From Nitrospira sp. (GTDB lineage Bacteria; Nitrospirota; Nitrospiria; Nitrospirales; Nitrospiraceae): a stretch of DNA of 64,000 bases. The stretch's first letter is position 1. Every line of letters begins with the position of its first letter. The notes under the pieces were generated by a model, which was not told the origin of the DNA, did not search any database, and was given only the letters and a program-made list of their open reading frames with translations. Both the position numbers and the translations under genes were made by a program. The stretch is taken from assembly GCA_016788885.1 (NCBI GenBank), contig JAEURX010000025.1:1-64000 (forward strand), written 5' to 3'. Positions 1-64,000 of the stretch are shown piece after piece.

Positions 1-147
1 GTAACCTAAGCAGATGCTGAAACCGCCGCCCAGCTTCGTGCTCAGTCCTGTGCCTGTCTCACCTCACTTGTCCAGCACACCTCGGCGGACTCACCTCGCT
101 GCAGCCTCACTGGCTCAACTGGTTGACCATTCCGCACAAGAGACCGC

Positions 148-1281
148 ATGGATTTCTCTCTGCTGACCTTTGCGCTCGTGTTGGCGTTGGGCTATGCCAA
201 TGGCACCAATGATGTGTCAAAAGCCATCGCTACGCTGGTCGGCAGTGGCGTGACCAACTACCGGACGGCGATTCTGTGGGGAACGGCCTGGACCGTCGCG
301 GGAGCCGGATTCGCCACCCTGGTCGCGGGGGCGATGGTGAAGACCTTCAGCAACGGTCTCTTGCAAACCGGCACCGTTCTTTCGCCAACCATCGCGTTGG
401 CCATTCTGTTTGGTGCGATGGCCTGGGTCCTCGTGGCGTCACGAACCGGGCTCCCCGTGTCGACAACGCATGCACTCACCGGTGCGATCGTGGGAACCGG
501 CCTGATCGCGTTTGCAGGCGAGGGGTTGTTATGGCCGGCCATCGGGAAGAAAATCGCGCTTCCCTTGCTGTTGAGCCCCTTCCTCGCCTTCGGGCTTTCG
601 CTGCTCTTGCATCCGGCCATGCGACGGGCGGCGGCAACATGGGGAGGATCCTGCCTGTGCCTGATGCCGGCCTCACGCGCACTCTTTACCGTTGATGCTC
701 GGGGCATTACGCGAATTGTGTTCCAAAGCACAGGTTTCGGCCAACCGTTCGTCGCGGTGCCGGCTCAGTGTGACCGCGCAGGGCTGCGCGGATTGGCCGT
801 AGACATCGATACGATCCATTGGCTCTCCAGCGGGCTCGCATCGTTTGCACGCGGCACGAACGACGCACCGAAAATCGTCGCGATGCTGTTGCTCGGCAGC
901 ACGACGGCGACCTGGCCCAGCACCTGGCTGCAGTTTTCGGCTTTCGGAGGAGTGGCCGTTGCAATGGGCCTGGGAAGTTATGTGGGCGGATTACGCGTCA
1001 CCGAGGTGCTGGCCGAAAAGGTCACGCGGATGGACCATGCGGAAGGATTGACGGCAAATCTCACCACGTCGACGCTCGTGCTCTGTTCCGGCTGGCTCGG
1101 CCTGCCGGTGTCAACGACCCATGTCAGCAGTTCCGCCATTATCGGCATCGGACTCCTCAAGGGCGTGATGGCTGTGCGCTGGACCACCGTGCGCGACATG
1201 GTATTGGCCTGGGTCATCACCCTGCCCGCCGCCGGAGGCTTCGCCGCTCTGGCCTACCTCCTCCTCTCACGATTCTCTTAA
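148..1281 (+). CDS. PiT-family inorganic phosphate permease
   Basis: Inner-membrane transporter of the PiT family, which imports phosphate (as metal phosphate) using an ion gradient. The protein (377 aa) shows the family's internal duplication: GTND occurs at residues 19-22 and again at 236-239, and the GLPVSTTH motif is present in both halves. Most of the rest is hydrophobic, with a more polar central loop between the halves. It is first in a rightward run that continues with an outer-membrane barrel and arsenite oxidase, so it may balance phosphate against arsenate, but that link is only positional. PiT carriers also admit some arsenate in other bacteria. Family assignment is firm; substrate is inferred. 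Confidence 0.9.
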   Translation: MDFSLLTFALVLALGYANGTNDVSKAIATLVGSGVTNYRTAILWGTAWTVAGAGFATLVAGAMVKTFSNGLLQTGTVLSPTIALAILFGAMAWVLVASRTGLPVSTTHALTGAIVGTGLIAFAGEGLLWPAIGKKIALPLLLSPFLAFGLSLLLHPAMRRAAATWGGSCLCLMPASRALFTVDARGITRIVFQSTGFGQPFVAVPAQCDRAGLRGLAVDIDTIHWLSSGLASFARGTNDAPKIVAMLLLGSTTATWPSTWLQFSAFGGVAVAMGLGSYVGGLRVTEVLAEKVTRMDHAEGLTANLTTSTLVLCSGWLGLPVSTTHVSSSAIIGIGLLKGVMAVRWTTVRDMVLAWVITLPAAGGFAALAYLLLSRFS

Positions 1282-1418
1282 CATTCGTTTCTCTGCCCGA
1301 CGGCATCTCACCGGGTGGTCCCCCTCACAACACATATAGACACATCTCAATGCATTCATGTATCAGTACCGTCTCGCTTTGATCGCGACACCTCAGACAA
1401 AGGAGCCATGCCCCGCTC

Positions 1419-2894
1419 ATGCATCGTCGTTGGCTATCTGCGTTCACAGCGCTTTCGTGCGTCCTATTGGTGGGCTCAGTCGCATTGTTCATAGTCACCC
1501 CCGCACAAGCAGACAATCTGCCGTTTCCGGAACCGGCCAACGAGAATGCCTATGCCGTCCCGGTGGAACATCTCCGGCTACGCGTCTGGGCGCAATATCG
1601 CGTGGTGTACAACGCCAGCAATATCCCCAGCGGTATCAATAATGGGAGTCTGCCAACGGCAGGAACCGGTACCGGCAAACTGAACTATGGAGACACCACC
1701 GGCTACGATTTTTTTCGCCAGCGCATGCGCCTGGCGCTCGATCTTCAACACAAGGATTCCAGCAATGTCGGGGCCTACATGCAGATGGAGTATCGAGGCG
1801 GCTTCGGCGGATCGAGTCCGGCAGCCAGTGACCCTCGCGGAGAAAGCGGCGCCAACGCCGGCGGCACTCCGAATGCCTTCAATCGCCTGCAGGCCCGCGG
1901 CATCCGCTACGGGTATGTCTACGTCACCCCGATCGAAAATCACACCCTGGTGGTCGGCATTCTTCCGACCATCGATCAGGTCGGCCGGGTCTTGTGGGAT
2001 GGTGAGTGGGACTTTTTCGTCGGCGGTGCGTCGCTGGGCGGAAAGGCAGGGGACGGCGACTACCGCCTCGGCTTTTACCGGATTGCCTCAGACCTGAAAG
2101 CCGGCACCATTGGAACCGGGTTCGGCAAAGACGGCGACATGTGGGTAGCGGATTACAACCGGCCCGTCAAGCTCGGCGCCTACGATATGAAAGTCGGCGG
2201 CCACTTTTACAGCCTGAATCTGGGGAAAACGGAACACATCTCCATCGGAGACACACACGAAAGCTGGGCCGCGCTGACGGCATCCGGCGGCCTCTTCGGT
2301 GGCGCATGGAACGCCTACCTCATGCTCAACAGCGGCCGCATCGGCACAGGGCTGACAGGCAACAACCACACCGGCTATTCAGGAAAATTCGAGGGGTCGA
2401 TGCCTATCGGACCGACAACCTTGAATCTGTTCGCCCTCTATGCGTCCGGGGACAAGGCGGGACAGACGTCGAACCAATTCACCACGCCGGAAGCCATTCT
2501 GGGCACCAACGGCTATTGGGGTTATTCACATATTTTCAATGCGAACGCACCGGGCGACGTGAATGACTTCGGCGTCAATTTGAACAATGGCGGAGCCGGT
2601 CTGATGACGGTGCAGGCCCAGTTGAAATTCCCCATCGTGCCCCGGCTGACCGGCACGTTGGAAAGCGCCTATTTTGCTGCAGCTCGATCCCGCGAGTTTG
2701 GGGCTCGCGGCGGCACCAATTACATGGGGACCGAAACAGGCGCCATGCTGACCTATAACATCGCCAAGAATCTGAATCTCGATATTGGAGCCGCCTATGC
2801 TTCCATGGGCGGATTTCTTGCCAACCGGACGCAGGCGACCAGCGTTGAACGCTCGATTTACGAAGTCTTCACCCGCTTCCAATACGCCCTCTAG
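1419..2894 (+). CDS. Outer-membrane beta-barrel (porin-like) protein
   Basis: A 491-residue exported protein with a long signal peptide (about residues 1-31, cleavage after AQA) followed by sequence rich in Gly, Asn, Tyr and alternating polar and apolar residues, typical of outer-membrane barrels. The first mature segment contains RVWAQYRVVYNAS and the C-terminus is an aromatic amphipathic strand ending FQYAL, slightly off the usual terminal Phe. The ATG lies 13 nt after AAAGGAG at 1399-1405, a rather long spacing; a nearer ATG at 1408 is in another frame. It sits directly upstream of aioBA, so it could pass the substrate or arsenate across the outer membrane. I do not recognise the exact family. 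Confidence 0.75.
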   Translation: MHRRWLSAFTALSCVLLVGSVALFIVTPAQADNLPFPEPANENAYAVPVEHLRLRVWAQYRVVYNASNIPSGINNGSLPTAGTGTGKLNYGDTTGYDFFRQRMRLALDLQHKDSSNVGAYMQMEYRGGFGGSSPAASDPRGESGANAGGTPNAFNRLQARGIRYGYVYVTPIENHTLVVGILPTIDQVGRVLWDGEWDFFVGGASLGGKAGDGDYRLGFYRIASDLKAGTIGTGFGKDGDMWVADYNRPVKLGAYDMKVGGHFYSLNLGKTEHISIGDTHESWAALTASGGLFGGAWNAYLMLNSGRIGTGLTGNNHTGYSGKFEGSMPIGPTTLNLFALYASGDKAGQTSNQFTTPEAILGTNGYWGYSHIFNANAPGDVNDFGVNLNNGGAGLMTVQAQLKFPIVPRLTGTLESAYFAAARSREFGARGGTNYMGTETGAMLTYNIAKNLNLDIGAAYASMGGFLANRTQATSVERSIYEVFTRFQYAL

Positions 2895-2926
2895 CGACAA
2901 TGCTGCAGAACCATCAGGAGGATATG

Positions 2927-3451
2927 ATGAGTGACGTCTCGCGAAGACACTTTCTGAAACTCGGGGCCTGCGTAGTCGGCGGGGCCTGTGCGGCAGACGC
3001 CCTCCCCTCGCTCACGCAAGCCGCTGAGAGTGGCGAACTCACCACGCTGAAGACCACCCTTCCGTATCCTCGGGTGAAGCTGGCGTCCCTCGGACAACTG
3101 GAAATCGGCCGTGAACAGCTGACCACCTATCCAGATCACGCCTCGCCGGTCATGCTCCTGAAACTGGGGCGACCAGTCGTGAATGGAGTCGGCCCGGACA
3201 AAGACATCGTCGCCTTCAGCCGGCGTTGCTCGCACATGGGCGGCATCCTGAGCTTTCGGCCGGACAGCGCGACATTCCATTGCCCGCTTCATTACGCCAT
3301 GTTCGACGCCCAGAAGGGAGGCCTGTTGATCATCGGGCAGGCGACAGACAACCTGCCTCAGCTCGAACTCGAAGTCGATGCAGCAGGCAACGTATTCGCC
3401 GTGGGAATCAGAGGCTTGCTGTACGGGCGCCAAGCGAACCTCTTGGCCTAA
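2927..3451 (+). CDS. aioB: Arsenite oxidase small (Rieske) subunit
   Basis: Periplasmic electron-transfer subunit of arsenite oxidase, carrying a Rieske [2Fe-2S] centre that takes electrons from the molybdenum subunit. A twin-arginine signal (SRRHFLK at residues 5-11) precedes a hydrophobic stretch, so the folded protein and its partner would be exported by Tat. Cluster ligands are C101, H103, C119 and H122. The two extra cysteines that form a disulfide in cytochrome bc Rieske proteins are replaced by Gly and Leu. Start: AGGAGG at 2916-2921 favours the ATG at 2927 over those at 2924 and 2900. It lies 31 bp ahead of aioA in the usual B-A order. Confidence 0.92.
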   Translation: MSDVSRRHFLKLGACVVGGACAADALPSLTQAAESGELTTLKTTLPYPRVKLASLGQLEIGREQLTTYPDHASPVMLLKLGRPVVNGVGPDKDIVAFSRRCSHMGGILSFRPDSATFHCPLHYAMFDAQKGGLLIIGQATDNLPQLELEVDAAGNVFAVGIRGLLYGRQANLLA

Positions 3452-3482
3452 TCGGAGACTGCATGAAGAGGAGATCTCGCGC

Positions 3483-5945
3483 ATGAGTTCGATCTATCAC
3501 GGCGAAGACCGGGTTCCCATTCCTCCCGCCGATGCCCAACAATTCACGACCGTCTGTTCCTACTGCATCGTGGGCTGCGGCTATAAGGTCTACAAATGGC
3601 CGCTGGGCAAAGAAGGCGGACCGCTGCCCCACCAGAATGCCTTGCGAACCGACTACAGAACCCAGCAGCCGGAGCAAGCCGGGACCTGGATCTCACCGGC
3701 CATGCATAGTGTCGTGACCGAGCGAAACGGCAGGCAATTCAACGTCGTCGTCTTACCGGACAACGGCTGCGTCGTGAACAAAGGAAACCATTCCATCCGT
3801 GGCGGCACGCATGGTGACGTCCTCTATGCTCCAGACCGCCCCACAGCGGACCGGTTGACCCATCCACTGCTGTATCGCGGGCACAGCCGCCTGCCCACGA
3901 CCTGGGACGAAGCGATCGAATTGGGCGCCCGCGTGATTAAAGCCAATGTGGATAGATGGGGTCCGGATGCCATAGCCATGAAATGCTTCGACCACGGCGG
4001 CGGCGGCGGGGGATTCGAGAATAACTGGGCCGTGGGCTCATTTTTCTTTACCGGCATCGGTACGAAGATGGCTTCGATCCACAACCGTCCCGCCTACAAC
4101 AGCGAGGTGTTTGCCTCCGGTGACGCCGGGATCGCCCCTCTTCCGTCAGCGTACCTCGATGCCGAGTTGGCCGATACGATCGTCCTGGTCGGCGCGAACT
4201 CCTATGAAACCCAATCGATCTACTTTCTCGAGCATATGTTGCCCAATCTCGGCGGTGGTACGTTGTCGCTGAAGCACCAGCTGTTGCCCGGAGAACCTCA
4301 TGCGCGCGGCAGAATGATCATCGTGGACCCGCGGCGAACTTCGACGGTGGCGGTGGCGGAAGCGCATGCAGGGAAGGACAACGTTCTCCATCTGCAGATC
4401 AACAACGGCACCGACATTGCCCTCCTGAATGCGGTCTCACGCCTGATCCATGAACAGGGCTGGCAGGATCAGGACTTCATCAAGCAACGAACGAACAACT
4501 TCGCGGCGTTCCAACAAACCAATCTCGCCCAGAGTCTCGATGAAGCGGTACAGCTGACCGGCATTTCGAAAGCCCAGATGAGGCAGGCGGCAGAATGGAT
4601 CGCCAAACCCAAGGCCATGGCGGCGCGACGCCGAACTCTGTTCCTCTACGAGAAAGGCCTGATCTGGGGGCTCAAGAACTATGAAAACGTGGCCTCGGTA
4701 GTCGATCTTGCGTTGCTCACCGGTAACCTCGGCAAACCGGGCACCGGCTGCGGTCGATTGGGCGGACATCAGGAAGGCTACAGTCGGCCGCCGTATCCGG
4801 GGCAACGTCCGCCAGTCAATGTGGATGAAGTCGCCGTGAAAGGCGGAGCCTCCAAAGTATTCTGGGTCGCCGGCTGCAATCCTGTGGGCGGAACCTTGAA
4901 TGCGCAACAATTCCGCACCTCCCTCGCTCAACGCACCGCGCTCGTGAATCAGGCGCTGGACGCGACCAGCGGCGGTAGCCTTGATGACAAGGTTGCGGCC
5001 GTCATGACCGCGCTCGACAAGGGGGGCCTGTTTCTCATCGTGCAGGATATTTACCCGACCGAGACCGCCCAGTACGCCCACCTCGTCTTGCCCGCTGCCC
5101 AATGGGGCGAAATGAATCTCACCTCCATCAACGGGGAACGGCGACTCCGGCTCTACCAGCAGTTCATGGACGCGCCGGGCATTGCCGAACCGGATTGGAA
5201 AATCATGGCACGCATGGCGCAGCGGCTAGAGTTCGCATATCGTGCCGACGGCAAAGCGGACATAGCCGCTCGTTTTTCAGGATTCACCTGGACCAGTGAC
5301 GAAGAGGTCTTTCGTGCCGCCGCTGCCGGCGTGAAGGGTGCGCAGGAAGACTATGGGGACACGACCTATGCCATGCTGAAGGCACTCGGCACAAACGGCG
5401 TGCAAACACCAGTGCAGGGAATGAACAACGGCATGCCGGTCGGCACGACGCGCCTCTACATGGATGAGAAGCGGTTCACGTTCATTCCTTCGGCCTGGCC
5501 AGGATTCCCCCCGCAGATACAAGCCCTCATGGCCGACAACCGATACCCGTTCTGGGTGAACAACGGGCGGGCCAATCACGGCTGGCAAACGCTCTATGAC
5601 GATGCCCGCAAACCCTATGTGATGGGTCGCGAGCCGCTCCCGCATGTGGAAATTCATCCGCAGGACGCGCATAGCCTCGACATCACCAACGGCGATCTGA
5701 TCGAATTGTTCAATCCCTATGGATCGGTCTCGGCAATGGCCGTGGTGACCGATTCGAATGCGCCAGGACATGTGTTTATGTTATTTGAGCATCCGAAAGG
5801 CTGGCTGAACAGTTTGACGACCGACTATGTCGATCCGGCCACCACGATTCCGTATTACAAGGGAACGAAAGCAGGCATTCGGAAAGTCGGACCCATGCCA
5901 GGCCTGAACGAACATGTGACCTTTGTTCCGACCAATCAGACGTGA
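3483..5945 (+). CDS. aioA: Arsenite oxidase large molybdopterin subunit
   Basis: Catalytic subunit of the DMSO-reductase superfamily that oxidises arsenite to arsenate in the periplasm using a bis-molybdopterin guanine dinucleotide Mo centre and a [3Fe-4S] cluster. At 820 aa it matches the usual length near 825. The cluster motif C25-x2-C28-x3-C32 is followed by the family's Ser-type pattern. Four residues known to line the arsenite pocket of the Alcaligenes faecalis enzyme (H195, E203, R419, H423) correspond to H171, E179, R425 and H429 here, and the surrounding FDHGG and RLGGHQEGY segments are kept. This favours arsenite oxidase over the related iodate reductase IdrA. GAGGAG precedes the ATG. 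No own signal peptide; it is exported with AioB. Confidence 0.93.
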   Translation: MSSIYHGEDRVPIPPADAQQFTTVCSYCIVGCGYKVYKWPLGKEGGPLPHQNALRTDYRTQQPEQAGTWISPAMHSVVTERNGRQFNVVVLPDNGCVVNKGNHSIRGGTHGDVLYAPDRPTADRLTHPLLYRGHSRLPTTWDEAIELGARVIKANVDRWGPDAIAMKCFDHGGGGGGFENNWAVGSFFFTGIGTKMASIHNRPAYNSEVFASGDAGIAPLPSAYLDAELADTIVLVGANSYETQSIYFLEHMLPNLGGGTLSLKHQLLPGEPHARGRMIIVDPRRTSTVAVAEAHAGKDNVLHLQINNGTDIALLNAVSRLIHEQGWQDQDFIKQRTNNFAAFQQTNLAQSLDEAVQLTGISKAQMRQAAEWIAKPKAMAARRRTLFLYEKGLIWGLKNYENVASVVDLALLTGNLGKPGTGCGRLGGHQEGYSRPPYPGQRPPVNVDEVAVKGGASKVFWVAGCNPVGGTLNAQQFRTSLAQRTALVNQALDATSGGSLDDKVAAVMTALDKGGLFLIVQDIYPTETAQYAHLVLPAAQWGEMNLTSINGERRLRLYQQFMDAPGIAEPDWKIMARMAQRLEFAYRADGKADIAARFSGFTWTSDEEVFRAAAAGVKGAQEDYGDTTYAMLKALGTNGVQTPVQGMNNGMPVGTTRLYMDEKRFTFIPSAWPGFPPQIQALMADNRYPFWVNNGRANHGWQTLYDDARKPYVMGREPLPHVEIHPQDAHSLDITNGDLIELFNPYGSVSAMAVVTDSNAPGHVFMLFEHPKGWLNSLTTDYVDPATTIPYYKGTKAGIRKVGPMPGLNEHVTFVPTNQT

Positions 5946-6003
5946 AGTGTTGCACGTTAGCTGGTGTCATGCTCACATGGTAAGAGGACCTGCCGGCCAC
6001 CTG

Positions 6004-6984
6004 ATGCGTACCGTTCTTCTCGCAGCCCTGATCACCGGCTGCGTATCAACGGGTCCGGCCCCGAGAGTCATCCACGATGCGAATGAGCTCCTCGTTCGTC
6101 TAGAACCGGCGCAGACATGTGCCGGCGGGGTGGGGGAACCGCTCTTCTCTCACCCGAAACAGCTCAGCGAACAGCAGACTCGCACGCTACTGGCCTCATT
6201 GCTCGCCCGTGAAAAGGTCGGCCTCTTACATTCATTTGTCCAGGCTCCCGGAACGCCGCCTCTCTTTGACGAGGCCGACCTCGACCGGCTGACGCCTTCG
6301 ATCCAGGAAGGTTTCGCGCAGGCCAATTCCGAAGAAGTGGTGGTGTTTCTGCTGACCAGGCCTGCGTCAGACTCTCGCAGCATGGTCACCTCCGGCGCCT
6401 TGGCCATCCGGGGCGAGGTGTTATCGATTGCCCTCTTCAATTTCAGACATCCGGTGCACACAACCCTGTCCGATATTGGCGCCACCGACCGCCTCAGTGA
6501 CGTGAGGGAGACGTTGCGGTACGTACGAACCTCTCCCTGCATCTCAATCGGCGAACAGGATTTTGCCCTGTTCTTCAAGGAGCCCACCTATCAAATGCAC
6601 ACCCGATCGGGAAGCCTCGTCCGGTACCCGGAACGGGCCTTATCGATTGCATACGCAGCGCTTCTTTCGGACCATGCCCGCCCCTCGCGGAATACGGACG
6701 GCGAGCCCCCTCTTCTTCGCCCTACAAGCGACAGGGCAGAACGCCAAACCATCGAGGACCTCACGCGCAGAATTGCCGAACTCGAACAGGTGAACCAGGC
6801 ACTCACCGTGCAGTCTCACGACAAATCTGGTTCCGGCGTCCCAATCGATCCTCCCACATCGGCAATCGACAAAAAATCCGACCCGGGTAATGACACGCAA
6901 CAACGTCTTCTGGAGCTGATCCAACAATTGGAAATCCGAATTTCAGAACTGGAACGTCAGCGACAAGCCCCTTCACCTCGCTGA
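6004..6984 (+). CDS. Putative lipoprotein with C-terminal coiled coil
   Basis: Protein of unknown function (326 aa from this start). The N-terminus is a lipoprotein signal ending in LITGC, so the mature protein should be lipid-anchored. The middle is a mixed region without a motif I recognise; the last quarter contains two heptad-like stretches (around IEDLTRRIAELEQV and LLELIQQLEIRISELE) indicating coiled coil. An upstream in-frame ATG at 5977 would give a slightly longer signal peptide; neither start has a convincing ribosome site. It begins 58 bp after aioA in the same direction, so co-transcription is likely, yet it is not a standard arsenite oxidase accessory gene. Confidence 0.65.
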   Translation: MRTVLLAALITGCVSTGPAPRVIHDANELLVRLEPAQTCAGGVGEPLFSHPKQLSEQQTRTLLASLLAREKVGLLHSFVQAPGTPPLFDEADLDRLTPSIQEGFAQANSEEVVVFLLTRPASDSRSMVTSGALAIRGEVLSIALFNFRHPVHTTLSDIGATDRLSDVRETLRYVRTSPCISIGEQDFALFFKEPTYQMHTRSGSLVRYPERALSIAYAALLSDHARPSRNTDGEPPLLRPTSDRAERQTIEDLTRRIAELEQVNQALTVQSHDKSGSGVPIDPPTSAIDKKSDPGNDTQQRLLELIQQLEIRISELERQRQAPSPR

Positions 6985-7101
6985 CACGATGCCGATCGGC
7001 TCTGCTTTACCTCTGCGCATCTTAAGTATTGCTCGCAGGTTCCCACTTTGCTAAGGTGGTCCCTCAGCATCTTCACCACTCCTGAACAACTGAGCCACAC
7101 G

Positions 7102-8139
7102 ATGGTCTGGGACCCCAAAGACCCTTGGAGCAAAAAGGGCGACGATTTGGATCAGGCCTTCAAGCAGGCCCAGGGCCAACTCCGCAATCTGCTCCCCACC
7201 GGCGGGTTCCGCAATCTGCTTCTGGTCGCCTTCAGCGTGTTCCTCATCTGGCAAAGTGCGTTTATTGTGGCTCCGGATGAAGAGGGCGTCGTCAAACGAT
7301 TCGGCATCCCGGTTCGCGTGGTGGAGCCGGGACCACATATGAAGATTCCTGTCGTCGAAAGCGTCTTGCAGCCCAAGGTAGCAAAGTTACACCGGGTGGA
7401 GATCGGATTTCGCACCGACCGGCAGGGACGCCAGCAGATGATCCCGCAGGAAGCCTTGATGCTGACCGGCGATATGAACATCCTGGCCATCGAATTCATC
7501 GTGCAATACAAGATCAAAAGTTCACGCGAGTACCTGTTCAATGTCGCGGACATCGACGATACGATCGGGAAAGCGGCTGAGGCCTCCATGCGTGAGGTCA
7601 TCGGCAAGAGCAAGATCGACGAAGCCCTGACAACCGGCAAAGCCCAGATCCAGCATGATACCCAGGAGCTGCTCCAGCACATTCTGGATGAGTACAAAAC
7701 CGGTGTGCAGGTAGCCGCCGTCCAATTACAGGACGTCGATCCACCGGAAGCCGTGGCCGCGGCGTTTAAAGATGTGACCAATGCCAAGGAAGATCGAGAA
7801 AAGCTGATCAACCAGGCGCAGGGTTATCGGAACGACATCACTCCCAAAGCCAAGGGAGAGGCGGCGCAATTGGTCAACCAAGCCAAGGGATATGCGCAAG
7901 CGCGATTGAATCGCGCCCAGGGTGAAACCAATCGCTTCCTCGCCACGCTCAAGGAATACAACCAGGCGAAAGACATCATCAGCAAGCGGATCTATATCGA
8001 GACGCTTGAAGACGTGCTCCCCCACATCGACAAATTCGTGCTCGACGGCAAAGGCGGAGAACGGGCCCTGCCGTATCTCCCGTTGGACCGTTTCAGCAAG
8101 CCGGCCCCAGCCGGCGCGACGCAGGAGCGGACACCATGA
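7102..8139 (+). CDS. hflK: HflK, FtsH-associated SPFH membrane protein
   Basis: Forms with HflC the large inner-membrane complex that surrounds and modulates the AAA protease FtsH. The protein (345 aa) has a Gly-rich, WDPKDPW N-terminus typical of HflK, one membrane segment around residues 50-65, a band-7/SPFH domain and a long helical, Ala/Gln/Glu-rich tail. A TTG at 7048 in frame would add 18 residues, but the family N-terminus and the ATG at 7102 argue against it. Its stop overlaps hflC by 4 bp (ATGA), so the two are translationally coupled. Confidence 0.93.
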   Translation: MVWDPKDPWSKKGDDLDQAFKQAQGQLRNLLPTGGFRNLLLVAFSVFLIWQSAFIVAPDEEGVVKRFGIPVRVVEPGPHMKIPVVESVLQPKVAKLHRVEIGFRTDRQGRQQMIPQEALMLTGDMNILAIEFIVQYKIKSSREYLFNVADIDDTIGKAAEASMREVIGKSKIDEALTTGKAQIQHDTQELLQHILDEYKTGVQVAAVQLQDVDPPEAVAAAFKDVTNAKEDREKLINQAQGYRNDITPKAKGEAAQLVNQAKGYAQARLNRAQGETNRFLATLKEYNQAKDIISKRIYIETLEDVLPHIDKFVLDGKGGERALPYLPLDRFSKPAPAGATQERTP

Positions 8140-8996
8140 GCAAACAGGGATTTGTGATCGCCTTTGTTGGCATCATCATCGGACTGCTGATCCTGGGCGC
8201 GTCGCCCTTTTACATTGTCGACGTCACTCAAAACGCCATTGTGGTGCAGCTCGGCAAGCCGGTCAGAAATGTCACCGAAGGCGGCCTGTATCTGAAGGTG
8301 CCATTCATTGAAGAAGTCACCTATTTCGATAAGCGGCTGCTGGACTATGATTCCAACGCGCAGGACGTGATCACGCAGGACAAGAAGACGCTTCTGCTCG
8401 ATAACTTTGCCAAATGGCGGATCACGGACCCCCTCAAGGTCTACCAAGCGTTTCAAAGCCAACGCGGCGCGTTACAGCGCCTACATGACATCATCTATTC
8501 CGAATTGCGGGTCGAGTTAGGCCGGCATGACCTAGCGGAAATCGTGTCGTCGGCCCGGGCACAACTGATGGCCGTGGTGACGCAACGCGCCAATGAGAAA
8601 GCGTCGGCGTACGGCATTGAGATTCAAGATGTGCGGATCAAGCGGGCCGATCTTCCCGAACAGAACGAGAAAGCCGTCTTTTCACGCATGCAAGCGGAAC
8701 GGGAACGGCAAGCCAAACAATACCGAGCGGAGGGCGCCGAAGAGGCGCAGAAGATCAAGTCGGAAGCCGAAAAGGACCGGGAGATTATTCTGGCCGAAGC
8801 CTATCGCGAATCAGAAGAGCTGCGTGGCGGCGGCGATGCCAAGGCCTTCAAAATCTACGCGGATGCCTACCGGCAGGACCCACACTTTTTCGAATTCACA
8901 CGCACGATGGAAGCCTATCGCAAAACCCTCAAAGACAAGACCACGATTCTCGTCAGTCCCGACTCCGAATACTTCCGCTTCCTCAAGCAGCGTTAA
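8136..8996 (+). CDS. hflC: HflC, FtsH-associated SPFH membrane protein
   Basis: Partner of HflK in the complex that controls FtsH proteolysis. The protein (286 aa) starts with a single signal-anchor helix (residues about 5-27), followed by the SPFH domain and a charged helical region with the AERERQAKQYRAEG segment characteristic of HflC. The start overlaps the hflK stop. The gene ends only 6 bp from the end of the convergent fhs gene, leaving no room for a separate terminator between them. Confidence 0.94.
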   Translation: MSKQGFVIAFVGIIIGLLILGASPFYIVDVTQNAIVVQLGKPVRNVTEGGLYLKVPFIEEVTYFDKRLLDYDSNAQDVITQDKKTLLLDNFAKWRITDPLKVYQAFQSQRGALQRLHDIIYSELRVELGRHDLAEIVSSARAQLMAVVTQRANEKASAYGIEIQDVRIKRADLPEQNEKAVFSRMQAERERQAKQYRAEGAEEAQKIKSEAEKDREIILAEAYRESEELRGGGDAKAFKIYADAYRQDPHFFEFTRTMEAYRKTLKDKTTILVSPDSEYFRFLKQR

Positions 8997-9002
8997 GGCG
9001 AA

Positions 9003-10685
9003 TCAGGCCAGTCCGACAATCTCCCCTGACCGAGGATCGATATCGATGCGCTCGCCTGCCGGCTTTTTCGGCAGACCTGGCATCAGTTGAATGCCCGAAC
9101 AGACAGCCGTGAGAAAACCCGCCCCGGAGAGGATCCGTAATTCCTGAATGGGCAGGGTGAATCCGGATGGCCGTCCTTTGAGTGCCGGATCGTGCGAGAG
9201 CGACAAGGGCGTCTTCGCCATACAAATGGGAAGCTGCTGGAAGCCCAATCGCACCGCCGATTCGATGTCTTTTTCGGCCTGCGCCGAATACGACACCCCA
9301 GCCGCCCCATAGATCGTGGTGGCAATGGTCTCGATCTTTTTCTTGATGGGCGAGGTCGCATCATAGAGGTGCTTGAACTGTGATCCTTGCGCCGCCACCT
9401 TGACGACTGCCCGAGCCAATTCTTCCGCGCCTTTTCCGCCATCGGCCCAATGTGTCGATACGGCAGCCGCTGAGGCGCCGGCAGCCAAGGCACGCTCACA
9501 GACCCAGTCCAATTCCTGAGGCGAATCGTCCTTAAACGCATTGACGGCTACCACCACGGGCACACCATGAGCCCGCACGTTTGCGATGTGCTGTTCAAGG
9601 TTGGCAAAGCCCCGCTCCAGCGCCTCCTGATTCGGTTCCGTCAGCCCCGGGGGAAGCGGGGATCCTGATTTGACCGTCCCGCCGCCACCATGCAACTTCA
9701 ACGCACGCAATGTCGCGACCACGACGCCCGCATCAGGCCGCAGGCCGGATGTGCGGCATTTGATGTTGAAGAATTTTTCCGCGCCTAAGTCGCTGCCGAA
9801 TCCGGCTTCCGTAATGACATACTCCGCGCAACGCAGCGCCAGTTGATCCGAGACAACAGAGCAGTTGCCATGGGCAATGTTACCGAACGGTCCGGCATGC
9901 ACGAATGCCGGCGTGCCTTCCAAGGTCTGCACCAGGTTCGGCAGCAACGCATCCTTCAGCAGTACGGCCATCGAACCGACACAACCGAATGCCTCTGCGG
10001 TGGTCATCGCCCCGCTTTCCGTCAGGCCGACAAAGATTCTGCCCAGGCGTTGACGCAGATCGGCATGGTCGGCGGCCAGCGCCAGCACCGCCATGATTTC
10101 CGATGCTTCGGTAATGACAAACTGCCCCTGCCGCGGTCCCGCCTCCGCACTGAGCACGATGTCGCGGAGCGCTCGATCGCTTACACCCAGTGTCCGTGGC
10201 CATCTGATTCTGTGCGGATCCAGTTTGAGCACATTGCCGTGAAAGAGATGATTATCCACAAATGCCGACAGCAGATTATGGCTCGCCGAGACAGCATGGG
10301 CATCGCCGGTGAAATGCAGATTGATATCCTCCATGGGCCAGACCTGGGCACGTCCACCACCGGTTCCTCCGCCCTTGATACCAAAGACCGGTCCCAGCGA
10401 AGGCTGTCTCAATGTCACTGCCGCACGGTGGCCCAACCGGCACAGGGCCATGCTCAATCCAACCGAGGTTGTTGTCTTGCCTTCGCCTAACGGTGTTGGA
10501 TTGATGGCGGTCACCAAGATGTACCGCCCAAGCGGTCGATTGTGTATCCGCTCGGCAAAGTCGAGGGAGATCTTGGCTTTGTAGCGTCCGAACGGCAGGA
10601 GATCGTCTGAATGAATGCCCAACCCCTGGGCAACTTCAAAGATATGCTTGTGAGCAACGGAACGGGCTATCTCAAGATCAGTCAT
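9003..10685 (-). CDS. fhs: Formate-tetrahydrofolate ligase
   Basis: Cytosolic enzyme that makes 10-formyl-THF from formate, THF and ATP, feeding purine, formyl-Met and C1 metabolism. At 560 aa it has the normal family length. The ATP-binding loop GEGKT is at residues 67-71, and FTGDAHAV and the Gly/Thr-rich GGTGGG segments are typical. It stands alone: folD or other C1 genes are not next to it. A possible extended -10 promoter lies about 80 bp upstream. The gene is convergent with hflKC. Confidence 0.96.
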   Translation of the reverse strand: MTDLEIARSVAHKHIFEVAQGLGIHSDDLLPFGRYKAKISLDFAERIHNRPLGRYILVTAINPTPLGEGKTTTSVGLSMALCRLGHRAAVTLRQPSLGPVFGIKGGGTGGGRAQVWPMEDINLHFTGDAHAVSASHNLLSAFVDNHLFHGNVLKLDPHRIRWPRTLGVSDRALRDIVLSAEAGPRQGQFVITEASEIMAVLALAADHADLRQRLGRIFVGLTESGAMTTAEAFGCVGSMAVLLKDALLPNLVQTLEGTPAFVHAGPFGNIAHGNCSVVSDQLALRCAEYVITEAGFGSDLGAEKFFNIKCRTSGLRPDAGVVVATLRALKLHGGGGTVKSGSPLPPGLTEPNQEALERGFANLEQHIANVRAHGVPVVVAVNAFKDDSPQELDWVCERALAAGASAAAVSTHWADGGKGAEELARAVVKVAAQGSQFKHLYDATSPIKKKIETIATTIYGAAGVSYSAQAEKDIESAVRLGFQQLPICMAKTPLSLSHDPALKGRPSGFTLPIQELRILSGAGFLTAVCSGIQLMPGLPKKPAGERIDIDPRSGEIVGLA

Positions 10686-10763
10686 GCACAGTCCCCCGTC
10701 GAAACAGCAATAGTAAGCACACCTGCGGAATCTGGTGCGGACAGGTCACAATCACGCGGCGGG

Positions 10764-10769
10764 AGTATA
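10764..10769 (-). promoter_or_regulatory. Candidate extended -10 promoter for fhs
   Basis: On the minus strand TGGTATACT gives an extended -10 (TGn plus TATACT). No good -35 is present at 16-18 bp. Transcription would start near 10757, leaving a leader of about 72 nt before the fhs ATG. Confidence 0.35.
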
Positions 10770-10885
10770 CCACTACTCCAGCTATACAGTATGGGCGGCA
10801 AAGAGGAAAGACAACCAGGGAAGGGAACTAACAGCAGGAGAGACGAACGCTTCCAGCCTCAGTAAAGGCTTGGAAAACTTGGCAT

Positions 10886-11905
10886 TTAATCCAGAATGAA
10901 CTTCGTCGGATCGAGGGCTTGACCGTTCTTCTTCACCATATAGTGAAGGTGCGGACCCGTCGACAGGCCGGTGCTCCCGACGAGAGCGACGACATCGCCA
11001 CGCTTTACGCGCTGCCCTTCCTTGACGAGCGATTTCGCCAGGTGACCGTAGACAGTTTCAATCCCGTAACCGTGGTCCAGCTTCACCATATTTCCCATCT
11101 TTGAGTCGAACGCCACTGTGACCACTCGTCCGAGGGCGGGAGCCTGGACTGGAGAATTTGCCTGAGCCCCGATGTCGAGACCATCATGCCAAGCCGGCTT
11201 CTCCGTGAACGGGGAAACCCGTGGGCCAAATCCTGAGGTGACCCACCCGCGCACCGGCCAGATGGAAGGAGTGGAGGCCCACTGCGCCGAGCGCTGCTCA
11301 GCGATTTGAGTCAAATTTTGCAGGGCTTCTTCCTGATTGGCGGCTTCCTTGGTCAGGGCTTCCAAGCTTTCACGAACCTGCTGGGTGACTTCCTCGATAC
11401 TCTCCGTGGAAAAATCCAGGCTTGCTTGAGTACCTTCCCGCAGTTCAGAAACCTGCTGCCGGAGTTCCCCTCCTGGCCCCATGGCACCGGTTCCCTGGAG
11501 ACCGGTTTTGCCGTCAGGCAGAGGACCATCTTCACCACCCCGGCCATTGGCCAGATCACCCGCCGGCTTGGTCGCATCAATGCCCAGCATGACACGGAGA
11601 CGCTGGTTCACTTCGCCCATCACCGACAGACGCTTCTTCAAATCATCGATGGCAGCGGAAAAGGCAGCGGTTTGCTCTCGGGCACCCATGGCTTCTGCCC
11701 GAAATGCCGACAATTGCCAGACTTCCCCGGTCCGAATCACATAGTGGGAGACGACCAACAGATCGGCTACGACTAAAATCGCAGCCAAAATCAGGAGTTT
11801 ACGAACGAATTTCCGTGGGAAACTAAACCGCAGCGGTTTCGAAGACGATCCACGAAACACGACGACGGTATAAGCATCACTGGTTTCGGCCGTTTGCTGG
11901 CTCAT
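10886..11905 (-). CDS. M23 (LytM-type) peptidoglycan endopeptidase, membrane-anchored
   Basis: Probable zinc peptidase, or activator of amidases, acting on cell-wall cross-links in the periplasm. The 339-residue protein has a basic N-terminus, one membrane helix (about residues 30-55), a coiled-coil segment with a Gly-rich break, and a C-terminal M23 domain. Metal-binding motifs are present: HDGLD near the domain start and HLH near the end, so the domain looks catalytically intact. It is a single gene with its own promoter candidate. Similar membrane-anchored M23 proteins act in cell separation or shape; the exact role here is unknown. Confidence 0.88.
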   Translation of the reverse strand: MSQQTAETSDAYTVVVFRGSSSKPLRFSFPRKFVRKLLILAAILVVADLLVVSHYVIRTGEVWQLSAFRAEAMGAREQTAAFSAAIDDLKKRLSVMGEVNQRLRVMLGIDATKPAGDLANGRGGEDGPLPDGKTGLQGTGAMGPGGELRQQVSELREGTQASLDFSTESIEEVTQQVRESLEALTKEAANQEEALQNLTQIAEQRSAQWASTPSIWPVRGWVTSGFGPRVSPFTEKPAWHDGLDIGAQANSPVQAPALGRVVTVAFDSKMGNMVKLDHGYGIETVYGHLAKSLVKEGQRVKRGDVVALVGSTGLSTGPHLHYMVKKNGQALDPTKFILD

Positions 11906-11961
11906 AAGACGCTCTCCCCTTCACGGATCCAACCTAAGAATGCCAACCGCTGACTTTTGGC

Positions 11962-11990
11962 AGTGTACTGATCTAAGTCGCGATGGTCAA
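11962..11990 (-). promoter_or_regulatory. Sigma-70-type promoter for the M23 peptidase gene
   Basis: Minus strand: TTGACC (11990-11985), a spacer of exactly 17 bp, then TACACT (11967-11962). The predicted transcript start is about 50 nt before the ATG at 11905. The AGGGGAGAG just before the ATG can serve as ribosome site. Confidence 0.55.
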
Positions 11991-12025
11991 CCCTTTGTTT
12001 TCAAAAGTTTTCTCTACAAATTCAA

Positions 12026-12355
12026 CTACTTACCAGTTTCGCTCCTCACCCAATTCAAATAGGACTCTGATCCGGCGACAACCGGGAGGGCGACAATCTC
12101 CGGCACCTCGTAATTATGCTGCTGTCGCACTGCCGATTCGAGTTCCGTAAAGCGCTGCTTCGTCGTTTTGATGATCATCAAGCATTCGCTCTCGACGCTG
12201 ATCTTGTTGTCCCATCGAAATATTGAGCGCATACCACTCACAATGTTGGCGCAGGCCGCAAGCCGACGTTCAACCAACATCCGTCCGATCTTCTCTGCCT
12301 CTTCTGCCGTGGATGTCGTGACCAGCACAGCAATCGTAGCACTCTCTTCGTCCAC
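12026..12355 (-). CDS. cutA: CutA1 divalent-cation tolerance protein
   Basis: Small trimeric cytosolic protein of the CutA1 family (109 aa), linked to divalent metal tolerance in Escherichia coli though its biochemical role is unsettled. Family features seen are the VLVTTSTAEEAEKIG N-terminal strand-helix, the LAACANI segment, the FRWDNKI strand pair and the C-terminal HNYEVPEIVALPV motif. It is monocistronic, followed by the M23 gene in the same direction after 120 bp that contain that gene's own promoter. Confidence 0.94.
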   Translation of the reverse strand: MDEESATIAVLVTTSTAEEAEKIGRMLVERRLAACANIVSGMRSIFRWDNKISVESECLMIIKTTKQRFTELESAVRQQHNYEVPEIVALPVVAGSESYLNWVRSETGK

Positions 12356-12405
12356 AATTCCCCCTTACGTCTAAGCAAATTGCGTGCCCCTATATGCACC
12401 TGGGC

Positions 12406-12411
12406 ATTATA
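12406..12411 (-). promoter_or_regulatory. Candidate -10 box for cutA
   Basis: A perfect TATAAT on the minus strand, about 50 nt upstream of the cutA ATG. No recognisable -35 at the right distance, so confidence is limited. Confidence 0.35.
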
Positions 12412-12639
12412 GTATGTTGGCAAATCAATGGGTTATGTAAGATTTCGCGCCCATTTCACGCTCGAAACGGCTGCTTCCCAGGACAATATTTGCACACTTC
12501 GTCAAAAAACGGGCCCTCCGCAAGGCAGGATCTGCCGCCCGTTGGTCAAATGTTACCTCGATCCCCCTGAGTGCACCGCGCCACTGGCCCAGACACACCA
12601 GGGCCTGAGGACGCCAAGAGGAGCCATGTCGTACCAGGG
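12412..12639. other. Non-coding gap between cutA and the rhodanese gene
   Basis: The 347-bp gap between the two divergent genes holds the cutA -10 box at one end and a promoter for the rhodanese gene at the other. In between I see no convincing gene. A leftward open frame of 92 codons (12425-12703) starts on the rhodanese ATG region and lacks protein-like composition. Confidence 0.5.
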
Positions 12640-12669
12640 TTGACACCACCTTTTCTCGCTCCTTAAGAT
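12640..12669 (+). promoter_or_regulatory. Candidate promoter for the rhodanese gene
   Basis: TTGACA (12640-12645), an 18-bp spacer and TAAGAT (12664-12669). The leader would be about 27 nt and contains a strong AGGAGG at 12685-12690. Confidence 0.45.
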
Positions 12670-12702
12670 CCAGCCACAGCATATAGGAGGGAGGTACCCG
12701 CA

Positions 12703-13023
12703 ATGAGCTTTACTATTACGCCGACAGAACTCAAGTCCAGGCTGGATAACGGCGACAAACTCGTGCTTGTCGATGTGCGTGAGCCGTGGGAATACGCGAT
12801 TTGCAAACTGGAGGGTTCCGTTTTAGTCCCCTTGGCAACCCTTCAGCAATCGCTTGGCAAACTAGATCGGAATGCCGAAATCATCGCCGTGTGCCATCAC
12901 GGAATGCGAAGCGCGGATGCGACGGGATTCCTGCTGCAGCAGGGATTCGCAAATGTAAAAAACCTGATCGGAGGAATGGACGCCTGGTCGACTCAGGTCG
13001 ATCCGTCGGTCCCGCGTTATTAG
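12703..13023 (+). CDS. Single-domain rhodanese (sulfurtransferase)
   Basis: A 106-residue GlpE-type rhodanese that would transfer sulfane sulfur to thiol or cyanide acceptors in the cytosol. The catalytic cysteine is C64 in the loop CHHGMRS; the N-terminal VDVREPWEY motif and the GGMDAWS C-terminal motif are typical. A strong ribosome site lies about 12 nt before the ATG. Neighbours give no clue to the sulfur acceptor. It ends 9 bp from the convergent epimerase gene. Confidence 0.92.
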   Translation: MSFTITPTELKSRLDNGDKLVLVDVREPWEYAICKLEGSVLVPLATLQQSLGKLDRNAEIIAVCHHGMRSADATGFLLQQGFANVKNLIGGMDAWSTQVDPSVPRY

Positions 13024-13032
13024 GCCGGCACG

Positions 13033-13956
13033 CTACCCGAGTCCGTCACGAAAAAACTCGACGGTTCGCCGTAATCCTTCGCGCAAATCCACCTTCGGTT
13101 CCCACCCCAAGTTCCGATGGAGTTTTGTGGAATCGATCACGCTCCGGGCCTGCTCACCTCGCTTGGCCGGCCCGTGCACTTCGCGAAACTCCACCTTGGT
13201 GAGGTCGACAACCGTGCGAAAAAGGTCGTTGATTGAGGTCTCAATCCCGGTTCCCACGTTGTACACACCTTCCACGTCGGGGCCCATCGCCAGGAGATTC
13301 GACTCGACCACGTCCTCGACGTAGACGAAATCACGAGTCTGACGTCCGTTGCCGTTCACCACGGCTTGCTCACCACGCAGCATCTTCTGAATAAAAATAG
13401 CGACAACGCCTGCCTCGCCTTCCGGGTCCTGCCTGGGCCCGTAGACATTCGCATAGCGCAAGCTGACGACCTGGATGCCGCTCATTCGTTGATAATAGAA
13501 CAGATAATGCTCGCCGCACAGCTTGCTGATCCCGTAGGGAGACAGCGGTTGAGTCACGTGGGTTTCCGGAGCGGGGAACGCCAGCTGTTCACCATAAATT
13601 GCGCCACCCGATGATGAAAAGATGACCTTACGCGCGCCGTGTTTGGAGGCCTGCTCCAGCACATTCAATGTACCCAGCACATTGACCTGTGCGTCGAACA
13701 TCGGATCCTCAACCGAGCGCCGGACATTCATCTGTGCGGCCAGGTGGAAAACCACGGAAGGTCGTTCATTCCGGAACACCCGCTCGAGCTTTGGGTTTTC
13801 GATCTCCAGCTTATAGAATTGCGCAGCTTTCGGAACGTTTTTCCGCTTGCCCGTCACAAGGTTATCAATCACCACCACGTCGTGCCCTTCTTGAAGCAAT
13901 CGATCGACGACGTGTGATCCGATAAACCCTGCTCCACCGGTGACCAAGACTTTCAT
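13033..13956 (-). CDS. NAD-dependent nucleotide-sugar epimerase/dehydratase
   Basis: Extended short-chain dehydrogenase (307 aa) resembling UDP-glucose 4-epimerase. The Rossmann motif GGAGFIGSHV is at residues 7-16. The catalytic Ser-Tyr-Lys set is visible as FSSSGG and YGISK, and YANVYGPRQ and the RDFVYVEDV segment are typical of this group. It would act on a UDP- or GDP-activated sugar for lipopolysaccharide or polysaccharide synthesis. No glycosyltransferases lie next to it, so the substrate cannot be named. Confidence 0.9.
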   Translation of the reverse strand: MKVLVTGGAGFIGSHVVDRLLQEGHDVVVIDNLVTGKRKNVPKAAQFYKLEIENPKLERVFRNERPSVVFHLAAQMNVRRSVEDPMFDAQVNVLGTLNVLEQASKHGARKVIFSSSGGAIYGEQLAFPAPETHVTQPLSPYGISKLCGEHYLFYYQRMSGIQVVSLRYANVYGPRQDPEGEAGVVAIFIQKMLRGEQAVVNGNGRQTRDFVYVEDVVESNLLAMGPDVEGVYNVGTGIETSINDLFRTVVDLTKVEFREVHGPAKRGEQARSVIDSTKLHRNLGWEPKVDLREGLRRTVEFFRDGLG

Positions 13957-14125
13957 ACGTCTCCTCGCTCTCCTTCATCAACCGAGCGCTCAACACTCGA
14001 ACCTGCAGGTTGAGGATCAGCCTACACCTTCTGCCAACTTCCGCAAAGGATTTTCGTCCGCACAGGTGGCGAGACCTCCTCGTTCCCGTTGAGGCACGAC
14101 CCGGCGTTGATCCATTTGGCCCTGG

Positions 14126-14881
14126 TCAGGCCTTGCGGCGAAACCAGGCAAGAATCTCCCGATTTCCCTTTCGCCCCTCGATAGGCGACTCCATACGACC
14201 AGCCAGATCCAACCCCAAAGACGCGGCACAGGCAATGACCTTGTCCGCAGCCCCCTGCCGCAGCCCATCGTCCCGCACGATCCCTCCCCGACCGACGAGT
14301 CCCTTTCCCACTTCGAATTGCGGCTTGATCAGCGTGATGATCGAGCCCGAGGAGGTGAGATAGGGCACAACACAGGGCAAGACCAGCGTCAGGGAAATGA
14401 ATGACACGTCGATGACAATCAGGTCGATCGGTTCCGGAATCGCATCAGGGGGCAGATGGCGGATATTGGTCCGCTCCATGAGCACCACCCGCGGGTCCTG
14501 GCGGAGCCGCCACTCGAACTGTCCGTATCCCACATCCACGGCATACACACGACGGGCGCCCCGCTGCAGCAGGCAGTCCGTAAAGCCTCCCGTGGAACAG
14601 CCCACGTCAAAACAGATCCGCTCCTTCGGATCCACATGAAACTCATCCAGCGCGCCCGCCAGCTTCTCACCGCCTCGCCCCACGTAGGGAGAAGCAGGCC
14701 CGGTCACTTCGACGGCCGCATCCGGCAACGTCAGCTTCGCCGCCTTATCGACGACCACCCCGTCAACCCGGACAAGACCCGCCAGGATCAGGCGAGCCGC
14801 ATCCTCACGACTGGCGACCAATCCCCGATTGACCAGCACACGATCGAGCCGTTCTCGCTCTGGACTGATTTTCTGAATCAT
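14126..14881 (-). CDS. tlyA: TlyA-family rRNA 2'-O-methyltransferase
   Basis: S4 domain (about residues 10-70, starting RLDRVLVNRGL) followed by a FtsJ-like SAM-dependent methyltransferase domain. The SAM-binding loop reads DVGCSTGGFTDCLL, as in TlyA enzymes that methylate 16S and 23S rRNA ribose. Length 251 aa is normal. It lies downstream of xseA-xseB in the same direction, an arrangement common in many bacteria. The hemolysin label sometimes attached to this family is not supported by the sequence. Confidence 0.93.
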   Translation of the reverse strand: MIQKISPERERLDRVLVNRGLVASREDAARLILAGLVRVDGVVVDKAAKLTLPDAAVEVTGPASPYVGRGGEKLAGALDEFHVDPKERICFDVGCSTGGFTDCLLQRGARRVYAVDVGYGQFEWRLRQDPRVVLMERTNIRHLPPDAIPEPIDLIVIDVSFISLTLVLPCVVPYLTSSGSIITLIKPQFEVGKGLVGRGGIVRDDGLRQGAADKVIACAASLGLDLAGRMESPIEGRKGNREILAWFRRKA

Positions 14882-14944
14882 ATTCTACGATGGTCATTCG
14901 GCGATGGCGGACGCAGGTCACGGGAAACCTGCGCATTGATCAGG

Positions 14945-15202
14945 CTACGACTGCGGATGTTCCGGCTCATCCTCACCGGGCGAAAAGGCTTGAATCCGTT
15001 TCTTTCCGTCCTTTTCTTGCACCAGGATCTCCACCTTGCGCTCAGCATCTTCCAGCATCTTGAGGCAGGTCTTCGATAATCGGATCCCCTCTTCAAAGAT
15101 TTTCAACGAATCATCGAGCGGCAGATCACCTTTTTCCAGTTCGGCAACGATCGTCTCCAACCTCGCCATCGCATATTCAAATTTTACTGCAGCCACAACC
15201 AC
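14945..15202 (-). CDS. xseB: Exodeoxyribonuclease VII small subunit
   Basis: Helical 85-residue protein with the family core FEYAMARLETIVAELEKGDLPL and LKIFEEGIRLSKTCLKML. Several copies bind each XseA chain in the enzyme that degrades single-stranded DNA. It follows xseA after 52 bp and precedes tlyA. Usual neighbours such as ispA and dxs are absent here. Confidence 0.94.
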   Translation of the reverse strand: MVVAAVKFEYAMARLETIVAELEKGDLPLDDSLKIFEEGIRLSKTCLKMLEDAERKVEILVQEKDGKKRIQAFSPGEDEPEHPQS

Positions 15203-15254
15203 TCCCTTTGCTCAGTCACCCGATCGCGCATTATTGCCCGCACACGTGGTGGGG

Positions 15255-16613
15255 TCAAGACACTGACTCTCCCAGCACCTCGCGCACCACACACACCAGT
15301 TGCCCCTCTGCAAGTCTGGCCTGAACCGTCTGCCCGACCATCACATCGGATGCCCTTCGCACCATGGTCCCTTCAGGAACCGTTCGTAGGATACTAAATC
15401 CCCGACTCAGGATCGCCAACGGACTCAGGGCCTCAAGCGCGGCAACGCGCGCCGCCATCAATTGCCTCCGCGAAAAGATCCCCCGACGCGCCTCCTGCTC
15501 CAACCGTTTGGACAGTTGCGGGAGCAAGACACGTGCGGCTCGAATCCGATGGTGCGGGCCCTTCGAGAGCAGCGCATGCCGATGTTCCACCAGATCGCGC
15601 TGCAAGGCGGTGAGACGCTCGGTCACGCTGCCAGTCATGCGATCGTGCAGATCGTCCAGGTGCTGGGCCTGCGCGTGAACCCGAAAGCGCATCTCGCCCA
15701 GTCCGCCGATCGACCGATCAAGACGGTGCCGTTGAATCTTTATCGCATTGTCCAGGAGACGACGCAGACGACCATCCAACTCAGAGAATCGTGCGAGAAT
15801 TTCGGCCAGCACGGGCACAACCGCCTCAGCCGCCGCGGAGGGAGTCGGGGCTCGATGGTCCGCCGCAAAATCCGCAAGCGTGACGTCGATTTCGTGCCCG
15901 ACGGCCGAAACGACCGGCACCCTGGATTGCACAATCGCACGCACCACCGCTTCCTCGTTGAACGCCCAGAGGTCCTCCGACGCTCCTCCGCCACGCCCGA
16001 CGATCAGGACATCCACCTGCGGCATCTCATTCAATGCATGAATCGCCGCCGCAATGCGCTCGCCGGCTCCCTCACCCTGCACCGGAACGGGCGCGAGGAG
16101 AATATCGACGACCGGGCAGCGACGACGAAGCACCGCCACGATATCGCGGATCGCGGCCCCGGTGAGCGAAGTCACCACGCCGACCGTTCGGGGGAATTCC
16201 GGCAGGGGCCGCTTCCTGGCTTCGTCGAACAACCCTTCATGCGACAACCGGTCCCTGAGCTGCTCGAACGCCAGCTGCAAGGCGCCGATCCCCTTCGGTT
16301 CGACGGCGTCCACGATCAGCTGATATTCCCCCCGAGGCTCATACACAGAAATGCGCCCCCGAGCCACGACGGACACTCCCTCCTGCAGCGCAAACCGAAG
16401 CCGCGAGGCTCCGGACCGGAACAGCACGCCACGGAGCTGGCTCTGCGCATCTTTCAGCGTGAAATAGAGGTGTCCTGATGTGGGAGCACGAAGATTGGAG
16501 ATTTCGCCTTCGACCCAGACTTCACGGAATTGGTCTTCCAGCGATTCCCGAATGAGCCGTGTCACCTCGGACACGGACAGGAGGAGTGGCAGCGAAAGAT
16601 TGTGCCCGGTCAT
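15255..16613 (-). CDS. xseA: Exodeoxyribonuclease VII large subunit
   Basis: Catalytic subunit (452 aa) of exonuclease VII. The N-terminal OB-fold (SVSEVTRLIRESLE, VWVEGEISNLRAP, GHLYFTLKD) binds single-stranded DNA. The central catalytic domain has the typical VGVVTSLTGAAIRDI, VGRGGGASEDLWAFN and SAVGHEIDVTLADFAAD motifs. A long helical tail follows. Length is normal. Probably co-transcribed with xseB and tlyA; the upstream ymdB-type gene is separated by 37 bp. Confidence 0.96.
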   Translation of the reverse strand: MTGHNLSLPLLLSVSEVTRLIRESLEDQFREVWVEGEISNLRAPTSGHLYFTLKDAQSQLRGVLFRSGASRLRFALQEGVSVVARGRISVYEPRGEYQLIVDAVEPKGIGALQLAFEQLRDRLSHEGLFDEARKRPLPEFPRTVGVVTSLTGAAIRDIVAVLRRRCPVVDILLAPVPVQGEGAGERIAAAIHALNEMPQVDVLIVGRGGGASEDLWAFNEEAVVRAIVQSRVPVVSAVGHEIDVTLADFAADHRAPTPSAAAEAVVPVLAEILARFSELDGRLRRLLDNAIKIQRHRLDRSIGGLGEMRFRVHAQAQHLDDLHDRMTGSVTERLTALQRDLVEHRHALLSKGPHHRIRAARVLLPQLSKRLEQEARRGIFSRRQLMAARVAALEALSPLAILSRGFSILRTVPEGTMVRRASDVMVGQTVQARLAEGQLVCVVREVLGESVS

Positions 16614-16650
16614 ACGGTGCCGAGCCGATGAGAATCGGCGCGCGAAGAGA

Positions 16651-17430
16651 TCAATCCATCACTCGGATACGTTCAACCGACACGGCCTTCCCCAGCGTCG
16701 CGTCGAGGTCGACAAGCAGCGCACAGAAGACCGTCGGGCCTGAAGCCACCTCAAACCGGCGGGGCATGCCGGTCAGAAACTTTTCAATTGCCAGCTCCTT
16801 CTTGATCCCAATGACCGAATGGAGCGGCCCTGTCATGCCGATATCCGTGATGTACGCCGTTCCCTTCGGCAGGATCTGCTCGTCCGCCGTTTGCACATGG
16901 GTATGGGTCCCCGCGACAACCGTGACCAGCCCGTCCAAATAATGGCCCATAGCCATTTTTTCCGACGTCGCTTCGGCATGCATGTCGACCACAATGGCGG
17001 AAACCTGCGTCTTCAGTCGCTCCACTTCGCGCTTCGCAACCTGAAAAGGGCAATCGATGGTGGGCATGAACGCCCGTCCCATCAGATGAAGAATGCCCAA
17101 CGATTCGCCGCCCGGCGTCGTGAAGACATAACTGCCCCGCCCAGGCACTCCGGCCGGATAGTTGGCCGGACGCAACAGACGAGGCTCCCGGGGGAACACG
17201 TCGAGAATCTCCTTCTTGTCCCAGGCATGGTTGCCAGTGGTAATCACAGAGACCCCGAGATCGAACAGATCATCCACGAGATCAGGCGTGATGCCGAACC
17301 CACCAGCGACGTTTTCGCCGTTGCCCACCACGACATCGATCGCGTGGTCGGCAATCAGCTTCGGCAGGAGGCGAGCCACGGACCGTCGTCCCGGCTCGCC
17401 CATAATGTCTCCGATCATTAATACTTTCAT
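16651..17430 (-). CDS. YmdB-type metallophosphoesterase
   Basis: Calcineurin-like phosphoesterase of the TIGR00282/YmdB family (259 aa). Metal-binding motifs are GDIMGEPGR, NGENVAGG, TGNHAWDKKE and GTHTHVQTAD, all intact. The Bacillus subtilis homologue hydrolyses 2',3'-cyclic nucleotides and affects development. It starts 10 bp after the rny stop, and the rny-ymdB pair is widely conserved, so a role linked to RNA turnover is plausible. Confidence 0.92.
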   Translation of the reverse strand: MKVLMIGDIMGEPGRRSVARLLPKLIADHAIDVVVGNGENVAGGFGITPDLVDDLFDLGVSVITTGNHAWDKKEILDVFPREPRLLRPANYPAGVPGRGSYVFTTPGGESLGILHLMGRAFMPTIDCPFQVAKREVERLKTQVSAIVVDMHAEATSEKMAMGHYLDGLVTVVAGTHTHVQTADEQILPKGTAYITDIGMTGPLHSVIGIKKELAIEKFLTGMPRRFEVASGPTVFCALLVDLDATLGKAVSVERIRVMD

Positions 17431-17440
17431 GTCCAGTTAC

Positions 17441-19051
17441 TCATTTCGCAAAATCGACGAACCGACTCTCGCGGATCACGGTCACCTTGATTTGCCCAGG
17501 ATAGGTCAGCTCCTGCTCAATCTTCTTGGCCAAATCTCGAGACAACTGGAAACACTCCGGATCGGTCAGATCCTCCTGCTTGACGATGACGCGAATCTCA
17601 CGCCCGGCTTGAATCGCATACGCCTTCTGCACGCCCTTGTGAACGGTCGCCAGCGATTCCAGCTTCTCCAGGCGTTTCACGTATGACTCCAAGGCCTCAC
17701 GACGAGCACCCGGCCGCGCCGCCGACAGCGCTTCCGCCGCCGCCACAAGCACCGTCTCCGGACAAATCGGTTCCACCTGCTCGTGGTGCGCCGCGATCGC
17801 GTTCACGACCTTGGCATGTTCGCCGTATTTTTTCGCGATCTCCGCACCCAGCATGGCATGCGGCCCTTCTTCCTCGTGACTGACCGCTTTGCCGATATCG
17901 TGCAGCAAGGCGCCCCGCTTCGCGAGCTTGACGTCCAGTTTCAATTCCGACGCCATGATCCCGCAAATGTAAGCGGCTTCACGAGCATGGTACAGATTGT
18001 TCTGTCCATAACTGGTTCGGTACTTGAGCCGCCCCAGCACCTTGACCAGTTCCGGATGAAAATCGGACAGGCCGACCTCGAAGATAACCTTCTCCGCCTC
18101 TTCGATCATCAGCTTCTCGATGTCCGTCTTCACCTTCTCAACAATTTCCTCGATGCGGGTGGGATGGATTCGGCCGTCGTGCATGAGCCGCTCCAGCGAC
18201 ACTTTGGCGATCTCACGACGAAGGGGATCAAACCCTGAAATAATGACCGCCTCAGGTGTTTCATCGATAATGAGGTCAATGCCGGTGGCCGCTTCGATCG
18301 CTCGGATATTCCGTCCCTCACGACCGATAATTCGACCCTTCATGGCATCATTGGCGATGGGCACGACCGAGATCGTGGCCTCATTCACATAATCACGCGT
18401 CACCCGCTGGATCGAGCACGCGATGATCTCCCGCGCCTCCCGTTCGGCATTCTCTTTTGCCTCTTCAAGCAACCGCTTCGCCAGGCCTGCAGCTTCCAAC
18501 CGCGCCTGACTCTCCATCTCCTGAATCAGTTGCCGCTTGGCTTCGTCGGCCGTCAGACCGGCAACCCGCTCAAGCGCGTCGCGATGCTGCTTGAGCGCCT
18601 GCGCACAGGCAGCATCCTTCTGCGTCAGGGTCTCTTCCCGCTTGAGCAGTTCCTGCTCGCGCTTCAGCGCATCCTGCTCGCGCTTCTCGAGCAGACTCAG
18701 TTTTCGATCCAGCCCCTCTTCCCGCTGGGCAACCCGCCGTTCCGTGTTGGACACCTCAGCAAGTTTCGCCTTCTGTTCCTTTTCCAATTCGATTCGCGCT
18801 TGAAACACGAGGTCCTTGGCCTCTAACTTGGCCTCTTTCAGGAGATTCTCTGCTTCACGCTGAGCAGATTGAATCACCTGCGTCGATTGGTCCTCCGCCT
18901 CTGCCCGGCGAGCAAGCGCCGACCGTCGGCGCAACACTTCAAACAAGCCGGCACCGAGCGCCGCCCCTAACAATCCGACAATGATGTACGCAACAACGCT
19001 GAGAGAAATGGGAACCACCTCCCTTACAGCAGCGGGACAGCACGCTGTCAC
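17441..19051 (-). CDS. rny: Ribonuclease Y
   Basis: Membrane-anchored endoribonuclease that starts mRNA decay. Order of domains: one N-terminal membrane helix (VVAYIIVGLLGAALGAGLF), a long charged coiled coil rich in Glu, Arg and Lys, a KH RNA-binding domain (KGRIIGREGRNIRAIE) and an HD phosphohydrolase domain with HDIGKA. The start is uncertain: GTG at 19051 gives 536 aa, and a GTG about 11 codons later is also possible but overlaps its own ribosome site. Both keep the membrane helix. It is followed closely by the ymdB-type gene. Confidence 0.95.
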   Translation of the reverse strand: MTACCPAAVREVVPISLSVVAYIIVGLLGAALGAGLFEVLRRRSALARRAEAEDQSTQVIQSAQREAENLLKEAKLEAKDLVFQARIELEKEQKAKLAEVSNTERRVAQREEGLDRKLSLLEKREQDALKREQELLKREETLTQKDAACAQALKQHRDALERVAGLTADEAKRQLIQEMESQARLEAAGLAKRLLEEAKENAEREAREIIACSIQRVTRDYVNEATISVVPIANDAMKGRIIGREGRNIRAIEAATGIDLIIDETPEAVIISGFDPLRREIAKVSLERLMHDGRIHPTRIEEIVEKVKTDIEKLMIEEAEKVIFEVGLSDFHPELVKVLGRLKYRTSYGQNNLYHAREAAYICGIMASELKLDVKLAKRGALLHDIGKAVSHEEEGPHAMLGAEIAKKYGEHAKVVNAIAAHHEQVEPICPETVLVAAAEALSAARPGARREALESYVKRLEKLESLATVHKGVQKAYAIQAGREIRVIVKQEDLTDPECFQLSRDLAKKIEQELTYPGQIKVTVIRESRFVDFAK

Positions 19052-19171
19052 CCTGCATTTGATCGCGGTCAGTGTGATGAGGGGAGCGGAGACACGAGAA
19101 GGAATGTCGACGAGAGAAGAGAACGGCTTGACGACCTGAGCCGACTTAAACAGACCAGTGGAATCGCGCTG

Positions 19172-19435
19172 CTAATTCAAGTGGAGGAGTGGTCGGCCTC
19201 GACCTGAATCATCATACCGGTCTGCGCGTGCGCGCAGAGACCTGAGCCGTTTGGCATACAGATTCGATTGTACGGCGTCTCGAGCCCGCCATGAGGTGTT
19301 GCTGAATTGCCGACCGTCACTCGCCAACACCGAATGATGACGCACCCGACGCACGCACACGCGTGGCTGAGAGACTTGCCCCATCCACACACACAAGACC
19401 ACAATCACAAACAGAACAAAAACCAGCGATTCCAT
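19172..19435 (-). CDS. Doubtful small membrane protein (87 aa)
   Basis: An open frame in the gap between zapA and rny. The first 18 residues are strongly hydrophobic (FVLFVIVVLCVW), then the product is Arg/Ser-rich without motifs. No ribosome site is visible. The second half overlaps strong inverted repeats, so the sequence may be an RNA gene rather than a coding region. I list it because the N-terminal membrane segment looks non-random. Confidence 0.25.
   Translation of the reverse strand: MESLVFVLFVIVVLCVWMGQVSQPRVCVRRVRHHSVLASDGRQFSNTSWRARDAVQSNLYAKRLRSLRARADRYDDSGRGRPLLHLN
19209..19340 (-). ncRNA. Candidate structured RNA between zapA and rny (6S RNA position)
   Basis: The 521-bp gap 19052-19572 holds nested complementarity on the minus strand. 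An outer pairing joins 19330-19340 with 19209-19220 (TCATCAT with ATGATGA plus CGG with CCG). An inner stem joins 19325-19331 (GGTGTTG) with 19295-19301 (CAACACC), although it overlaps the outer arm by two bases. A strong hairpin lies at 19219-19242 (GGTC-TGCGCG against CGCGCA-GACC with a two-base bulge). The 6S RNA gene is found just downstream of zapA in many bacteria, so this is the natural place to look. I could not match 6S consensus loops, and the rest of the gap shows nothing clear. Confidence 0.3.
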
Positions 19436-19572
19436 ATGTTTAGTGCTCAGCTACCGTCGTCAGAATTTCCGCTCTTGTCCGAAGCTTCCTTTCCTCTCCT
19501 GCACTTGCTGACCCTCAGGTCGAAACAACCAGGAAACGATAACAAAGCACTACTATGAAAGCAAGGCGAAAC

Positions 19573-19869
19573 TCACCGCGACAGGATAGACGGCATCTGC
19601 TGATCGATGGACTCCATGAGGGATGCCACGCGGCGATCGGCATCGGCTTCATCCTGTCGAAACCTCCGTTCGGATTCCATCAACTCATGCGCGAGATTGA
19701 ATGCGGCAAGGACGGCCAGCTTGGCCGGGGTGGCCGACCGCATCCCGGCCGCCACCTGCTTCATCTGTTTGTCGACCATCTCGGCCAATTGCTTCACGTA
19801 GGACTCGTCGGCCTCGCCATTGACGCTGTACCGTTGGCCGTAGATCTCCACGTCGATGGTTTTAGTCAA
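19573..19869 (-). CDS. zapA: Cell division protein ZapA
   Basis: Promotes bundling of FtsZ protofilaments at the division site. The 98-residue product has the globular N-terminal part (TIDVEIYGQRYSVNGEAD, then YVKQLAEMVDKQM) and a helical C-terminus that forms coiled coil. There is no ATG near the family start; a TTG at 19869 follows AAGGAGG by a suitable gap and overlaps the upstream zapB stop, so I take it as start. Translational coupling to zapB is likely. Confidence 0.88.
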   Translation of the reverse strand: MTKTIDVEIYGQRYSVNGEADESYVKQLAEMVDKQMKQVAAGMRSATPAKLAVLAAFNLAHELMESERRFRQDEADADRRVASLMESIDQQMPSILSR

Positions 19870-20116
19870 ACGCCACCTCCTTGGGTTCATCCAGGCATTC
19901 CAACAAATCAATTTCCCCGAGCACCTTTTCGATCCGCGCCCGGATATCCAGACGCTCCTGTTCCCATCGACGATTTTCGTCATCGCGCACAGCAACCCGC
20001 TCGCGTGCCAGACGGAGTTCGTCTTCGAGCGAGGTGTTCTTCCGCTTGAGATCCTGCACGAGTTTCACGAGGTCACGAATGCGAAGTTCAAGGGCGTCGA
20101 GACGATCTAGAGTCAT
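19862..20116 (-). CDS. zapB: Coiled-coil division protein, ZapB-like
   Basis: An 84-residue, almost entirely helical protein (LDALELRIRDLVKLVQDL, NTSLEDELRLAR and similar heptads). Length, composition and position just upstream of zapA fit ZapB, which links ZapA to the Z-ring layer. Sequence alone is weak because coiled coils look alike. The ATG at 20116 is preferred: an earlier in-frame start at 20197 would lie inside the promoter. Its stop overlaps the zapA TTG. Confidence 0.7.
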   Translation of the reverse strand: MTLDRLDALELRIRDLVKLVQDLKRKNTSLEDELRLARERVAVRDDENRRWEQERLDIRARIEKVLGEIDLLECLDEPKEVAFD

Positions 20117-20168
20117 GATTATGTCCTCATCACAAAGTGGTGGTTCTGCGCTGGCTGAATGGGGGCGA

Positions 20169-20197
20169 AATATAGAAAGTTCATCTCCCCTTGTCAA
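20169..20197 (-). promoter_or_regulatory. Strong sigma-70 promoter for zapB-zapA
   Basis: Minus strand: consensus TTGACA (20197-20192), a spacer of 17 bp and TATATT (20174-20169). Predicted start near 20162 leaves a leader of about 46 nt before the zapB ATG. This is the best-matching housekeeping promoter in the window. Confidence 0.75.
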
Positions 20198-20211
20198 GAA
20201 AACGGCGCCCG

Positions 20212-22449
20212 TTACGACGTCCCGTTGTGGAGGCGTCGATATTCTCCGTAACTGCGCAACACTCGCTTCACATAGAGCCGCGTCTCCTGGTAAGGAATCA
20301 ATTCCACGAACTCATCCTGCTCCCGTCCCCGATGGACGGCAATCCAACTATTCACGGCGATCGGTCCGGCATTGTATGCCGCCACGGCATGGGCGAGGTT
20401 CCCACCGTATTGCTCGAGCAACTGCCCCAGGTAGCGGACCCCCAGGCGAATATTCGTCTCCTGATCGAACAATTCTTCCCGACCGACAGTGGGAAAGCCA
20501 TACCGCTGAGCCACGGCATTGGCCGTCACCGGCATCAACTGCATCAAGCCCACTGCTCCGACCACGGAGACTGCCTTCTCGTCATATTGACTCTCCTCGC
20601 GGATAATCGCAGCGGCCAGGTAAGGATCCACTGCCGTGACACCTTGCGCCGCAATGGTCGGCACCAGGCCGGTGGGATAGGCCACGGTCCATAGCGCCGG
20701 CGCCGTCGGGAGACCGCTTCGTTCCAATTTGTCTTTGAAGTGCACCTTCGCCACCCGGAGAGCCGGGTGGTAGGCTCCCACCTCACTGAGCATCGTGGAA
20801 AAGGCCAACAAGACATCCTGATCCCGACTGTATTGCTCCGTGAGCGCCCCTAATTCGCGTGCCGCATCCTGACCAAAGCCGAGCACCTTCAGTTCGATCC
20901 CCCGCTGATAGAACGCATGTTTTTCAATTTCAGGACGCCGATTCTGCGGCAACCGGTCCGACTCATCCCCCGCAGGACGGTCCAGCGTCGAGACCGAGGG
21001 CGTGACCGGCGGCAGCGAGACGCGGCGAGAAGCCAGCTGACAGTAGTAACTGTAGGCATGCCGCTGGCACACGCGAGCATACTGTTCCCCAACGGCGGCA
21101 TGTTTGCTATGCTCATCGGCCCGCGCCGCCCAATACATGGCCTGCGGTTCGAACCCATTGACGTGCAACTCGACCACCGCACGAAACGTCTCGGCTGCCT
21201 CCCGGTACCGGGCAGTTCGATATTGCGTCCAACCGGCACGCCAGAGCCCCTCTGCCCGCTGGCTTGGAGACTCGCCCAGTTTCGCCACTTGATGGAACAT
21301 CGCGATCGCATCATCGAACCGGCCTTGATCCTCCAGCCACACCCCGGCAAACAGGTGCACCATTGCGCGCTGGTCACCGGCCAAGGAGCCCTGAGCCACG
21401 GATCGGGCCAACTCAATCAGTTTCTCGCCCTGGCCCTGCCGTAAATAGACCCGGGCCAGCCAAACCGAGGCCTCAGCGGACTCCTGAACCCGGTCCGCGA
21501 CCAATCCGCGAAAGGCTTCACGGGCCTGGTCATACTGCTTGAGCCGCACATAGGCCACGCCCAGTTTCAGTCGAGCATCGAACCGGCGAGGATGAGCGGG
21601 AGCCATCGCCAGAAATCGACGCAACTCCTCGACGGCCTCCGCCTGCATTGAGAGCCCAAGGAACGCCTGCGCGCGGATGGCGTGGTCATCGGCGGTCGGA
21701 GCCCAGGACTCACCACCCAACGACGCATCCAAACGCGCCTTCGCCTCTTTGGCCTCAGGGGACTGGGGATAGCGGAGCCAGAGCTGCTTAAGAACAGTGC
21801 GGGCTTCCGACGGCCGGTTCTCCTTGACGTGACAGTCTGCCTGATGCCACAGCGCCACCGGAGCGCTCGCGTCTTTATCCGCAAGGGTCACCGCTCGATC
21901 CAACCACTCGACCGCACGAGCACACACATTTCCGCTGTACCAGGCCTCGCCCGTGCGATACGCGGCTTTGGCAAGGAGGTTGGAGTCCGGCACGAGCTTG
22001 GGAATCATCTCCAACAACTCGGCAGCCTGAATCGGCTCGTTTTGCTTTACCAACGCCTCTGCGATCCACAGCCGGAGGTAGTCGTCGATGATCGGCAGGT
22101 CCGCTTGTACGGCACGCAGTAGCTTCGCAGCCTCGACCGGGTCTCGCTCGGTCATCAACACCCCGAGCACGACCCCAGCCCGTTTCGCCCAGATGGTCGA
22201 GGGAAACAGATCGATCACCGAACGCAGTTGCTCGACCTTCAGCAGCAGCGCCTGATCGCGCTGAGGAAGGGAACCGGAACGCTCATTGATCGCAACGGCC
22301 GAACGAAAGCAGTCTTCAGCGGAGACGCACAGCGGAGGAGACGCAGGGAGCGGACGCGGCGACTCGGCCGTGGCCGTCAGAAACAGGCTCGACAGTAGAA
22401 GCCACACGGCGAGGGTTGCCAAACTGGTCCGCCAAGGAAGTGCGGTCAC
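20212..22449 (-). CDS. Soluble lytic murein transglycosylase with TPR-like region
   Basis: Periplasmic enzyme (745 aa) that cleaves peptidoglycan glycan strands to 1,6-anhydro ends. It has a signal peptide (residues 1-28), about 500 residues of helical TPR-like repeats, and a C-terminal SLT domain. In the SLT domain the catalytic Glu is in IIREESQYD, followed by GAVGLMQLMP, NIRLGVRYLGQLL and AVAAYNAGP, all family signatures. The start is GTG. The layout resembles Slt70, where the superhelical part positions the enzyme on the cell wall. Confidence 0.93.
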   Translation of the reverse strand: MTALPWRTSLATLAVWLLLSSLFLTATAESPRPLPASPPLCVSAEDCFRSAVAINERSGSLPQRDQALLLKVEQLRSVIDLFPSTIWAKRAGVVLGVLMTERDPVEAAKLLRAVQADLPIIDDYLRLWIAEALVKQNEPIQAAELLEMIPKLVPDSNLLAKAAYRTGEAWYSGNVCARAVEWLDRAVTLADKDASAPVALWHQADCHVKENRPSEARTVLKQLWLRYPQSPEAKEAKARLDASLGGESWAPTADDHAIRAQAFLGLSMQAEAVEELRRFLAMAPAHPRRFDARLKLGVAYVRLKQYDQAREAFRGLVADRVQESAEASVWLARVYLRQGQGEKLIELARSVAQGSLAGDQRAMVHLFAGVWLEDQGRFDDAIAMFHQVAKLGESPSQRAEGLWRAGWTQYRTARYREAAETFRAVVELHVNGFEPQAMYWAARADEHSKHAAVGEQYARVCQRHAYSYYCQLASRRVSLPPVTPSVSTLDRPAGDESDRLPQNRRPEIEKHAFYQRGIELKVLGFGQDAARELGALTEQYSRDQDVLLAFSTMLSEVGAYHPALRVAKVHFKDKLERSGLPTAPALWTVAYPTGLVPTIAAQGVTAVDPYLAAAIIREESQYDEKAVSVVGAVGLMQLMPVTANAVAQRYGFPTVGREELFDQETNIRLGVRYLGQLLEQYGGNLAHAVAAYNAGPIAVNSWIAVHRGREQDEFVELIPYQETRLYVKRVLRSYGEYRRLHNGTS

Positions 22450-22482
22450 AATCCCGTCCTGAACAGCAGGTGAGCCGGCACC

Positions 22483-22488
22483 ATTATA
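22483..22488 (-). promoter_or_regulatory. Candidate -10 box for the lytic transglycosylase gene
   Basis: Perfect TATAAT on the minus strand, 34 nt upstream of the GTG start. No clear -35. It is divergent from the rlmN promoter. Confidence 0.4.
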
Positions 22489-22525
22489 ACGTACTGCCGC
22501 ACAAACGCGACCAACTTCAGCTTGC

Positions 22526-22555
22526 TTGTCACAAGTTTTTTCCCTGTGCTAGGCT
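22526..22555 (+). promoter_or_regulatory. Candidate promoter giving a leaderless rlmN mRNA
   Basis: TTGTCA (22526-22531), an 18-bp spacer and TAGGCT (22550-22555) preceded by TGC, an extended -10. Only 5 bp separate the -10 from the rlmN ATG and there is no ribosome site, so transcription would begin at or next to the ATG. Confidence 0.45.
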
Positions 22556-22560
22556 CCAGC

Positions 22561-23649
22561 ATGATTCAGCACAGCCCCGCACGCCCCAACCTCCTTGCAT
22601 TGACGCAGTCGGGCATGGCGGCCTATGTCGCCTCGCTCGGCTGGCCGGCCTACCGCGCTTCACAAATTCTTCGCTGGCTCTACCAGGAACGCGTTCGCAC
22701 CTTCGCCGCGATGAGTAATCTTCCGCAGAAAGATCGTGACTACCTCGCTGCCCACTGCACCATCGAACGGACCTCACACATTCAGATCTTTTCGTCGCAA
22801 GACGGCACGAAAAAATTCGTTCTGACGCTGGCCGACGGCAATCAAGTCGAATGTGTCCTCATCCCGGACGAGGAGCGGCTCACCCTCTGCCTCTCCACCC
22901 AGGTCGGCTGCACCTTGGATTGCGGATTCTGCCTGACCGGGACGCTGGGGCTCCGACGCAATCTCCGCGCGCATGAGATCGTGGATCAGGTGCTGCTCGC
23001 CCAGGACCATTTACAAGCACGTGAGCGGCTAACGAACTTGGTCTTCATGGGCATGGGGGAACCTCTGGCGAATCTTGATGCCGTGGCCGACGCCGTCACA
23101 TGCCTCACCGATCACACCTGGGGGCTCGGCATCTCCGCCCGACGCATCACGATCTCGACGGCAGGACTCGCCTCACGCATCAAAGACGTGGCGCCACTGA
23201 AAGTGAATCTCGCGATCTCGCTCAACGCCACGACCGACGACCTGCGGCAACAGATCATGCCGGCCGCGAACCGGCTCCATTCGATTCAGGCCCTGCTCGC
23301 CGCCTGCCGCGCGTACCCGCTCGGGGACCGCGATCGCCTGACCTTCGAATATGTGCTCCTCGCTGAGGTCAATGACCGGGCTGAAGATGCTACCCGCCTC
23401 GTCAAACTTCTCCGAGACCTTCGATGTAAGGTCAACCTGATCGCCTTCAACCCCTTCCCCGGCAGCGCGTATCGGCGCCCATCTGATGTCGCCATTGATG
23501 CGTTTCAAGCCATCCTCCGCCGGGGCCGTCTCGATGTCTACCTTCGTCGAAGCCGTGGCCGAGACGTCCTGGGCGCCTGTGGCCAACTCGGCCGACTCGA
23601 GACCGGCGAGGGAGCGGTTGCCTTGACACAGATTCAAGCCCGTTGTTAG
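22561..23649 (+). CDS. rlmN: 23S rRNA (adenine-2503-C2)-methyltransferase, radical SAM
   Basis: Dual-specificity methyltransferase acting on 23S rRNA A2503 and some tRNAs. The [4Fe-4S] radical SAM motif is C117-x3-C121-x2-C124. FMGMGEPLAN, the substrate-binding NLAISLNA and the C-terminal GACGQL region with its reactive Cys are all present. Length from this ATG is 362 aa, normal. A TTG at 22522 in frame would lie over the promoter and is rejected. Confidence 0.95.
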   Translation: MIQHSPARPNLLALTQSGMAAYVASLGWPAYRASQILRWLYQERVRTFAAMSNLPQKDRDYLAAHCTIERTSHIQIFSSQDGTKKFVLTLADGNQVECVLIPDEERLTLCLSTQVGCTLDCGFCLTGTLGLRRNLRAHEIVDQVLLAQDHLQARERLTNLVFMGMGEPLANLDAVADAVTCLTDHTWGLGISARRITISTAGLASRIKDVAPLKVNLAISLNATTDDLRQQIMPAANRLHSIQALLAACRAYPLGDRDRLTFEYVLLAEVNDRAEDATRLVKLLRDLRCKVNLIAFNPFPGSAYRRPSDVAIDAFQAILRRGRLDVYLRRSRGRDVLGACGQLGRLETGEGAVALTQIQARC

Positions 23650-23652
23650 CAT
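23623..23652 (+). promoter_or_regulatory. Possible promoter for the M16 peptidase pair
   Basis: TTGACA (23623-23628), 18-bp spacer and TAGCAT (23647-23652), inside the end of rlmN. The -10 is 11 bp from the ATG at 23664, giving a leader of about 5 nt at most. Confidence 0.3.
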
Positions 23653-23663
23653 GAATCCCGTAC

Positions 23664-25055
23664 ATGACTAAACAGAGTTCACTCCCCAATTCGGCGCGCG
23701 CTCACTGCTCGGTTCTAGCCTGCTCGCTGCTTGGTCTCCTCCTCTCGCTCGGTCAGCCTTCATCCAGCCATGCCGTCGACCCCAAGGAATACACCCTGTC
23801 CAACGACATGAAGGTGATCCTCGTCGAGGTTCCGAAGGCGCCCGTTGCCACGGTGCAGGTCTGGTACAAGGTGGGATCACGGAATGAGGTCATGGGCCGG
23901 GCCGGACTCTCGCACATGCTGGAACATATGATGTTCAAAGGCACGGCGAAGTACCCCAAGGGCACATTCTCGCGCCTGGTGCGCAAGAACGGCGGCATGG
24001 ACAACGCGTTTACCAGTCAGGACTTCACGGCCTATTTCGAAAATCTCGCGGCGGATCGCGTGACCTTGGCCCTCGAACTCGAGGCGGACCGGATGCAGGG
24101 ACTTATTCTCGACGCCAACGAATTTAAGACCGAGCGGGAAGTGGTCAAGGAAGAGCGTCGTCTCCGGAACGAAGACGATCCTCAAGGCGCACTGGTCGAA
24201 GCCCTCTTCGCCCAAGCCTTCATGAGTCATCCCTATCATTGGCCTGTGATCGGATGGTTTTCCGACCTCGATGCCATGAACCTCGATGATCTCCAACGCC
24301 ACTATGACACCTATTACTCGCCGAACAATGCCACGCTGGTCGTCGTCGGCGATATCAAGGCGGAAGCGTTGCTGCCGGTCATCGCCCGACTCTTCGAGCC
24401 AATTCCGAAAGGTCCGTCGCCGAAAACACTGACTGTCACCGAGGGGCCGCAACGGGGGGAGCGCCGCTTCCTCCTGAAGCGCGAGGCCCAGGTCCCCTTT
24501 GTCATGATGGGATACCGGGTCCCGAACTACACCAGTGACGACTCCTATGCGCTGAACGTCCTCGAATCGATTTTGTCCCATGGCAAGAGTGCCAGGCTCT
24601 ATCAGAGCCTCGTCTACGAACAAAAAACGGCCTTGGCCGTGGGAGCCGATTATGGGTTGATGCAGGCCGATCCGGGGCTGTTTTACTTCTATGCCGTCGT
24701 AAAACCCGGCGAAAAAGTCGAAGCCGTCGAGGACGCCGTTGCGAAAGAGATCCAGCGCCTCCAAGCAGAGCCCCCGACTGACCTCGAGCTACAGCGGGCG
24801 AAAAATCAGATCGAGGCGGCCCACATTTTTGAGCAGGATTCCAACTTCCGGCAGGCCATGTTGTTAGGGGAAGCCGAAACGATCGGTGCCGGTTGGCGAA
24901 AAGTCAGTCAGTTTGTCGAACGAACTAGGGCCGTCACTGCCCAAGATGTCCAGCGGGTGGCCTCGCAATATCTGACGGCCGACATGCGCACGACGGGGAC
25001 CCTGATTCCGCTCCCTCCGCAAACCCAGTCGGCGTTACCGCCACCCTCCCACTAG
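23664..25055 (+). CDS. M16 family zinc peptidase, catalytic subunit
   Basis: Exported inverzincin peptidase (463 aa). A signal peptide (residues about 1-37, ending SSHA) precedes two M16 domains. The zinc motif HxxEH is intact as H84-M-L-E87-H88, and the downstream third-ligand helix (EREVVKEERR) is present. It is followed after 13 bp by a second M16 protein without the zinc motif, so the two likely form a heterodimer like mitochondrial processing peptidase or Sphingomonas M16 pairs. The substrate is unknown; small peptides in the periplasm are likely. Confidence 0.9.
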   Translation: MTKQSSLPNSARAHCSVLACSLLGLLLSLGQPSSSHAVDPKEYTLSNDMKVILVEVPKAPVATVQVWYKVGSRNEVMGRAGLSHMLEHMMFKGTAKYPKGTFSRLVRKNGGMDNAFTSQDFTAYFENLAADRVTLALELEADRMQGLILDANEFKTEREVVKEERRLRNEDDPQGALVEALFAQAFMSHPYHWPVIGWFSDLDAMNLDDLQRHYDTYYSPNNATLVVVGDIKAEALLPVIARLFEPIPKGPSPKTLTVTEGPQRGERRFLLKREAQVPFVMMGYRVPNYTSDDSYALNVLESILSHGKSARLYQSLVYEQKTALAVGADYGLMQADPGLFYFYAVVKPGEKVEAVEDAVAKEIQRLQAEPPTDLELQRAKNQIEAAHIFEQDSNFRQAMLLGEAETIGAGWRKVSQFVERTRAVTAQDVQRVASQYLTADMRTTGTLIPLPPQTQSALPPPSH

Positions 25056-25068
25056 TGAGCCACTGCAG

Positions 25069-26451
25069 ATGACACGACGACAAGGTCCCGTTTCGCCGAA
25101 CAGTCAGCACAGGAGCCGGTCCAGCGTCAGGGTCCTGACCGGCCTGTTCTGTTTCGCACTCTGTCTTCCTGCGGCCTGGGTGCAGGCCGCGGACATCACG
25201 CCGACGCGTTCTGTCACCGCCAATGGCATGACCGTGTTATTCCTGGAACAGCACTTTCTCCCAACCGTCGAGATACATGCACTGGTCAAAGTCGGATCGG
25301 CCCAGGATCCGCCGGACAAAGCCGGCTTGGCGAACCTTACGGCAAGCCTGTTGGATGAAGGCACCCTCACTCGGACCTCCCGGCAAATCGCCGAACAAAT
25401 CGATTTCGTAGGAGGGTCGCTTGAGGCCCATGCCTCAGAAGACTACACCACCGCTTCGACACGCGTGCTCAAGAAAGATGCGGACCTCGGGTTTACACTC
25501 CTAGCCGACATACTCCAACACCCGGCGTTCCACAAACAGGAATTCGAGCGTGTGCGGACACAGATTCTCGGCGAAATCGTCAGTGATGACGACGATCCGG
25601 GCAACGTGGCGATGAAAGCATTTCACCAGTTGATTTTCCACGGCCACCCCTACAGCTGGCCGGCGCATGGCACCGAGGACACGCTGAACAAAATCACCGT
25701 GGCCGACGTACAGCAATTCCATGCCCGAGAATATGTGCCCAACCAGACCATTCTTGTCGTGGTCGGAGACTTGACCCAAGAGCAGGCATCGGCACTCGTG
25801 CAGACGCATTTCGGTTCATGGAAGAAAGGGACGCCCTCGCTCGCCCAACTCAAGAAGCCGTCCCCACTCGACCGCAAGATGGTCCAGTTGATTGAGAAAG
25901 ATCTGACACAATCCACAATCGTGCTCGGTCATACCGGCGTCAGTCGCATCAACCCGGACTACTATGCGATCACGGTCATGAACTATATTCTGGGCGCCGG
26001 CGGATTCTCCTCGCGCCTGATGGATTCTATTCGCGACAAACAAGGCCTGGCTTACGGCATCATGAGCCAGTTCGATTCGCGAGTCATGCCCGGCGCGTTC
26101 TTCATCAGCCTGCAGACCCGGACTGACGTCACGAATCAGGCCATTACGAGTGTGCTGGCGGAGATCAAGACGATCCGCGAAACCCCGGTCACGGATCAGG
26201 AGCTCGGCGAAGCGAAATCCTTCATCGTCGGCAGCTTTCCGCTGCGCATCGATTCGAGCGCCAAGTTGGCCAACGTCCTCGCCCAGGTGGAGCTGTACAA
26301 CCTTGGCTTGGACTACTTTACGAGTTATCCTAAAGCTATCGAAAAGGTCACCAAGGACGATGTCCTCCGTGTGGCCAAACAATACCTCGACCCGCAACAC
26401 TACGCCCTGGTCGTCGTCGGGTCGATTGCGAAGGCCAAGGTCAAACAGTAA
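25069..26451 (+). CDS. M16 family peptidase-like protein, non-catalytic subunit
   Basis: Exported M16-fold protein (460 aa) with a signal peptide ending in VQAAD (about residue 40). Where the zinc motif should be, the sequence reads AGLANLTASLLDEGT, so the HxxEH ligands are missing. The C-terminal half has the typical YAITVMNYILGAGGFSSRLM and IRDKQGLAYG signatures, which include the Arg/Tyr substrate-binding region used by inactive partners. It probably completes the active site of the preceding protein. Confidence 0.9.
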   Translation: MTRRQGPVSPNSQHRSRSSVRVLTGLFCFALCLPAAWVQAADITPTRSVTANGMTVLFLEQHFLPTVEIHALVKVGSAQDPPDKAGLANLTASLLDEGTLTRTSRQIAEQIDFVGGSLEAHASEDYTTASTRVLKKDADLGFTLLADILQHPAFHKQEFERVRTQILGEIVSDDDDPGNVAMKAFHQLIFHGHPYSWPAHGTEDTLNKITVADVQQFHAREYVPNQTILVVVGDLTQEQASALVQTHFGSWKKGTPSLAQLKKPSPLDRKMVQLIEKDLTQSTIVLGHTGVSRINPDYYAITVMNYILGAGGFSSRLMDSIRDKQGLAYGIMSQFDSRVMPGAFFISLQTRTDVTNQAITSVLAEIKTIRETPVTDQELGEAKSFIVGSFPLRIDSSAKLANVLAQVELYNLGLDYFTSYPKAIEKVTKDDVLRVAKQYLDPQHYALVVVGSIAKAKVKQ

Positions 26452-26496
26452 GCGGCAGCCTTCGACTCGCACACAATCGTCTCCCTCTGGATCTCC

Positions 26497-27324
26497 ATGG
26501 TTTCCACAAGTCCAACGACCGATAAGGTCTTGCGAGCACGGCAAATTCTCCACGAGATGGGCTCAGTGATCGTTGCCTTCTCCGGTGGCATCGACAGTTC
26601 GCTCGTCCTGAAACTGGCCCATGAAGAACTGGGCTCGCAGGCCCTCGGCGTGACCGCCGTCTCGCCCACACTTCCCGCATCGGAACTCGCGTTGACGCGG
26701 CAACTCGCGACGGAAATCGGCGCACGCCACCGGGTGGTGGAAACCGACCAACTGGAGATCCCCGACTTCGTCCGCAATGATGCCACCCGTTGCTACCACT
26801 GCAAGACGGACCTGTATACGCTCCTTGGTTCACTGCAACGCGAGTACGGGTCGACCTGTATTGTGGATGGCACCAACGTCGACGATTTGGGAGATGATCG
26901 CCCCGGGCTGAAAGCTGCCCGTGAGCACGGAGTCCGCAGCCCGTTGCTGGAGGCCGGCCTCTCAAAGGCCGACATCCGGGAGGCGGCACGATCACTGGGA
27001 CTGTCGAATTGGGACAAACCCGCCGCTGCCTGCCTCTCCTCACGCGTGCCACGCGGCATTACCATCACACGCTCGACACTCTCGCGTGTCGAGCGCGCAG
27101 AAGCCGCCTTGATGCAAGAAGGCTTTCGCCATTGTCGCGTGCGTGATTACGATGAAGTGGCGCGGATCGAGCTCGCTGTGGACGAGTTGCCGAGAATCCT
27201 CGAGAGCGGTCGGCGGGAACGGTTGGTGGCAATTCTGAAAGAGGCAGGGTATCGCTTCGTCACCCTGGATCTGGAAGGGTACCGCCAGGGGGGCGTGAGT
27301 CTCCCCCCCGGCACTCTCGGCTAG
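26497..27324 (+). CDS. larE: LarE-type ATP-dependent sacrificial sulfur transferase
   Basis: PP-loop ATPase (275 aa) of the LarE family, which adenylates and sulfurates the pyridinium precursor of the nickel-pincer cofactor of lactate racemase. The PP-loop is SGGIDSS (residues 29-35). C179 in ACLSSRVPRG matches the cysteine that donates its sulfur in the Lactobacillus enzyme. A CYHC pair is also present. No larA, larB or larC is in the window, so the cofactor pathway cannot be confirmed locally. Its stop codon shares a CTAG palindrome with the convergent atpF stop. Confidence 0.88.
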   Translation: MVSTSPTTDKVLRARQILHEMGSVIVAFSGGIDSSLVLKLAHEELGSQALGVTAVSPTLPASELALTRQLATEIGARHRVVETDQLEIPDFVRNDATRCYHCKTDLYTLLGSLQREYGSTCIVDGTNVDDLGDDRPGLKAAREHGVRSPLLEAGLSKADIREAARSLGLSNWDKPAAACLSSRVPRGITITRSTLSRVERAEAALMQEGFRHCRVRDYDEVARIELAVDELPRILESGRRERLVAILKEAGYRFVTLDLEGYRQGGVSLPPGTLG

Positions 27325-27833
27325 TTTCGGTTTTGATAGGCCTTCGCGAGGGCATCCAGCGCTTCGTCGGCAAGACGGCGATGGTCGCCTTCGGTCAGTG
27401 CACGCCCGACTACCTTCTCAGCCACCATCATCGCCAAGTCAGTCGTCTGAGAGCGTATGTCTTGGACGGCTTTGCGACGTTCGGCCTCGATCTCTCGAGT
27501 CGCGTCCCCCTTGATCCGCTCGGCATCCGCCGTCATGCGCTGCTCATTTTCTTCCATCAAGCGCTGGGCGCGCTCTTTTGCCTGAGCCAGCAAGGCTTCT
27601 GCTTCTTTGGCAGAGGCGGCCAACTTGGCTTCGTATTCCTTGAGCTTGCGCTCGGCCTCTGAACGATGCCGTTCGGCCTGATCGAGACTGTCCTTGATCT
27701 TTTTCTCCCGCTCTTCGAGCATCCCCAACAAGCTAGGGAACGCATACTTATAGAGCAGGAAAAACAGGATCCCGAAGGAGAGAATCTCCCAGAAGATCAA
27801 CGACGAGAAGAAGTGTGATTCAAATTGAGGCAT
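27321..27833 (-). CDS. atpF: ATP synthase F0 subunit b
   Basis: Peripheral-stalk subunit (170 aa): an N-terminal membrane helix (FWEILSFGILFFLLYKYAF) and a long charged helix (EEREKKIKDSLDQAERHR and onward) reaching the F1 head. Normal length. Last gene of the atpZ-atpB-atpE-atpF cluster; no delta, alpha, gamma, beta or epsilon genes follow, and the next gene is convergent larE. Confidence 0.95.
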   Translation of the reverse strand: MPQFESHFFSSLIFWEILSFGILFFLLYKYAFPSLLGMLEEREKKIKDSLDQAERHRSEAERKLKEYEAKLAASAKEAEALLAQAKERAQRLMEENEQRMTADAERIKGDATREIEAERRKAVQDIRSQTTDLAMMVAEKVVGRALTEGDHRRLADEALDALAKAYQNRN

Positions 27834-27907
27834 AGTCTGTTACCCAAATGAGTTGAGGGTTCTGATCCGGGCATGGACCCCAGCATCAGGGCTCGACCGA
27901 CAACGCG

Positions 27908-28138
27908 CTACTTGCGCAAGCCCATGATGATGAACGCAATGACCAGCCCGTACAGTGCGATGGCTTCGACGAGCGCGAACCCAATCCACATGTACTTGCC
28001 GACGCGGCCTTCCGCTTCCGGCTGCCGGGCCACGGCCTCGATCATTTTTCCGAAGATGTACCCGATCCCCACGCCGGCTCCGGCAAACCCTGCCGCCGCC
28101 AATCCCATACCGACCAACGCTGCTGCTGCTGCATCCAT
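27908..28138 (-). CDS. atpE: ATP synthase F0 subunit c
   Basis: Proteolipid of the rotor ring (76 aa), two membrane helices joined by the polar loop ARQPE (residues 37-41). The first helix carries a Gly-rich packing motif (GAGVGIG). The ion-binding carboxylate is E58 in ALVEAIALYG, followed by Ala rather than the Ser/Thr of sodium-type rings, so proton coupling is expected. Confidence 0.96.
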   Translation of the reverse strand: MDAAAAALVGMGLAAAGFAGAGVGIGYIFGKMIEAVARQPEAEGRVGKYMWIGFALVEAIALYGLVIAFIIMGLRK

Positions 28139-28173
28139 TGTTTAACCTCTCCTCCCTTTATAGACAACTCAAC

Positions 28174-28923
28174 CTAATGTGCGTGCTCGCTATGACCGTG
28201 CAACGTCACGGCATCGCCTAAATAGACACAGCTCAGCACGGTAAAGATATAGGCTTGAATAAACGCAATGCCGACTTCCAACCCGTTCATGGCGATCGTA
28301 AAGGCAAACGGCAACCAGCCGATCAGCAACCCGCCGCTGATGGCCAACCCGAACAAGACGCCCAAGATGACGTGACCGGCGGTCATGTTCGCAAACAACC
28401 GCACCGCCAACGAGATCGGCCGAGCCAGCTGACTGATCAATTCAATCGGAATCATCAGGGGCAGGAGCCAACCCGGCGTGCCCGGCGGAACAAGGATGCC
28501 CAGGAATTTGGCGCCGTGAAGCGAAAATCCCAGCACCAAACTGAGTCCATAGACTCCGACCGCAAAGACCGCGGTCACGATAATCTGACTGGTCACGGTA
28601 TAGGATCCGGGAATCAGTCCCAGCAGGTTGGCAAATAGAATAAAGAGGAACAATGTGGCGATGAGCGGAAAAAACTTCATGCCCGGCTCGCCCATGGTGT
28701 CCAGAATGATCCCCCGAATGAACTCCACGATCAGTTCAGCCAGATTCTGCAACTTCCCTGGAACCAGCTTGCGTGAGGCTGCGGCGGAAATCATCAGAAA
28801 TGAAACCAACCCCACCACCACCCACATCAAAATGACGGCTTTATTGATGGAGATATCGACCCCGGCCGGCACGAGGGGAATCAGATCGTGCAATTCAAAC
28901 GCATGTAACGGACTTTCTTCCAC
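28174..28923 (-). CDS. atpB: ATP synthase F0 subunit a
   Basis: Stator channel subunit (249 aa) with about five membrane helices. The essential Arg lies in ARPISLAVRLFANMTAGH, the most conserved helix of the family. It is the second gene of the leftward F0 cluster, 30 bp after the atpZ/atpI-like gene. Confidence 0.95.
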   Translation of the reverse strand: MEESPLHAFELHDLIPLVPAGVDISINKAVILMWVVVGLVSFLMISAAASRKLVPGKLQNLAELIVEFIRGIILDTMGEPGMKFFPLIATLFLFILFANLLGLIPGSYTVTSQIIVTAVFAVGVYGLSLVLGFSLHGAKFLGILVPPGTPGWLLPLMIPIELISQLARPISLAVRLFANMTAGHVILGVLFGLAISGGLLIGWLPFAFTIAMNGLEVGIAFIQAYIFTVLSCVYLGDAVTLHGHSEHAH

Positions 28924-28953
28924 GATGATCCTTTGTCAGTCAGACGATTCAGG

Positions 28954-29238
28954 TTAACTCTGCCATCGTTGCGCGGCTCGATAGGCGCTTCGCACACCGG
29001 CTGCAGCGCCCAACCCCAAGCCGATCACCAGTCCCCATGGATTGGAATCCAGCAGATAGGTGTCGACCACCCAACCCAAGCCCCCGCCGACAATCAACGC
29101 AGCGAGCAGTTCCGTCCCGATCCGGACAGCTTGCCCGAGCCCCGCATATAACGGATCCTGAGAGGGGGGCATCACGCGCTCACGTACGGCACTCTTCGGC
29201 ACAGTCGGATAGAGTGCGCCCATCGGCGGGCGCGCCAT
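28954..29238 (-). CDS. AtpZ/AtpI-like small membrane protein
   Basis: A 94-residue protein with two membrane helices (TELLAALIVGGGLGWVVDTYLL, and WGLVIGLGLGAAAGV) at the head of the F0 gene cluster. Topology and place fit the AtpI/AtpZ family, thought to help c-ring assembly or cation supply. An in-frame ATG at 29172 would shorten the unusual N-terminus by 22 residues; neither has a good ribosome site. Confidence 0.8.
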   Translation of the reverse strand: MARPPMGALYPTVPKSAVRERVMPPSQDPLYAGLGQAVRIGTELLAALIVGGGLGWVVDTYLLDSNPWGLVIGLGLGAAAGVRSAYRAAQRWQS

Positions 29239-29274
29239 TCAAGCAAATTCGCTGGGGACTTGTCAAGAAGTTGG

Positions 29275-29293
29275 CCCGCTATGACCGAGCGGG
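29275..29293 (-). other. Perfect hairpin in the atp leader
   Basis: CCCGCT and AGCGGG form a 6-bp stem with a 7-base loop in the predicted leader of the F0 transcript, immediately after its start. No T-run follows, so it is not a terminator; it might stabilise the 5' end. Confidence 0.3.
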
Positions 29294-29300
29294 ATGATGC

Positions 29301-29328
29301 GGTATAGTCTTTTCCTTGGGGTGGACAA
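29301..29328 (-). promoter_or_regulatory. Candidate promoter for the ATP synthase F0 genes
   Basis: Minus strand TTGTCC (29328-29323), 16-bp spacer, TATACC (29306-29301). The start would be near 29294, about 56 nt before the first gene. Confidence 0.45.
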
Positions 29329-29346
29329 CTCCAGGCGCCGACGTTC

Positions 29347-30831
29347 ATGACTGATTCCTCACAACAGGCATTTCTTGACGGGCCGCCACAACCGTTGGTT
29401 GTGGTTCGTCCGCAGCCCGACGCCGACCCGTTTGAGCTGTATCGTCGCCTCGCGTCCACCAGTCGGCCGTCATTTCTCCTCGAAAGCGCGAACGGCAGTC
29501 GGAGCACCGCACGGTATTCCTTCTTCGGCAGCGAGCCCTACCTCACGTTGAGCGGTCGTGGGCAGGAGCACCATGTGGAAGAGGCAGGTCGGGCGACTGT
29601 GGCCGCTGGCTCCGCGTTCGAGGCCCTTGGCCGGATCCTCGGCGGTTCGGTGATCTCGCCGATCGAGGGCATCCCGCCGTTTTTTGGCGGCGCGGTCGGG
29701 TATCTCAGCTACGATCTGGTCCGTTCCTTCGAATCACTTCCCAGCTTGGCGACGGACGACGTCGGTCTCCCCGACATGCATCTGGCCTGTTTCGACCTGG
29801 TCGCGGCGGTCGACCACCTCACAAACCAACTGTACCTGATGTACTGCCCTCCCCTCTCACGCTTTGCGGCAGAACCTCGAGAAAAACTGTACCGCGAGGG
29901 CCGTGACCGACTAGCGGAGTTGGAGGCTCGCCTAACGAGTCCACGCCCCCCCGCTACCTTCCACGCCTGGCCTCGAACGGCAACGTTGGCTCCCAATCAA
30001 TCGCGTGAGGCCTATACCGCGCGCGTCCGACGATGCCAAGACTACATCGGCGCCGGGGACATCTATCAGGCCAATCTTTCTCATCGTTTCACCCTCAACC
30101 TCGACGCCGCGGCACCACGGCCGGAGATCACCGCATACGCCACGGCGCTCTATGGCCGCCTGCGCGACGTCAACCCCTCGCCCTTCGCGGGGCTGCTCCA
30201 TTTGCCCGACCTCAGCCTCGTCAGCAACTCCCCCGAGCGGCTCGTCCGTCTCTCCGGATCAGAAGCCAGCACGCGGCCCATCGCTGGAACCAGGCCGCGT
30301 GGAGCCGGCGCGCAGGAAGATCAGCACCTGCACGCTGAATTACTCGCCAGTCCCAAGGAACGCGCCGAACATGTCATGCTGGTCGATCTCGAGCGCAATG
30401 ACTTGGGCAAGGTCTGCCGCTACGGCACCGTGCAGGTTAATGAGTTCATGACCGTCGAACAGTATTCACACGTTCGCCATCTGGTCTCCGACGTCACAGG
30501 AATTCTCAAGGCGGGCACTTCACCCCTTGACCTCGTCCGGGCCGTGTTTCCCGGCGGCACCATCACTGGCGTTCCCAAGCTGCGCTGCATGGAAGTCATC
30601 GAAGAGTTGGAACCGGTGCGGCGCGGAATCTACACGGGAGCCCTCGGATACTTTTGCTGGAGCGGCGACCTCGACCTGAATATTCTGATTCGAACCCTGC
30701 TCCTGACAAAGACGCACGGCTATCTGCAAGTCGGCGCCGGCATCGTAGCCGACTCGGATCCCGATCGCGAATATGAGGAAACGCTCGCCAAAGCGGGCGC
30801 ATTTTTTAACATCCTGGAGGCTGGCCGCTGA
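29347..30831 (+). CDS. Anthranilate/aminodeoxychorismate synthase component I
   Basis: Chorismate-utilising enzyme (494 aa) of the TrpE/PabB family. The N-terminal TrpE-like domain is followed by the chorismate-binding domain with GDIYQANLSHRF, ERNDLGKV, the GGTITGVPK motif and YTGALGYF. In PabB the signature PIKGT holds a nucleophilic Lys; here the sequence is PIAGT with A313, as in TrpE. The adjoining class IV aminotransferase fits PabC and so argues for the folate role, while the residue argues for anthranilate synthesis. No glutaminase partner is adjacent. It ends in TGATG, sharing one base with the next ATG. Confidence 0.88.
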   Translation: MTDSSQQAFLDGPPQPLVVVRPQPDADPFELYRRLASTSRPSFLLESANGSRSTARYSFFGSEPYLTLSGRGQEHHVEEAGRATVAAGSAFEALGRILGGSVISPIEGIPPFFGGAVGYLSYDLVRSFESLPSLATDDVGLPDMHLACFDLVAAVDHLTNQLYLMYCPPLSRFAAEPREKLYREGRDRLAELEARLTSPRPPATFHAWPRTATLAPNQSREAYTARVRRCQDYIGAGDIYQANLSHRFTLNLDAAAPRPEITAYATALYGRLRDVNPSPFAGLLHLPDLSLVSNSPERLVRLSGSEASTRPIAGTRPRGAGAQEDQHLHAELLASPKERAEHVMLVDLERNDLGKVCRYGTVQVNEFMTVEQYSHVRHLVSDVTGILKAGTSPLDLVRAVFPGGTITGVPKLRCMEVIEELEPVRRGIYTGALGYFCWSGDLDLNILIRTLLLTKTHGYLQVGAGIVADSDPDREYEETLAKAGAFFNILEAGR

Positions 30832-31712
30832 TGTGGGTGTTCCTGAACGACCGATTCGTGCGCAAAGAAGAGGCCGTCGTCTCCGTGTTTGACCATGGAT
30901 TCCTCTATGGAGACGGCGTCTACGAAACCCTACGCTCCTATGGCACACGGATTTTCATGCGCGACCAGCATCTCGCTCGGCTGCGTCGCTCGGCCGAGTC
31001 CATCGGCCTCACGATTCCCATTCCCGACGTGGAGTGGCCGAAGTTGCTCCATGAGGCCATGCGACGGAATGAGGTCGGGACCGATCATGCCGACGCCTAT
31101 CTCCGCATTACCGTCTCTCGGGGGGAAGGAGAGATCGGCCTCGATCCGGCACTCTGTCCCCGTCCCACTGTGGTCATCATGACGAAGGCGCTTCATCCAC
31201 CCTCAGCACAGCTCTTGCGGGACGGCGTCTCACTCACCGTCGCCCAGACCAGACGGAATCTCCCCGCCGCGTTGTCCCCGCAGATTAAATCCACCAATTT
31301 CCTGAACAACATTTTGGCGAAACGCGAAGCCATCGCAGCCGGAACCTTCGACAGCCTCTTCCTGAACTGGAGGGATGAACTAACCGAATGCACGATCAGC
31401 AATCTCTTTTTCATTTCCGACGGCACCGTCCACACCCCGGCGCTGGATTGCGGCATTTTGGACGGCATCACGCGAAGCATCATCATGACTCTCGCTGCGG
31501 AGGAAGACCTGCCGGTTCGTGAGGGCTACTACCACCTCACCGACCTTCGTAAGGCGGAAGAATGTTTTCTGACGAACACCAGCATGGAGGTCATGCCGGT
31601 ATCACGTGTCGAGACCTACACCATCGGGGATGGTCGCCCCGGCCCCCTCACTCGCCGGCTGCAGGCGCGTTTCGCCGCCAGCCGAACCAGATTTCTCGAA
31701 GCAGTCCCCTAG
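30831..31712 (+). CDS. Class IV PLP aminotransferase (PabC/Dat/IlvE-like)
   Basis: Fold-type IV PLP enzyme (293 aa). The PLP lysine is K153 in IKSTNFLNN, the conserved Glu is in TECTISNLFF, and the N-terminal FDHGFLYGDGVYETLR segment is typical. The family includes branched-chain and D-amino acid aminotransferases and aminodeoxychorismate lyase. Translational coupling to the chorismate enzyme supports aminodeoxychorismate lyase, but the KSTN context also resembles D-amino-acid types. Confidence 0.88.
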   Translation: MWVFLNDRFVRKEEAVVSVFDHGFLYGDGVYETLRSYGTRIFMRDQHLARLRRSAESIGLTIPIPDVEWPKLLHEAMRRNEVGTDHADAYLRITVSRGEGEIGLDPALCPRPTVVIMTKALHPPSAQLLRDGVSLTVAQTRRNLPAALSPQIKSTNFLNNILAKREAIAAGTFDSLFLNWRDELTECTISNLFFISDGTVHTPALDCGILDGITRSIIMTLAAEEDLPVREGYYHLTDLRKAEECFLTNTSMEVMPVSRVETYTIGDGRPGPLTRRLQARFAASRTRFLEAVP

Positions 31713-31787
31713 CGCACCACATCGGCCAATCGTATTGATATCAATGCCTTACAGAGAAACCTCGGCGACAGGACGGAGTAAGGGTTT

Positions 31788-31816
31788 TTGACAGGTTGGG
31801 GGTCGACTGCTACGGT
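31788..31816 (+). promoter_or_regulatory. Promoter for the small lytic transglycosylase gene
   Basis: TTGACA (31788-31793), a spacer of exactly 17 bp, TACGGT (31811-31816). The start near 31823 leaves about 40 nt of leader. Confidence 0.55.
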
Positions 31817-31864
31817 TGAACCATCGGCAAAGCACACCATACAGGCACAGGCGCCTCAACCCCG

Positions 31865-32530
31865 ATGGCCCGATTCAACCGCATCACGCCCTTGCTTCTG
31901 CTGTCCGCAACGCTCGTGCTGACAGACTCACCCGTCCAGGCCGAGGTCTACCAATACATCGATGCCAACGGCACCATCTCGCTGACCAATGTGCCCAACG
32001 ACCCACGATACAAACGCGTCACGTCGGAACTCCCTCGCTCCCGCAGTGTCATTTCCGATCGTGAGCTCGAGCCGGTGATTGCTCGACATTCTCGCGCCCA
32101 TCGCCTGCATCCGGCCCTGATTCGCGCGGTGATCAAAACGGAGTCCGACTTCGATCCACTGGCGGTCTCACATGCCGGTGCCGTCGGCCTGATGCAACTG
32201 ATGCCCCAGACTGCGAGACGTCTCGATGTGCGGGATTCCTATAATCCGGATGACAATATCGGCGGGGGAACCAAATATTTACGGCAGCTGCTGGATCGCT
32301 TTAACGGAAATCTTCCACTGGCCTTAGCAGCCTACAATGCGGGAGAGCAGGCGGTGGAACGGTACCAGGGGCTCCCCCCCATCCCTGAAACGCGGCAATA
32401 CGTCATCAAAGTGCTGCGCTATTATCGCACCTTCCTCACGAACGACCGGCGTTCTTCTTCCCGGCCTTACCGTGCACCGGCTCCTGGGTCGCCAGGACGA
32501 GGTCTTGCGCATTCGATGGCATCCCGCTAA
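31865..32530 (+). CDS. Small SLT-domain lytic transglycosylase
   Basis: Exported peptidoglycan lyase (221 aa). A signal peptide ends VQAEV (about residue 28) and is followed by a DUF4124-like strand segment (YQYIDANGTISLTNVP), then an SLT domain with the catalytic Glu in KTESDFD, GAVGLMQLMP, GGGTKYLRQLL and ALAAYNAGE. The last 95 bp overlap the 3' end of nadB on the other strand, coding a basic, low-complexity tail. Confidence 0.92.
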   Translation: MARFNRITPLLLLSATLVLTDSPVQAEVYQYIDANGTISLTNVPNDPRYKRVTSELPRSRSVISDRELEPVIARHSRAHRLHPALIRAVIKTESDFDPLAVSHAGAVGLMQLMPQTARRLDVRDSYNPDDNIGGGTKYLRQLLDRFNGNLPLALAAYNAGEQAVERYQGLPPIPETRQYVIKVLRYYRTFLTNDRRSSSRPYRAPAPGSPGRGLAHSMASR

Positions 32531-34112
32531 TCGGACCCTGAGCCAACAATAGCTGACTGTGCTGCCGCCATCCCGGTCGATTGGCTTCAGGAAAATCCGA
32601 TCGGTAGTGGGCCCCGACACTGCTTTCCCGCCAGAGCGCCGCATCGGCAATACAGCGCGCCACCTGCACCATATTCTTCACTTCAAGGGCTGCCCGCGAG
32701 GAAAATGGTTTGGTCAGCAGGCGCATCCAGCGTACCAGTTGTGCAGAGGCGCTGATCAACGAATCACCCGAGCGTACTAAGCCAACCTTCCCCCACATCA
32801 GACGACGTAACGAACTGCGGAGTTTTTCCGGGTCATCGAGATCGGTCGGTCTCCCCTGCTCCAGGTCTTCAATCGAAGGCACCGACACCGACTCTGAGAA
32901 ATGCCCTGCATGAGCCACCGCAGATTGCGCGGCGCGCATGCCGAACACCAACCCTTCGAGGAGCGAGTTGCTGGCCAATCGATTCGCCCCATGTACCCCG
33001 CTGCACGCAACTTCTCCCGCCGCATACAGGCCGGGCAACGTCGTTGCGCCATGCACATCCGTCCATACCCCGCCCATCATGTAATGGGCACTGGGCGAGA
33101 CAGGGATCCATTCTTCCGTCATGTCGATGTCGTACCGCAGACAGGTCGCATAGATGGTGGGGAACCGCCGTTTGACGAAGGCCGCGCCCAAATGCGTCAC
33201 ATCCAGATAGACGTGCCGCGCACGCGTCGCCGCCATTTCCGACCAGATCGCCCGTGAAACCACATCACGCGGGGCCAGTGCGCCGTCCGGATGGTACCGA
33301 TGCATGAATAACTCACCCTTGATGTTCCGGAGCTGCCCCCCCTCTCCGCGAATGGCCTCCGAGAGGAGAAAAGGAGGACTCGACGGCAGGTATAACGAGG
33401 TGGGATGGAATTGCACAAACTCCATGTCCATCAACAATGCCCCGGCCCGTAACGCCATCGCCATGCCGTCTCCGGTCGCATTGCCGGGATTGGTGGTGCG
33501 GGCATAGACCTGCCCTGCGCCGCCTGTCGACAAGACCACCGCGCTGGCCGGAAGGATTGTGCGCTCGCCCGACATCTCGTTGAGGACGATCGCACCGCAA
33601 CAACGCCCGTCGACCACGACCAGATCGACCGTGAATCGCCGATCCAACCGCTGAATACGCCGTTGCCTGGCCGCATACGTCATCAGCGCGCGAACCATCT
33701 CATTGCCGGTGGCGTCCCCGCGCGCCCGGAGAATCCGGCTCCGGCTATGGGCGGCTTCACGCGTGTACGCAAACCGTTTGCCGATCTTGTCGAACTTCGC
33801 GCCCCACGCAATCAGCTCCTCGATCCGGTCCGGCCCCTCTTCGACCAACACCCGCACAGCTTCACGACGGCACAGGCCATGACCGGCCTTGAGCGTGTCC
33901 GCGAGATGACTGCCGACGTCATCCTCTTCGCTGAGCGCCACCGCGACACCACCCTGGGCATACATGGAATTGCTTTCCAGCGGATGGCCTTTGGTCAACA
34001 TCAGCACACGCCCCGCTCGGCTGAGCTCGATCGCCGCGCGAAGACCCGCGACGCCGCTGCCGACCACGAGAAAGTCTGTTTCAATCTTGGGGGAAGAACT
34101 GCGGGCTGACAT
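32436..34112 (-). CDS. nadB: L-aspartate oxidase
   Basis: FAD enzyme (558 aa) that oxidises L-aspartate to iminoaspartate, the first step of de novo NAD synthesis; NadA then condenses it with dihydroxyacetone phosphate. The FAD motif is VVGSGVAGLRAAIEL (residues about 16-30), followed by SNSMYAQGGVAVA, a hallmark of NadB, and GGVWTDVHGATTLPGLYAAGE. The 20 or so C-terminal residues (ending GKAGKKNAGRS) are coded in the overlap with the convergent transglycosylase gene. It begins 2 bp after the stop of an upstream lipoprotein gene. nadA and nadC are not nearby. Confidence 0.95.
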   Translation of the reverse strand: MSARSSSPKIETDFLVVGSGVAGLRAAIELSRAGRVLMLTKGHPLESNSMYAQGGVAVALSEEDDVGSHLADTLKAGHGLCRREAVRVLVEEGPDRIEELIAWGAKFDKIGKRFAYTREAAHSRSRILRARGDATGNEMVRALMTYAARQRRIQRLDRRFTVDLVVVDGRCCGAIVLNEMSGERTILPASAVVLSTGGAGQVYARTTNPGNATGDGMAMALRAGALLMDMEFVQFHPTSLYLPSSPPFLLSEAIRGEGGQLRNIKGELFMHRYHPDGALAPRDVVSRAIWSEMAATRARHVYLDVTHLGAAFVKRRFPTIYATCLRYDIDMTEEWIPVSPSAHYMMGGVWTDVHGATTLPGLYAAGEVACSGVHGANRLASNSLLEGLVFGMRAAQSAVAHAGHFSESVSVPSIEDLEQGRPTDLDDPEKLRSSLRRLMWGKVGLVRSGDSLISASAQLVRWMRLLTKPFSSRAALEVKNMVQVARCIADAALWRESSVGAHYRSDFPEANRPGWRQHSQLLLAQGPISGMPSNAQDLVLATQEPVHGKAGKKNAGRS

Positions 34113-34114
34113 GG

Positions 34115-34630
34115 CTAGGGTTTGGGTGCGCTACGCGCGGGATCTTCGCTCAGGTTCACTCGCGAGCCCATGCCGAACGGCAGGTCGCCCTGCGCCTCTC
34201 GGAGCAAAATGGACTGCGTCCCCACCCAAGCAAGACGCCCATGACCACGCTGACGCGTGCCCACCTCGCCGGGGGTCCGTTTCCACTGGCCTTGCCAATG
34301 GACAAAGACATCGATGTTGTCGCCCTCGATCAGAATGCGCTCGATGGAAAACTCCAACTGGATGGACTGAAAGGTGTCGAAGTCGCTCTGGATCTCCCGT
34401 TGGACCTGATCCAGATTGCCGGATGGCAGCAACAATCCTTCCAACGCATTCCGGTCCCGTTCGACGTAGGATTTTCGGAGCAACTCCACCGCCTGATCGA
34501 TTCGAAGAATGCGGTCGTGGTCGTCCTTGTACTGAATGGTTTTTCCGGAGCACCCGATACTGAGTACCAGTAAAAGGCCTAACAGGAACCGACCGAGACG
34601 GCGGCCGAAGAGTGTGCCAGAGTGGATCAT
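34115..34630 (-). CDS. Putative lipoprotein upstream of nadB
   Basis: A 171-residue protein with a lipoprotein signal whose lipobox is LSIGC (about residue 27). The mature part (IDQAVELLRKSYVERDRNALEGLLLP, then a strand-rich region) looks like an NTF2/SnoaL-type fold used for small-molecule binding or scaffolding; I do not recognise the family. The ATG at 34630 is preferred to an ORF start at 34753, because a strong promoter ends 5 bp before 34630. It is directly followed by nadB. Confidence 0.7.
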   Translation of the reverse strand: MIHSGTLFGRRLGRFLLGLLLVLSIGCSGKTIQYKDDHDRILRIDQAVELLRKSYVERDRNALEGLLLPSGNLDQVQREIQSDFDTFQSIQLEFSIERILIEGDNIDVFVHWQGQWKRTPGEVGTRQRGHGRLAWVGTQSILLREAQGDLPFGMGSRVNLSEDPARSAPKP

Positions 34631-34635
34631 GGCGC

Positions 34636-34665
34636 AGTATAGGAACCTTGGCAGAACGAGGTCAA
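34636..34665 (-). promoter_or_regulatory. Promoter for lipoprotein-nadB, probably leaderless
   Basis: Minus strand TTGACC (34665-34660), 18-bp spacer, TATACT (34641-34636). Only 5 bp separate the -10 from the ATG at 34630, so the mRNA should begin at the start codon; there is no ribosome site in between. Confidence 0.6.
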
Positions 34666-34747
34666 GCAAACAGCCAGGGCCGCGCGCATGGGCGTGCCCC
34701 GCAGCCCGTGTGGCAATCCTGCGGGAAATGGAGAGCAGAATCTTGGC

Positions 34748-34776
34748 TTGCATTTTGAGCTGAAACCCACTAGACT
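34748..34776 (+). promoter_or_regulatory. Candidate promoter for the bS22-like gene
   Basis: TTGCAT (34748-34753), 17-bp spacer, TAGACT (34771-34776). The transcript would start about 22 nt before the ATG at 34806 and include GGAG as ribosome site. Divergent from the nadB promoter. Confidence 0.45.
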
Positions 34777-34805
34777 CCCGCGCCTAGCAGTTGGAGATTG
34801 AATGT

Positions 34806-34901
34806 ATGGCGAGTGTCCTCAAGAAACGCCGGAAGAAGATGCGCAAGCACAAGTATAAGAAATTGCGCCGGCGTCAGAAATTCTTGCGTCGCAAGAGCTG
34901 A
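34806..34901 (+). CDS. Small basic bS22/mS38-like (AURKAIP1/COX24 domain) protein
   Basis: A 31-codon gene. The product begins MASVLKKRRKKMRKHKYKK and ends RRRQKFLRRKS, almost all Lys and Arg. It closely resembles the AURKAIP1/COX24 domain family: mitochondrial mS38 and the mycobacterial ribosomal protein bS22, which sits in the small subunit near the decoding region. A GGAG lies about 9 nt upstream and a promoter further up. It heads a short run with a 72-aa unknown and an MsbA-like exporter. A ribosomal role is inferred from the family. Confidence 0.8.
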   Translation: MASVLKKRRKKMRKHKYKKLRRRQKFLRRKS

Positions 34902-34932
34902 GTTCATCACGACATAATGGACGGAGGGATCC

Positions 34933-35151
34933 GTGCCCGAAGGAAAAAAAGTTCGCATCCGCGTTCGAACGGTGAACTGTACCTACGTCGGGGATTTCCT
35001 GATCCCGCCCATGCGTAATCGTGTGTCCGATGCGATCAACGAGGAACAGCGGCTGTTCATCAGCCTGACTGACGTCTTGATCAATGACAAGGATCGGTCG
35101 GACTTTGTGGCGATCAATAAGAACCTGATCGAGTCCATCGCTCAGCTCTAG
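34933..35151 (+). CDS. Small conserved-looking protein of unknown function
   Basis: A 72-residue protein starting at GTG (34933) behind GGAGGG. It begins with a basic strand (KKVRIRVRTVNCTYVGDF), then PPMRNRVSDAINEEQRLFISLTDV and an acidic, helical end. It looks like a compact beta-rich fold; I do not recognise the family with certainty. It is 31 bp after the bS22-like gene in the same direction. Confidence 0.7.
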   Translation: MPEGKKVRIRVRTVNCTYVGDFLIPPMRNRVSDAINEEQRLFISLTDVLINDKDRSDFVAINKNLIESIAQL

Positions 35152-35252
35152 TGCGCCCTCACCCCATTACGAAGGTCGTGTCGTAGTCCTTTCACCGCAT
35201 CCACGGTACAGGGCTCCGTGCCTGCCCCCCTGAATTCATTGTCGTAACACCG

Positions 35253-36983
35253 ATGTTCTCGTTCAAACGATTCTTCCCCTTTCTCAAGCCCTACGTCCCC
35301 CGGATGATCGCCGCCGCCATCATGGTCATGGCGGTCGCCGCGGTGAACTTGGCGTTGCTCCGGCTGGGCGGCACCCTCTGGGATGTCATCACCGTGCAGC
35401 ACGATGCCGACCGCATGGCACAGATGATCCTGCTGCTCCTCGGTCTGGTCCTGCTGCAAGGGCTCTGCTCCATGGGCCACAGTTACCTGACTGCCTGGGT
35501 GTCACAGCGAGTCATGGCGGATTTCCGGACCCACCTCTTCGCCCACCTGCAAACTCTGTCCGTCAATTTCTTCTCCAAGCGCCGGACAGGCGAATTGATG
35601 TCGCGGTTGATGAACGACGTGACCGTGATTCAGAACGTCGTCACCGACACTCCCATCGACGCAGCCAAGCAGGTCGTCACCTTCATCGGCGGCGCGGGCT
35701 TCCTGTTTGCGATGAACTGGCAGCTCTGCCTGCTCATTCTGGTTCTGCTGCCCTTGCTGGTTGTCGTGGCCAAACTGTTCGGCAGACGCTTACGTGCACT
35801 CTCGACCACCATTCAAGACCAAACCGCCTCCGTCAGCACGCTGGTAGAGGAAGTGATTGCCGGCATCCGGGTCGTGAAATCCTTCGTGCAGACCAAGCGG
35901 GAAGAGCAGCGATTCGTGTCGCAAGTGCAGACCGCCATGGAACTGTCCTTGCGCCGCGCCACCATCATGGCCTGGTTCGTCCCGACCATTACCTTCGTCA
36001 CCTTCGCCGCTGCCGCCATGGTGCTGTGGTATGGAGGCAGGCAGGTCATCGACGGAACCGTGTCTCCCGGCGACCTGTTCGCTTTCGTATTGTTTGCCGG
36101 CATTCTGATCGGACCATTCGGATCCGCCGCCCGCGTCTTTGCACAGATCAAGGAAGCCCAGGGCGCCATGCAACGTGTCTTCGAAATTCTTGACACCCAC
36201 GCCGAAATCGCTGACGCGCCCAACGCGATCGAACTCCCGCCCATCAAAGGACATGTGCGCGCCGAACATATCGGCTTTGCCTATGACCCCCGGCAACCCG
36301 TGTTGTCCGATGTCTCCTTTGAGGCCAAGCCTGGCGAACTCATTGCGATTGTCGGACCAACCGGTTCAGGGAAAACGACGATCATGAACCTCTTGCATCG
36401 CTTCTACGATCCCACGTCGGGTCGACTGACGGTGGACGGTCATGATGTCAAAGATGTTCGGCTCGACAGCCTTTACCGGCAAATCGCGCTGGTTCCCCAG
36501 GATACGATTCTGTTCGGCGGGCCGATCCGTGACAACATCCGCTATGGGCGCGAGGATGCAACCGAAGAAGAAATCATCGCCGCCAGCAAAGCCGCGCATG
36601 CGCACGAATTTATCGCGGGATTCCCCGACGGCTACCAGACCATCGTCGGAGAAAAAGGCATCAATCTCTCCGGTGGCCAACGGCAACGTGTCGCGATCGC
36701 GCGCGCGATTCTGAAAAACCCGCGCATCCTCCTGCTCGACGAAGCCACGTCCGCGCTGGATACCGAATCGGAGCGACTGGTGCAAGAAGCTCTGGAAGAG
36801 CTCATGGTGAACCGCACCACCTTCGTCGTCGCCCATCGGCTGAGTACCATTCAACGTGCCGACCGTATCCTGGTGCTGAACAAAGGGAAGATCGTCGAAT
36901 CAGGCACCCATGCAGCGTTGCTGGAACAACGAGGCCTCTACCACTATCTCTACACATTACGGCTCAGCGAACTCCCGATGTAA
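35253..36983 (+). CDS. msbA: MsbA-like ABC exporter (lipid A-core flippase type)
   Basis: Homodimeric half-transporter (576 aa) with six N-terminal membrane helices followed by a nucleotide-binding domain. Walker A is GPTGSGKTT, the signature is LSGGQRQR, Walker B is ILLLDEATSALD and the switch His is in VAHRLSTI. The coupling region SRLMNDV is typical of MsbA. The substrate is inferred: lipid A in double-membrane bacteria, though related exporters carry drugs or peptides. No lpx genes flank it. Confidence 0.85.
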   Translation: MFSFKRFFPFLKPYVPRMIAAAIMVMAVAAVNLALLRLGGTLWDVITVQHDADRMAQMILLLLGLVLLQGLCSMGHSYLTAWVSQRVMADFRTHLFAHLQTLSVNFFSKRRTGELMSRLMNDVTVIQNVVTDTPIDAAKQVVTFIGGAGFLFAMNWQLCLLILVLLPLLVVVAKLFGRRLRALSTTIQDQTASVSTLVEEVIAGIRVVKSFVQTKREEQRFVSQVQTAMELSLRRATIMAWFVPTITFVTFAAAAMVLWYGGRQVIDGTVSPGDLFAFVLFAGILIGPFGSAARVFAQIKEAQGAMQRVFEILDTHAEIADAPNAIELPPIKGHVRAEHIGFAYDPRQPVLSDVSFEAKPGELIAIVGPTGSGKTTIMNLLHRFYDPTSGRLTVDGHDVKDVRLDSLYRQIALVPQDTILFGGPIRDNIRYGREDATEEEIIAASKAAHAHEFIAGFPDGYQTIVGEKGINLSGGQRQRVAIARAILKNPRILLLDEATSALDTESERLVQEALEELMVNRTTFVVAHRLSTIQRADRILVLNKGKIVESGTHAALLEQRGLYHYLYTLRLSELPM

Positions 36984-37001
36984 CCAAGAACGAGGTCCCT
37001 G

Positions 37002-37874
37002 ATGAGCAGGCAGGTCGTCGTCAGTGTCACTGCAACGCTTCTTCTCCTGTGGACCGACCTGCTCTCCGCTCTGCCCCCGCTGCCCAAACCCGATCACATT
37101 GTACTCGTGATCGAGGAAAATCATGCCTTTTCCCAGATTGTTGACTCACCGGCCGCCCCCTATTTCAATGCATTGGCAGCGAAAGGGGCGCTGTTGACCA
37201 ACTCCTACGGCGTGACCCATCCCAGCCAACCGAACTATATCGCGCTCTTCGCGGGCACCATCGACGGGGTCAGCAAAAACACCTGTCCGACCTCGCTGAC
37301 GGTTCCCAATCTGTCCAGTACACTGACCCAAGCCGGACAGACGTTCATCGGCTATGCAGAAGACCTGCCCGCCGTCGGATCCATCGAGTGTGTCGCGGGC
37401 GCCTATGTGCGCAAGCATAATCCCTGGGTCAACTGGCAATCGTCTCCCATCAACACGGTCCCCGCCGCCAACAACCGTCCGCTGACCGATTTCCCGACAG
37501 ACTTCAGTACGCTACCGACCGTCAGCATCGTCGTCCCCAATCAACAGAACGATATGCACGACGGCAAAGACCCCGACCGCATTCAACGCGCAGACCAGTG
37601 GCTCCAGACTCATCTCGATCGGTACGTGGAATGGGCACAGACGCACAATAGTCTGTTGATCATCACCTGGGATGAGGATAACGGGAAATCAGACAACCAC
37701 ATTCCGACGATTCTGGTAGGACCGATGGTACGACCGGGCCGCTACGGAGAGCCCACGGACCATTACGGTGTGTTGAGAACCATCACGGAGATGTACGGAG
37801 CGAACCCGGTGGGATTGAGCCGCCAAGCGGCGCCCCTCACCACGATTTGGGCCACGCCGGAGTTCACACCTTAG
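37002..37874 (+). CDS. Secreted phosphoesterase family protein (acid phosphatase type)
   Basis: Exported enzyme (290 aa) of the phosphoesterase family that includes acid phosphatases and phospholipase C. A signal peptide (about residues 1-24) is followed by HIVLVIEENHAFSQI, HPSQPNYIALFAG, the IITWDEDNGKSDNHIPTILVG metal-binding segment and a final DHYGVLRTI motif. It would release phosphate from esters in the periplasm. It starts 18 bp after the exporter gene. Its stop codon lies within the first arm of a palindromic repeat. Confidence 0.88.
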   Translation: MSRQVVVSVTATLLLLWTDLLSALPPLPKPDHIVLVIEENHAFSQIVDSPAAPYFNALAAKGALLTNSYGVTHPSQPNYIALFAGTIDGVSKNTCPTSLTVPNLSSTLTQAGQTFIGYAEDLPAVGSIECVAGAYVRKHNPWVNWQSSPINTVPAANNRPLTDFPTDFSTLPTVSIVVPNQQNDMHDGKDPDRIQRADQWLQTHLDRYVEWAQTHNSLLIITWDEDNGKSDNHIPTILVGPMVRPGRYGEPTDHYGVLRTITEMYGANPVGLSRQAAPLTTIWATPEFTP

Positions 37875-38003
37875 CCCGCATTATTCATGAACGCTTCTGC
37901 TGCACTCGCCAATCCGCTGTCCCGGCAGACCGGCGGGCTCGCCCCTCGGTCTCACGACGCGGCGTGGTGATTTCGCGACGAACCGTCATGAATAGTGCGG
38001 GCT
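37873..38003. repeat. 131-bp symmetric palindromic element between convergent genes
   Basis: Outer arms 37873-37890 and 37986-38003 are inverted copies matching at 17 of 18 positions. A central hairpin joins 37927-37938 to 37941-37952 (10 of 12 paired, TC loop), with the same centre of symmetry near 37939, and weaker complementarity continues between. The element ends both flanking genes: the phosphoesterase TAG overlaps the left edge, and the last codons and TGA of the P-type ATPase lie in the right arm. It has the look of a MITE-like or REP-like interspersed repeat, and could act as a two-way terminator. Confidence 0.75.
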
Positions 38004-40715
38004 AGCCGTTTCCTGACACCCCCTTCGAGCGCGACTCCAGGCCTTCCACAACTCCATGATCAGGAACGGTAGCGTCCCCAACCCGGCGATCACTGCCCAT
38101 TCGTCGGCCCGCAGAGGCACGACTTTAAAAATCTCCTGCCCCCAGGGACTCACCAGAATGCCCGCCTGCAAGAGCGCCGAGACCAGCACGGCGCCCACCA
38201 GCATCGGATTGCTCGCCACCCCGATCTGAAACAGCGAGTACCGATCATGGCGGCAGGTAAAGGCGTGAAGAAATTGTACCCAGACCAGCGTGGTAAAGGT
38301 CATCGTTCGCGCGAATGGCACTTCATCTTTCACGATCGACAGCGCGATACCAAAGACCGCCAGAGTCGCCACGGCCATCACCAGGCCCTGCACGCAGACC
38401 GTGAGAAATCGGCGCCGGTCGAGCAACGGGGCCTGCGGGTCTCGAGGCGGCCGCTTCATCACATCGGGGGCTGCTGGATCGACGGCGAGGGCGAGGGCGG
38501 GAAACCCGTCTGTCACCAGATTGATCCAGAGAATGTGGATCGGAAGCAGCGGCAGCGGCCACCCCAGGACCGTGCTCCCCAGCATCACCAGGACCTCGCT
38601 CAAATTGCACGACAACAGATAGTGAACGGATTTGCGAATGTTGGCATAGATACTGCGCCCTTCTTCAACCGCGGCGGCGATGGAGGCGAAGTTGTCGTCG
38701 GTCACGACCATATCCGACGCATCCTTGGTCACATCCGTCCCGGTCACTCCCATGGCAATCCCGATGTCCGCCTCGCGCACCGCCGGCGCATCATTGACAC
38801 CGTCTCCGGTCATCGCCACCACCGCACCTTGTGCGCGCCAGGCCCTGACGATACGAAGTTTGTGTTCCGCCGACACTCTCGCGTACACAGACACGGTCCG
38901 CACCCGCGCGGCCAGCTCCGCATCGGTTAAGGCATTCAGTTCAAGGCCGGACAGAGCCTGCGTCGGGCCGCTCGCAAAGCCCGCCTCCCGTGCGATGGCC
39001 AACGCCGTGTCCTTATGATCGCCGGTGATCATGACCGTCGCGATCCCCGCGGACCGGCAGAGCTCGACCGCCGATTTCGCCTCAGGGCGCAAGGGGTCTT
39101 TCATGGCCGCCAACCCCAGAAAGCACAAGCGCTGTTCCAGCACCTCAGGCTCGAACGACGCCGGCTCCGGATCGAGGACCCGCTGTGCGAACGCCACCAC
39201 CCGTAGCGCCCGCTGCGCGAACTGCTGATTGCGTGAGAGGATCGCTTGGCGCAGGGGTTCCGTGAGCGGCCGCCGCTCCCCGGTTTCCGTCACATAGTCA
39301 TCACACCGGCCGAGCAACACATCCGGCGCACCCTTCACATACGCGACAGGTCGCCCCTGCGATCGCCGTACCACCGTCATCATCTTGCGATCAGAGTCGA
39401 ACGGGAGTTCTCCCAACAAGGGCTGTTCCCGCTCCAACTCCTCTTTCCACCACCCACCCTTTCCACCCGCAACGAGCAGAGCGCCCTCGGTGGGGTCGCC
39501 GACGACCGTCCACTTGCCGTCAGCCCGTTTCAATGACGCGCCGTTACACAAGAGCGCTGTCCAGAGCAGCTCACGCAGCGCGCCTTCACGAGGATCACCG
39601 CCGACGATCTCGCCCGCCGGCGCATACCCTTCCCCGGTCACCTCGATCACACGGTCATCGAGGGCCACTTGCGTGACCGTCATTTCGTTCTTGGTCAGAG
39701 TCCCGGTCTTGTCGGTGCAGATCACCGTCGCCGCACCCAACGTTTCCACCGCCGGCAAGCGACGAATGAGCGCGTGCCGCTTGACCATGCGCATCACCCC
39801 CAACGCGAGCGTCGTCGTCACGATCGCCGGCAGACCTTCAGGAATCGCCGCCACCGCCAGACTGACCGCCGTCAGAAACATGTCGAACAGCGGCTCACCT
39901 CGCCACACTCCCAGCCCGAACACCACCAGCACGATTCCCAGCGAGAGCGCCAACAGTACATGGCCGAACTGCTCCAGCCGACGTTGCAGCGGAGTGGGCT
40001 CGACCGGCACCGCAGTCATCAAGGTCGCAATGCGCCCCAACTCGGTGCCGCTGCCGATCGCCACGACAACCGCCCGCCCCTTTCCACCCGTGACGGTGGT
40101 CCCCATGAAGAGCAGATTTCGTTGGTCCGCAAGGGGAAGGTCGCTGTCGGGCAATGCCGCACTCAGCTTCTCAACCGGCGTGGATTCACCGGTCAGCGCG
40201 GCTTCTTGCGTGCGCAGGCTCGCAGCCTGGAGCAACCGGGCATCCGCTGGGACGTGGTCGCCCGCCTCCACATCGACGATGTCGCCCGGCACTAACTCCG
40301 TCGAAGACAGGTTGAGCCGCGTTCCACCGCGAACCACTCGCGCATAGGTCACGGCCAGGGTGCGCAACGCCGCCAGCGATTGTTCGGCTCGATACTCTTG
40401 AAGAAATCCCAACAGCCCATTCAACAACACGATGGCGAGAATGGCACCGGCATCGACCCACTCTCCCAAAAGGCCGGAGACCACCGCAGCCCCGACCAGC
40501 ACCCAAACGATGAGGCTCGTAAATTGTGCGGCCAACATCTGCCAGAGAGAAGGCGGCAGCGCTTCGGGCAATTCGTTGCGGCCGTTCGACGCACGACGGC
40601 GCGTGGCTTCTTCCTCGGTGAGCCCCACGGCCGGGTCGACACCGAACTCCCGGCCAATCTCGTCCTGCGACCGGGCATACCATCGGGGGCGATGGGGCTG
40701 TTGCTGGTCAGCCAT
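37986..40715 (-). CDS. P-type ATPase, calcium-transporting (P2A) type
   Basis: Inner-membrane cation pump (909 aa) of the P2 group. The order is an N-terminal cation-ATPase domain, about ten membrane helices, the phosphorylation motif DKTGTLTKNEM and the hinge TGDGVNDAPA. The membrane motif IPEGLPAIVTTTLALG matches SERCA/PMR1-type calcium pumps and the C-terminal helices are complete. Export of Ca2+ (perhaps Mn2+) is the likely role. The last residues (ASPHYS) are coded by the palindromic repeat arm. Confidence 0.9.
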   Translation of the reverse strand: MADQQQPHRPRWYARSQDEIGREFGVDPAVGLTEEEATRRRASNGRNELPEALPPSLWQMLAAQFTSLIVWVLVGAAVVSGLLGEWVDAGAILAIVLLNGLLGFLQEYRAEQSLAALRTLAVTYARVVRGGTRLNLSSTELVPGDIVDVEAGDHVPADARLLQAASLRTQEAALTGESTPVEKLSAALPDSDLPLADQRNLLFMGTTVTGGKGRAVVVAIGSGTELGRIATLMTAVPVEPTPLQRRLEQFGHVLLALSLGIVLVVFGLGVWRGEPLFDMFLTAVSLAVAAIPEGLPAIVTTTLALGVMRMVKRHALIRRLPAVETLGAATVICTDKTGTLTKNEMTVTQVALDDRVIEVTGEGYAPAGEIVGGDPREGALRELLWTALLCNGASLKRADGKWTVVGDPTEGALLVAGGKGGWWKEELEREQPLLGELPFDSDRKMMTVVRRSQGRPVAYVKGAPDVLLGRCDDYVTETGERRPLTEPLRQAILSRNQQFAQRALRVVAFAQRVLDPEPASFEPEVLEQRLCFLGLAAMKDPLRPEAKSAVELCRSAGIATVMITGDHKDTALAIAREAGFASGPTQALSGLELNALTDAELAARVRTVSVYARVSAEHKLRIVRAWRAQGAVVAMTGDGVNDAPAVREADIGIAMGVTGTDVTKDASDMVVTDDNFASIAAAVEEGRSIYANIRKSVHYLLSCNLSEVLVMLGSTVLGWPLPLLPIHILWINLVTDGFPALALAVDPAAPDVMKRPPRDPQAPLLDRRRFLTVCVQGLVMAVATLAVFGIALSIVKDEVPFARTMTFTTLVWVQFLHAFTCRHDRYSLFQIGVASNPMLVGAVLVSALLQAGILVSPWGQEIFKVVPLRADEWAVIAGLGTLPFLIMELWKAWSRARRGCQETASPHYS

Positions 40716-41006
40716 AGGTAGTGCCGCTTCCTTCCCGTTTCTCTGGTCTCAATTCCCTACGTACAGTTCCCGCCACCGCTCAATGCAGGCTGCCGTGCCA
40801 CTTTCTGGCGATAAATCAATGACTTCAACCAGATCCACGCTGGGGAGGAAAGTTTTTCCGCCGGCCGACAGGCTGAGGGCTCAATCCCAGCGCAAACTCG
40901 CCGATACAGTATCCACAAAGGACGGAGCGCGGCCCGAGAAGGGCATGATTCCTGTGGTGGGAACAACCGTCGCTAGAAGCTGTGGATTTGTGAGAACGGG
41001 TGATAT
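40716..41006. other. Non-coding gap between divergent genes
   Basis: The 291-bp gap separates the P-type ATPase and a rightward small gene. I see no promoter close to consensus, no stable terminator-like hairpin and no convincing small gene. It must hold both promoters. Confidence 0.4.
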
Positions 41007-41459
41007 ATGACACGCTCCTCCTGGTCGACTCCGCATCCGCTACCGGAGAATCTTCGCCGCAGCCTCAAGGAACTCCGCCACGGCCTGCTCGGCCTGCACA
41101 AATGCCTAATCGTCTCGGAACAAGTCACGTATGAACGTATCTACGGCCGCATCGCCTCGGCAGGACAACTCTTGCAACTGGTGATGAACGATCCCTGGTT
41201 CGCCTGGCTCCATCCCTTGTCACATCTCGTCGTCCGCATCGATGTCGTCCTTGAAGATCAGGAGGAGACCACGATTGAAACCGCGCAGGACCTGCTGGTG
41301 GAAGCGCGCCACATGCTGCGACCTTCCGAAGAAGGCGACGGCTTCGAGCGCAGCTACTACGAAGCCTTGCAGCGGACTCCGGATGTCGTGCTCGCCCACG
41401 CCAGCGTGAAGAAACTGCTCAGCACGGCCACGACCGACGCCTCCGCCGCTGCAGCCTAA
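41007..41459 (+). CDS. Helical protein of unknown function (150 aa)
   Basis: Soluble, mostly helical protein. Notable segments are LKELRHGLLGLHKCLIVSEQVTYERIYG, WFAWLHPLSHLVVRIDVVLED and ARHMLRPSEEGDGFERSYYE. I do not recognise the family; the composition (regular helices, no low complexity except an Ala tail) supports a real gene. The ATG is preceded by a CGGGTGA that can serve as ribosome site. Divergent from the calcium pump gene. Confidence 0.65.
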   Translation: MTRSSWSTPHPLPENLRRSLKELRHGLLGLHKCLIVSEQVTYERIYGRIASAGQLLQLVMNDPWFAWLHPLSHLVVRIDVVLEDQEETTIETAQDLLVEARHMLRPSEEGDGFERSYYEALQRTPDVVLAHASVKKLLSTATTDASAAAA

Positions 41460-41481
41460 CCGATCCTGACGGCCCACAACA

Positions 41482-42093
41482 TCAAAACAACGGATGGTGC
41501 GGGGAAGAAGAAAAGGGTGCCGAGCGAGGCGCGTTTCCCCGATTCCCGAGAAATCGCCATCCCTGCTTGTCCCGAACGAGATAGTGCACCTCTTGAAACC
41601 AACTATCCAGCGTCACGCGGGCGCCTGACTGCACCTCCGTACCGTACAAGCCGCCGGTACAGGTCAGTTCCACCCGAAGGCCTTCCTCGCTCCGTACCAC
41701 CTTCATGTCGGAAAAGAGATGCGTCGACGATAAGGCGCGATAGTGCTCGAAGACTTCGCCCCAGATCCGCTCCACATCCGCGAGATGTAGGCCGTGGTAG
41801 TTGTACTCCGGCGCGTAAAACTGCATCAGGACGGCACGATCCTGCTTCTCCAACGCCTGCTCAGCGCGATTGAACGCCATCAGCACCTCTTTGACGGTGG
41901 AATCGGCCTGTACTGCCTTGGCCCCATTGACCGTCTTTCCCTCACGCGTCAGCACCATGTCGGGAAGCACTTGCACGGCCGCGAGAGCGAATCCCTCTGC
42001 CTGGCACCACGCGAGCGCGGCGGACAGCCAGAGGATTCGCCTTGTCCACCAGGCGACACCGAATCCGACCTGGGCCCTGCATGATTCTCGCAT
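41482..42093 (-). CDS. Exported NTF2/SnoaL-like protein of unknown function
   Basis: A 203-residue protein with an N-terminal hydrophobic helix (TRRILWLSAALAWCQAEGFALA) that acts as signal peptide. The mature part (VKEVLMAFNRAEQALEKQDRA, LMQFYAPEYNYHG, then paired strands VELTCTGG and WFQEVHYLVRDKQGWRFLGNRG) has the helix-strand pattern of SnoaL/NTF2-like domains. Start: ATG at 42093 behind AGGAGAGG, rather than an earlier one at 42147. Substrate unknown. It is convergent with the preceding unknown gene. Confidence 0.7.
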   Translation of the reverse strand: MRESCRAQVGFGVAWWTRRILWLSAALAWCQAEGFALAAVQVLPDMVLTREGKTVNGAKAVQADSTVKEVLMAFNRAEQALEKQDRAVLMQFYAPEYNYHGLHLADVERIWGEVFEHYRALSSTHLFSDMKVVRSEEGLRVELTCTGGLYGTEVQSGARVTLDSWFQEVHYLVRDKQGWRFLGNRGNAPRSAPFSSSPHHPLF

Positions 42094-42486
42094 CGTGAGT
42101 CCTCTCCTCTCAGGATCGCTCGACGGTTCACCGCGACACACATACATCCTTCCCGAAGACTATGCAACGCCGGCACCGGTGAAGACCTGAGGGCCGGAAC
42201 ATCTCCCTGTTGACTCGACTCCTGCCGCAGACGATACCCATGGCCTTTCCCAAGAGAGTCGCCCTTGCCACAATGTCCGGCATTTGAAACCAAAGACCAC
42301 AGTCCGGACTGCCGACTGGCGCATGATGCCACAGGTGACCGACAGAGCACGGGCAGCGACACCTCCCGCCTGACGGGATGATGTGCGCCGCTTTTATGCT
42401 TTTGCTTTGGTCGCCGCAGTGGGGACGATACACTACAGTGACCGCATTCGCCTCACCGTGCGGTGAACAGCAGATCCGGGAATCGC
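42094..42486. other. Non-coding gap of about 390 bp
   Basis: This gap separates divergent genes. I see no gene with protein-like composition and no strong consensus promoter. An isolated TTGACT-N17-GATACC near 42214 is far from any start. Leftward frames here are shadows. Confidence 0.4.
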
Positions 42487-43476
42487 ATGCCGCTGTCAAC
42501 CAAACCGTTTCTCGCGTTCGCACTCATTCTGACACTCGTCGCAGGTGGTCCCGCCGTTGCGGAGGATGGTCCTCAGCTGGTGACGCTCGCCCTCATCGAC
42601 ACCCCCTGGGCAATGCGCCTCGATGTCACCGGATTTCATGTGCAGGTCGACGGCGTGAAACCGGACGGCCGGCGATATCTCCTCGCGACAGATGAAGTCC
42701 ATTCGATCCAACTCTCTGTCACGCTCGAAACAGTCACCGGACACGCAACGGAGCAGGGCTGTCTCCTCCACCTGGAGCGTGTCGCCAAGACGACCCTGTC
42801 ATCCGCCACCCAAGGCCTTGTTCGCGACAGCCTCCATCACTTCAGCGTCCTCGAATACGTACGTCCTGCAAATGATGCGGGCCAGGCCGAGCAGCACCAT
42901 CTCCTGGCCTGTACCGGCAAAGACGACGTGTATGCCGACGTTCATCTTTCGCAAACCCGCAGCCCTGGCGACGAGACGGCCTCGCTACAGCCCCTGCTGC
43001 ACCGTCTCACCATCGTCGGGGCACCGACGCCCAGCAGCCTCGATCACTTCCGTGCAGGCAGTGCGCCTTACCTGTTGGGACGATTCACCCTGGCCATCCC
43101 GCACTATGAACAGGCGCTGCTGCTTGAACAGGCCAATCCGACATTGGATCGTCCGCTATGGCAATTGCTCGTCCACCATCTCGGCACGGCCTACGGCCGG
43201 ACGGGAAACTTCGGGCAGGCGAAAGCGACCTTCGACTACGGCCTTTCGAAGGAGCCGGCGAATCCGATGTGGCATTACGAACTCGCACGCACCTATGCGG
43301 GGATGAACGACCGGGAAAAGACGATGCACTCTCTGGGTGCCGCCTTCTTTTACCATCACGACCGGCGGAGCGACGAACGCATGCCGGACCCCAGACAAGA
43401 CGTGGCATTCGCCCGCTTCATGTTGGATCCGGCCTTTCGACGGTTGGCGGAATCACTCATGCAACCGGCTATTTGA
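42487..43476 (+). CDS. Exported TPR-like protein of unknown function
   Basis: A 329-residue protein with a signal peptide (FLAFALILTLVAGGPAVA). The N-terminal half is strand-rich (LVTLALIDTPWAMRLDVTGFHVQV). The C-terminal half contains TPR-like helices: APYLLGRFTLAIPHYEQALLL, HHLGTAYGRTGNFGQAKATFD and WHYELARTYAGMNDREKTMH. It may bind other proteins in the periplasm. An earlier GTG at 42463 is possible but has no better ribosome site. Followed by a PilZ gene in the same direction. Confidence 0.7.
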   Translation: MPLSTKPFLAFALILTLVAGGPAVAEDGPQLVTLALIDTPWAMRLDVTGFHVQVDGVKPDGRRYLLATDEVHSIQLSVTLETVTGHATEQGCLLHLERVAKTTLSSATQGLVRDSLHHFSVLEYVRPANDAGQAEQHHLLACTGKDDVYADVHLSQTRSPGDETASLQPLLHRLTIVGAPTPSSLDHFRAGSAPYLLGRFTLAIPHYEQALLLEQANPTLDRPLWQLLVHHLGTAYGRTGNFGQAKATFDYGLSKEPANPMWHYELARTYAGMNDREKTMHSLGAAFFYHHDRRSDERMPDPRQDVAFARFMLDPAFRRLAESLMQPAI

Positions 43477-43525
43477 AAACAATCGCGTCCAGCACACCGA
43501 CAGCAGCTCACGGAAGGATACGGGA

Positions 43526-43894
43526 ATGGCCAAGCGGAAGAGCACGAGAGTGGAGATGAATCGACCGATCGAGGTGCAAGGTGCACGAGGGGCCAGCCAG
43601 GGTATCGTGCGGGATTTCTCTCCGGGAGGCTGCCGGATCCAGCAAGAGAATGCGAAGGTGAATTGTGGGATGCGCTTGACCCTGCGGATCTCCCTGCCGG
43701 ACCGCATCGACCCCATCGAAATCAAACCCGCCGTCGTCACCTGGGTCGGCAAGGACGCCTTCGGCGTGGAATTTATGAACCTTTCCGCGGAAACTCGGGC
43801 GCGGGTGAAAGCCGTCTACGAGTTGCTGCTGGAAGCGCAGACTGCACACGAGGCCGAGCGGGTCATCTCTCTTCCCGGCGTCACCTGGCGCTAA
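43526..43894 (+). CDS. PilZ-domain protein (c-di-GMP receptor type)
   Basis: Single-domain PilZ protein (122 aa). The c-di-GMP contacts are visible: RxxxR as R4-K-S-T-R8, and the D-x-S-x-x-G motif as DFSPGG, followed by CRIQQ. The TWVGKDAFGVEFMNLS end is typical. It would bind cyclic di-GMP and change the activity of an unknown partner. ATG at 43526 is preceded by GGATACGGG; the open frame extends upstream but the earlier part is not protein-like. A hybrid sensor kinase gene is convergent downstream. Confidence 0.9.
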   Translation: MAKRKSTRVEMNRPIEVQGARGASQGIVRDFSPGGCRIQQENAKVNCGMRLTLRISLPDRIDPIEIKPAVVTWVGKDAFGVEFMNLSAETRARVKAVYELLLEAQTAHEAERVISLPGVTWR

Positions 43895-44006
43895 CCATCG
43901 ACAGGCTCATCAACACTCGACGTCGCCCACCGAAGTCTGTCCCGCACCTCACGCGTCATCGCTGAACAACCATCGCACGCCCGGTCGCCATCGGCGCAGA
44001 CCTCCC

Positions 44007-44023
44007 GCACCGCCCTTCGGTGC
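44007..44023. other. Hairpin between convergent genes
   Basis: GCACCG and CGGTGC form a perfect 6-bp stem with a 5-base loop in the 193-bp space between the PilZ gene and the sensor kinase. No T-run on either strand, so a Rho-independent terminator is doubtful. Confidence 0.25.
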
Positions 44024-44087
44024 GTACGGACTCCGGTCGATTCACGTTGATCGCGAGGTAATCTGCGAGACGGCACGGAGGATGGAA

Positions 44088-45611
44088 TCAGGCCTTGGGG
44101 GAGCGGGCTCGCAGGAGGAGTTCAGCCACCTTGTCGATGATCGCCTTGGGCAAAAATGGTTTCTGCAGATAGGCGGCCTCGGCATCGACCCCATGCGCAC
44201 CCAACATGTCTCCGGCATAACCGGAGATGTACAACACCTGAATGTCGGGGAACATCGTCCTTGCACCCTGCGCCAACACGGCAGCTTTCATTCTCGGCAG
44301 GATCACGTCCGTGATCAACAGGTCGCAGCCTCCCTTGCGTAGCTGCAACATCTGCAACGCCTCCACCCCGTCTGCCGCCGCCAGCACTTCGTACCCCTGG
44401 TCGCGAAGCACCGCCGACACCAGGCGTCGAATACCCTCGTCGTCTTCCACCAGCAGAATGGTCGCAGAGGTTTCCGGTTTCGGGCGCGACGCCGCAACCT
44501 GTTCGGCCTCGGCCGCCTGAGACGGCACTCGCGGAAACATGACTGTGAAACGCGACCCCCTGCCTAACTGACTGGTCACATCAATGTAACCGCGGCTTTC
44601 CTTCACGATACCATACACCGTCGCCAGTCCCAGTCCTGTCCCCTTGTCCAATGCCTTCGTGCTGAAGAATGGTTCAAAAATATGCTTCAACGTCTCGGGA
44701 TCGATCCCGGATCCGGTATCCTCGACGACCAGTTTGACGAACGGACCGGGAACCGCGCCCGGATGGGTCCGAACATAGGAGTCGTCCAGATCCGCGTTGC
44801 CTGTTTCGATGGTCAGAATCCCTCCGTCGGCCATGGCATCGCGAGCATTCAGTGCCAGATTGAGCAACACCTGCTCGATCTGCACCGGATCTCCCAACAC
44901 GTGCCCTGCCTGGGGATCGAGCACAATCACCGTCTGGATCTGCTCCCCGATCAGCCGGCGTAAAATATCTTCCATGTCGCGGATCAGCGTATTGAGGGGC
45001 ACGTCCCGCTGTTCCAAAACCTGACGGCGGCTGAAGGTCAGCAGCTTCTTCGTCAACGCCGCGGCACGAGTGCCCGCCTGCCCGATCACCTCGACTTCAT
45101 GATGGCAGGGGTGCGACCCCAACTGCTGAGTGACCCGATGTGCGTGGCCGATCACGACCATGAGCAGGTTATTGAAATCGTGGGCAATGCCGGCCGCGAG
45201 CCGACCCAGCGCCTCCATCTTCTGGGACTGCCGCGCGCTCTGCTCGTCCTGCTTGCGCAGGGTCAAGTCCACGATGGTTTCGATGACGTGTACCCGACCA
45301 TCGACAGTCGGAGCCTTTGCCCAATGCACCAAGAGCCGGCGTCCGTCCGGCATCTCCACCTGCTCCGAAACCACGTCATCCTTAGTGAGGGCCTCGGGCA
45401 TACGGCAAAATTCGCACGGTGCCGCCTTCCCGGCGATTTTTTCATAGCAGTGCGCGCCGGCCATGTCGCCGAAGGTCCCCAGACTGGTCCGGTTTTGAAA
45501 CTGCACGGCATGGTCAGCGGGATTGATGACCGTCACCACCACCGGCTGCGAGTTCAGCAGCACCTGGGGATCATACGAACGACCATCGGACGATTGGGGA
45601 GAGCCGGTCAT
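44088..45611 (-). CDS. Hybrid sensor histidine kinase (PAS-HisKA-HATPase-REC)
   Basis: Cytosolic-looking signalling protein (507 aa) without membrane helices. An N-terminal PAS-like domain (residues about 20-115) carries a cysteine set, CYEKIAGKAAPCEFC, that could bind a metal or sense redox state. The HisKA box is LAAGIAHDFNNLL; the ATP-binding part has DTGSGI and GTGLGLATVYG. The C-terminal receiver has ILLVEDDEG, phospho-acceptor Asp in LLITDVILP and a following YISGYAG. No output regulator is adjacent. Neighbouring ion pumps make a metal or redox signal plausible but unproven. Confidence 0.88.
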   Translation of the reverse strand: MTGSPQSSDGRSYDPQVLLNSQPVVVTVINPADHAVQFQNRTSLGTFGDMAGAHCYEKIAGKAAPCEFCRMPEALTKDDVVSEQVEMPDGRRLLVHWAKAPTVDGRVHVIETIVDLTLRKQDEQSARQSQKMEALGRLAAGIAHDFNNLLMVVIGHAHRVTQQLGSHPCHHEVEVIGQAGTRAAALTKKLLTFSRRQVLEQRDVPLNTLIRDMEDILRRLIGEQIQTVIVLDPQAGHVLGDPVQIEQVLLNLALNARDAMADGGILTIETGNADLDDSYVRTHPGAVPGPFVKLVVEDTGSGIDPETLKHIFEPFFSTKALDKGTGLGLATVYGIVKESRGYIDVTSQLGRGSRFTVMFPRVPSQAAEAEQVAASRPKPETSATILLVEDDEGIRRLVSAVLRDQGYEVLAAADGVEALQMLQLRKGGCDLLITDVILPRMKAAVLAQGARTMFPDIQVLYISGYAGDMLGAHGVDAEAAYLQKPFLPKAIIDKVAELLLRARSPKA

Positions 45612-45756
45612 GAGCGTCCTCGTGTGAATCGAAAGATGGGGAAACAGCAGGATGCACGCGCTTCTTTGGTTGTACTACAACAGCCCGTACAGTCAAGGAG
45701 ATGATCGATTGCATGGGCGCAGATCGTAGGAATTTGCGAAGGCCTTCCGCCGCCCC

Positions 45757-48294
45757 TTAGTTGCCGTTCTTCACCTTCCCGTAAAATAGGAGCTTCGCCA
45801 ACTCCGCCGCACCGACATAGGCAACCAGAATGCCGATCAACACCGCCCAAAACATGGGCGGCAGGGGCTCAAATCCCAACAGCCTGCCAAGCGGCGTGAC
45901 CGGCAACAGCACCGTCGTCAGGCCGACGAAGAGCGTCGACAACAACAACCCCGTTGACGGACGACTGCTTGCACAGGGCCGCCTCGTCCGAATCACCAAC
46001 ACGATCAGCGAGGCCGACAACACCGATTCGACGAACCAGCCGGTACGAAACTGACCGGTCGTCGAATGCAACACCAGCAGCAACACGGCGAACGTCAGGT
46101 AGTCAAAGAGTGAGCTGACGAATCCAAACGTCAACATGAAGCGGCGAATGAACGGAATGTCCCAGCGCCTCGGTCGGTCGATCAGCTCGGGATCGACATG
46201 GTCGGTGGCGATGGTCATTTCCGGGATGTCGGTGAGGACGTTCGTCAGCAGGATCTGTTTGGGCAACAGGGGGAGAAACGGCAAGAACAGCGAGGCACCG
46301 GCCATACTGAACATATTGCCGAAATTCGCGCTCGTGGCCATGAACACATATTTCAGGGTATTCGCGAAGGTCTTGCGCCCCTCGCGCACTCCTTCCACCA
46401 ACACGCTCAAATCGTGCTCCAGCAGGACAAGATCGGCGGCGTCTTTCGCAACATCCACCGCCTGATCAACGGAAATGCCGACATCGGCGGCGTGCAGCGC
46501 CGGCGCGTCGTTGATCCCGTCACCGAGATACCCGACCACGTGGCCTGATGCCCGCAACGCGTGAATGATCCGCTCCTTTTGATTCGGTTCGATTTCGGCA
46601 AAGATATCAATCTCGGAAGCTCTGGCGCGCAACGCATCCTCGCTCATCCCACGCAGATCGTTCCCGGTGAGCAGGCGCGGATCCGTCAGACCGATCTTCT
46701 GCCCCACGTGCGCCGCTACAAGCGCCTGATCTCCCGTCACGATCTTCAACGCCACGCCAAGCCGCTTGAGTGCCCCCACGGTCTCGGCAATGCCGGTCTT
46801 GGGAGGGTCGGCGAAAACCAGCAGACCGAGAAAGGTCATTCCCGTCTCGTGCTCTTTGGAGACATGCTCGAGTCTCCCCATGTCCCGGCAGGCCAGGCCG
46901 ATCGTGCGAAACCCCTGTCCGCTCAATACGCGAACCTGCTCCCTCACCGAACGGCGAAGGTGCTCGATCGGCACAAGAGCCCCGTCGCGCTGCTCCGCAT
47001 GGAGACACACAGCCAGCATGCTGTCGACCGCCCCTTTGGTGATCAACAGGTGCGTCTCCGGAGTGGCGACCAGAATCGAGAGCCGCTTGCGCACGAAATC
47101 ATAGGGCTCTTCCTCCAATTTACAGTACCCGGCCAGTTCGAAACTTCGATGTCGCCGTAACGCCTCATCCAACGGATTCGGAAATCCCGTTTCGAATACC
47201 GCGTTCAAATAGCCGAGAAACAGCACTCGTTCACTCGACTCACCATCCACGTTGAGGGCGGCCTGAAGCCGCATGGACCCTTCGGTCAACGTGCCGGTCT
47301 TGTCGGAGCATAAGACGTTCATGCTGCCGAAGTTCTCGATCGAGGCAAGGCGTTTCACGACGACCTGTCGCTCGGCCATACGCTTCGCACCATGGGAGAG
47401 ATTCACGCTGATGATGGCCGGCAGTAATTGCGGCGTCAGCCCCACCGCCAGTGCCATGGAGAAGAGAAAGGATTCGAGGACCGGGCGCTCGAGATAGACG
47501 TTCACCGCAAAGATGGCGAACACGAGAAGAAGGGTCACCTCCAGCAGGAGGTAGCCGAAGCGCCGCACACCGCGCTCGAATTCGGTCTCCGGCGGCCGTA
47601 CCGTCATACGGTGGGCAACGCGACCGAATTCGGTCTCTTTCCCAACCTTCACGATCACCGCACGGGCCTGGCCGCTCACGACATGCGTCCCCAGAAACAG
47701 GCTGTTCGTCCGCTGCGGCAAGGGAACGTCCCCGGAAAGCGTCGACGTCGATTTTTCGACCGGATAGGTCTCACCCGTCAACGTCGCCTCGTCGACGAAG
47801 AGATCCTTGGCCTCCAGAAGCCGCGCATCGGCAGGAAGGCTGGAGCCGGCGGACAATTCCACGACATCGCCCGGCACGACCGTATCCGCCGCCACCTCGA
47901 CCACCTGACCATCCCGCCGCACGCGAGCCGTGACTTGCACAAGGGCCAGCAGCCCGGCCACGGCGCGCGCCGCGCGATACTCTTGCCGAAAACTCAGCAG
48001 CGCACTGGCCAGGATGATCCCGAGGATGATCAGGGCATCACTGCGCTCCGCGAGAAACAGCGACACACCGGAAGCACACAGCAGAATGAGGATGATCGGG
48101 CTGCGGAATTGGGCGAACAGCACACGAAACGGCTGGCTGTCACGCCTGGGCTTCAGCCTAGAGGGTACGGCGGCAGCCAGTCGTCGATCCGCCTCGGCAA
48201 CGGAGAGGCCCTCCCGCGTGACAGCCAGTTCACGGAGCAGCGCATCTTCGTGACATGCCCAGAAAGGGTTCCCGTTCAGCATGACACCAGGCAT
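45757..48294 (-). CDS. mgtA: Magnesium-translocating P-type ATPase (MgtA type)
   Basis: Inner-membrane pump (845 aa) of the P3B group that imports Mg2+. It has the phosphorylation motif CSDKTGTLTEG, the KGAVDSML nucleotide-binding segment, YLGDGINDAPAL and a C-terminal membrane block (FVSSLFDYLTFAVLLLVL) that characterises MgtA/MgtB. The N-terminal domain starts GLSVAEADRRLA. It lies 6 bp from the end of the RND pump gene in the same direction, so a joint transcript is likely. No Mg2+ riboswitch-type leader can be present because the gene is close behind its neighbour. Confidence 0.9.
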   Translation of the reverse strand: MPGVMLNGNPFWACHEDALLRELAVTREGLSVAEADRRLAAAVPSRLKPRRDSQPFRVLFAQFRSPIILILLCASGVSLFLAERSDALIILGIILASALLSFRQEYRAARAVAGLLALVQVTARVRRDGQVVEVAADTVVPGDVVELSAGSSLPADARLLEAKDLFVDEATLTGETYPVEKSTSTLSGDVPLPQRTNSLFLGTHVVSGQARAVIVKVGKETEFGRVAHRMTVRPPETEFERGVRRFGYLLLEVTLLLVFAIFAVNVYLERPVLESFLFSMALAVGLTPQLLPAIISVNLSHGAKRMAERQVVVKRLASIENFGSMNVLCSDKTGTLTEGSMRLQAALNVDGESSERVLFLGYLNAVFETGFPNPLDEALRRHRSFELAGYCKLEEEPYDFVRKRLSILVATPETHLLITKGAVDSMLAVCLHAEQRDGALVPIEHLRRSVREQVRVLSGQGFRTIGLACRDMGRLEHVSKEHETGMTFLGLLVFADPPKTGIAETVGALKRLGVALKIVTGDQALVAAHVGQKIGLTDPRLLTGNDLRGMSEDALRARASEIDIFAEIEPNQKERIIHALRASGHVVGYLGDGINDAPALHAADVGISVDQAVDVAKDAADLVLLEHDLSVLVEGVREGRKTFANTLKYVFMATSANFGNMFSMAGASLFLPFLPLLPKQILLTNVLTDIPEMTIATDHVDPELIDRPRRWDIPFIRRFMLTFGFVSSLFDYLTFAVLLLVLHSTTGQFRTGWFVESVLSASLIVLVIRTRRPCASSRPSTGLLLSTLFVGLTTVLLPVTPLGRLLGFEPLPPMFWAVLIGILVAYVGAAELAKLLFYGKVKNGN

Positions 48295-48300
48295 CCGTCG

Positions 48301-51300
48301 TCACACCCACTCCGGGGCATGCTCCTTCACAATCTCCCGTTCAGCACACGTTCGATACAGAGCCGGCAGCACCAGGAGCGTGAGGGCCGTCGACGTAAAC
48401 AACCCCCCGACGACCACCGTGGCCAACGGCCGTTGCACTTCCGCGCCGATGCCCCGCGCCAACACGAGCGGCAACAGCCCCAGCAGCGTGGTCATCATCG
48501 TCATCACCACCGGCCGAAGCCGCAACACGCAGCCAGTCATAATCGCCGACTCCGTCGGTTGCCCTTCGTTCCGCAGTTGATTGATGTACGACACGAGGAC
48601 AATGCCGTTGCCGACGGCGAGGCCGAACAGTTCGATGAACCCGATCGACGCGGGAACGCTGAGGTACTGCCCGCTCAACCACAGAGAGACGACGCCGCCG
48701 ATCAACGCAAAGGGCAGGTTGAGAATGATCAAGGTGGCATACCGCAGGGAATGAAACGCCCAGAAGAGCAGAAAGAACACCAACCCCAGCGTGATGGGCA
48801 CGACCAGCATCAATCGGGCGTTGGCACGCTCCATATTTTCGAACGCGCCGCCCCAGGTGACGGTATACCCTTGGGGCAATCGAATGCCTTCGGCTAATTT
48901 CTTCCGCCCTTCATCGACCACACTCCCGATGTCACGCCCCACAACGTTGAACCCGATATAGATTCGCCGCTTCGCCTGCTCACGGCTGATCCGCGCCGGC
49001 CCTTCCCGCATATCAATCGCCGCCAGTTCACTCAACGGAATCGGCGCGCCTGAGGCCGACCGCACCCGGATATCTCCGATGGCACCGATACTGTTGCGGT
49101 AGGCTTCCGGAAACCGGAGAATCAGCTGAAAGCGGCGCTCCCCTTCATAGACATGCGTCGCAGGCTTGCCGCCCACCGCCGTGGTGATGATGTCCTGCAC
49201 ATCGGAGACGTTGATTCCATAACGAGCGATCTTCTGGCGATCGATGTCGATCGTGAGGTAGGGCTGGCCGGCAACCTGCTCGACCTTGACGTCCTTGACC
49301 CCGTCAATGGTCCGCATCAGGTCCGCAATGCGTTCGGCCTGTTGATACAGCAGATCCAGATCGTCACCGAACAGCTTGATCGCGCATTCGGTCCTGATGC
49401 CGGAAATCAATTCATCGACTCGCTCCTGAATCGGTTGACTCATGAGCACCGAGATCCCGGGAATTTCCCCCAAGCGATGCCGGATTGCGTCTACCAACCC
49501 AGCCTGCGTCTGCGCGGTGGTCCAGGTGTCACGGGGGCGCAGCGTCACGATCGGATCGCTCTCATTCGGCTCTTCGGGACCCACGGCAATGTCGGGCCTC
49601 CCGATCTTGCTGACCGACAGACGCACTTCCGGAAATTCCAGCATCACCTTCTGTGTTTGCTTTTCGATGGCGATCGACTCCTCCAGCGAGACGCTCGGCA
49701 ACCGCACAATCTGCGGAGTCAGCGCGCCCTCCTCCAGAATCGGAATAAATTCCCGCCCCACCAACGGCAGCAGCATCAGGCTGGCCGACACCACGGCCGT
49801 CGAGCCCAGCAACACCGGCGCGCGATGGGCCAGCGTCCAGCGGAGCACCGGCTGATAGCGTTCCTTCATCCACCGGGTGAGTCGAGTCTCCTCCGGGTGA
49901 TCGCCACGCAAAACGAGCGAGGCCAGCACCGGCGACAGCGTCAACGTCACAATCACCGAGGCCAGCAGCGAAATCACTAGCGTATACGCCAAAGGCGCGA
50001 ACATCTTCCCTTCCATTCCGTGCAACGTCATCAATGGAAGAAATACGACGCTGATGATCAGAATCCCGAACAGAATCGGCCGCCCCACTTCGTTCGTCGC
50101 CCGGAAGATGACCTCCAACCGGGAGCGCTGTTGCAGCCGATTTTCCGACAGGTGGCGATAGATGTTTTCGACGACGACCAACGAGCCGTCGGCAATTTCA
50201 CCGATCCCGATCGCCAGGCCGCCCAATGTCATGAGGTTGGCGGAAAGCCCTGCTCGCTGCATCACTAGGAAGGTGATCAACGGCGTGACGAACAACGACA
50301 CCGTCACCACGACCGCACTTCGGGCATGGCCGAGGAAGAGAAAGAACACCAGCGTGACCAACACAACCCCTTCTATCAAGGCATCACGCACGGTATGGAT
50401 CGCCGCACGGACCAGTTCGATGCGGTCGTAAAAGGGCACGACCCTGAGGCCGTCCGGCAAGAGTCCGTCCCGCTGGATAGTCTCGACGCGCTGCTTTACG
50501 GCCTCCACGACCTCGCGTGCGTTTCCGCCCCGCAACATGAGGACCGTGCCGGCCACGACCTCGCGTGCGCCGTTCAACACGGCCGCACCATGCCGCACGG
50601 CATGGCCGATGCGGACCTCGGCCACATCGCGCACAAAAACGGGCACGCCGTCGGCTTCTTTGACGACGATGCGCTCGATATCGGGCAGAATTTTGATCAG
50701 TCCCAATCCGCGAACAATGGCCCGTTCGGCATGCCGCTCCAATACGTTGCCCCCGGCATTGGCATTGTTCTTTTTGACCGCGTCGAAGATGTCCTGCAGG
50801 GTCAGCCCGTACTTCCTCAGCTTGTCAGGCTCGACCAACACCTGAAACTGCTTCACAAACCCGCCTAGCCCGTTCACGTCGATCACGCCTGGCACACTCT
50901 TCAGCAGAGGTCGCAACACCCAATCCTGCACGGTCCGTTGATTCGTCAGCTTCGTTTCCACCAAGGCAGCGTCGTCCCAAGACACCTCGGGACTGTCGAG
51001 ATAATACTGATAAACTTCTCCCAGTCCGGTCGTCACCGGCGCCAGCACCGGCTCGAGGCCCGCAGGCAGTCGCTCCCGAACCGCCATGATTCGTTCCAGC
51101 ACCAACTGCCGGGCGAAATACACATCCACATCGTCCGCGAATACGACCGTCAGCTGCGACAGTGCGAACTTGGAGATCGAACGGATTTCCGTCAAACCGG
51201 GCAACCCGTTCATTTGCAACTCGATCGGATAGGTGATGAACCGTTCCACTTCGACCGGCGACAAGCCCGGCGCCTCGGTCAACACCTGCACCTGCACGTT

Positions 51301-51429
51301 GGTCACATCGGGATAGGCATCGATGGGAATCGACTGGAACGCGAACAGACCGGCGGCAGCGCAGAAGCAGGCCAAGCCAAGGATCAGAATCCGTTGGCGC
51401 AGGGAGAATTCCAGCAGCCTCGCGATCAT
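48301..51429 (-). CDS. Heavy-metal RND efflux pump (CusA/CzcA family)
   Basis: Trimeric inner-membrane proton antiporter (1042 aa) of the HME group that expels metal ions. The N-terminus (AYPDVTNVQVQVLTEAPGLSPVEVER) is a group signature. The helix-4 motif (about residues 402-421) reads AIGIGEIADGSLVVVEN. It has the ADG and EN of the group but lacks the DFG aspartate of zinc-type CzcA and reads GEIADG where silver/copper CusA has GAMVDA. Isoleucine replaces the third Met of the CusA triad (GRDIGSVV). The metal therefore cannot be assigned. The stop of the adaptor gene overlaps its ATG by 4 bp. Confidence 0.92.
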   Translation of the reverse strand: MIARLLEFSLRQRILILGLACFCAAAGLFAFQSIPIDAYPDVTNVQVQVLTEAPGLSPVEVERFITYPIELQMNGLPGLTEIRSISKFALSQLTVVFADDVDVYFARQLVLERIMAVRERLPAGLEPVLAPVTTGLGEVYQYYLDSPEVSWDDAALVETKLTNQRTVQDWVLRPLLKSVPGVIDVNGLGGFVKQFQVLVEPDKLRKYGLTLQDIFDAVKKNNANAGGNVLERHAERAIVRGLGLIKILPDIERIVVKEADGVPVFVRDVAEVRIGHAVRHGAAVLNGAREVVAGTVLMLRGGNAREVVEAVKQRVETIQRDGLLPDGLRVVPFYDRIELVRAAIHTVRDALIEGVVLVTLVFFLFLGHARSAVVVTVSLFVTPLITFLVMQRAGLSANLMTLGGLAIGIGEIADGSLVVVENIYRHLSENRLQQRSRLEVIFRATNEVGRPILFGILIISVVFLPLMTLHGMEGKMFAPLAYTLVISLLASVIVTLTLSPVLASLVLRGDHPEETRLTRWMKERYQPVLRWTLAHRAPVLLGSTAVVSASLMLLPLVGREFIPILEEGALTPQIVRLPSVSLEESIAIEKQTQKVMLEFPEVRLSVSKIGRPDIAVGPEEPNESDPIVTLRPRDTWTTAQTQAGLVDAIRHRLGEIPGISVLMSQPIQERVDELISGIRTECAIKLFGDDLDLLYQQAERIADLMRTIDGVKDVKVEQVAGQPYLTIDIDRQKIARYGINVSDVQDIITTAVGGKPATHVYEGERRFQLILRFPEAYRNSIGAIGDIRVRSASGAPIPLSELAAIDMREGPARISREQAKRRIYIGFNVVGRDIGSVVDEGRKKLAEGIRLPQGYTVTWGGAFENMERANARLMLVVPITLGLVFFLLFWAFHSLRYATLIILNLPFALIGGVVSLWLSGQYLSVPASIGFIELFGLAVGNGIVLVSYINQLRNEGQPTESAIMTGCVLRLRPVVMTMMTTLLGLLPLVLARGIGAEVQRPLATVVVGGLFTSTALTLLVLPALYRTCAEREIVKEHAPEWV

Positions 51430-52703
51430 TGAGTAGGCTCGATTTTATGGATGTCGAGTTCGGACTTGATCGCAAAGGCGCCTTTGACGACCACGTCCTC
51501 TCCTTCACGCAGTCCTTCCAGAACGATGACGTTCCCGTCTTGCTCATCCCCCAGACGCACTCGCCGGAGTTCAAAGCGGTGCTCAGGCTGCCGCACGAAC
51601 AACACCTTGCCTCCGCCATCTTGTTGCACGGCGGCCAGGGGCACGGCCAACGCATCCGGTTGCGGCGCGGCATCGATACGTACCATGGCGAACATTTCCG
51701 GCTTCAACGCCCGATCCGGGTTGGGGACGGTCACACGAATCCGCATGGTCCGGGTCGCCTGATCTAACACATCGCTGATATAGGTCATGCGCCCGGAGTA
51801 CACGCCGTGGGGATAGGCTGCCACCACCACATGCACCGTCTCGTTCGGATGAATGAAGCGCACGTCTTTTTCCGGCACGCTGGCCACCACCCACACATCG
51901 GACAAATCGGCGATGGTGAAGCAATTCCGGGAGGTTTCCACGACTTCGCCACGCGTGATATTGCGCAGAATCACGCGTCCGGCGAAGGGCGCACGGATCG
52001 CGACGTCAGACCGGATCGTTCGCTCCCGTTCGAGCCGCTGAATGTCCTGGTCCGGCACCCCCAGGAGCTTCAGCCGATGTGAAGCCTCTCGAGCATCGGC
52101 CTGCGCGGTTTTCATCTCCGCCTCCCGACGCTGCAACTCGGCCAGGCTGATCGCTCGATGTTCATGCAGATTGGCCGCCCGTTCGTGGGCCAACTGCGCT
52201 TCATGCTGTCGAGCGGCGGCCTTGAGATAGGCACCTTCTGCCATGCCCAGGTCCGCACTGTCGAGCAGGGCCAGGCGTTCACCCTTCTTGACGTCTCTCC
52301 CCACGTCGACCAGTACCTCGACCACGCGCCCTCGTATCAGCGTCGTGACTTCCGCCAATTCGTTTTCGTTGGCATGAATGGTGGCCGGAAATTCGCGATG
52401 CAGGGTAAACGGCGCCTTCTGTACCGGCAGAACCTCAATGCCGGCCCTGGCAATTTCAGCTTCGGTCAAATGAACAATCCCATTGGCGGCCTTGTCCGTC
52501 GGCTTGTCGGGAGGCGGAAGTGAGGCGGGATCCCGGTCGCATCCGGCCGCTGCCGTCAAGACAGCGGCGAGCAGCAGGCACCGACCGGCTAGCAGGCGGA
52601 CGACACCACCTCGCCGGTGCGGCCGGAAACCAGCGCGATTTGAGTCCATCATTCGAGAACCCATGTGTCGATGATCTGCGGTACGTACCCCTGCCGTTCT
52701 CAT
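51426..52703 (-). CDS. RND efflux periplasmic adaptor (CusB/CzcB type)
   Basis: Membrane-fusion protein (up to 425 aa) that links the RND pump to an outer-membrane channel. A lipoprotein signal ends TAAAGC. It is followed by the lipoyl/barrel-sandwich halves (IRGRVVEVLVDVGRDVKKGERL and IRAPFAGRVILRNITRGEVV), a helical hairpin between them and beta-barrel domains. The start is uncertain: ATGs at 52703, 52664 and 52652 are in frame and none has a good ribosome site. It overlaps the pump gene by 4 bp. No outer-membrane factor gene is adjacent. Confidence 0.9.
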   Translation of the reverse strand: MRTAGVRTADHRHMGSRMMDSNRAGFRPHRRGGVVRLLAGRCLLLAAVLTAAAGCDRDPASLPPPDKPTDKAANGIVHLTEAEIARAGIEVLPVQKAPFTLHREFPATIHANENELAEVTTLIRGRVVEVLVDVGRDVKKGERLALLDSADLGMAEGAYLKAAARQHEAQLAHERAANLHEHRAISLAELQRREAEMKTAQADAREASHRLKLLGVPDQDIQRLERERTIRSDVAIRAPFAGRVILRNITRGEVVETSRNCFTIADLSDVWVVASVPEKDVRFIHPNETVHVVVAAYPHGVYSGRMTYISDVLDQATRTMRIRVTVPNPDRALKPEMFAMVRIDAAPQPDALAVPLAAVQQDGGGKVLFVRQPEHRFELRRVRLGDEQDGNVIVLEGLREGEDVVVKGAFAIKSELDIHKIEPTQ

Positions 52704-52708
52704 GAACA

Positions 52709-52722
52709 GCAGGGAACGTGCC
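52709..52722 (-). promoter_or_regulatory. Weak sigma-54-like element before the RND adaptor gene
   Basis: Minus strand CGGCACG-N4-CTGCT keeps the invariant GG and GC 10 bp apart (52722-52721 and 52710-52709), with two mismatches to consensus. If used, transcription would start near 52697, which requires one of the downstream ATGs as start. Confidence 0.25.
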
Positions 52723-52855
52723 GCGGGGGAATCGAATATTCAGCAGGAACGGCAAGCCTATCGCAGCGTTTTGCTACGCTAGCGGGAGCAGAAACGGGGT
52801 GAAATGCCACAGCAGGATGTTTTGCCCAAGGGATACGGCGCGGGACCATCCGGCC

Positions 52856-53710
52856 TCAGCGGACCACCAGCACCGAGCAGTGACTCTGCTGAACCACCTT
52901 CGTCGAGACGCTACCAAGCAAAAACCGGGCAACTGCCCCCATGCCTTTGGCGCCGGTGACGATCAAGTCGACTTTCTTCTTCGAGGCCACTTTCAAAATC
53001 TCCTCAGCCGGCTTACCAAGCTGCACCACTTCATCGACGACATACCCCGCCTTGATCAGTTTGTTGGCACACTGTTCGACCAGACGGGCACCGGCTTCCT
53101 TGACCTCAGGATATTTCAAGAACGGCATGGCGTGCATCACCACCACATCAATCGGCTCAAGCCCTTCCCTGGCCTCTGGCTGCAGCTTGGTCAGAAGAAA
53201 CCGCAAGGCCTTCTCTGATGCCTTGGACCCGTCCGCAGCAAACAACATCCGGCTCAACGGGCGCGGCTCTTCCTTCACGATCAACACCGAGCAGGGCGCG
53301 TGGAGGGTCACCTGCGTCGAAACGCTTCCGAGCATCAACCGATCGAGCGCATCCAAGCCACGACTCCCGATCGCGACCAGACCGTCCCGCTGAGGCGCAC
53401 GCTCCAGAATGGTGGGGCCGGCTGCCCCGCGCTCGGAGACCAGCTTGCCTTTGAACTTGAGCGACGCCATCTGAGCTTTGGCCTCGGCCACGGTTGTCTT
53501 CGCTCGCGCTTCGATCCGCTTGATTTCCTCCTGAATGAACGGTTCGTTCCCGATCACCACCGGCTGAAACATGAACGGCGCGCGCAGCGCTTCCACATCG
53601 GTCACATGCAGAACGGTCGCCTCGGGCTTCTCCGCGAAGGGCATCCGCGCCACCCATTCCGTCGCCCACTTGCCATACTTCGATCCATCGGTTGCGATCA
53701 ACACTTTCAT
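52856..53710 (-). CDS. Tandem-domain universal stress protein (UspA x2)
   Basis: Two UspA domains in one chain (284 aa). The first starts MKVLIATDGSKYGKWA and carries the nucleotide-binding GSRGLDALDRLMLGSVS; the second ends with TGAKGMGAVARFLLGSVSTKVV then SVLVVR. Both G-x2-G-x9-GS motifs are intact, so ATP binding is expected. ATG at 53710 gives the correct family N-terminus; a 26-codon longer frame would run into the promoter. Transcription appears to be sigma-54-dependent. Confidence 0.93.
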   Translation of the reverse strand: MKVLIATDGSKYGKWATEWVARMPFAEKPEATVLHVTDVEALRAPFMFQPVVIGNEPFIQEEIKRIEARAKTTVAEAKAQMASLKFKGKLVSERGAAGPTILERAPQRDGLVAIGSRGLDALDRLMLGSVSTQVTLHAPCSVLIVKEEPRPLSRMLFAADGSKASEKALRFLLTKLQPEAREGLEPIDVVVMHAMPFLKYPEVKEAGARLVEQCANKLIKAGYVVDEVVQLGKPAEEILKVASKKKVDLIVTGAKGMGAVARFLLGSVSTKVVQQSHCSVLVVR

Positions 53711-53751
53711 AGGTCGCCCCTTCCCGTTCGATCCATCGTCGTAATATTTGA

Positions 53752-53766
53752 GCAAGCGATGTGCCA
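53752..53766 (-). promoter_or_regulatory. Sigma-54 (RpoN) promoter for the universal stress protein
   Basis: Minus strand TGGCAC-N5-TTGCT: -24 element at 53766-53761 and -12 element at 53755-53752. The GG and GC are exactly 10 bp apart and the whole matches consensus. Predicted start near 53741 leaves about 30 nt to the ATG at 53710. Such a promoter needs an enhancer-binding activator, none of which is in the window. Confidence 0.75.
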
Positions 53767-54425
53767 GCCTGTCGCATCTTCGCCGCAACAGATCGTTGGG
53801 TCAATAGGTTCTTTGAACGGAGAGACGGCGAGTCCTTCGTCGGCCTGTGTGAGGTCAAGGGAAGGTTGCCGCCGGGACCGGAGGGATATGGGTTGAGAGA
53901 AGAGCGGAAGAACGGCCGACTACCTCGAGAATAGCACGACGAGCGGACAGAAGGGCCGGCAACCGGATGGACTACCGCCGGTCAGTTCATACGACCATAG
54001 ATGGCCGTGGATCGCGGCGCGGAGCACCCGATGGTTGTGTGCCCCCAAGCAGAGCGACGTTCCTGCTCACGACCGATCCGGCCCCAGGTCACTCTGCACA
54101 GCAACGACCACACCGACCGCAGAAACGACCAACCAACCACCGGCGGGGCTTCGGACCGGCCCGCGACCTGACACCAGGAATGCCACAGCCCAGACCGGAT
54201 TCTCCGTCCTGCTACGACCCCATAGATTCGACGTTGCGTTTTCACGGATGACCTCCCATCGGTGAACCGGACCCAGTCGGCACAGGCCTGCGTCGTTTCA
54301 CAGGCACACCATCATGATGAACGCTACCATGTGGTTGCCGATCCGCCAAAAGAGAATTACATTTGAGACACGCTGCACAGACGGTCGGTGAGCGCAACTC
54401 TCGCAGGTCGATCAACCGGAGGATC
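53767..54425. other. Long gap without a supported gene
   Basis: About 660 bp between the stress-protein promoter and the GNAT gene. Short frames on both strands lack ribosome sites and protein-like composition. Activator sites for the sigma-54 promoter would be expected in the first 200 bp, but I cannot identify a repeat that marks them. No tRNA or clear terminator was seen. Confidence 0.45.
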
Positions 54426-54884
54426 ATGGCGAAACAGGTTGAGCCAAGACGAGTGGAAGTAGTCGAGTGGAACCGCGCTGAGCCTGAGAGCAAGGCGATT
54501 CGCGAAACGGTGTTTATCCACGAGCAGGGAGTGCCGGTGGAACTGGAGTGGGATGGCCTCGATGCATCCTGCAGCCATGTGCTGGCATGGAACGACCATG
54601 GAAAGGCCATCGGCACGGCACGCATGCAACCGAACGGCACCATCGGCCGCATGGCGGTGCTCAAGCAATGGCGCGGGCGCGGTGTCGGCAAGGCCCTGCT
54701 CCAAGCACTGTTGGATCTGGCGGCTACGCAAGGGCTTCCGCGCGTGACCTTGTCGGCACAGATCCATGCGCGTGGATTCTATGAACGAGCCGGGTTCCAC
54801 GTCGTCGGCGAACCGTTCATGGACGCGGGCATTCCGCATCGGAAGATGGTGAAGGACCTCGCGGTGCCATCGGCACAGTCGTAG
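54426..54884 (+). CDS. GNAT-family N-acetyltransferase
   Basis: Cytosolic acetyl-CoA-dependent transferase (152 aa). The acetyl-CoA loop is QWRGRGVGKALLQALL, preceded by TIGRMAVL, and the end (LSAQIHARGFYERAGFHVVGE) is typical of the ElaA/YjcF-like subgroup. GGAGG immediately before the ATG at 54426 fixes the start. Substrate unknown. Confidence 0.92.
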   Translation: MAKQVEPRRVEVVEWNRAEPESKAIRETVFIHEQGVPVELEWDGLDASCSHVLAWNDHGKAIGTARMQPNGTIGRMAVLKQWRGRGVGKALLQALLDLAATQGLPRVTLSAQIHARGFYERAGFHVVGEPFMDAGIPHRKMVKDLAVPSAQS

Positions 54885-54928
54885 CCACTCCGCACGTCTT
54901 TTCATTTTTCATTGGCAGGGCCCGGCAG

Positions 54929-55801
54929 GTGAGGGAGACTCCCCTTATCATGGGTACAACCCCGATTCCGCCACCCGACGCTACCGATGAGTTGCACCGA
55001 TCCCTCCCCAACCGTCCACCCACGATTCGTCCCTATACCCTCGGGCAGCGCTGGCGATCGCGTTATCACGCGATCTGGTATCACTTGAGCGAACGAATGC
55101 GCTGGTCGAGACGGCCCTATCGTGAGACGCCGGTCGGCCATCTTTCCGGTCTCGCTCCGTGGCAAGCTACGCGGATCGAGGCCTTGCGGGCGCAGTATGG
55201 CGCAACCTTTGAAGCCTGGTACGGTCGCCATACCGCGCTGGCGAACTACGCCTACCTCGATCTACTCGATCAGGCCTGGCACGCGACGGATCGCCTGATC
55301 CCGGCAGGTGGCCGCGCCACGGATGTAGGCTGCGCCAACTTCTGGTATGCACACACGCTCCATCGGTTTTTTCGTCCGAGCATATTGACGGGGGTGGATG
55401 TGGAGGGGTTCCGGCTCTATCCCACCGGCTACAGTCGTTACGACGCCGCCGCCGGATATGTCACAGATCTTCCGCACACGTCCTTCGTGGTGGCCGACTA
55501 CAGCACACTGGAAGAACAGGTCGACGTGATCACCGCATGGTTTCCATTCGTGACGCCCGCGCCGGTCCTGGCCTGGAGGCTCCCCCTCACGCTCTTCTCG
55601 CCAGAAGAACTCTTTCATCGCATCGCGCGGAATCTGGTTCATGACGGCACGTTTTTCATGGTGAACCAAGGGAGAGAGGAGGCGGACATCGCCGCAGGCT
55701 ATTGCCACCAGGCTGGGCTTCGTGCTCTGGGCCGGTGGGTCCATCCACGCCCCTTGCGCCCAAGGCCCCATCCCCCGGTGGCGTCCTGGTGGACGACCTG
55801 A
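54929..55801 (+). CDS. Putative SAM-methyltransferase-like protein
   Basis: A 290-residue protein. The centre has a Rossmann-type pattern resembling class I methyltransferases: DRLIPAGGRATDVGCANFWYA (motif I-like), LTGVDVEGF and a later LVHDGTFFMVNQG. Motif I lacks the usual Gly-x-Gly, so activity is uncertain. The N-terminus is rich in Arg and Trp. The first start is GTG (54929); an ATG at 54950 is nearly as good. I cannot name a substrate. Confidence 0.65.
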   Translation: MRETPLIMGTTPIPPPDATDELHRSLPNRPPTIRPYTLGQRWRSRYHAIWYHLSERMRWSRRPYRETPVGHLSGLAPWQATRIEALRAQYGATFEAWYGRHTALANYAYLDLLDQAWHATDRLIPAGGRATDVGCANFWYAHTLHRFFRPSILTGVDVEGFRLYPTGYSRYDAAAGYVTDLPHTSFVVADYSTLEEQVDVITAWFPFVTPAPVLAWRLPLTLFSPEELFHRIARNLVHDGTFFMVNQGREEADIAAGYCHQAGLRALGRWVHPRPLRPRPHPPVASWWTT

Positions 55802-55862
55802 CATCGTACCCCCGACATCACACCTGCCCTCCACGGTCCTCACCGCACCATCCCGCATCTCC

Positions 55863-56180
55863 TCACCGGAATCGTGCCGCCCTCCTGTCAGAGGGAGGCT
55901 GAGGCACTTTCACGATCGTCGTGATGCGATCATCGAGATCGACCTCGATGCGCACAAGATCTCCCTTCGCAAACGATGTGCGCGTAATCCCCACCCATTC
56001 GGCCACCCGCAAAATACGCAATTGACCATCCTGACTTTTAAACGTGAGCAACTGATTCCGCACATCCACATGCTCAATGGAATTCATCGGAAACACGACG
56101 GCGGTCTGCTGCGCTGGAACCGGCCCCACTGCTCCCAGACACCACCACCCCATCAGCGCCGCCAGGATACCTTTGCTCAT
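55863..56180 (-). CDS. Small exported protein of unknown function
   Basis: A 105-residue protein with a signal peptide (GILAALMGWWCLGAVGPVPAQQ) and a small beta-rich mature part (VRNQLLTFKSQDGQLRIL, ITRTSFAKGDLVRIEVDLDDRITTIVKV) resembling an OB-like or SH3-like fold. AAAGGAGG favours the ATG at 56180 over that at 56183. Downstream of the glycosyl hydrolase gene in the same direction but separated by 246 bp. Confidence 0.7.
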   Translation of the reverse strand: MSKGILAALMGWWCLGAVGPVPAQQTAVVFPMNSIEHVDVRNQLLTFKSQDGQLRILRVAEWVGITRTSFAKGDLVRIEVDLDDRITTIVKVPQPPSDRRAARFR

Positions 56181-56426
56181 CATGACCTCCTTTCGCTGCT
56201 CCTGCGCGACCGTCGCAACAGCCGTGCAGCACGCAGCCTCACTCTACGACCGGCGCGGTTGGCCGTCTGTCGCCGTTGGTGCCATTTTCCAGCGGGAGTC
56301 TCCGCCGCAGTGTGAGGCTGCCGTTGCTACGAAAAAGTCTTAGCGGGATGACGCGTATGAAACAGCACGAACCGGGGGATGACCGGCACGAACGACAAAC
56401 CCGTCGCCGGGAGTTGCTGGGAGCAC

Positions 56427-58358
56427 TTATCGCGAGAAGATCAGCATACTGTTCGCGGGAAGCACGAGGTTGGCGGAATAGTCGAAGCCGTGCAACGGGT
56501 GAGGCAGCGCGGTGACTTGCCCGCTATTGCCCGCAGTGCCGGCATTGAGCCAATTCTCATAGGCATCACTGTTGAATATTTCACGCCAATCGCCGCCGCC
56601 GGGGAAGCCGATCCGGTAGCTGACACGGGTGGCGTTGGCCAGGTGCAGGACCACCAGTACATCGAGGCCTTCACCTTCAACCCAGCGGTGAAAGGCCAGG
56701 ACACGGTTCTGATCGTGCACATGCACCACACGAAACCCTTCTCCTCGCAGACCAGGACACCGTCGCCGGACCGCCAGCAATTCTCTGATGAAGCGCAGAT
56801 GGTCGAGCATCTGCTTGTCGCCCTGGTCCAAGCCGGCCCAATAGAGCAGCAGATTTCCGTGAGCCACGAAATCGTCGGACCACTGTTTGTCCTCCAAGAA
56901 CTCCTGCCCCATGAACAACATCGGAATGCCCGGCGCGGTCAGGCTCAACCCGGTCGCGACTCGCGCCCGGCTCCGTGCGAACCAGGATCGCGGATGGTCG
57001 GGATCGCCGAGCCGGGCGATGCGAGCTTCCCGCCCGTTGTACACAATGTCGTGGTTCTCCGGGCCCTGCACGAACCGCCACTGTTGCTGGAAACCTTCCG
57101 GCCATAAGCTGCGCGCCAACCCCGTCATGTCGAGCGGTCGTTCATCCGGCGCACTGGCATTCCCAATGACATCACGAATGGCGATCCGCAGCCCGTCCGT
57201 CAATGTCGTATCAAACCCGGCGCCGATGAGCGGCGGAGCCACCACGAGCGGATTCACGCCCCAATACTCGGCAAGATGTACGGTCTCCGGTCGCTGTGCA
57301 TGGAGCGTGGACGTCAAGTCTTGGCAAAACCGCCAGCCGTCCGGCGCGCCGTCGTGATCGATCACGCTAACTTGGTCGTACCGGAATCCGTCGACGCGAT
57401 ATTCACTGAGGAAACACTTGGCATTCTGAATGAGAAAGTCCCGCACCTCCGGCTTGGCGAAATCGAAGACCAGACCACCGGCATGGCCTCGATCCGTGAA
57501 GTACAAGGAATTCCGCTGCCCCCCGGATCCGGGCTGTCGGTCGAAAAAGTAGAGGCTCTGGTCACCGAAATCACCGCCCGCATGGTTGTAGACCACATCG
57601 AACAAGACGGCCAGGCCATGGCAATGCCCCAGATCGACCAGCGCCTTCAACTGATTCATTTCCCCGCGCAGATCCTGCGCACGATAACGAGGCAGGCGCT
57701 TGGCATCCAGGAGACGATTCACCTCCTCGACATAGGGAGGAAGATCCGCATCAGCGACGGCAAAGTCCATTTCAGGCGAGAAATAGTCGGTCCCGTTGTA
57801 GCCCAGACTGAATCGGGTCTGAAATTCCTGAATGGGCATGAGCTGTAAGGCGGTCACGCCGAGGTCAGCAAGGTACGGCAGCTTGCGCGCCACGTCGAGA
57901 AACGTGCCGCCCTTCCGAGGCAAGTTCGGCGTGAAGAAGGTGCCGACATGGAGCTGATAGAGAACGACCTCGTGAAACGGCGGCGTACCGTACCCGCAGT
58001 CGTGCCACGGGAAGTCCGTACGACGAACCATGCATTCTGCAGGAAAGGGTGCTTCCAGCTCACGGGCGTAGGGATCGCGCTTGAGCCCCTCGCTCCCCTC
58101 ACCGACGACATAGAACATGTACCGGTGCCGGTCCTTCACGCCGGGGAGAAAGCCCCGCCAGTGCCCCTGCTGATCCCGGGTGAGCAGCGCCGCATCATTC
58201 CGCACCCGGTGGTTGAAATCGCCGACGACATAGACCGCCTTGGCCTTCGGAGCCCACACGCGGAAGGTCGCCCCGCCGGCGACCAGGTTCGCGCCCATCG
58301 GCGTGTCGGAATGGATGTGTGCGAGTGAGGCAGGCATACGTACGTTCAACCCGGCCAT
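56427..58358 (-). CDS. GH13 alpha-glucan enzyme with CBM48 (branching-enzyme type)
   Basis: Cytosolic glucan-active enzyme (643 aa). An N-terminal CBM48 (FRVWAPKAKAVYVVGDFN, then YMFYVVG) is followed by the GH13 barrel: VLFDVVYNHAGG (region I), VDGFRYDQV with the nucleophile Asp (II), VHLAEYWG with the acid Glu (III) and VQGPENHD with the third Asp (IV). A beta-domain ends the chain. Layout fits glycogen branching enzyme or maltooligosyl-trehalose trehalohydrolase; I lean to branching. No glgA, glgC or tre genes flank it. Confidence 0.85.
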   Translation of the reverse strand: MAGLNVRMPASLAHIHSDTPMGANLVAGGATFRVWAPKAKAVYVVGDFNHRVRNDAALLTRDQQGHWRGFLPGVKDRHRYMFYVVGEGSEGLKRDPYARELEAPFPAECMVRRTDFPWHDCGYGTPPFHEVVLYQLHVGTFFTPNLPRKGGTFLDVARKLPYLADLGVTALQLMPIQEFQTRFSLGYNGTDYFSPEMDFAVADADLPPYVEEVNRLLDAKRLPRYRAQDLRGEMNQLKALVDLGHCHGLAVLFDVVYNHAGGDFGDQSLYFFDRQPGSGGQRNSLYFTDRGHAGGLVFDFAKPEVRDFLIQNAKCFLSEYRVDGFRYDQVSVIDHDGAPDGWRFCQDLTSTLHAQRPETVHLAEYWGVNPLVVAPPLIGAGFDTTLTDGLRIAIRDVIGNASAPDERPLDMTGLARSLWPEGFQQQWRFVQGPENHDIVYNGREARIARLGDPDHPRSWFARSRARVATGLSLTAPGIPMLFMGQEFLEDKQWSDDFVAHGNLLLYWAGLDQGDKQMLDHLRFIRELLAVRRRCPGLRGEGFRVVHVHDQNRVLAFHRWVEGEGLDVLVVLHLANATRVSYRIGFPGGGDWREIFNSDAYENWLNAGTAGNSGQVTALPHPLHGFDYSANLVLPANSMLIFSR

Positions 58359-58426
58359 CGCGGGAACGGTATCATCCTATCGAAGGCCGCCGGACCGGGC
58401 AAGAGGCAGGTTCAGCCACCTATCGT

Positions 58427-58954
58427 TCACCGCAGCCGACCGGCACGGATCAATGCCACGATCTGATCCGCGGCGACGTCGGACGAGGTGACGGTGGTGT
58501 CGATGGCCAACGCCGGCGAGACAGGCGCCTCGTACGCGTCCTGCAACCCGGGCACGGTGGAAGACGTCCCTTCCAGACCTCGCCGATACGTGCCTTTCTT
58601 GTCACGCTCCATGCAGACCTGCAGGGGACACTCGATCGACACCTCCAGCAACTCAGGAATCAAGGCCCGTGCAAATTCTCGATAGGCTCGGCGGCTCGCA
58701 GTCGCATCGAAGATCACGTTCACCCCGTGCGCCAGCAATCTGGCTCCCATGAACCCCAAGGCGCGGTAGAAGAGATCCCGTTCCTCCCGCGAGTAACTGG
58801 CGTCAGGCGTCAAGACACGCCGGACCGCATCGGACTCCAGCACCTCCACGGTCAATCCCAGCGCAGAGAGTTTGGGCAGCAACCGCTCAACGATCGAGCT
58901 TTTCCCCGAAGCCGGGAGTCCGGTGAGCCAAATGGCAAATGGTGTGCTCTTCAT
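58427..58954 (-). CDS. cysC: Adenylylsulfate-kinase-like P-loop kinase
   Basis: P-loop kinase (175 aa) resembling APS kinase, which phosphorylates adenylyl sulfate to PAPS. Walker A is GLPASGKSS; the LESDAVRRVLTPDASYSREERDLFYR segment, the VIFDATASRRAYRE region and the lid (DKKGTYRRGLEG), then DAYEAP all match CysC. A GTG at 59050 immediately after the upstream stop would add 32 residues. No sulfate adenylyltransferase is nearby, and the neighbour is an APH-like kinase, so a role other than sulfate assimilation is possible. Confidence 0.85.
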   Translation of the reverse strand: MKSTPFAIWLTGLPASGKSSIVERLLPKLSALGLTVEVLESDAVRRVLTPDASYSREERDLFYRALGFMGARLLAHGVNVIFDATASRRAYREFARALIPELLEVSIECPLQVCMERDKKGTYRRGLEGTSSTVPGLQDAYEAPVSPALAIDTTVTSSDVAADQIVALIRAGRLR

Positions 58955-59050
58955 GGACACAGGCAAGGAATTCGCTCGTTCAACAGGAATACGTCGCAAC
59001 CCATTCGCCGGCTCATCGACCTTCCCCCACGGCAGGGCGGACCGTTCCAC

Positions 59051-60136
59051 CTAGCGGCAATACCGGTGCACCTCCGCCGGATCAAACCGTGGTTCGGCCA
59101 GGACATTCTCGATGAATCGGAAAATGGTTCGCCTCACGCCTACTGACAACTTCGGATACCAGAGCGGACTGGCCAACACTAAGCCGCGGAAGGCAAAGAA
59201 CGGCGCCGTCGTCTCGAGTACGCCCTGGTCGCGACTTTCCGCAAGGTAGCGATCCCAGAACGCACGAAAGACTATTTCCAGCGCTCCGGTGAGCGTCCCG
59301 TGCCGACACACCGAGAAAAACAGATAGTTGATCGACATCGAGGTGACATCGTCGGCCGGCTCGCCCCATTCCCCGCGCGAACGGTCCAGCACGGAAAAAT
59401 CCACGCCGCGGCGAAACAACACGTTCCAGGGATGAAAATCGCCGTGCACCTGCGCCAGGCGGGCATGTCGGCTCCGCAAACGCCAGCGCCAGGCGTTGCA
59501 GGCCACTTCAATCCGCTGCAGCAGCTCTTCCGTGATAAACGCAAACCGGTCAGGGTAACTATCCGTGAGCCCCATGATACATTCGCCGTGCCCCAGCAAC
59601 TCCCGCAGCCGCCGTCGATACAACTGCGGATCGCGGTGTTTCTTCCGATGGATCTTCACCAAATACCCGGCGAGGGCGTCCGTCCGCTTCCGGTCGAGGG
59701 CGGTGGGTTTCTTCGCTCCCGCCAGCCGCTCAAGATCCTTGTGATACGTGTCCCCTTCCGACCACTGAGTCAGCAGGAAGAATTCTTTCGCCGCGGCGAC
59801 CGAGATCAACTCGCCGTCTTCGGTGAACGCCCCCACGTCCAGCGCGACAATGTGTCCAGGCAAGCGGCCATAGCTGTCATAGTCCCACAACATGGCCTGT
59901 GCCCGATCGGCCGGATGCTCATGGCCGAACGGGCCGGGACTCATCGTCCCTAACACCACCTGGCGCGTCTTCCCATTGACCTCGAAGGTCAACCGCACCG
60001 GAGCCCCATACCCGTATTGCTTGTAGCGCGACCCACTGGTTTCCTTTCCGATCGGGCCATACCGGCACAGCTGTGTCGTCGGGCCAAACCGGGCCTTGAG
60101 ATAGGTTTCGAGGGCAGACTTGTTCAACACCGGCAT
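59051..60136 (-). CDS. APH-like phosphotransferase
   Basis: Kinase-fold protein (361 aa) of the aminoglycoside phosphotransferase/choline kinase superfamily. The catalytic loop is QVHGDFHPWNVLF with Asp and Asn, followed by FSVLDRSRGEWGEPADDV, where the DFG-like Asp is present. The N-terminus is a strand-rich lobe. APH-like domains are fused to P-loop kinase domains in some proteins; here the two are separate, adjacent genes. Substrate unknown; not a recognised resistance enzyme. Confidence 0.82.
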   Translation of the reverse strand: MPVLNKSALETYLKARFGPTTQLCRYGPIGKETSGSRYKQYGYGAPVRLTFEVNGKTRQVVLGTMSPGPFGHEHPADRAQAMLWDYDSYGRLPGHIVALDVGAFTEDGELISVAAAKEFFLLTQWSEGDTYHKDLERLAGAKKPTALDRKRTDALAGYLVKIHRKKHRDPQLYRRRLRELLGHGECIMGLTDSYPDRFAFITEELLQRIEVACNAWRWRLRSRHARLAQVHGDFHPWNVLFRRGVDFSVLDRSRGEWGEPADDVTSMSINYLFFSVCRHGTLTGALEIVFRAFWDRYLAESRDQGVLETTAPFFAFRGLVLASPLWYPKLSVGVRRTIFRFIENVLAEPRFDPAEVHRYCR

Positions 60137-60366
60137 ACCTCATCCCCCTCGCAAAACATGTTCCACAAAATGCGTGCTGACTCAGCGTTATTTCCGCGAG
60201 TACTGGCGCATTGAGCTTCAGCCGGACCGCATCCAGTGAGGAATTTTGCACCAGTCCCCAACCAGGTCGTGACCGGCCGATTTTCGGCTCGTCGGCAAAT
60301 GCCCCACTTTCAGCCAATTCACAGGCGCGCTGGTTCCGATTGCTTGCCCCCGAGAAGGCATGTGCT

Positions 60367-60395
60367 TTGCTGAGACAGGGCGTGGACCCTATCCT
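60367..60395 (+). promoter_or_regulatory. Candidate promoter for the HPF-cold-shock gene
   Basis: TTGCTG (60367-60372), 17-bp spacer, TATCCT (60390-60395). Predicted leader is about 18 nt and contains GAGGAGGG before the ATG at 60420. Confidence 0.45.
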
Positions 60396-60419
60396 GACCT
60401 GAGACGAGAGGAGGGACGC

Positions 60420-60965
60420 ATGAACCTGGAAGTTGAGAGCCGCAACATCGCCATGACCCCGCGGTGGAAAACTGAGATCGAGGAGCGGATGGCCGCCCTG
60501 CAACGTGGCCATGACGATATCATCCACGGGCGCGTCACGCTGACGAAAAATCGCCATCACAAGAAGTTGGACAACGTTGCCGAGGCGCTCGTGCTGGTGA
60601 CGGTGCCGACCCGGCAGACCATCACTTCGCGCAAGGAGGACAAGACCTTCGAGGAAGCGATCCGGTCCGCGTTCGATGCCGTGTCCATCGAGCTACGGAA
60701 GTATCGTGAAAAACGGGCCGACAAAGTCGCACGGGTGGAACCGCTGCCGCAGCTCCGCGGCGTGGTGAGCAAAGTGTTCCAGAACCAGGGCTATGGGTTC
60801 ATCCTCACAGACGGAGGCGGTGAAGTGTATTTCCACAAGAATGCGCTGAAAGGCATCTCCTTCGACCACGTTCAAGACGGACAGGAAGTGCTCTTCGAAA
60901 GCGAACCAGGGGAGAAGGGTTTGCACGCCACGATCGTGCAGGCTCCGCACGTGTTGAAGCCGTAG
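60420..60965 (+). CDS. Ribosome-hibernation factor fused to a cold-shock domain
   Basis: Protein of 181 aa in two parts. Residues 1-105 are an HPF/RaiA fold (NLEVESRNIAMTPRWKTEIEERM, then RVTLTKNRHHKK and EDKTFEEAIRSAFDAVSIEL) which binds the 30S decoding region and stalls ribosomes. Residues about 115-178 are a cold-shock domain with RNA-binding motifs GYGFI and VYFHKNAL. Long HPFs usually carry a different dimerisation domain here. It is followed after 11 bp by a Lon-like protease gene. Expected function: ribosome protection or translation control under stress. Confidence 0.9.
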   Translation: MNLEVESRNIAMTPRWKTEIEERMAALQRGHDDIIHGRVTLTKNRHHKKLDNVAEALVLVTVPTRQTITSRKEDKTFEEAIRSAFDAVSIELRKYREKRADKVARVEPLPQLRGVVSKVFQNQGYGFILTDGGGEVYFHKNALKGISFDHVQDGQEVLFESEPGEKGLHATIVQAPHVLKP

Positions 60966-60976
60966 GAACGGGAACG

Positions 60977-63388
60977 ATGTCGGACAAGCACAAACTTCCT
61001 GCGAGTTTACTGGCGCCGAATGTCGATCCCGGTCGCCTGGGGTTCGAGGATACCAGCGAAATCGAACCGCTGGAGGAAACCATCGGGCAGGAGCGGGCGG
61101 TCGAGGCACTCGAGTTCGGACTGCAGATGAACAGTTCCGGATTCAACATCTTCGTCTCCGGACCGGTGGGAACCGGCAAAGGGACGCTGGTGCGGCAGAT
61201 GGTGAAACGCCTCGCCCAGACGGCGCCCTCGCCGGCCGATTGGTGTTACGTCCACAATTTTCAGGATGCGTCCAGGCCCACCTGTCTGTCGTTTCCGGCG
61301 GGACAGGGGGCCTCGTTCAAACGCGAGATGGGAGCCTTCATCGAAGGACTTCGCCGCGACATCCCCGCCGCCTTTGAAGGGAAAAAATACCTCGATGCGA
61401 AGGCGAAGATCATCGAGGACACGGAAGGAAGAAAAAAGTCGCTCTTTCACGAACTCACGACACTCTGCCGCCAGCGGGGGTTCGGATTTGAAGAAACACC
61501 GGTGGGGTTCGGGCTCGTCCCGCTCAAAGACGACCGCCCGATGAACGAGAAGGAACTGGAGGAACTCTCCGAGTCGGCACAGCAGGAGCTGACCGAGCGG
61601 CGGCAATCGCTGGAGAGCGAGATGCGGGAATTCCACGTCCGCATCCATACACTCGAACGGGAGGCCGAACAGGCCCTCCATCATCTCGACCATCAAGTCG
61701 TCGCGAACGTCATGAAAAGCGCCTACGAGACGCTTCAGCACACCTACGAACGATTGCAGCCGGTCACGACGTATCTCCAACGCGTCCATCACGACATCAT
61801 TCATCAATACAAAGATTTCCTGCCGCACAGCACTCCGATGCTGCCGATTCCAGGCCTGGAGCAAACACGACGCCCGGACATGACACGATTCGCGGTCAAC
61901 CTGATCGTGGCCCGTGATGCCGCCGCCGGCGCGCCGGTGGTGGACGAATCGCATCCGACCTACAGTAACCTCATCGGCAAAATCGAACGACGCGCGCACC
62001 TAGGCGTGATGTATACCGACTTCACCGAGATTCGCGCCGGCGCCATGTTGCAGGCCAACGGCGGCTACTTGATCCTGCAGGCCCTGGATCTCCTTCCCCA
62101 GCCATTCTCCTGGGAGGCGCTCAAACGTGTCATCAAAACCGGAGCCGTCACCATCGAGGACCCGGCGGAATTCTACGGCTTCGCCACCGCTGGCCTGCGA
62201 CCTGAACCGATTCCGGTCTCGGTCAAGGTCATCCTGGTCGGCACAGCGGGCATCTACCATCTGCTCCAGACCTACGAGGAAGACTTTCCCAAGCTGTTCA
62301 AAGTGAAGGCCGACTTCGACGTCGAAGTCCCACATGACGAACGGCAGGAGCGGCAGTATGCACGGTTCGTGGCGAAACTCTGCCGCGAGGAAGCGTTGCC
62401 CCCCTTCGGCGCCGACGCCGTGGCGGAAGTCATTCGTCAAAGTTTCCGGTTTGCCGACCGGCATGACCGCCTGTCCCTCAGGTTCAGCCTCGTGAGCGAC
62501 CTGATACGCGAAGCGGGCTATTGGGCCAGGAAAGACAGCCACTCCTTCGTGACGCGGGCGGATGTGGAGTCGGCTCTGGCGCACCAGCGCCGCCGAGCCG
62601 ATCTGCCCGAGCAGTGGATTCAGGATGAGATCAAGGAAGGCACCCTGATGGTGGATCTCCAGGGCGAGGTCGTCGGCCAGGTCAACGGGTTGTCCGTCTA
62701 CCAGCTGGGCGACTATTCATTCGGCCGGCCCACCAGGATCACCGCCCGCACGTATGTGGGCACGAAAGGGGTCATCGACATCCAGCGCGAGGTCGAACTG
62801 GCCGGACATATTCATAGTAAAGGCGTCCTGACGCTGGCCGGATTTCTGGCGGGAACATTCGCCGGGCTGCAACCCTTCGCGCTGAGCGCCACCCTGACGT
62901 TCGAACAGACCTACTCCGAGATCGAAGGCGACAGCGCCGCCGTCGCCGAATTGACTGCGGTGCTCTCAAGTCTGGCAACCCTCCCCGTTCGCCAGTCCCT
63001 AGCCGTCACCGGCTCGGTGAACCAACTCGGAGAAATTCAGCCCATCGGCGGCGTCAATGAAAAGATCGAAGGCTTCTTTGAATCGTGCAAGCGGCGCGGG
63101 TTGACCGGTACGCAGGGCGTCGTCATTCCGGCACGGAACACGAAACACCTGGCGCTGAATCGGGAAGTGGTCGCGGCAGTGGAAGAGGGGACGTTCGCCG
63201 TCTATGGCGTCGATACGATCGAGCAGGCGCTTGAACTCCTCATTGGGGTCCGGGCTGGAGAACGGGGACCGGATGGCACCTACCCGCCCGAGAGCATCTA
63301 CGGCCGCACCGCCGCACGATTAGAAGAGCTCGCACAGATCGTCGCCAGCTGGGGAGAGGCGGAGGAGCATGCCCAGGTCAACGATTAG
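60977..63388 (+). CDS. Lon-like ATP-dependent protease (AAA_32/LonH type)
   Basis: AAA+ protease (803 aa) of the YcbZ-like Lon family rather than classical LonA. Walker A is GPVGTGKGT near residue 62. A long helical insertion follows (residues about 150-270), then the second half of the AAA module with ANGGYLILQALDLL. The C-terminal Lon domain has the catalytic dyad S653 (EGDSAAVAE) and K696 (VNEKIEGFF), spaced 43 residues as in E. coli Lon. Both active centres look intact. It probably degrades damaged or regulatory proteins; co-transcription with the HPF-cold-shock gene suggests a stress setting. Confidence 0.93.
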   Translation: MSDKHKLPASLLAPNVDPGRLGFEDTSEIEPLEETIGQERAVEALEFGLQMNSSGFNIFVSGPVGTGKGTLVRQMVKRLAQTAPSPADWCYVHNFQDASRPTCLSFPAGQGASFKREMGAFIEGLRRDIPAAFEGKKYLDAKAKIIEDTEGRKKSLFHELTTLCRQRGFGFEETPVGFGLVPLKDDRPMNEKELEELSESAQQELTERRQSLESEMREFHVRIHTLEREAEQALHHLDHQVVANVMKSAYETLQHTYERLQPVTTYLQRVHHDIIHQYKDFLPHSTPMLPIPGLEQTRRPDMTRFAVNLIVARDAAAGAPVVDESHPTYSNLIGKIERRAHLGVMYTDFTEIRAGAMLQANGGYLILQALDLLPQPFSWEALKRVIKTGAVTIEDPAEFYGFATAGLRPEPIPVSVKVILVGTAGIYHLLQTYEEDFPKLFKVKADFDVEVPHDERQERQYARFVAKLCREEALPPFGADAVAEVIRQSFRFADRHDRLSLRFSLVSDLIREAGYWARKDSHSFVTRADVESALAHQRRRADLPEQWIQDEIKEGTLMVDLQGEVVGQVNGLSVYQLGDYSFGRPTRITARTYVGTKGVIDIQREVELAGHIHSKGVLTLAGFLAGTFAGLQPFALSATLTFEQTYSEIEGDSAAVAELTAVLSSLATLPVRQSLAVTGSVNQLGEIQPIGGVNEKIEGFFESCKRRGLTGTQGVVIPARNTKHLALNREVVAAVEEGTFAVYGVDTIEQALELLIGVRAGERGPDGTYPPESIYGRTAARLEELAQIVASWGEAEEHAQVND

Positions 63389-63453
63389 CAGGGGTGCCGC
63401 CGGCGTATCGGTGAATGAGTCAGGTGACCGATCATCGTTCGAACGAGGGTCCC

Positions 63454-63618
63454 ATGCCCATGTATGATTATACCTGCCTGGACTGCGGGAAAGAGTCGCT
63501 CATCGTAGTGACGTTGAAGCAGCATGAGAAGGGCGAGGTGCAATGTCCGGCCTGCGGCAGCACCAAACTCCAGCAGCACTTCTCATCCTTCATCGCCCAC
63601 ACGACGAAGAAAAGCTGA
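63454..63618 (+). CDS. FmdB-family zinc-ribbon protein
   Basis: A 54-residue protein starting MPMYDYTCLDCGKE. Four cysteines (CLDC and CPAC) form a zinc ribbon of the FmdB putative regulatory family. The end is Lys-rich. ATG at 63454 follows GAGGG; the frame extends upstream to 63415 but without family similarity. Function unknown; such proteins occur beside many unrelated genes. Confidence 0.88.
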   Translation: MPMYDYTCLDCGKESLIVVTLKQHEKGEVQCPACGSTKLQQHFSSFIAHTTKKS

Positions 63619-63632
63619 GAAGCAGGAGCCCT

Positions 63633-64000
63633 ATGTCTCTCGTCATCACCAGTCAGGTTCGCGGACTGTTGTTCGCCGGCTCCGTCGGTGTCATCCTCGC
63701 CGCGCTCGTCGGCCCAGCCCCTGCGCAAGACTTTTCACCGGACGTCACCAGAGGGAAGGCCGTCTATGACCGTCACTGCCTCACCTGTCATGGCGCAGGC
63801 GGGTGGGGCGACGGCCCCGATGCCGCCGCATTGAGAGTTCCGCCGGCCAATTTTCACCGGTTCAAATCCTTCCTCAAGTCGGACGAGGAGCTGCTCCGGA
63901 CCATCGAGCACGGCATCGTGTTCAGCCCGATGCATTCCTGGCAGGGACAGTTGACGGAGACCGAAAGACAAGACGCACTCGCCTATATCCGGCTGCTCGT
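63633..64000 (+). CDS. c-type cytochrome, 5' part (cut by window end)
   Basis: Open frame running off the window. A signal peptide (MSLVITSQVRGLLFAG to PAPAQ, about 33 residues) leads into a class I cytochrome c domain with the heme motif CLTCH (about residues 52-56) and GWGDGPDAAAL, a typical post-heme loop. A later MHSWQGQLTETERQDALAYIRLL holds the probable axial Met and the C-terminal helix. GCAGGAG lies upstream of the ATG at 63633. It would carry electrons in the periplasm. It is 57 kb from aioBA, so a link is not implied. Confidence 0.88.
   Translation, partial: MSLVITSQVRGLLFAGSVGVILAALVGPAPAQDFSPDVTRGKAVYDRHCLTCHGAGGWGDGPDAAALRVPPANFHRFKSFLKSDEELLRTIEHGIVFSPMHSWQGQLTETERQDALAYIRLL

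Follow-up and report, generated by a model that had tools for sequence, protein, structure and literature searches.

The 64,000-nucleotide stretch of Nitrospira sp. DNA analysed here (the window) carries a 131-bp palindrome between the ends of two convergent genes, which raises the question of whether this structure is a local feature of the gene pair or a copy of something mobile. From comparison with related genomes, we consider the palindrome to be a non-autonomous DNA transposon (MITE) of Nitrospira, moved in trans by an IS1380-family transposase, and assign this reading a probability of about 0.92.

The palindrome and its limits

The nested symmetry originally predicted for this locus is present. 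The outer arms pair at 17 of 18 positions (AGCCCGCATTATTCATGA at 37873-37890 with TCATGAATAGTGCGGGCT at 37986-38003), a central stem of the form AGACCG...CGGTCT lies between them, and the sequence in between is partially paired. Folding of positions 37860-38016 as RNA gave -73.2 kcal/mol (z = -5.5), and folding as DNA gave z = -3.7; in both cases none of 200 shuffles equalled the native sequence. The predicted edges, 37873-38003, describe the palindrome correctly, but the element itself begins and ends two bases further in on each side and is flanked by 4-bp target copies (Table 1). Both neighbouring genes, whose products are named from sequence as a phosphatase-like protein and a P-type (Ca2+-type) ATPase, had been described as ending at the edges of the palindrome. 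This is accurate for the phosphatase-like gene, whose TAG stop codon (37872-37874) falls within the left target copy; the ATPase frame, by contrast, crosses the right target copy and stops at a TGA within the right TIR. The TIRs are 16 bp long and match at 15 of 16 positions in the window copy and at 16 of 16 in many other copies. A comparison with Rfam matched no described RNA family and returned two sub-threshold matches at chance level.

Table 1. Features of the element and its neighbours in the window
Feature	Position	Strand	Remarks
Phosphatase-like gene, neighbour	37002..37874	+	End ...WATPEFTP* aligns with the end in relatives; named from sequence
Left target copy TTAG, 4 bp	37871..37874		Its TAG is the phosphatase stop codon
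Left TIR CCCGCATTATTCATGA, 16 bp	37875..37890	+	Same 16 bases end the Nitrospira IS1380 elements L223/L170 and L224
127-bp non-autonomous element (MITE)	37875..38001	+	Short form of the 188-bp class without the central hairpin region
Interior: subterminal complementary stretches and central stem	37891..37985	+	No transposase
Right TIR, 1 mismatch	37986..38001	-	Contains the ATPase stop codon TGA (37988-37986)
Right target copy CTAG, 4 bp	38002..38005		One base unlike the left copy
P-type (Ca2+-type) ATPase gene, neighbour	37986..40715	-	Element encodes the last residues SPHYS*; named from sequence

Copies and anatomy of the repeat family

The original prediction set a dispersed repeat against a single-copy local structure, and the element proved to have four whole copies in its own genome, and relatives carry many others. 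When this genome (3.92 Mb, 75 contigs) was searched with a BLASTN-type method, one unambiguous further copy (C49, 69%, E 5e-7) emerged along with weaker matches. The four whole copies (C25:37870, C25:69533, C27:59764 and C49:15562) came from a TIR pattern search together with a profile scan, two of whose matches belonged to the training set; the genome also contains fragments, as well as two copies (C38:146581, C61:8446) from a sister subfamily whose ends are of the CCCGG type. Most other sampled Nitrospira genomes match at E<=0.01, with a maximum of 43 matches in one, and the number of copies per genome ranges from none to dozens across the genus. When up to one mismatch was allowed, the TIR occurred as many as 98 times per genome, compared with 0-1 for the reversed control. 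In a phylum-wide sample it was abundant only in the family of Nitrospira, barring one genome (G156) from another family of the class. The 7 TIR matches of this genome, mostly with CCCGGATTATTCATGA ends, are isolated outside the Nitrospira family, and horizontal transfer is a possible source. An exact 24-mer search of GTDB contigs gave 62 matches, nearly all of them labelled Nitrospira or Nitrospirae.

Approximately 100 copies have the common 16-bp ends and fall, measured from TIR to TIR, into length classes near 121, 134, 173, 188, 209 and 235+ bp, the overall size range being about 120-330 bp. Conservation extends into the subterminal sequences (left GAACGCTTCTGCTGCAATCGC, right GCGATTTCGCGACGAACCGTC), and the middle varies, containing extra hairpins or entirely different interiors; the window copy is a 127-bp form from which the central part of the 188-bp class is missing. 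Among 36 copies of the 188-bp class, compensatory changes were detected in 22 of 54 consensus pairs, compared with 8.1 in shuffles and 4-9 in slid controls. Because the compensatory changes exceed both controls, the fold appears to be kept up, in the interior as well as at the ends, be it by selection acting on the RNA or on the DNA or by repair of imperfect palindromes through template switching. Of 117 copies, 107 fold better on the reverse strand; a composition-keeping shuffle mostly removes this difference between strands, which argues against a strand-specific RNA, and the better-folding strand shows no clear bias toward the orientation of neighbouring genes (28 vs 16). Many 188-bp copies (e.g. 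L061, L062 and L068) also contain a frame of ~60 codons that opens at an ATG within the left TIR and closes at the TAG in the right target copy. Since this frame is broken in the window copy and in other length classes, we rejected an encoded peptide and treated the frame as chance in a G+C-rich palindrome.

Several copies depart from the common plan. Eight (L117, L120, L131, L077, L132, L084, L115 and L116) have normal ends and subterminal sequences around unrelated interiors, which suggests interior replacement or cargo capture. A nested hairpin module of the CACCCGTTGC...GCAACGGGTCCCCGG type lies at differing positions inside L075, L078, L105, L107, L095 and L113 and may represent another small repeat that inserted into the element. 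At L067:116-484 (G023:C1:2148800-2149600), elements of the CCCGG and CCCGC subfamilies adjoin at a common CTAG junction, as if the later arrival had inserted into a target copy made by the earlier one.

Target sites, repeated insertion and the likely mobiliser

The phosphatase/ATPase gene pair is present in nearly all of the 29 Nitrospira genomes searched, so that filled and empty sites could be compared directly. Between fixed points in the two convergent genes, the gap in ~20 relatives with an empty site is 94-109 bp, mostly 107-109. The corresponding gap is 239 bp in the window (108+127+4, that is, 108+131), 233 in G042 and G015 (108+121+4) and 286 in G020 (109+173+4), which carries a sister-subfamily element with CTAG on both sides where the empty site of G023 has one CTAG. 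The filled sites thus exceed the empty ones by the element plus four, and therefore the duplicated unit is 4 bp. The window's own target copies, TTAG and CTAG, are one base apart; this counts against the transposon reading and needs one later substitution. Exact 4-bp duplications are found in several copies and in G020. Across copies, exact direct duplication was observed in 41 of 103 against 30.5 on shuffling, an excess that is modest because CTAG is its own reverse complement; non-palindromic four-base direct repeats (TTAG/TTAG, CTAA/CTAA, TGAA/TGAA and TGAG/TGAG) also occur.

The same site has been filled more than once. The closest copies of the window element are non-orthologous ones in G042, G015 and G005, and the same-site copies of G042 and G015 belong to a different branch, alongside copies in G023 and G009. 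A tree forced to join the window copy with those of G042/G015 was 29.7 log-likelihood units worse, and the AU test, based on few columns, rejected common descent of these insertions (p-AU 6e-6). These separate branches, together with the sister element of G020, mean that a single stop-codon tetranucleotide has received at least three insertions, independently in the window lineage, in G042/G015 and in G020. A truncated sister-subfamily remnant lies at the same stop codon in G007 (L194), where the ATPase frame enters it and ends ...SIHE*.

In related genomes, IS1380-family (PF13701) elements 1.69-1.71 kb long end in the TIR of the MITE; two of their ends are identical at 16/16 positions and the others differ by 1-4. 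One of these elements, L170, encodes an intact transposase of 457 aa. Their direct duplications are CTAG/CTAG, TTAG/TTAG and ATAG/ATAG, with unequal sides in a few copies. Beyond ~16-23 bases the ends of the MITE and of the IS1380 elements have nothing evident in common, and the MITE therefore does not correspond to any IS observed here with its middle simply deleted. The window's genome gave no PF13701 or L170-like match, so no autonomous partner was found there, and a relative of the transposase is detectable in only 19 of 147 genomes of the family, in several of them in pieces. Because the window's genome is without such a transposase, we infer the mobiliser from relatives, an IS1380 transposase being the likely one; for the same reason the window copy looks stranded, probably through loss of the transposase from this genome. 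Such a transposase would act in trans on the 16-bp ends and bring the element from elsewhere into a YTAR tetranucleotide, with CTAG preferred, duplicating its four bases. Here the target was the TAG stop of the phosphatase gene converging on the ATPase gene. Neither gene is destroyed, since the duplication keeps the phosphatase stop and the right TIR provides the ATPase with a new short end, SPHYS*. Dispersed copies, conserved TIRs, a 4-bp target duplication, orthologous empty sites and an autonomous IS with the same ends thus bear out the MITE-like character proposed at the outset.

Movement by a TA-duplicating transposase of the IS630/Tc1-mariner type, the kind suggested for RUP and Correia elements, agrees with the TA at both edges of most copies, but we regard it as very improbable. 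The non-palindromic four-base repeats and the insert lengths at orthologous sites, which fit the element plus four, led us to reject TA as the duplication, and the IS630 elements of the genus carry other ends, whereas those of IS1380 match. Slightly less credible still is a local bidirectional transcription terminator with no tie to transposition. The convergent genes and the strong stem would suit such a role; however, a terminator-like T-run pattern was not found in the element, ~20 relatives have the gene pair without it, homologous copies lie elsewhere in many genomes, and its limits are sharp, with 4-bp copies on both flanks. The terminator is thereby refuted as the origin of the palindrome, although the element may act as one. 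The REP-like alternative in the original prediction, a REP/RAYT-type palindrome, has next to no standing, for although the element is dispersed, palindromic and mostly outside genes, it is far longer than a REP hairpin and has length classes, conserved TIRs of IS1380 type and a 4-bp target duplication.

Stop codons and comparison with known systems

A TAG stop stands at the same place in most relatives with an empty site, and in relatives the ATPase ORF runs up to the phosphatase stop or overlaps it. With the element in place, the ATPase ends SPHYS* inside the right TIR in the window and, independently, in G042/G015. Among the 70 copies with enough flank, for which gene calls were crude, 21 lie on a stop codon when the site is closed up, compared with 28 of 553 control CTAG/TTAG/CTAA sites, and 13 lie inside ORFs, compared with 311 of the controls. 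Restricted to noncoding sites, the proportions on a stop codon are 21/57 and 28/242 (p 3e-5), and against noncoding CTAG alone (16/77) the excess is borderline (p 0.05). Much of this pattern is accounted for by the distribution of CTAG, which is scarce within genes and frequent at TAG stops, together with loss of in-gene insertions. An excess of convergent gene pairs around copies was not supported (17/54 vs 73/334, p 0.12). It is conceivable, though we are doubtful, that the family is adapted to stop codons: a CTAG-type target would land on TAG stops, the duplication would restore the stop, a further stop, in a second reading frame, would come from the TIR, and the genes on either side would share a 3' end formed by the conserved fold; copies would thus be tolerated or even selected.

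No description of this element family was found in the open-access literature on Nitrospira or on IS1380 with MITEs, and neither IS1380 nor Nitrospira is mentioned in a review of prokaryotic MITEs from 2024 (PMC10969869). The present analysis puts a name to a mobile repeat of high copy number in a lineage of nitrite-oxidising bacteria central to nitrification and ties it to IS1380, a family for which no MITE turned up in the literature searched. The locus also offers a clear natural example of a single stop codon hit by insertions repeatedly, and stop-codon targeting by CTAG-preferring transposases becomes testable with existing genomes.

The element is ordinary in kind (cf. RUP, Correia, BOX and ERIC), and it both works like and qualifies as a MITE. 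To our knowledge, ERIC and the Rickettsia palindromic elements have no IS1380 TIR. They are similar in size (127 bp for ERIC) and in their palindromic fold, but their ends and target differ, judged by the description in a review (PMC2229807). IS1380-family insertion sequences, which have served as an outgroup to piggyBac (PMC10813416), share with the Nitrospira element the TIR (16/16 at two ends) and the 4-bp YTAG/CTAG duplication; unlike them, the element lacks a transposase, and the two kinds of interior are unrelated. RUP of pneumococcus and Correia of Neisseria are MITEs of 100-200 bp with a strong fold, and the TIRs of RUP resemble those of a resident IS (PMC2229807). The Nitrospira element is likewise a short MITE with a strong fold, but it has a 4-bp target and IS1380-type TIRs and is G+C-rich, whereas RUP and Correia have TA-type ends and are A+T-rich. 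BOX elements of pneumococcus often give a stop codon at the 3' ends of genes (36/58 overlapped CDSs; PMC3049150), and the Nitrospira element resembles them in its modular, variable interior and in the stop codon supplied at gene 3' ends. It differs from BOX in sequence and ends, and in the Nitrospira case the target tetranucleotide itself holds the stop codon.
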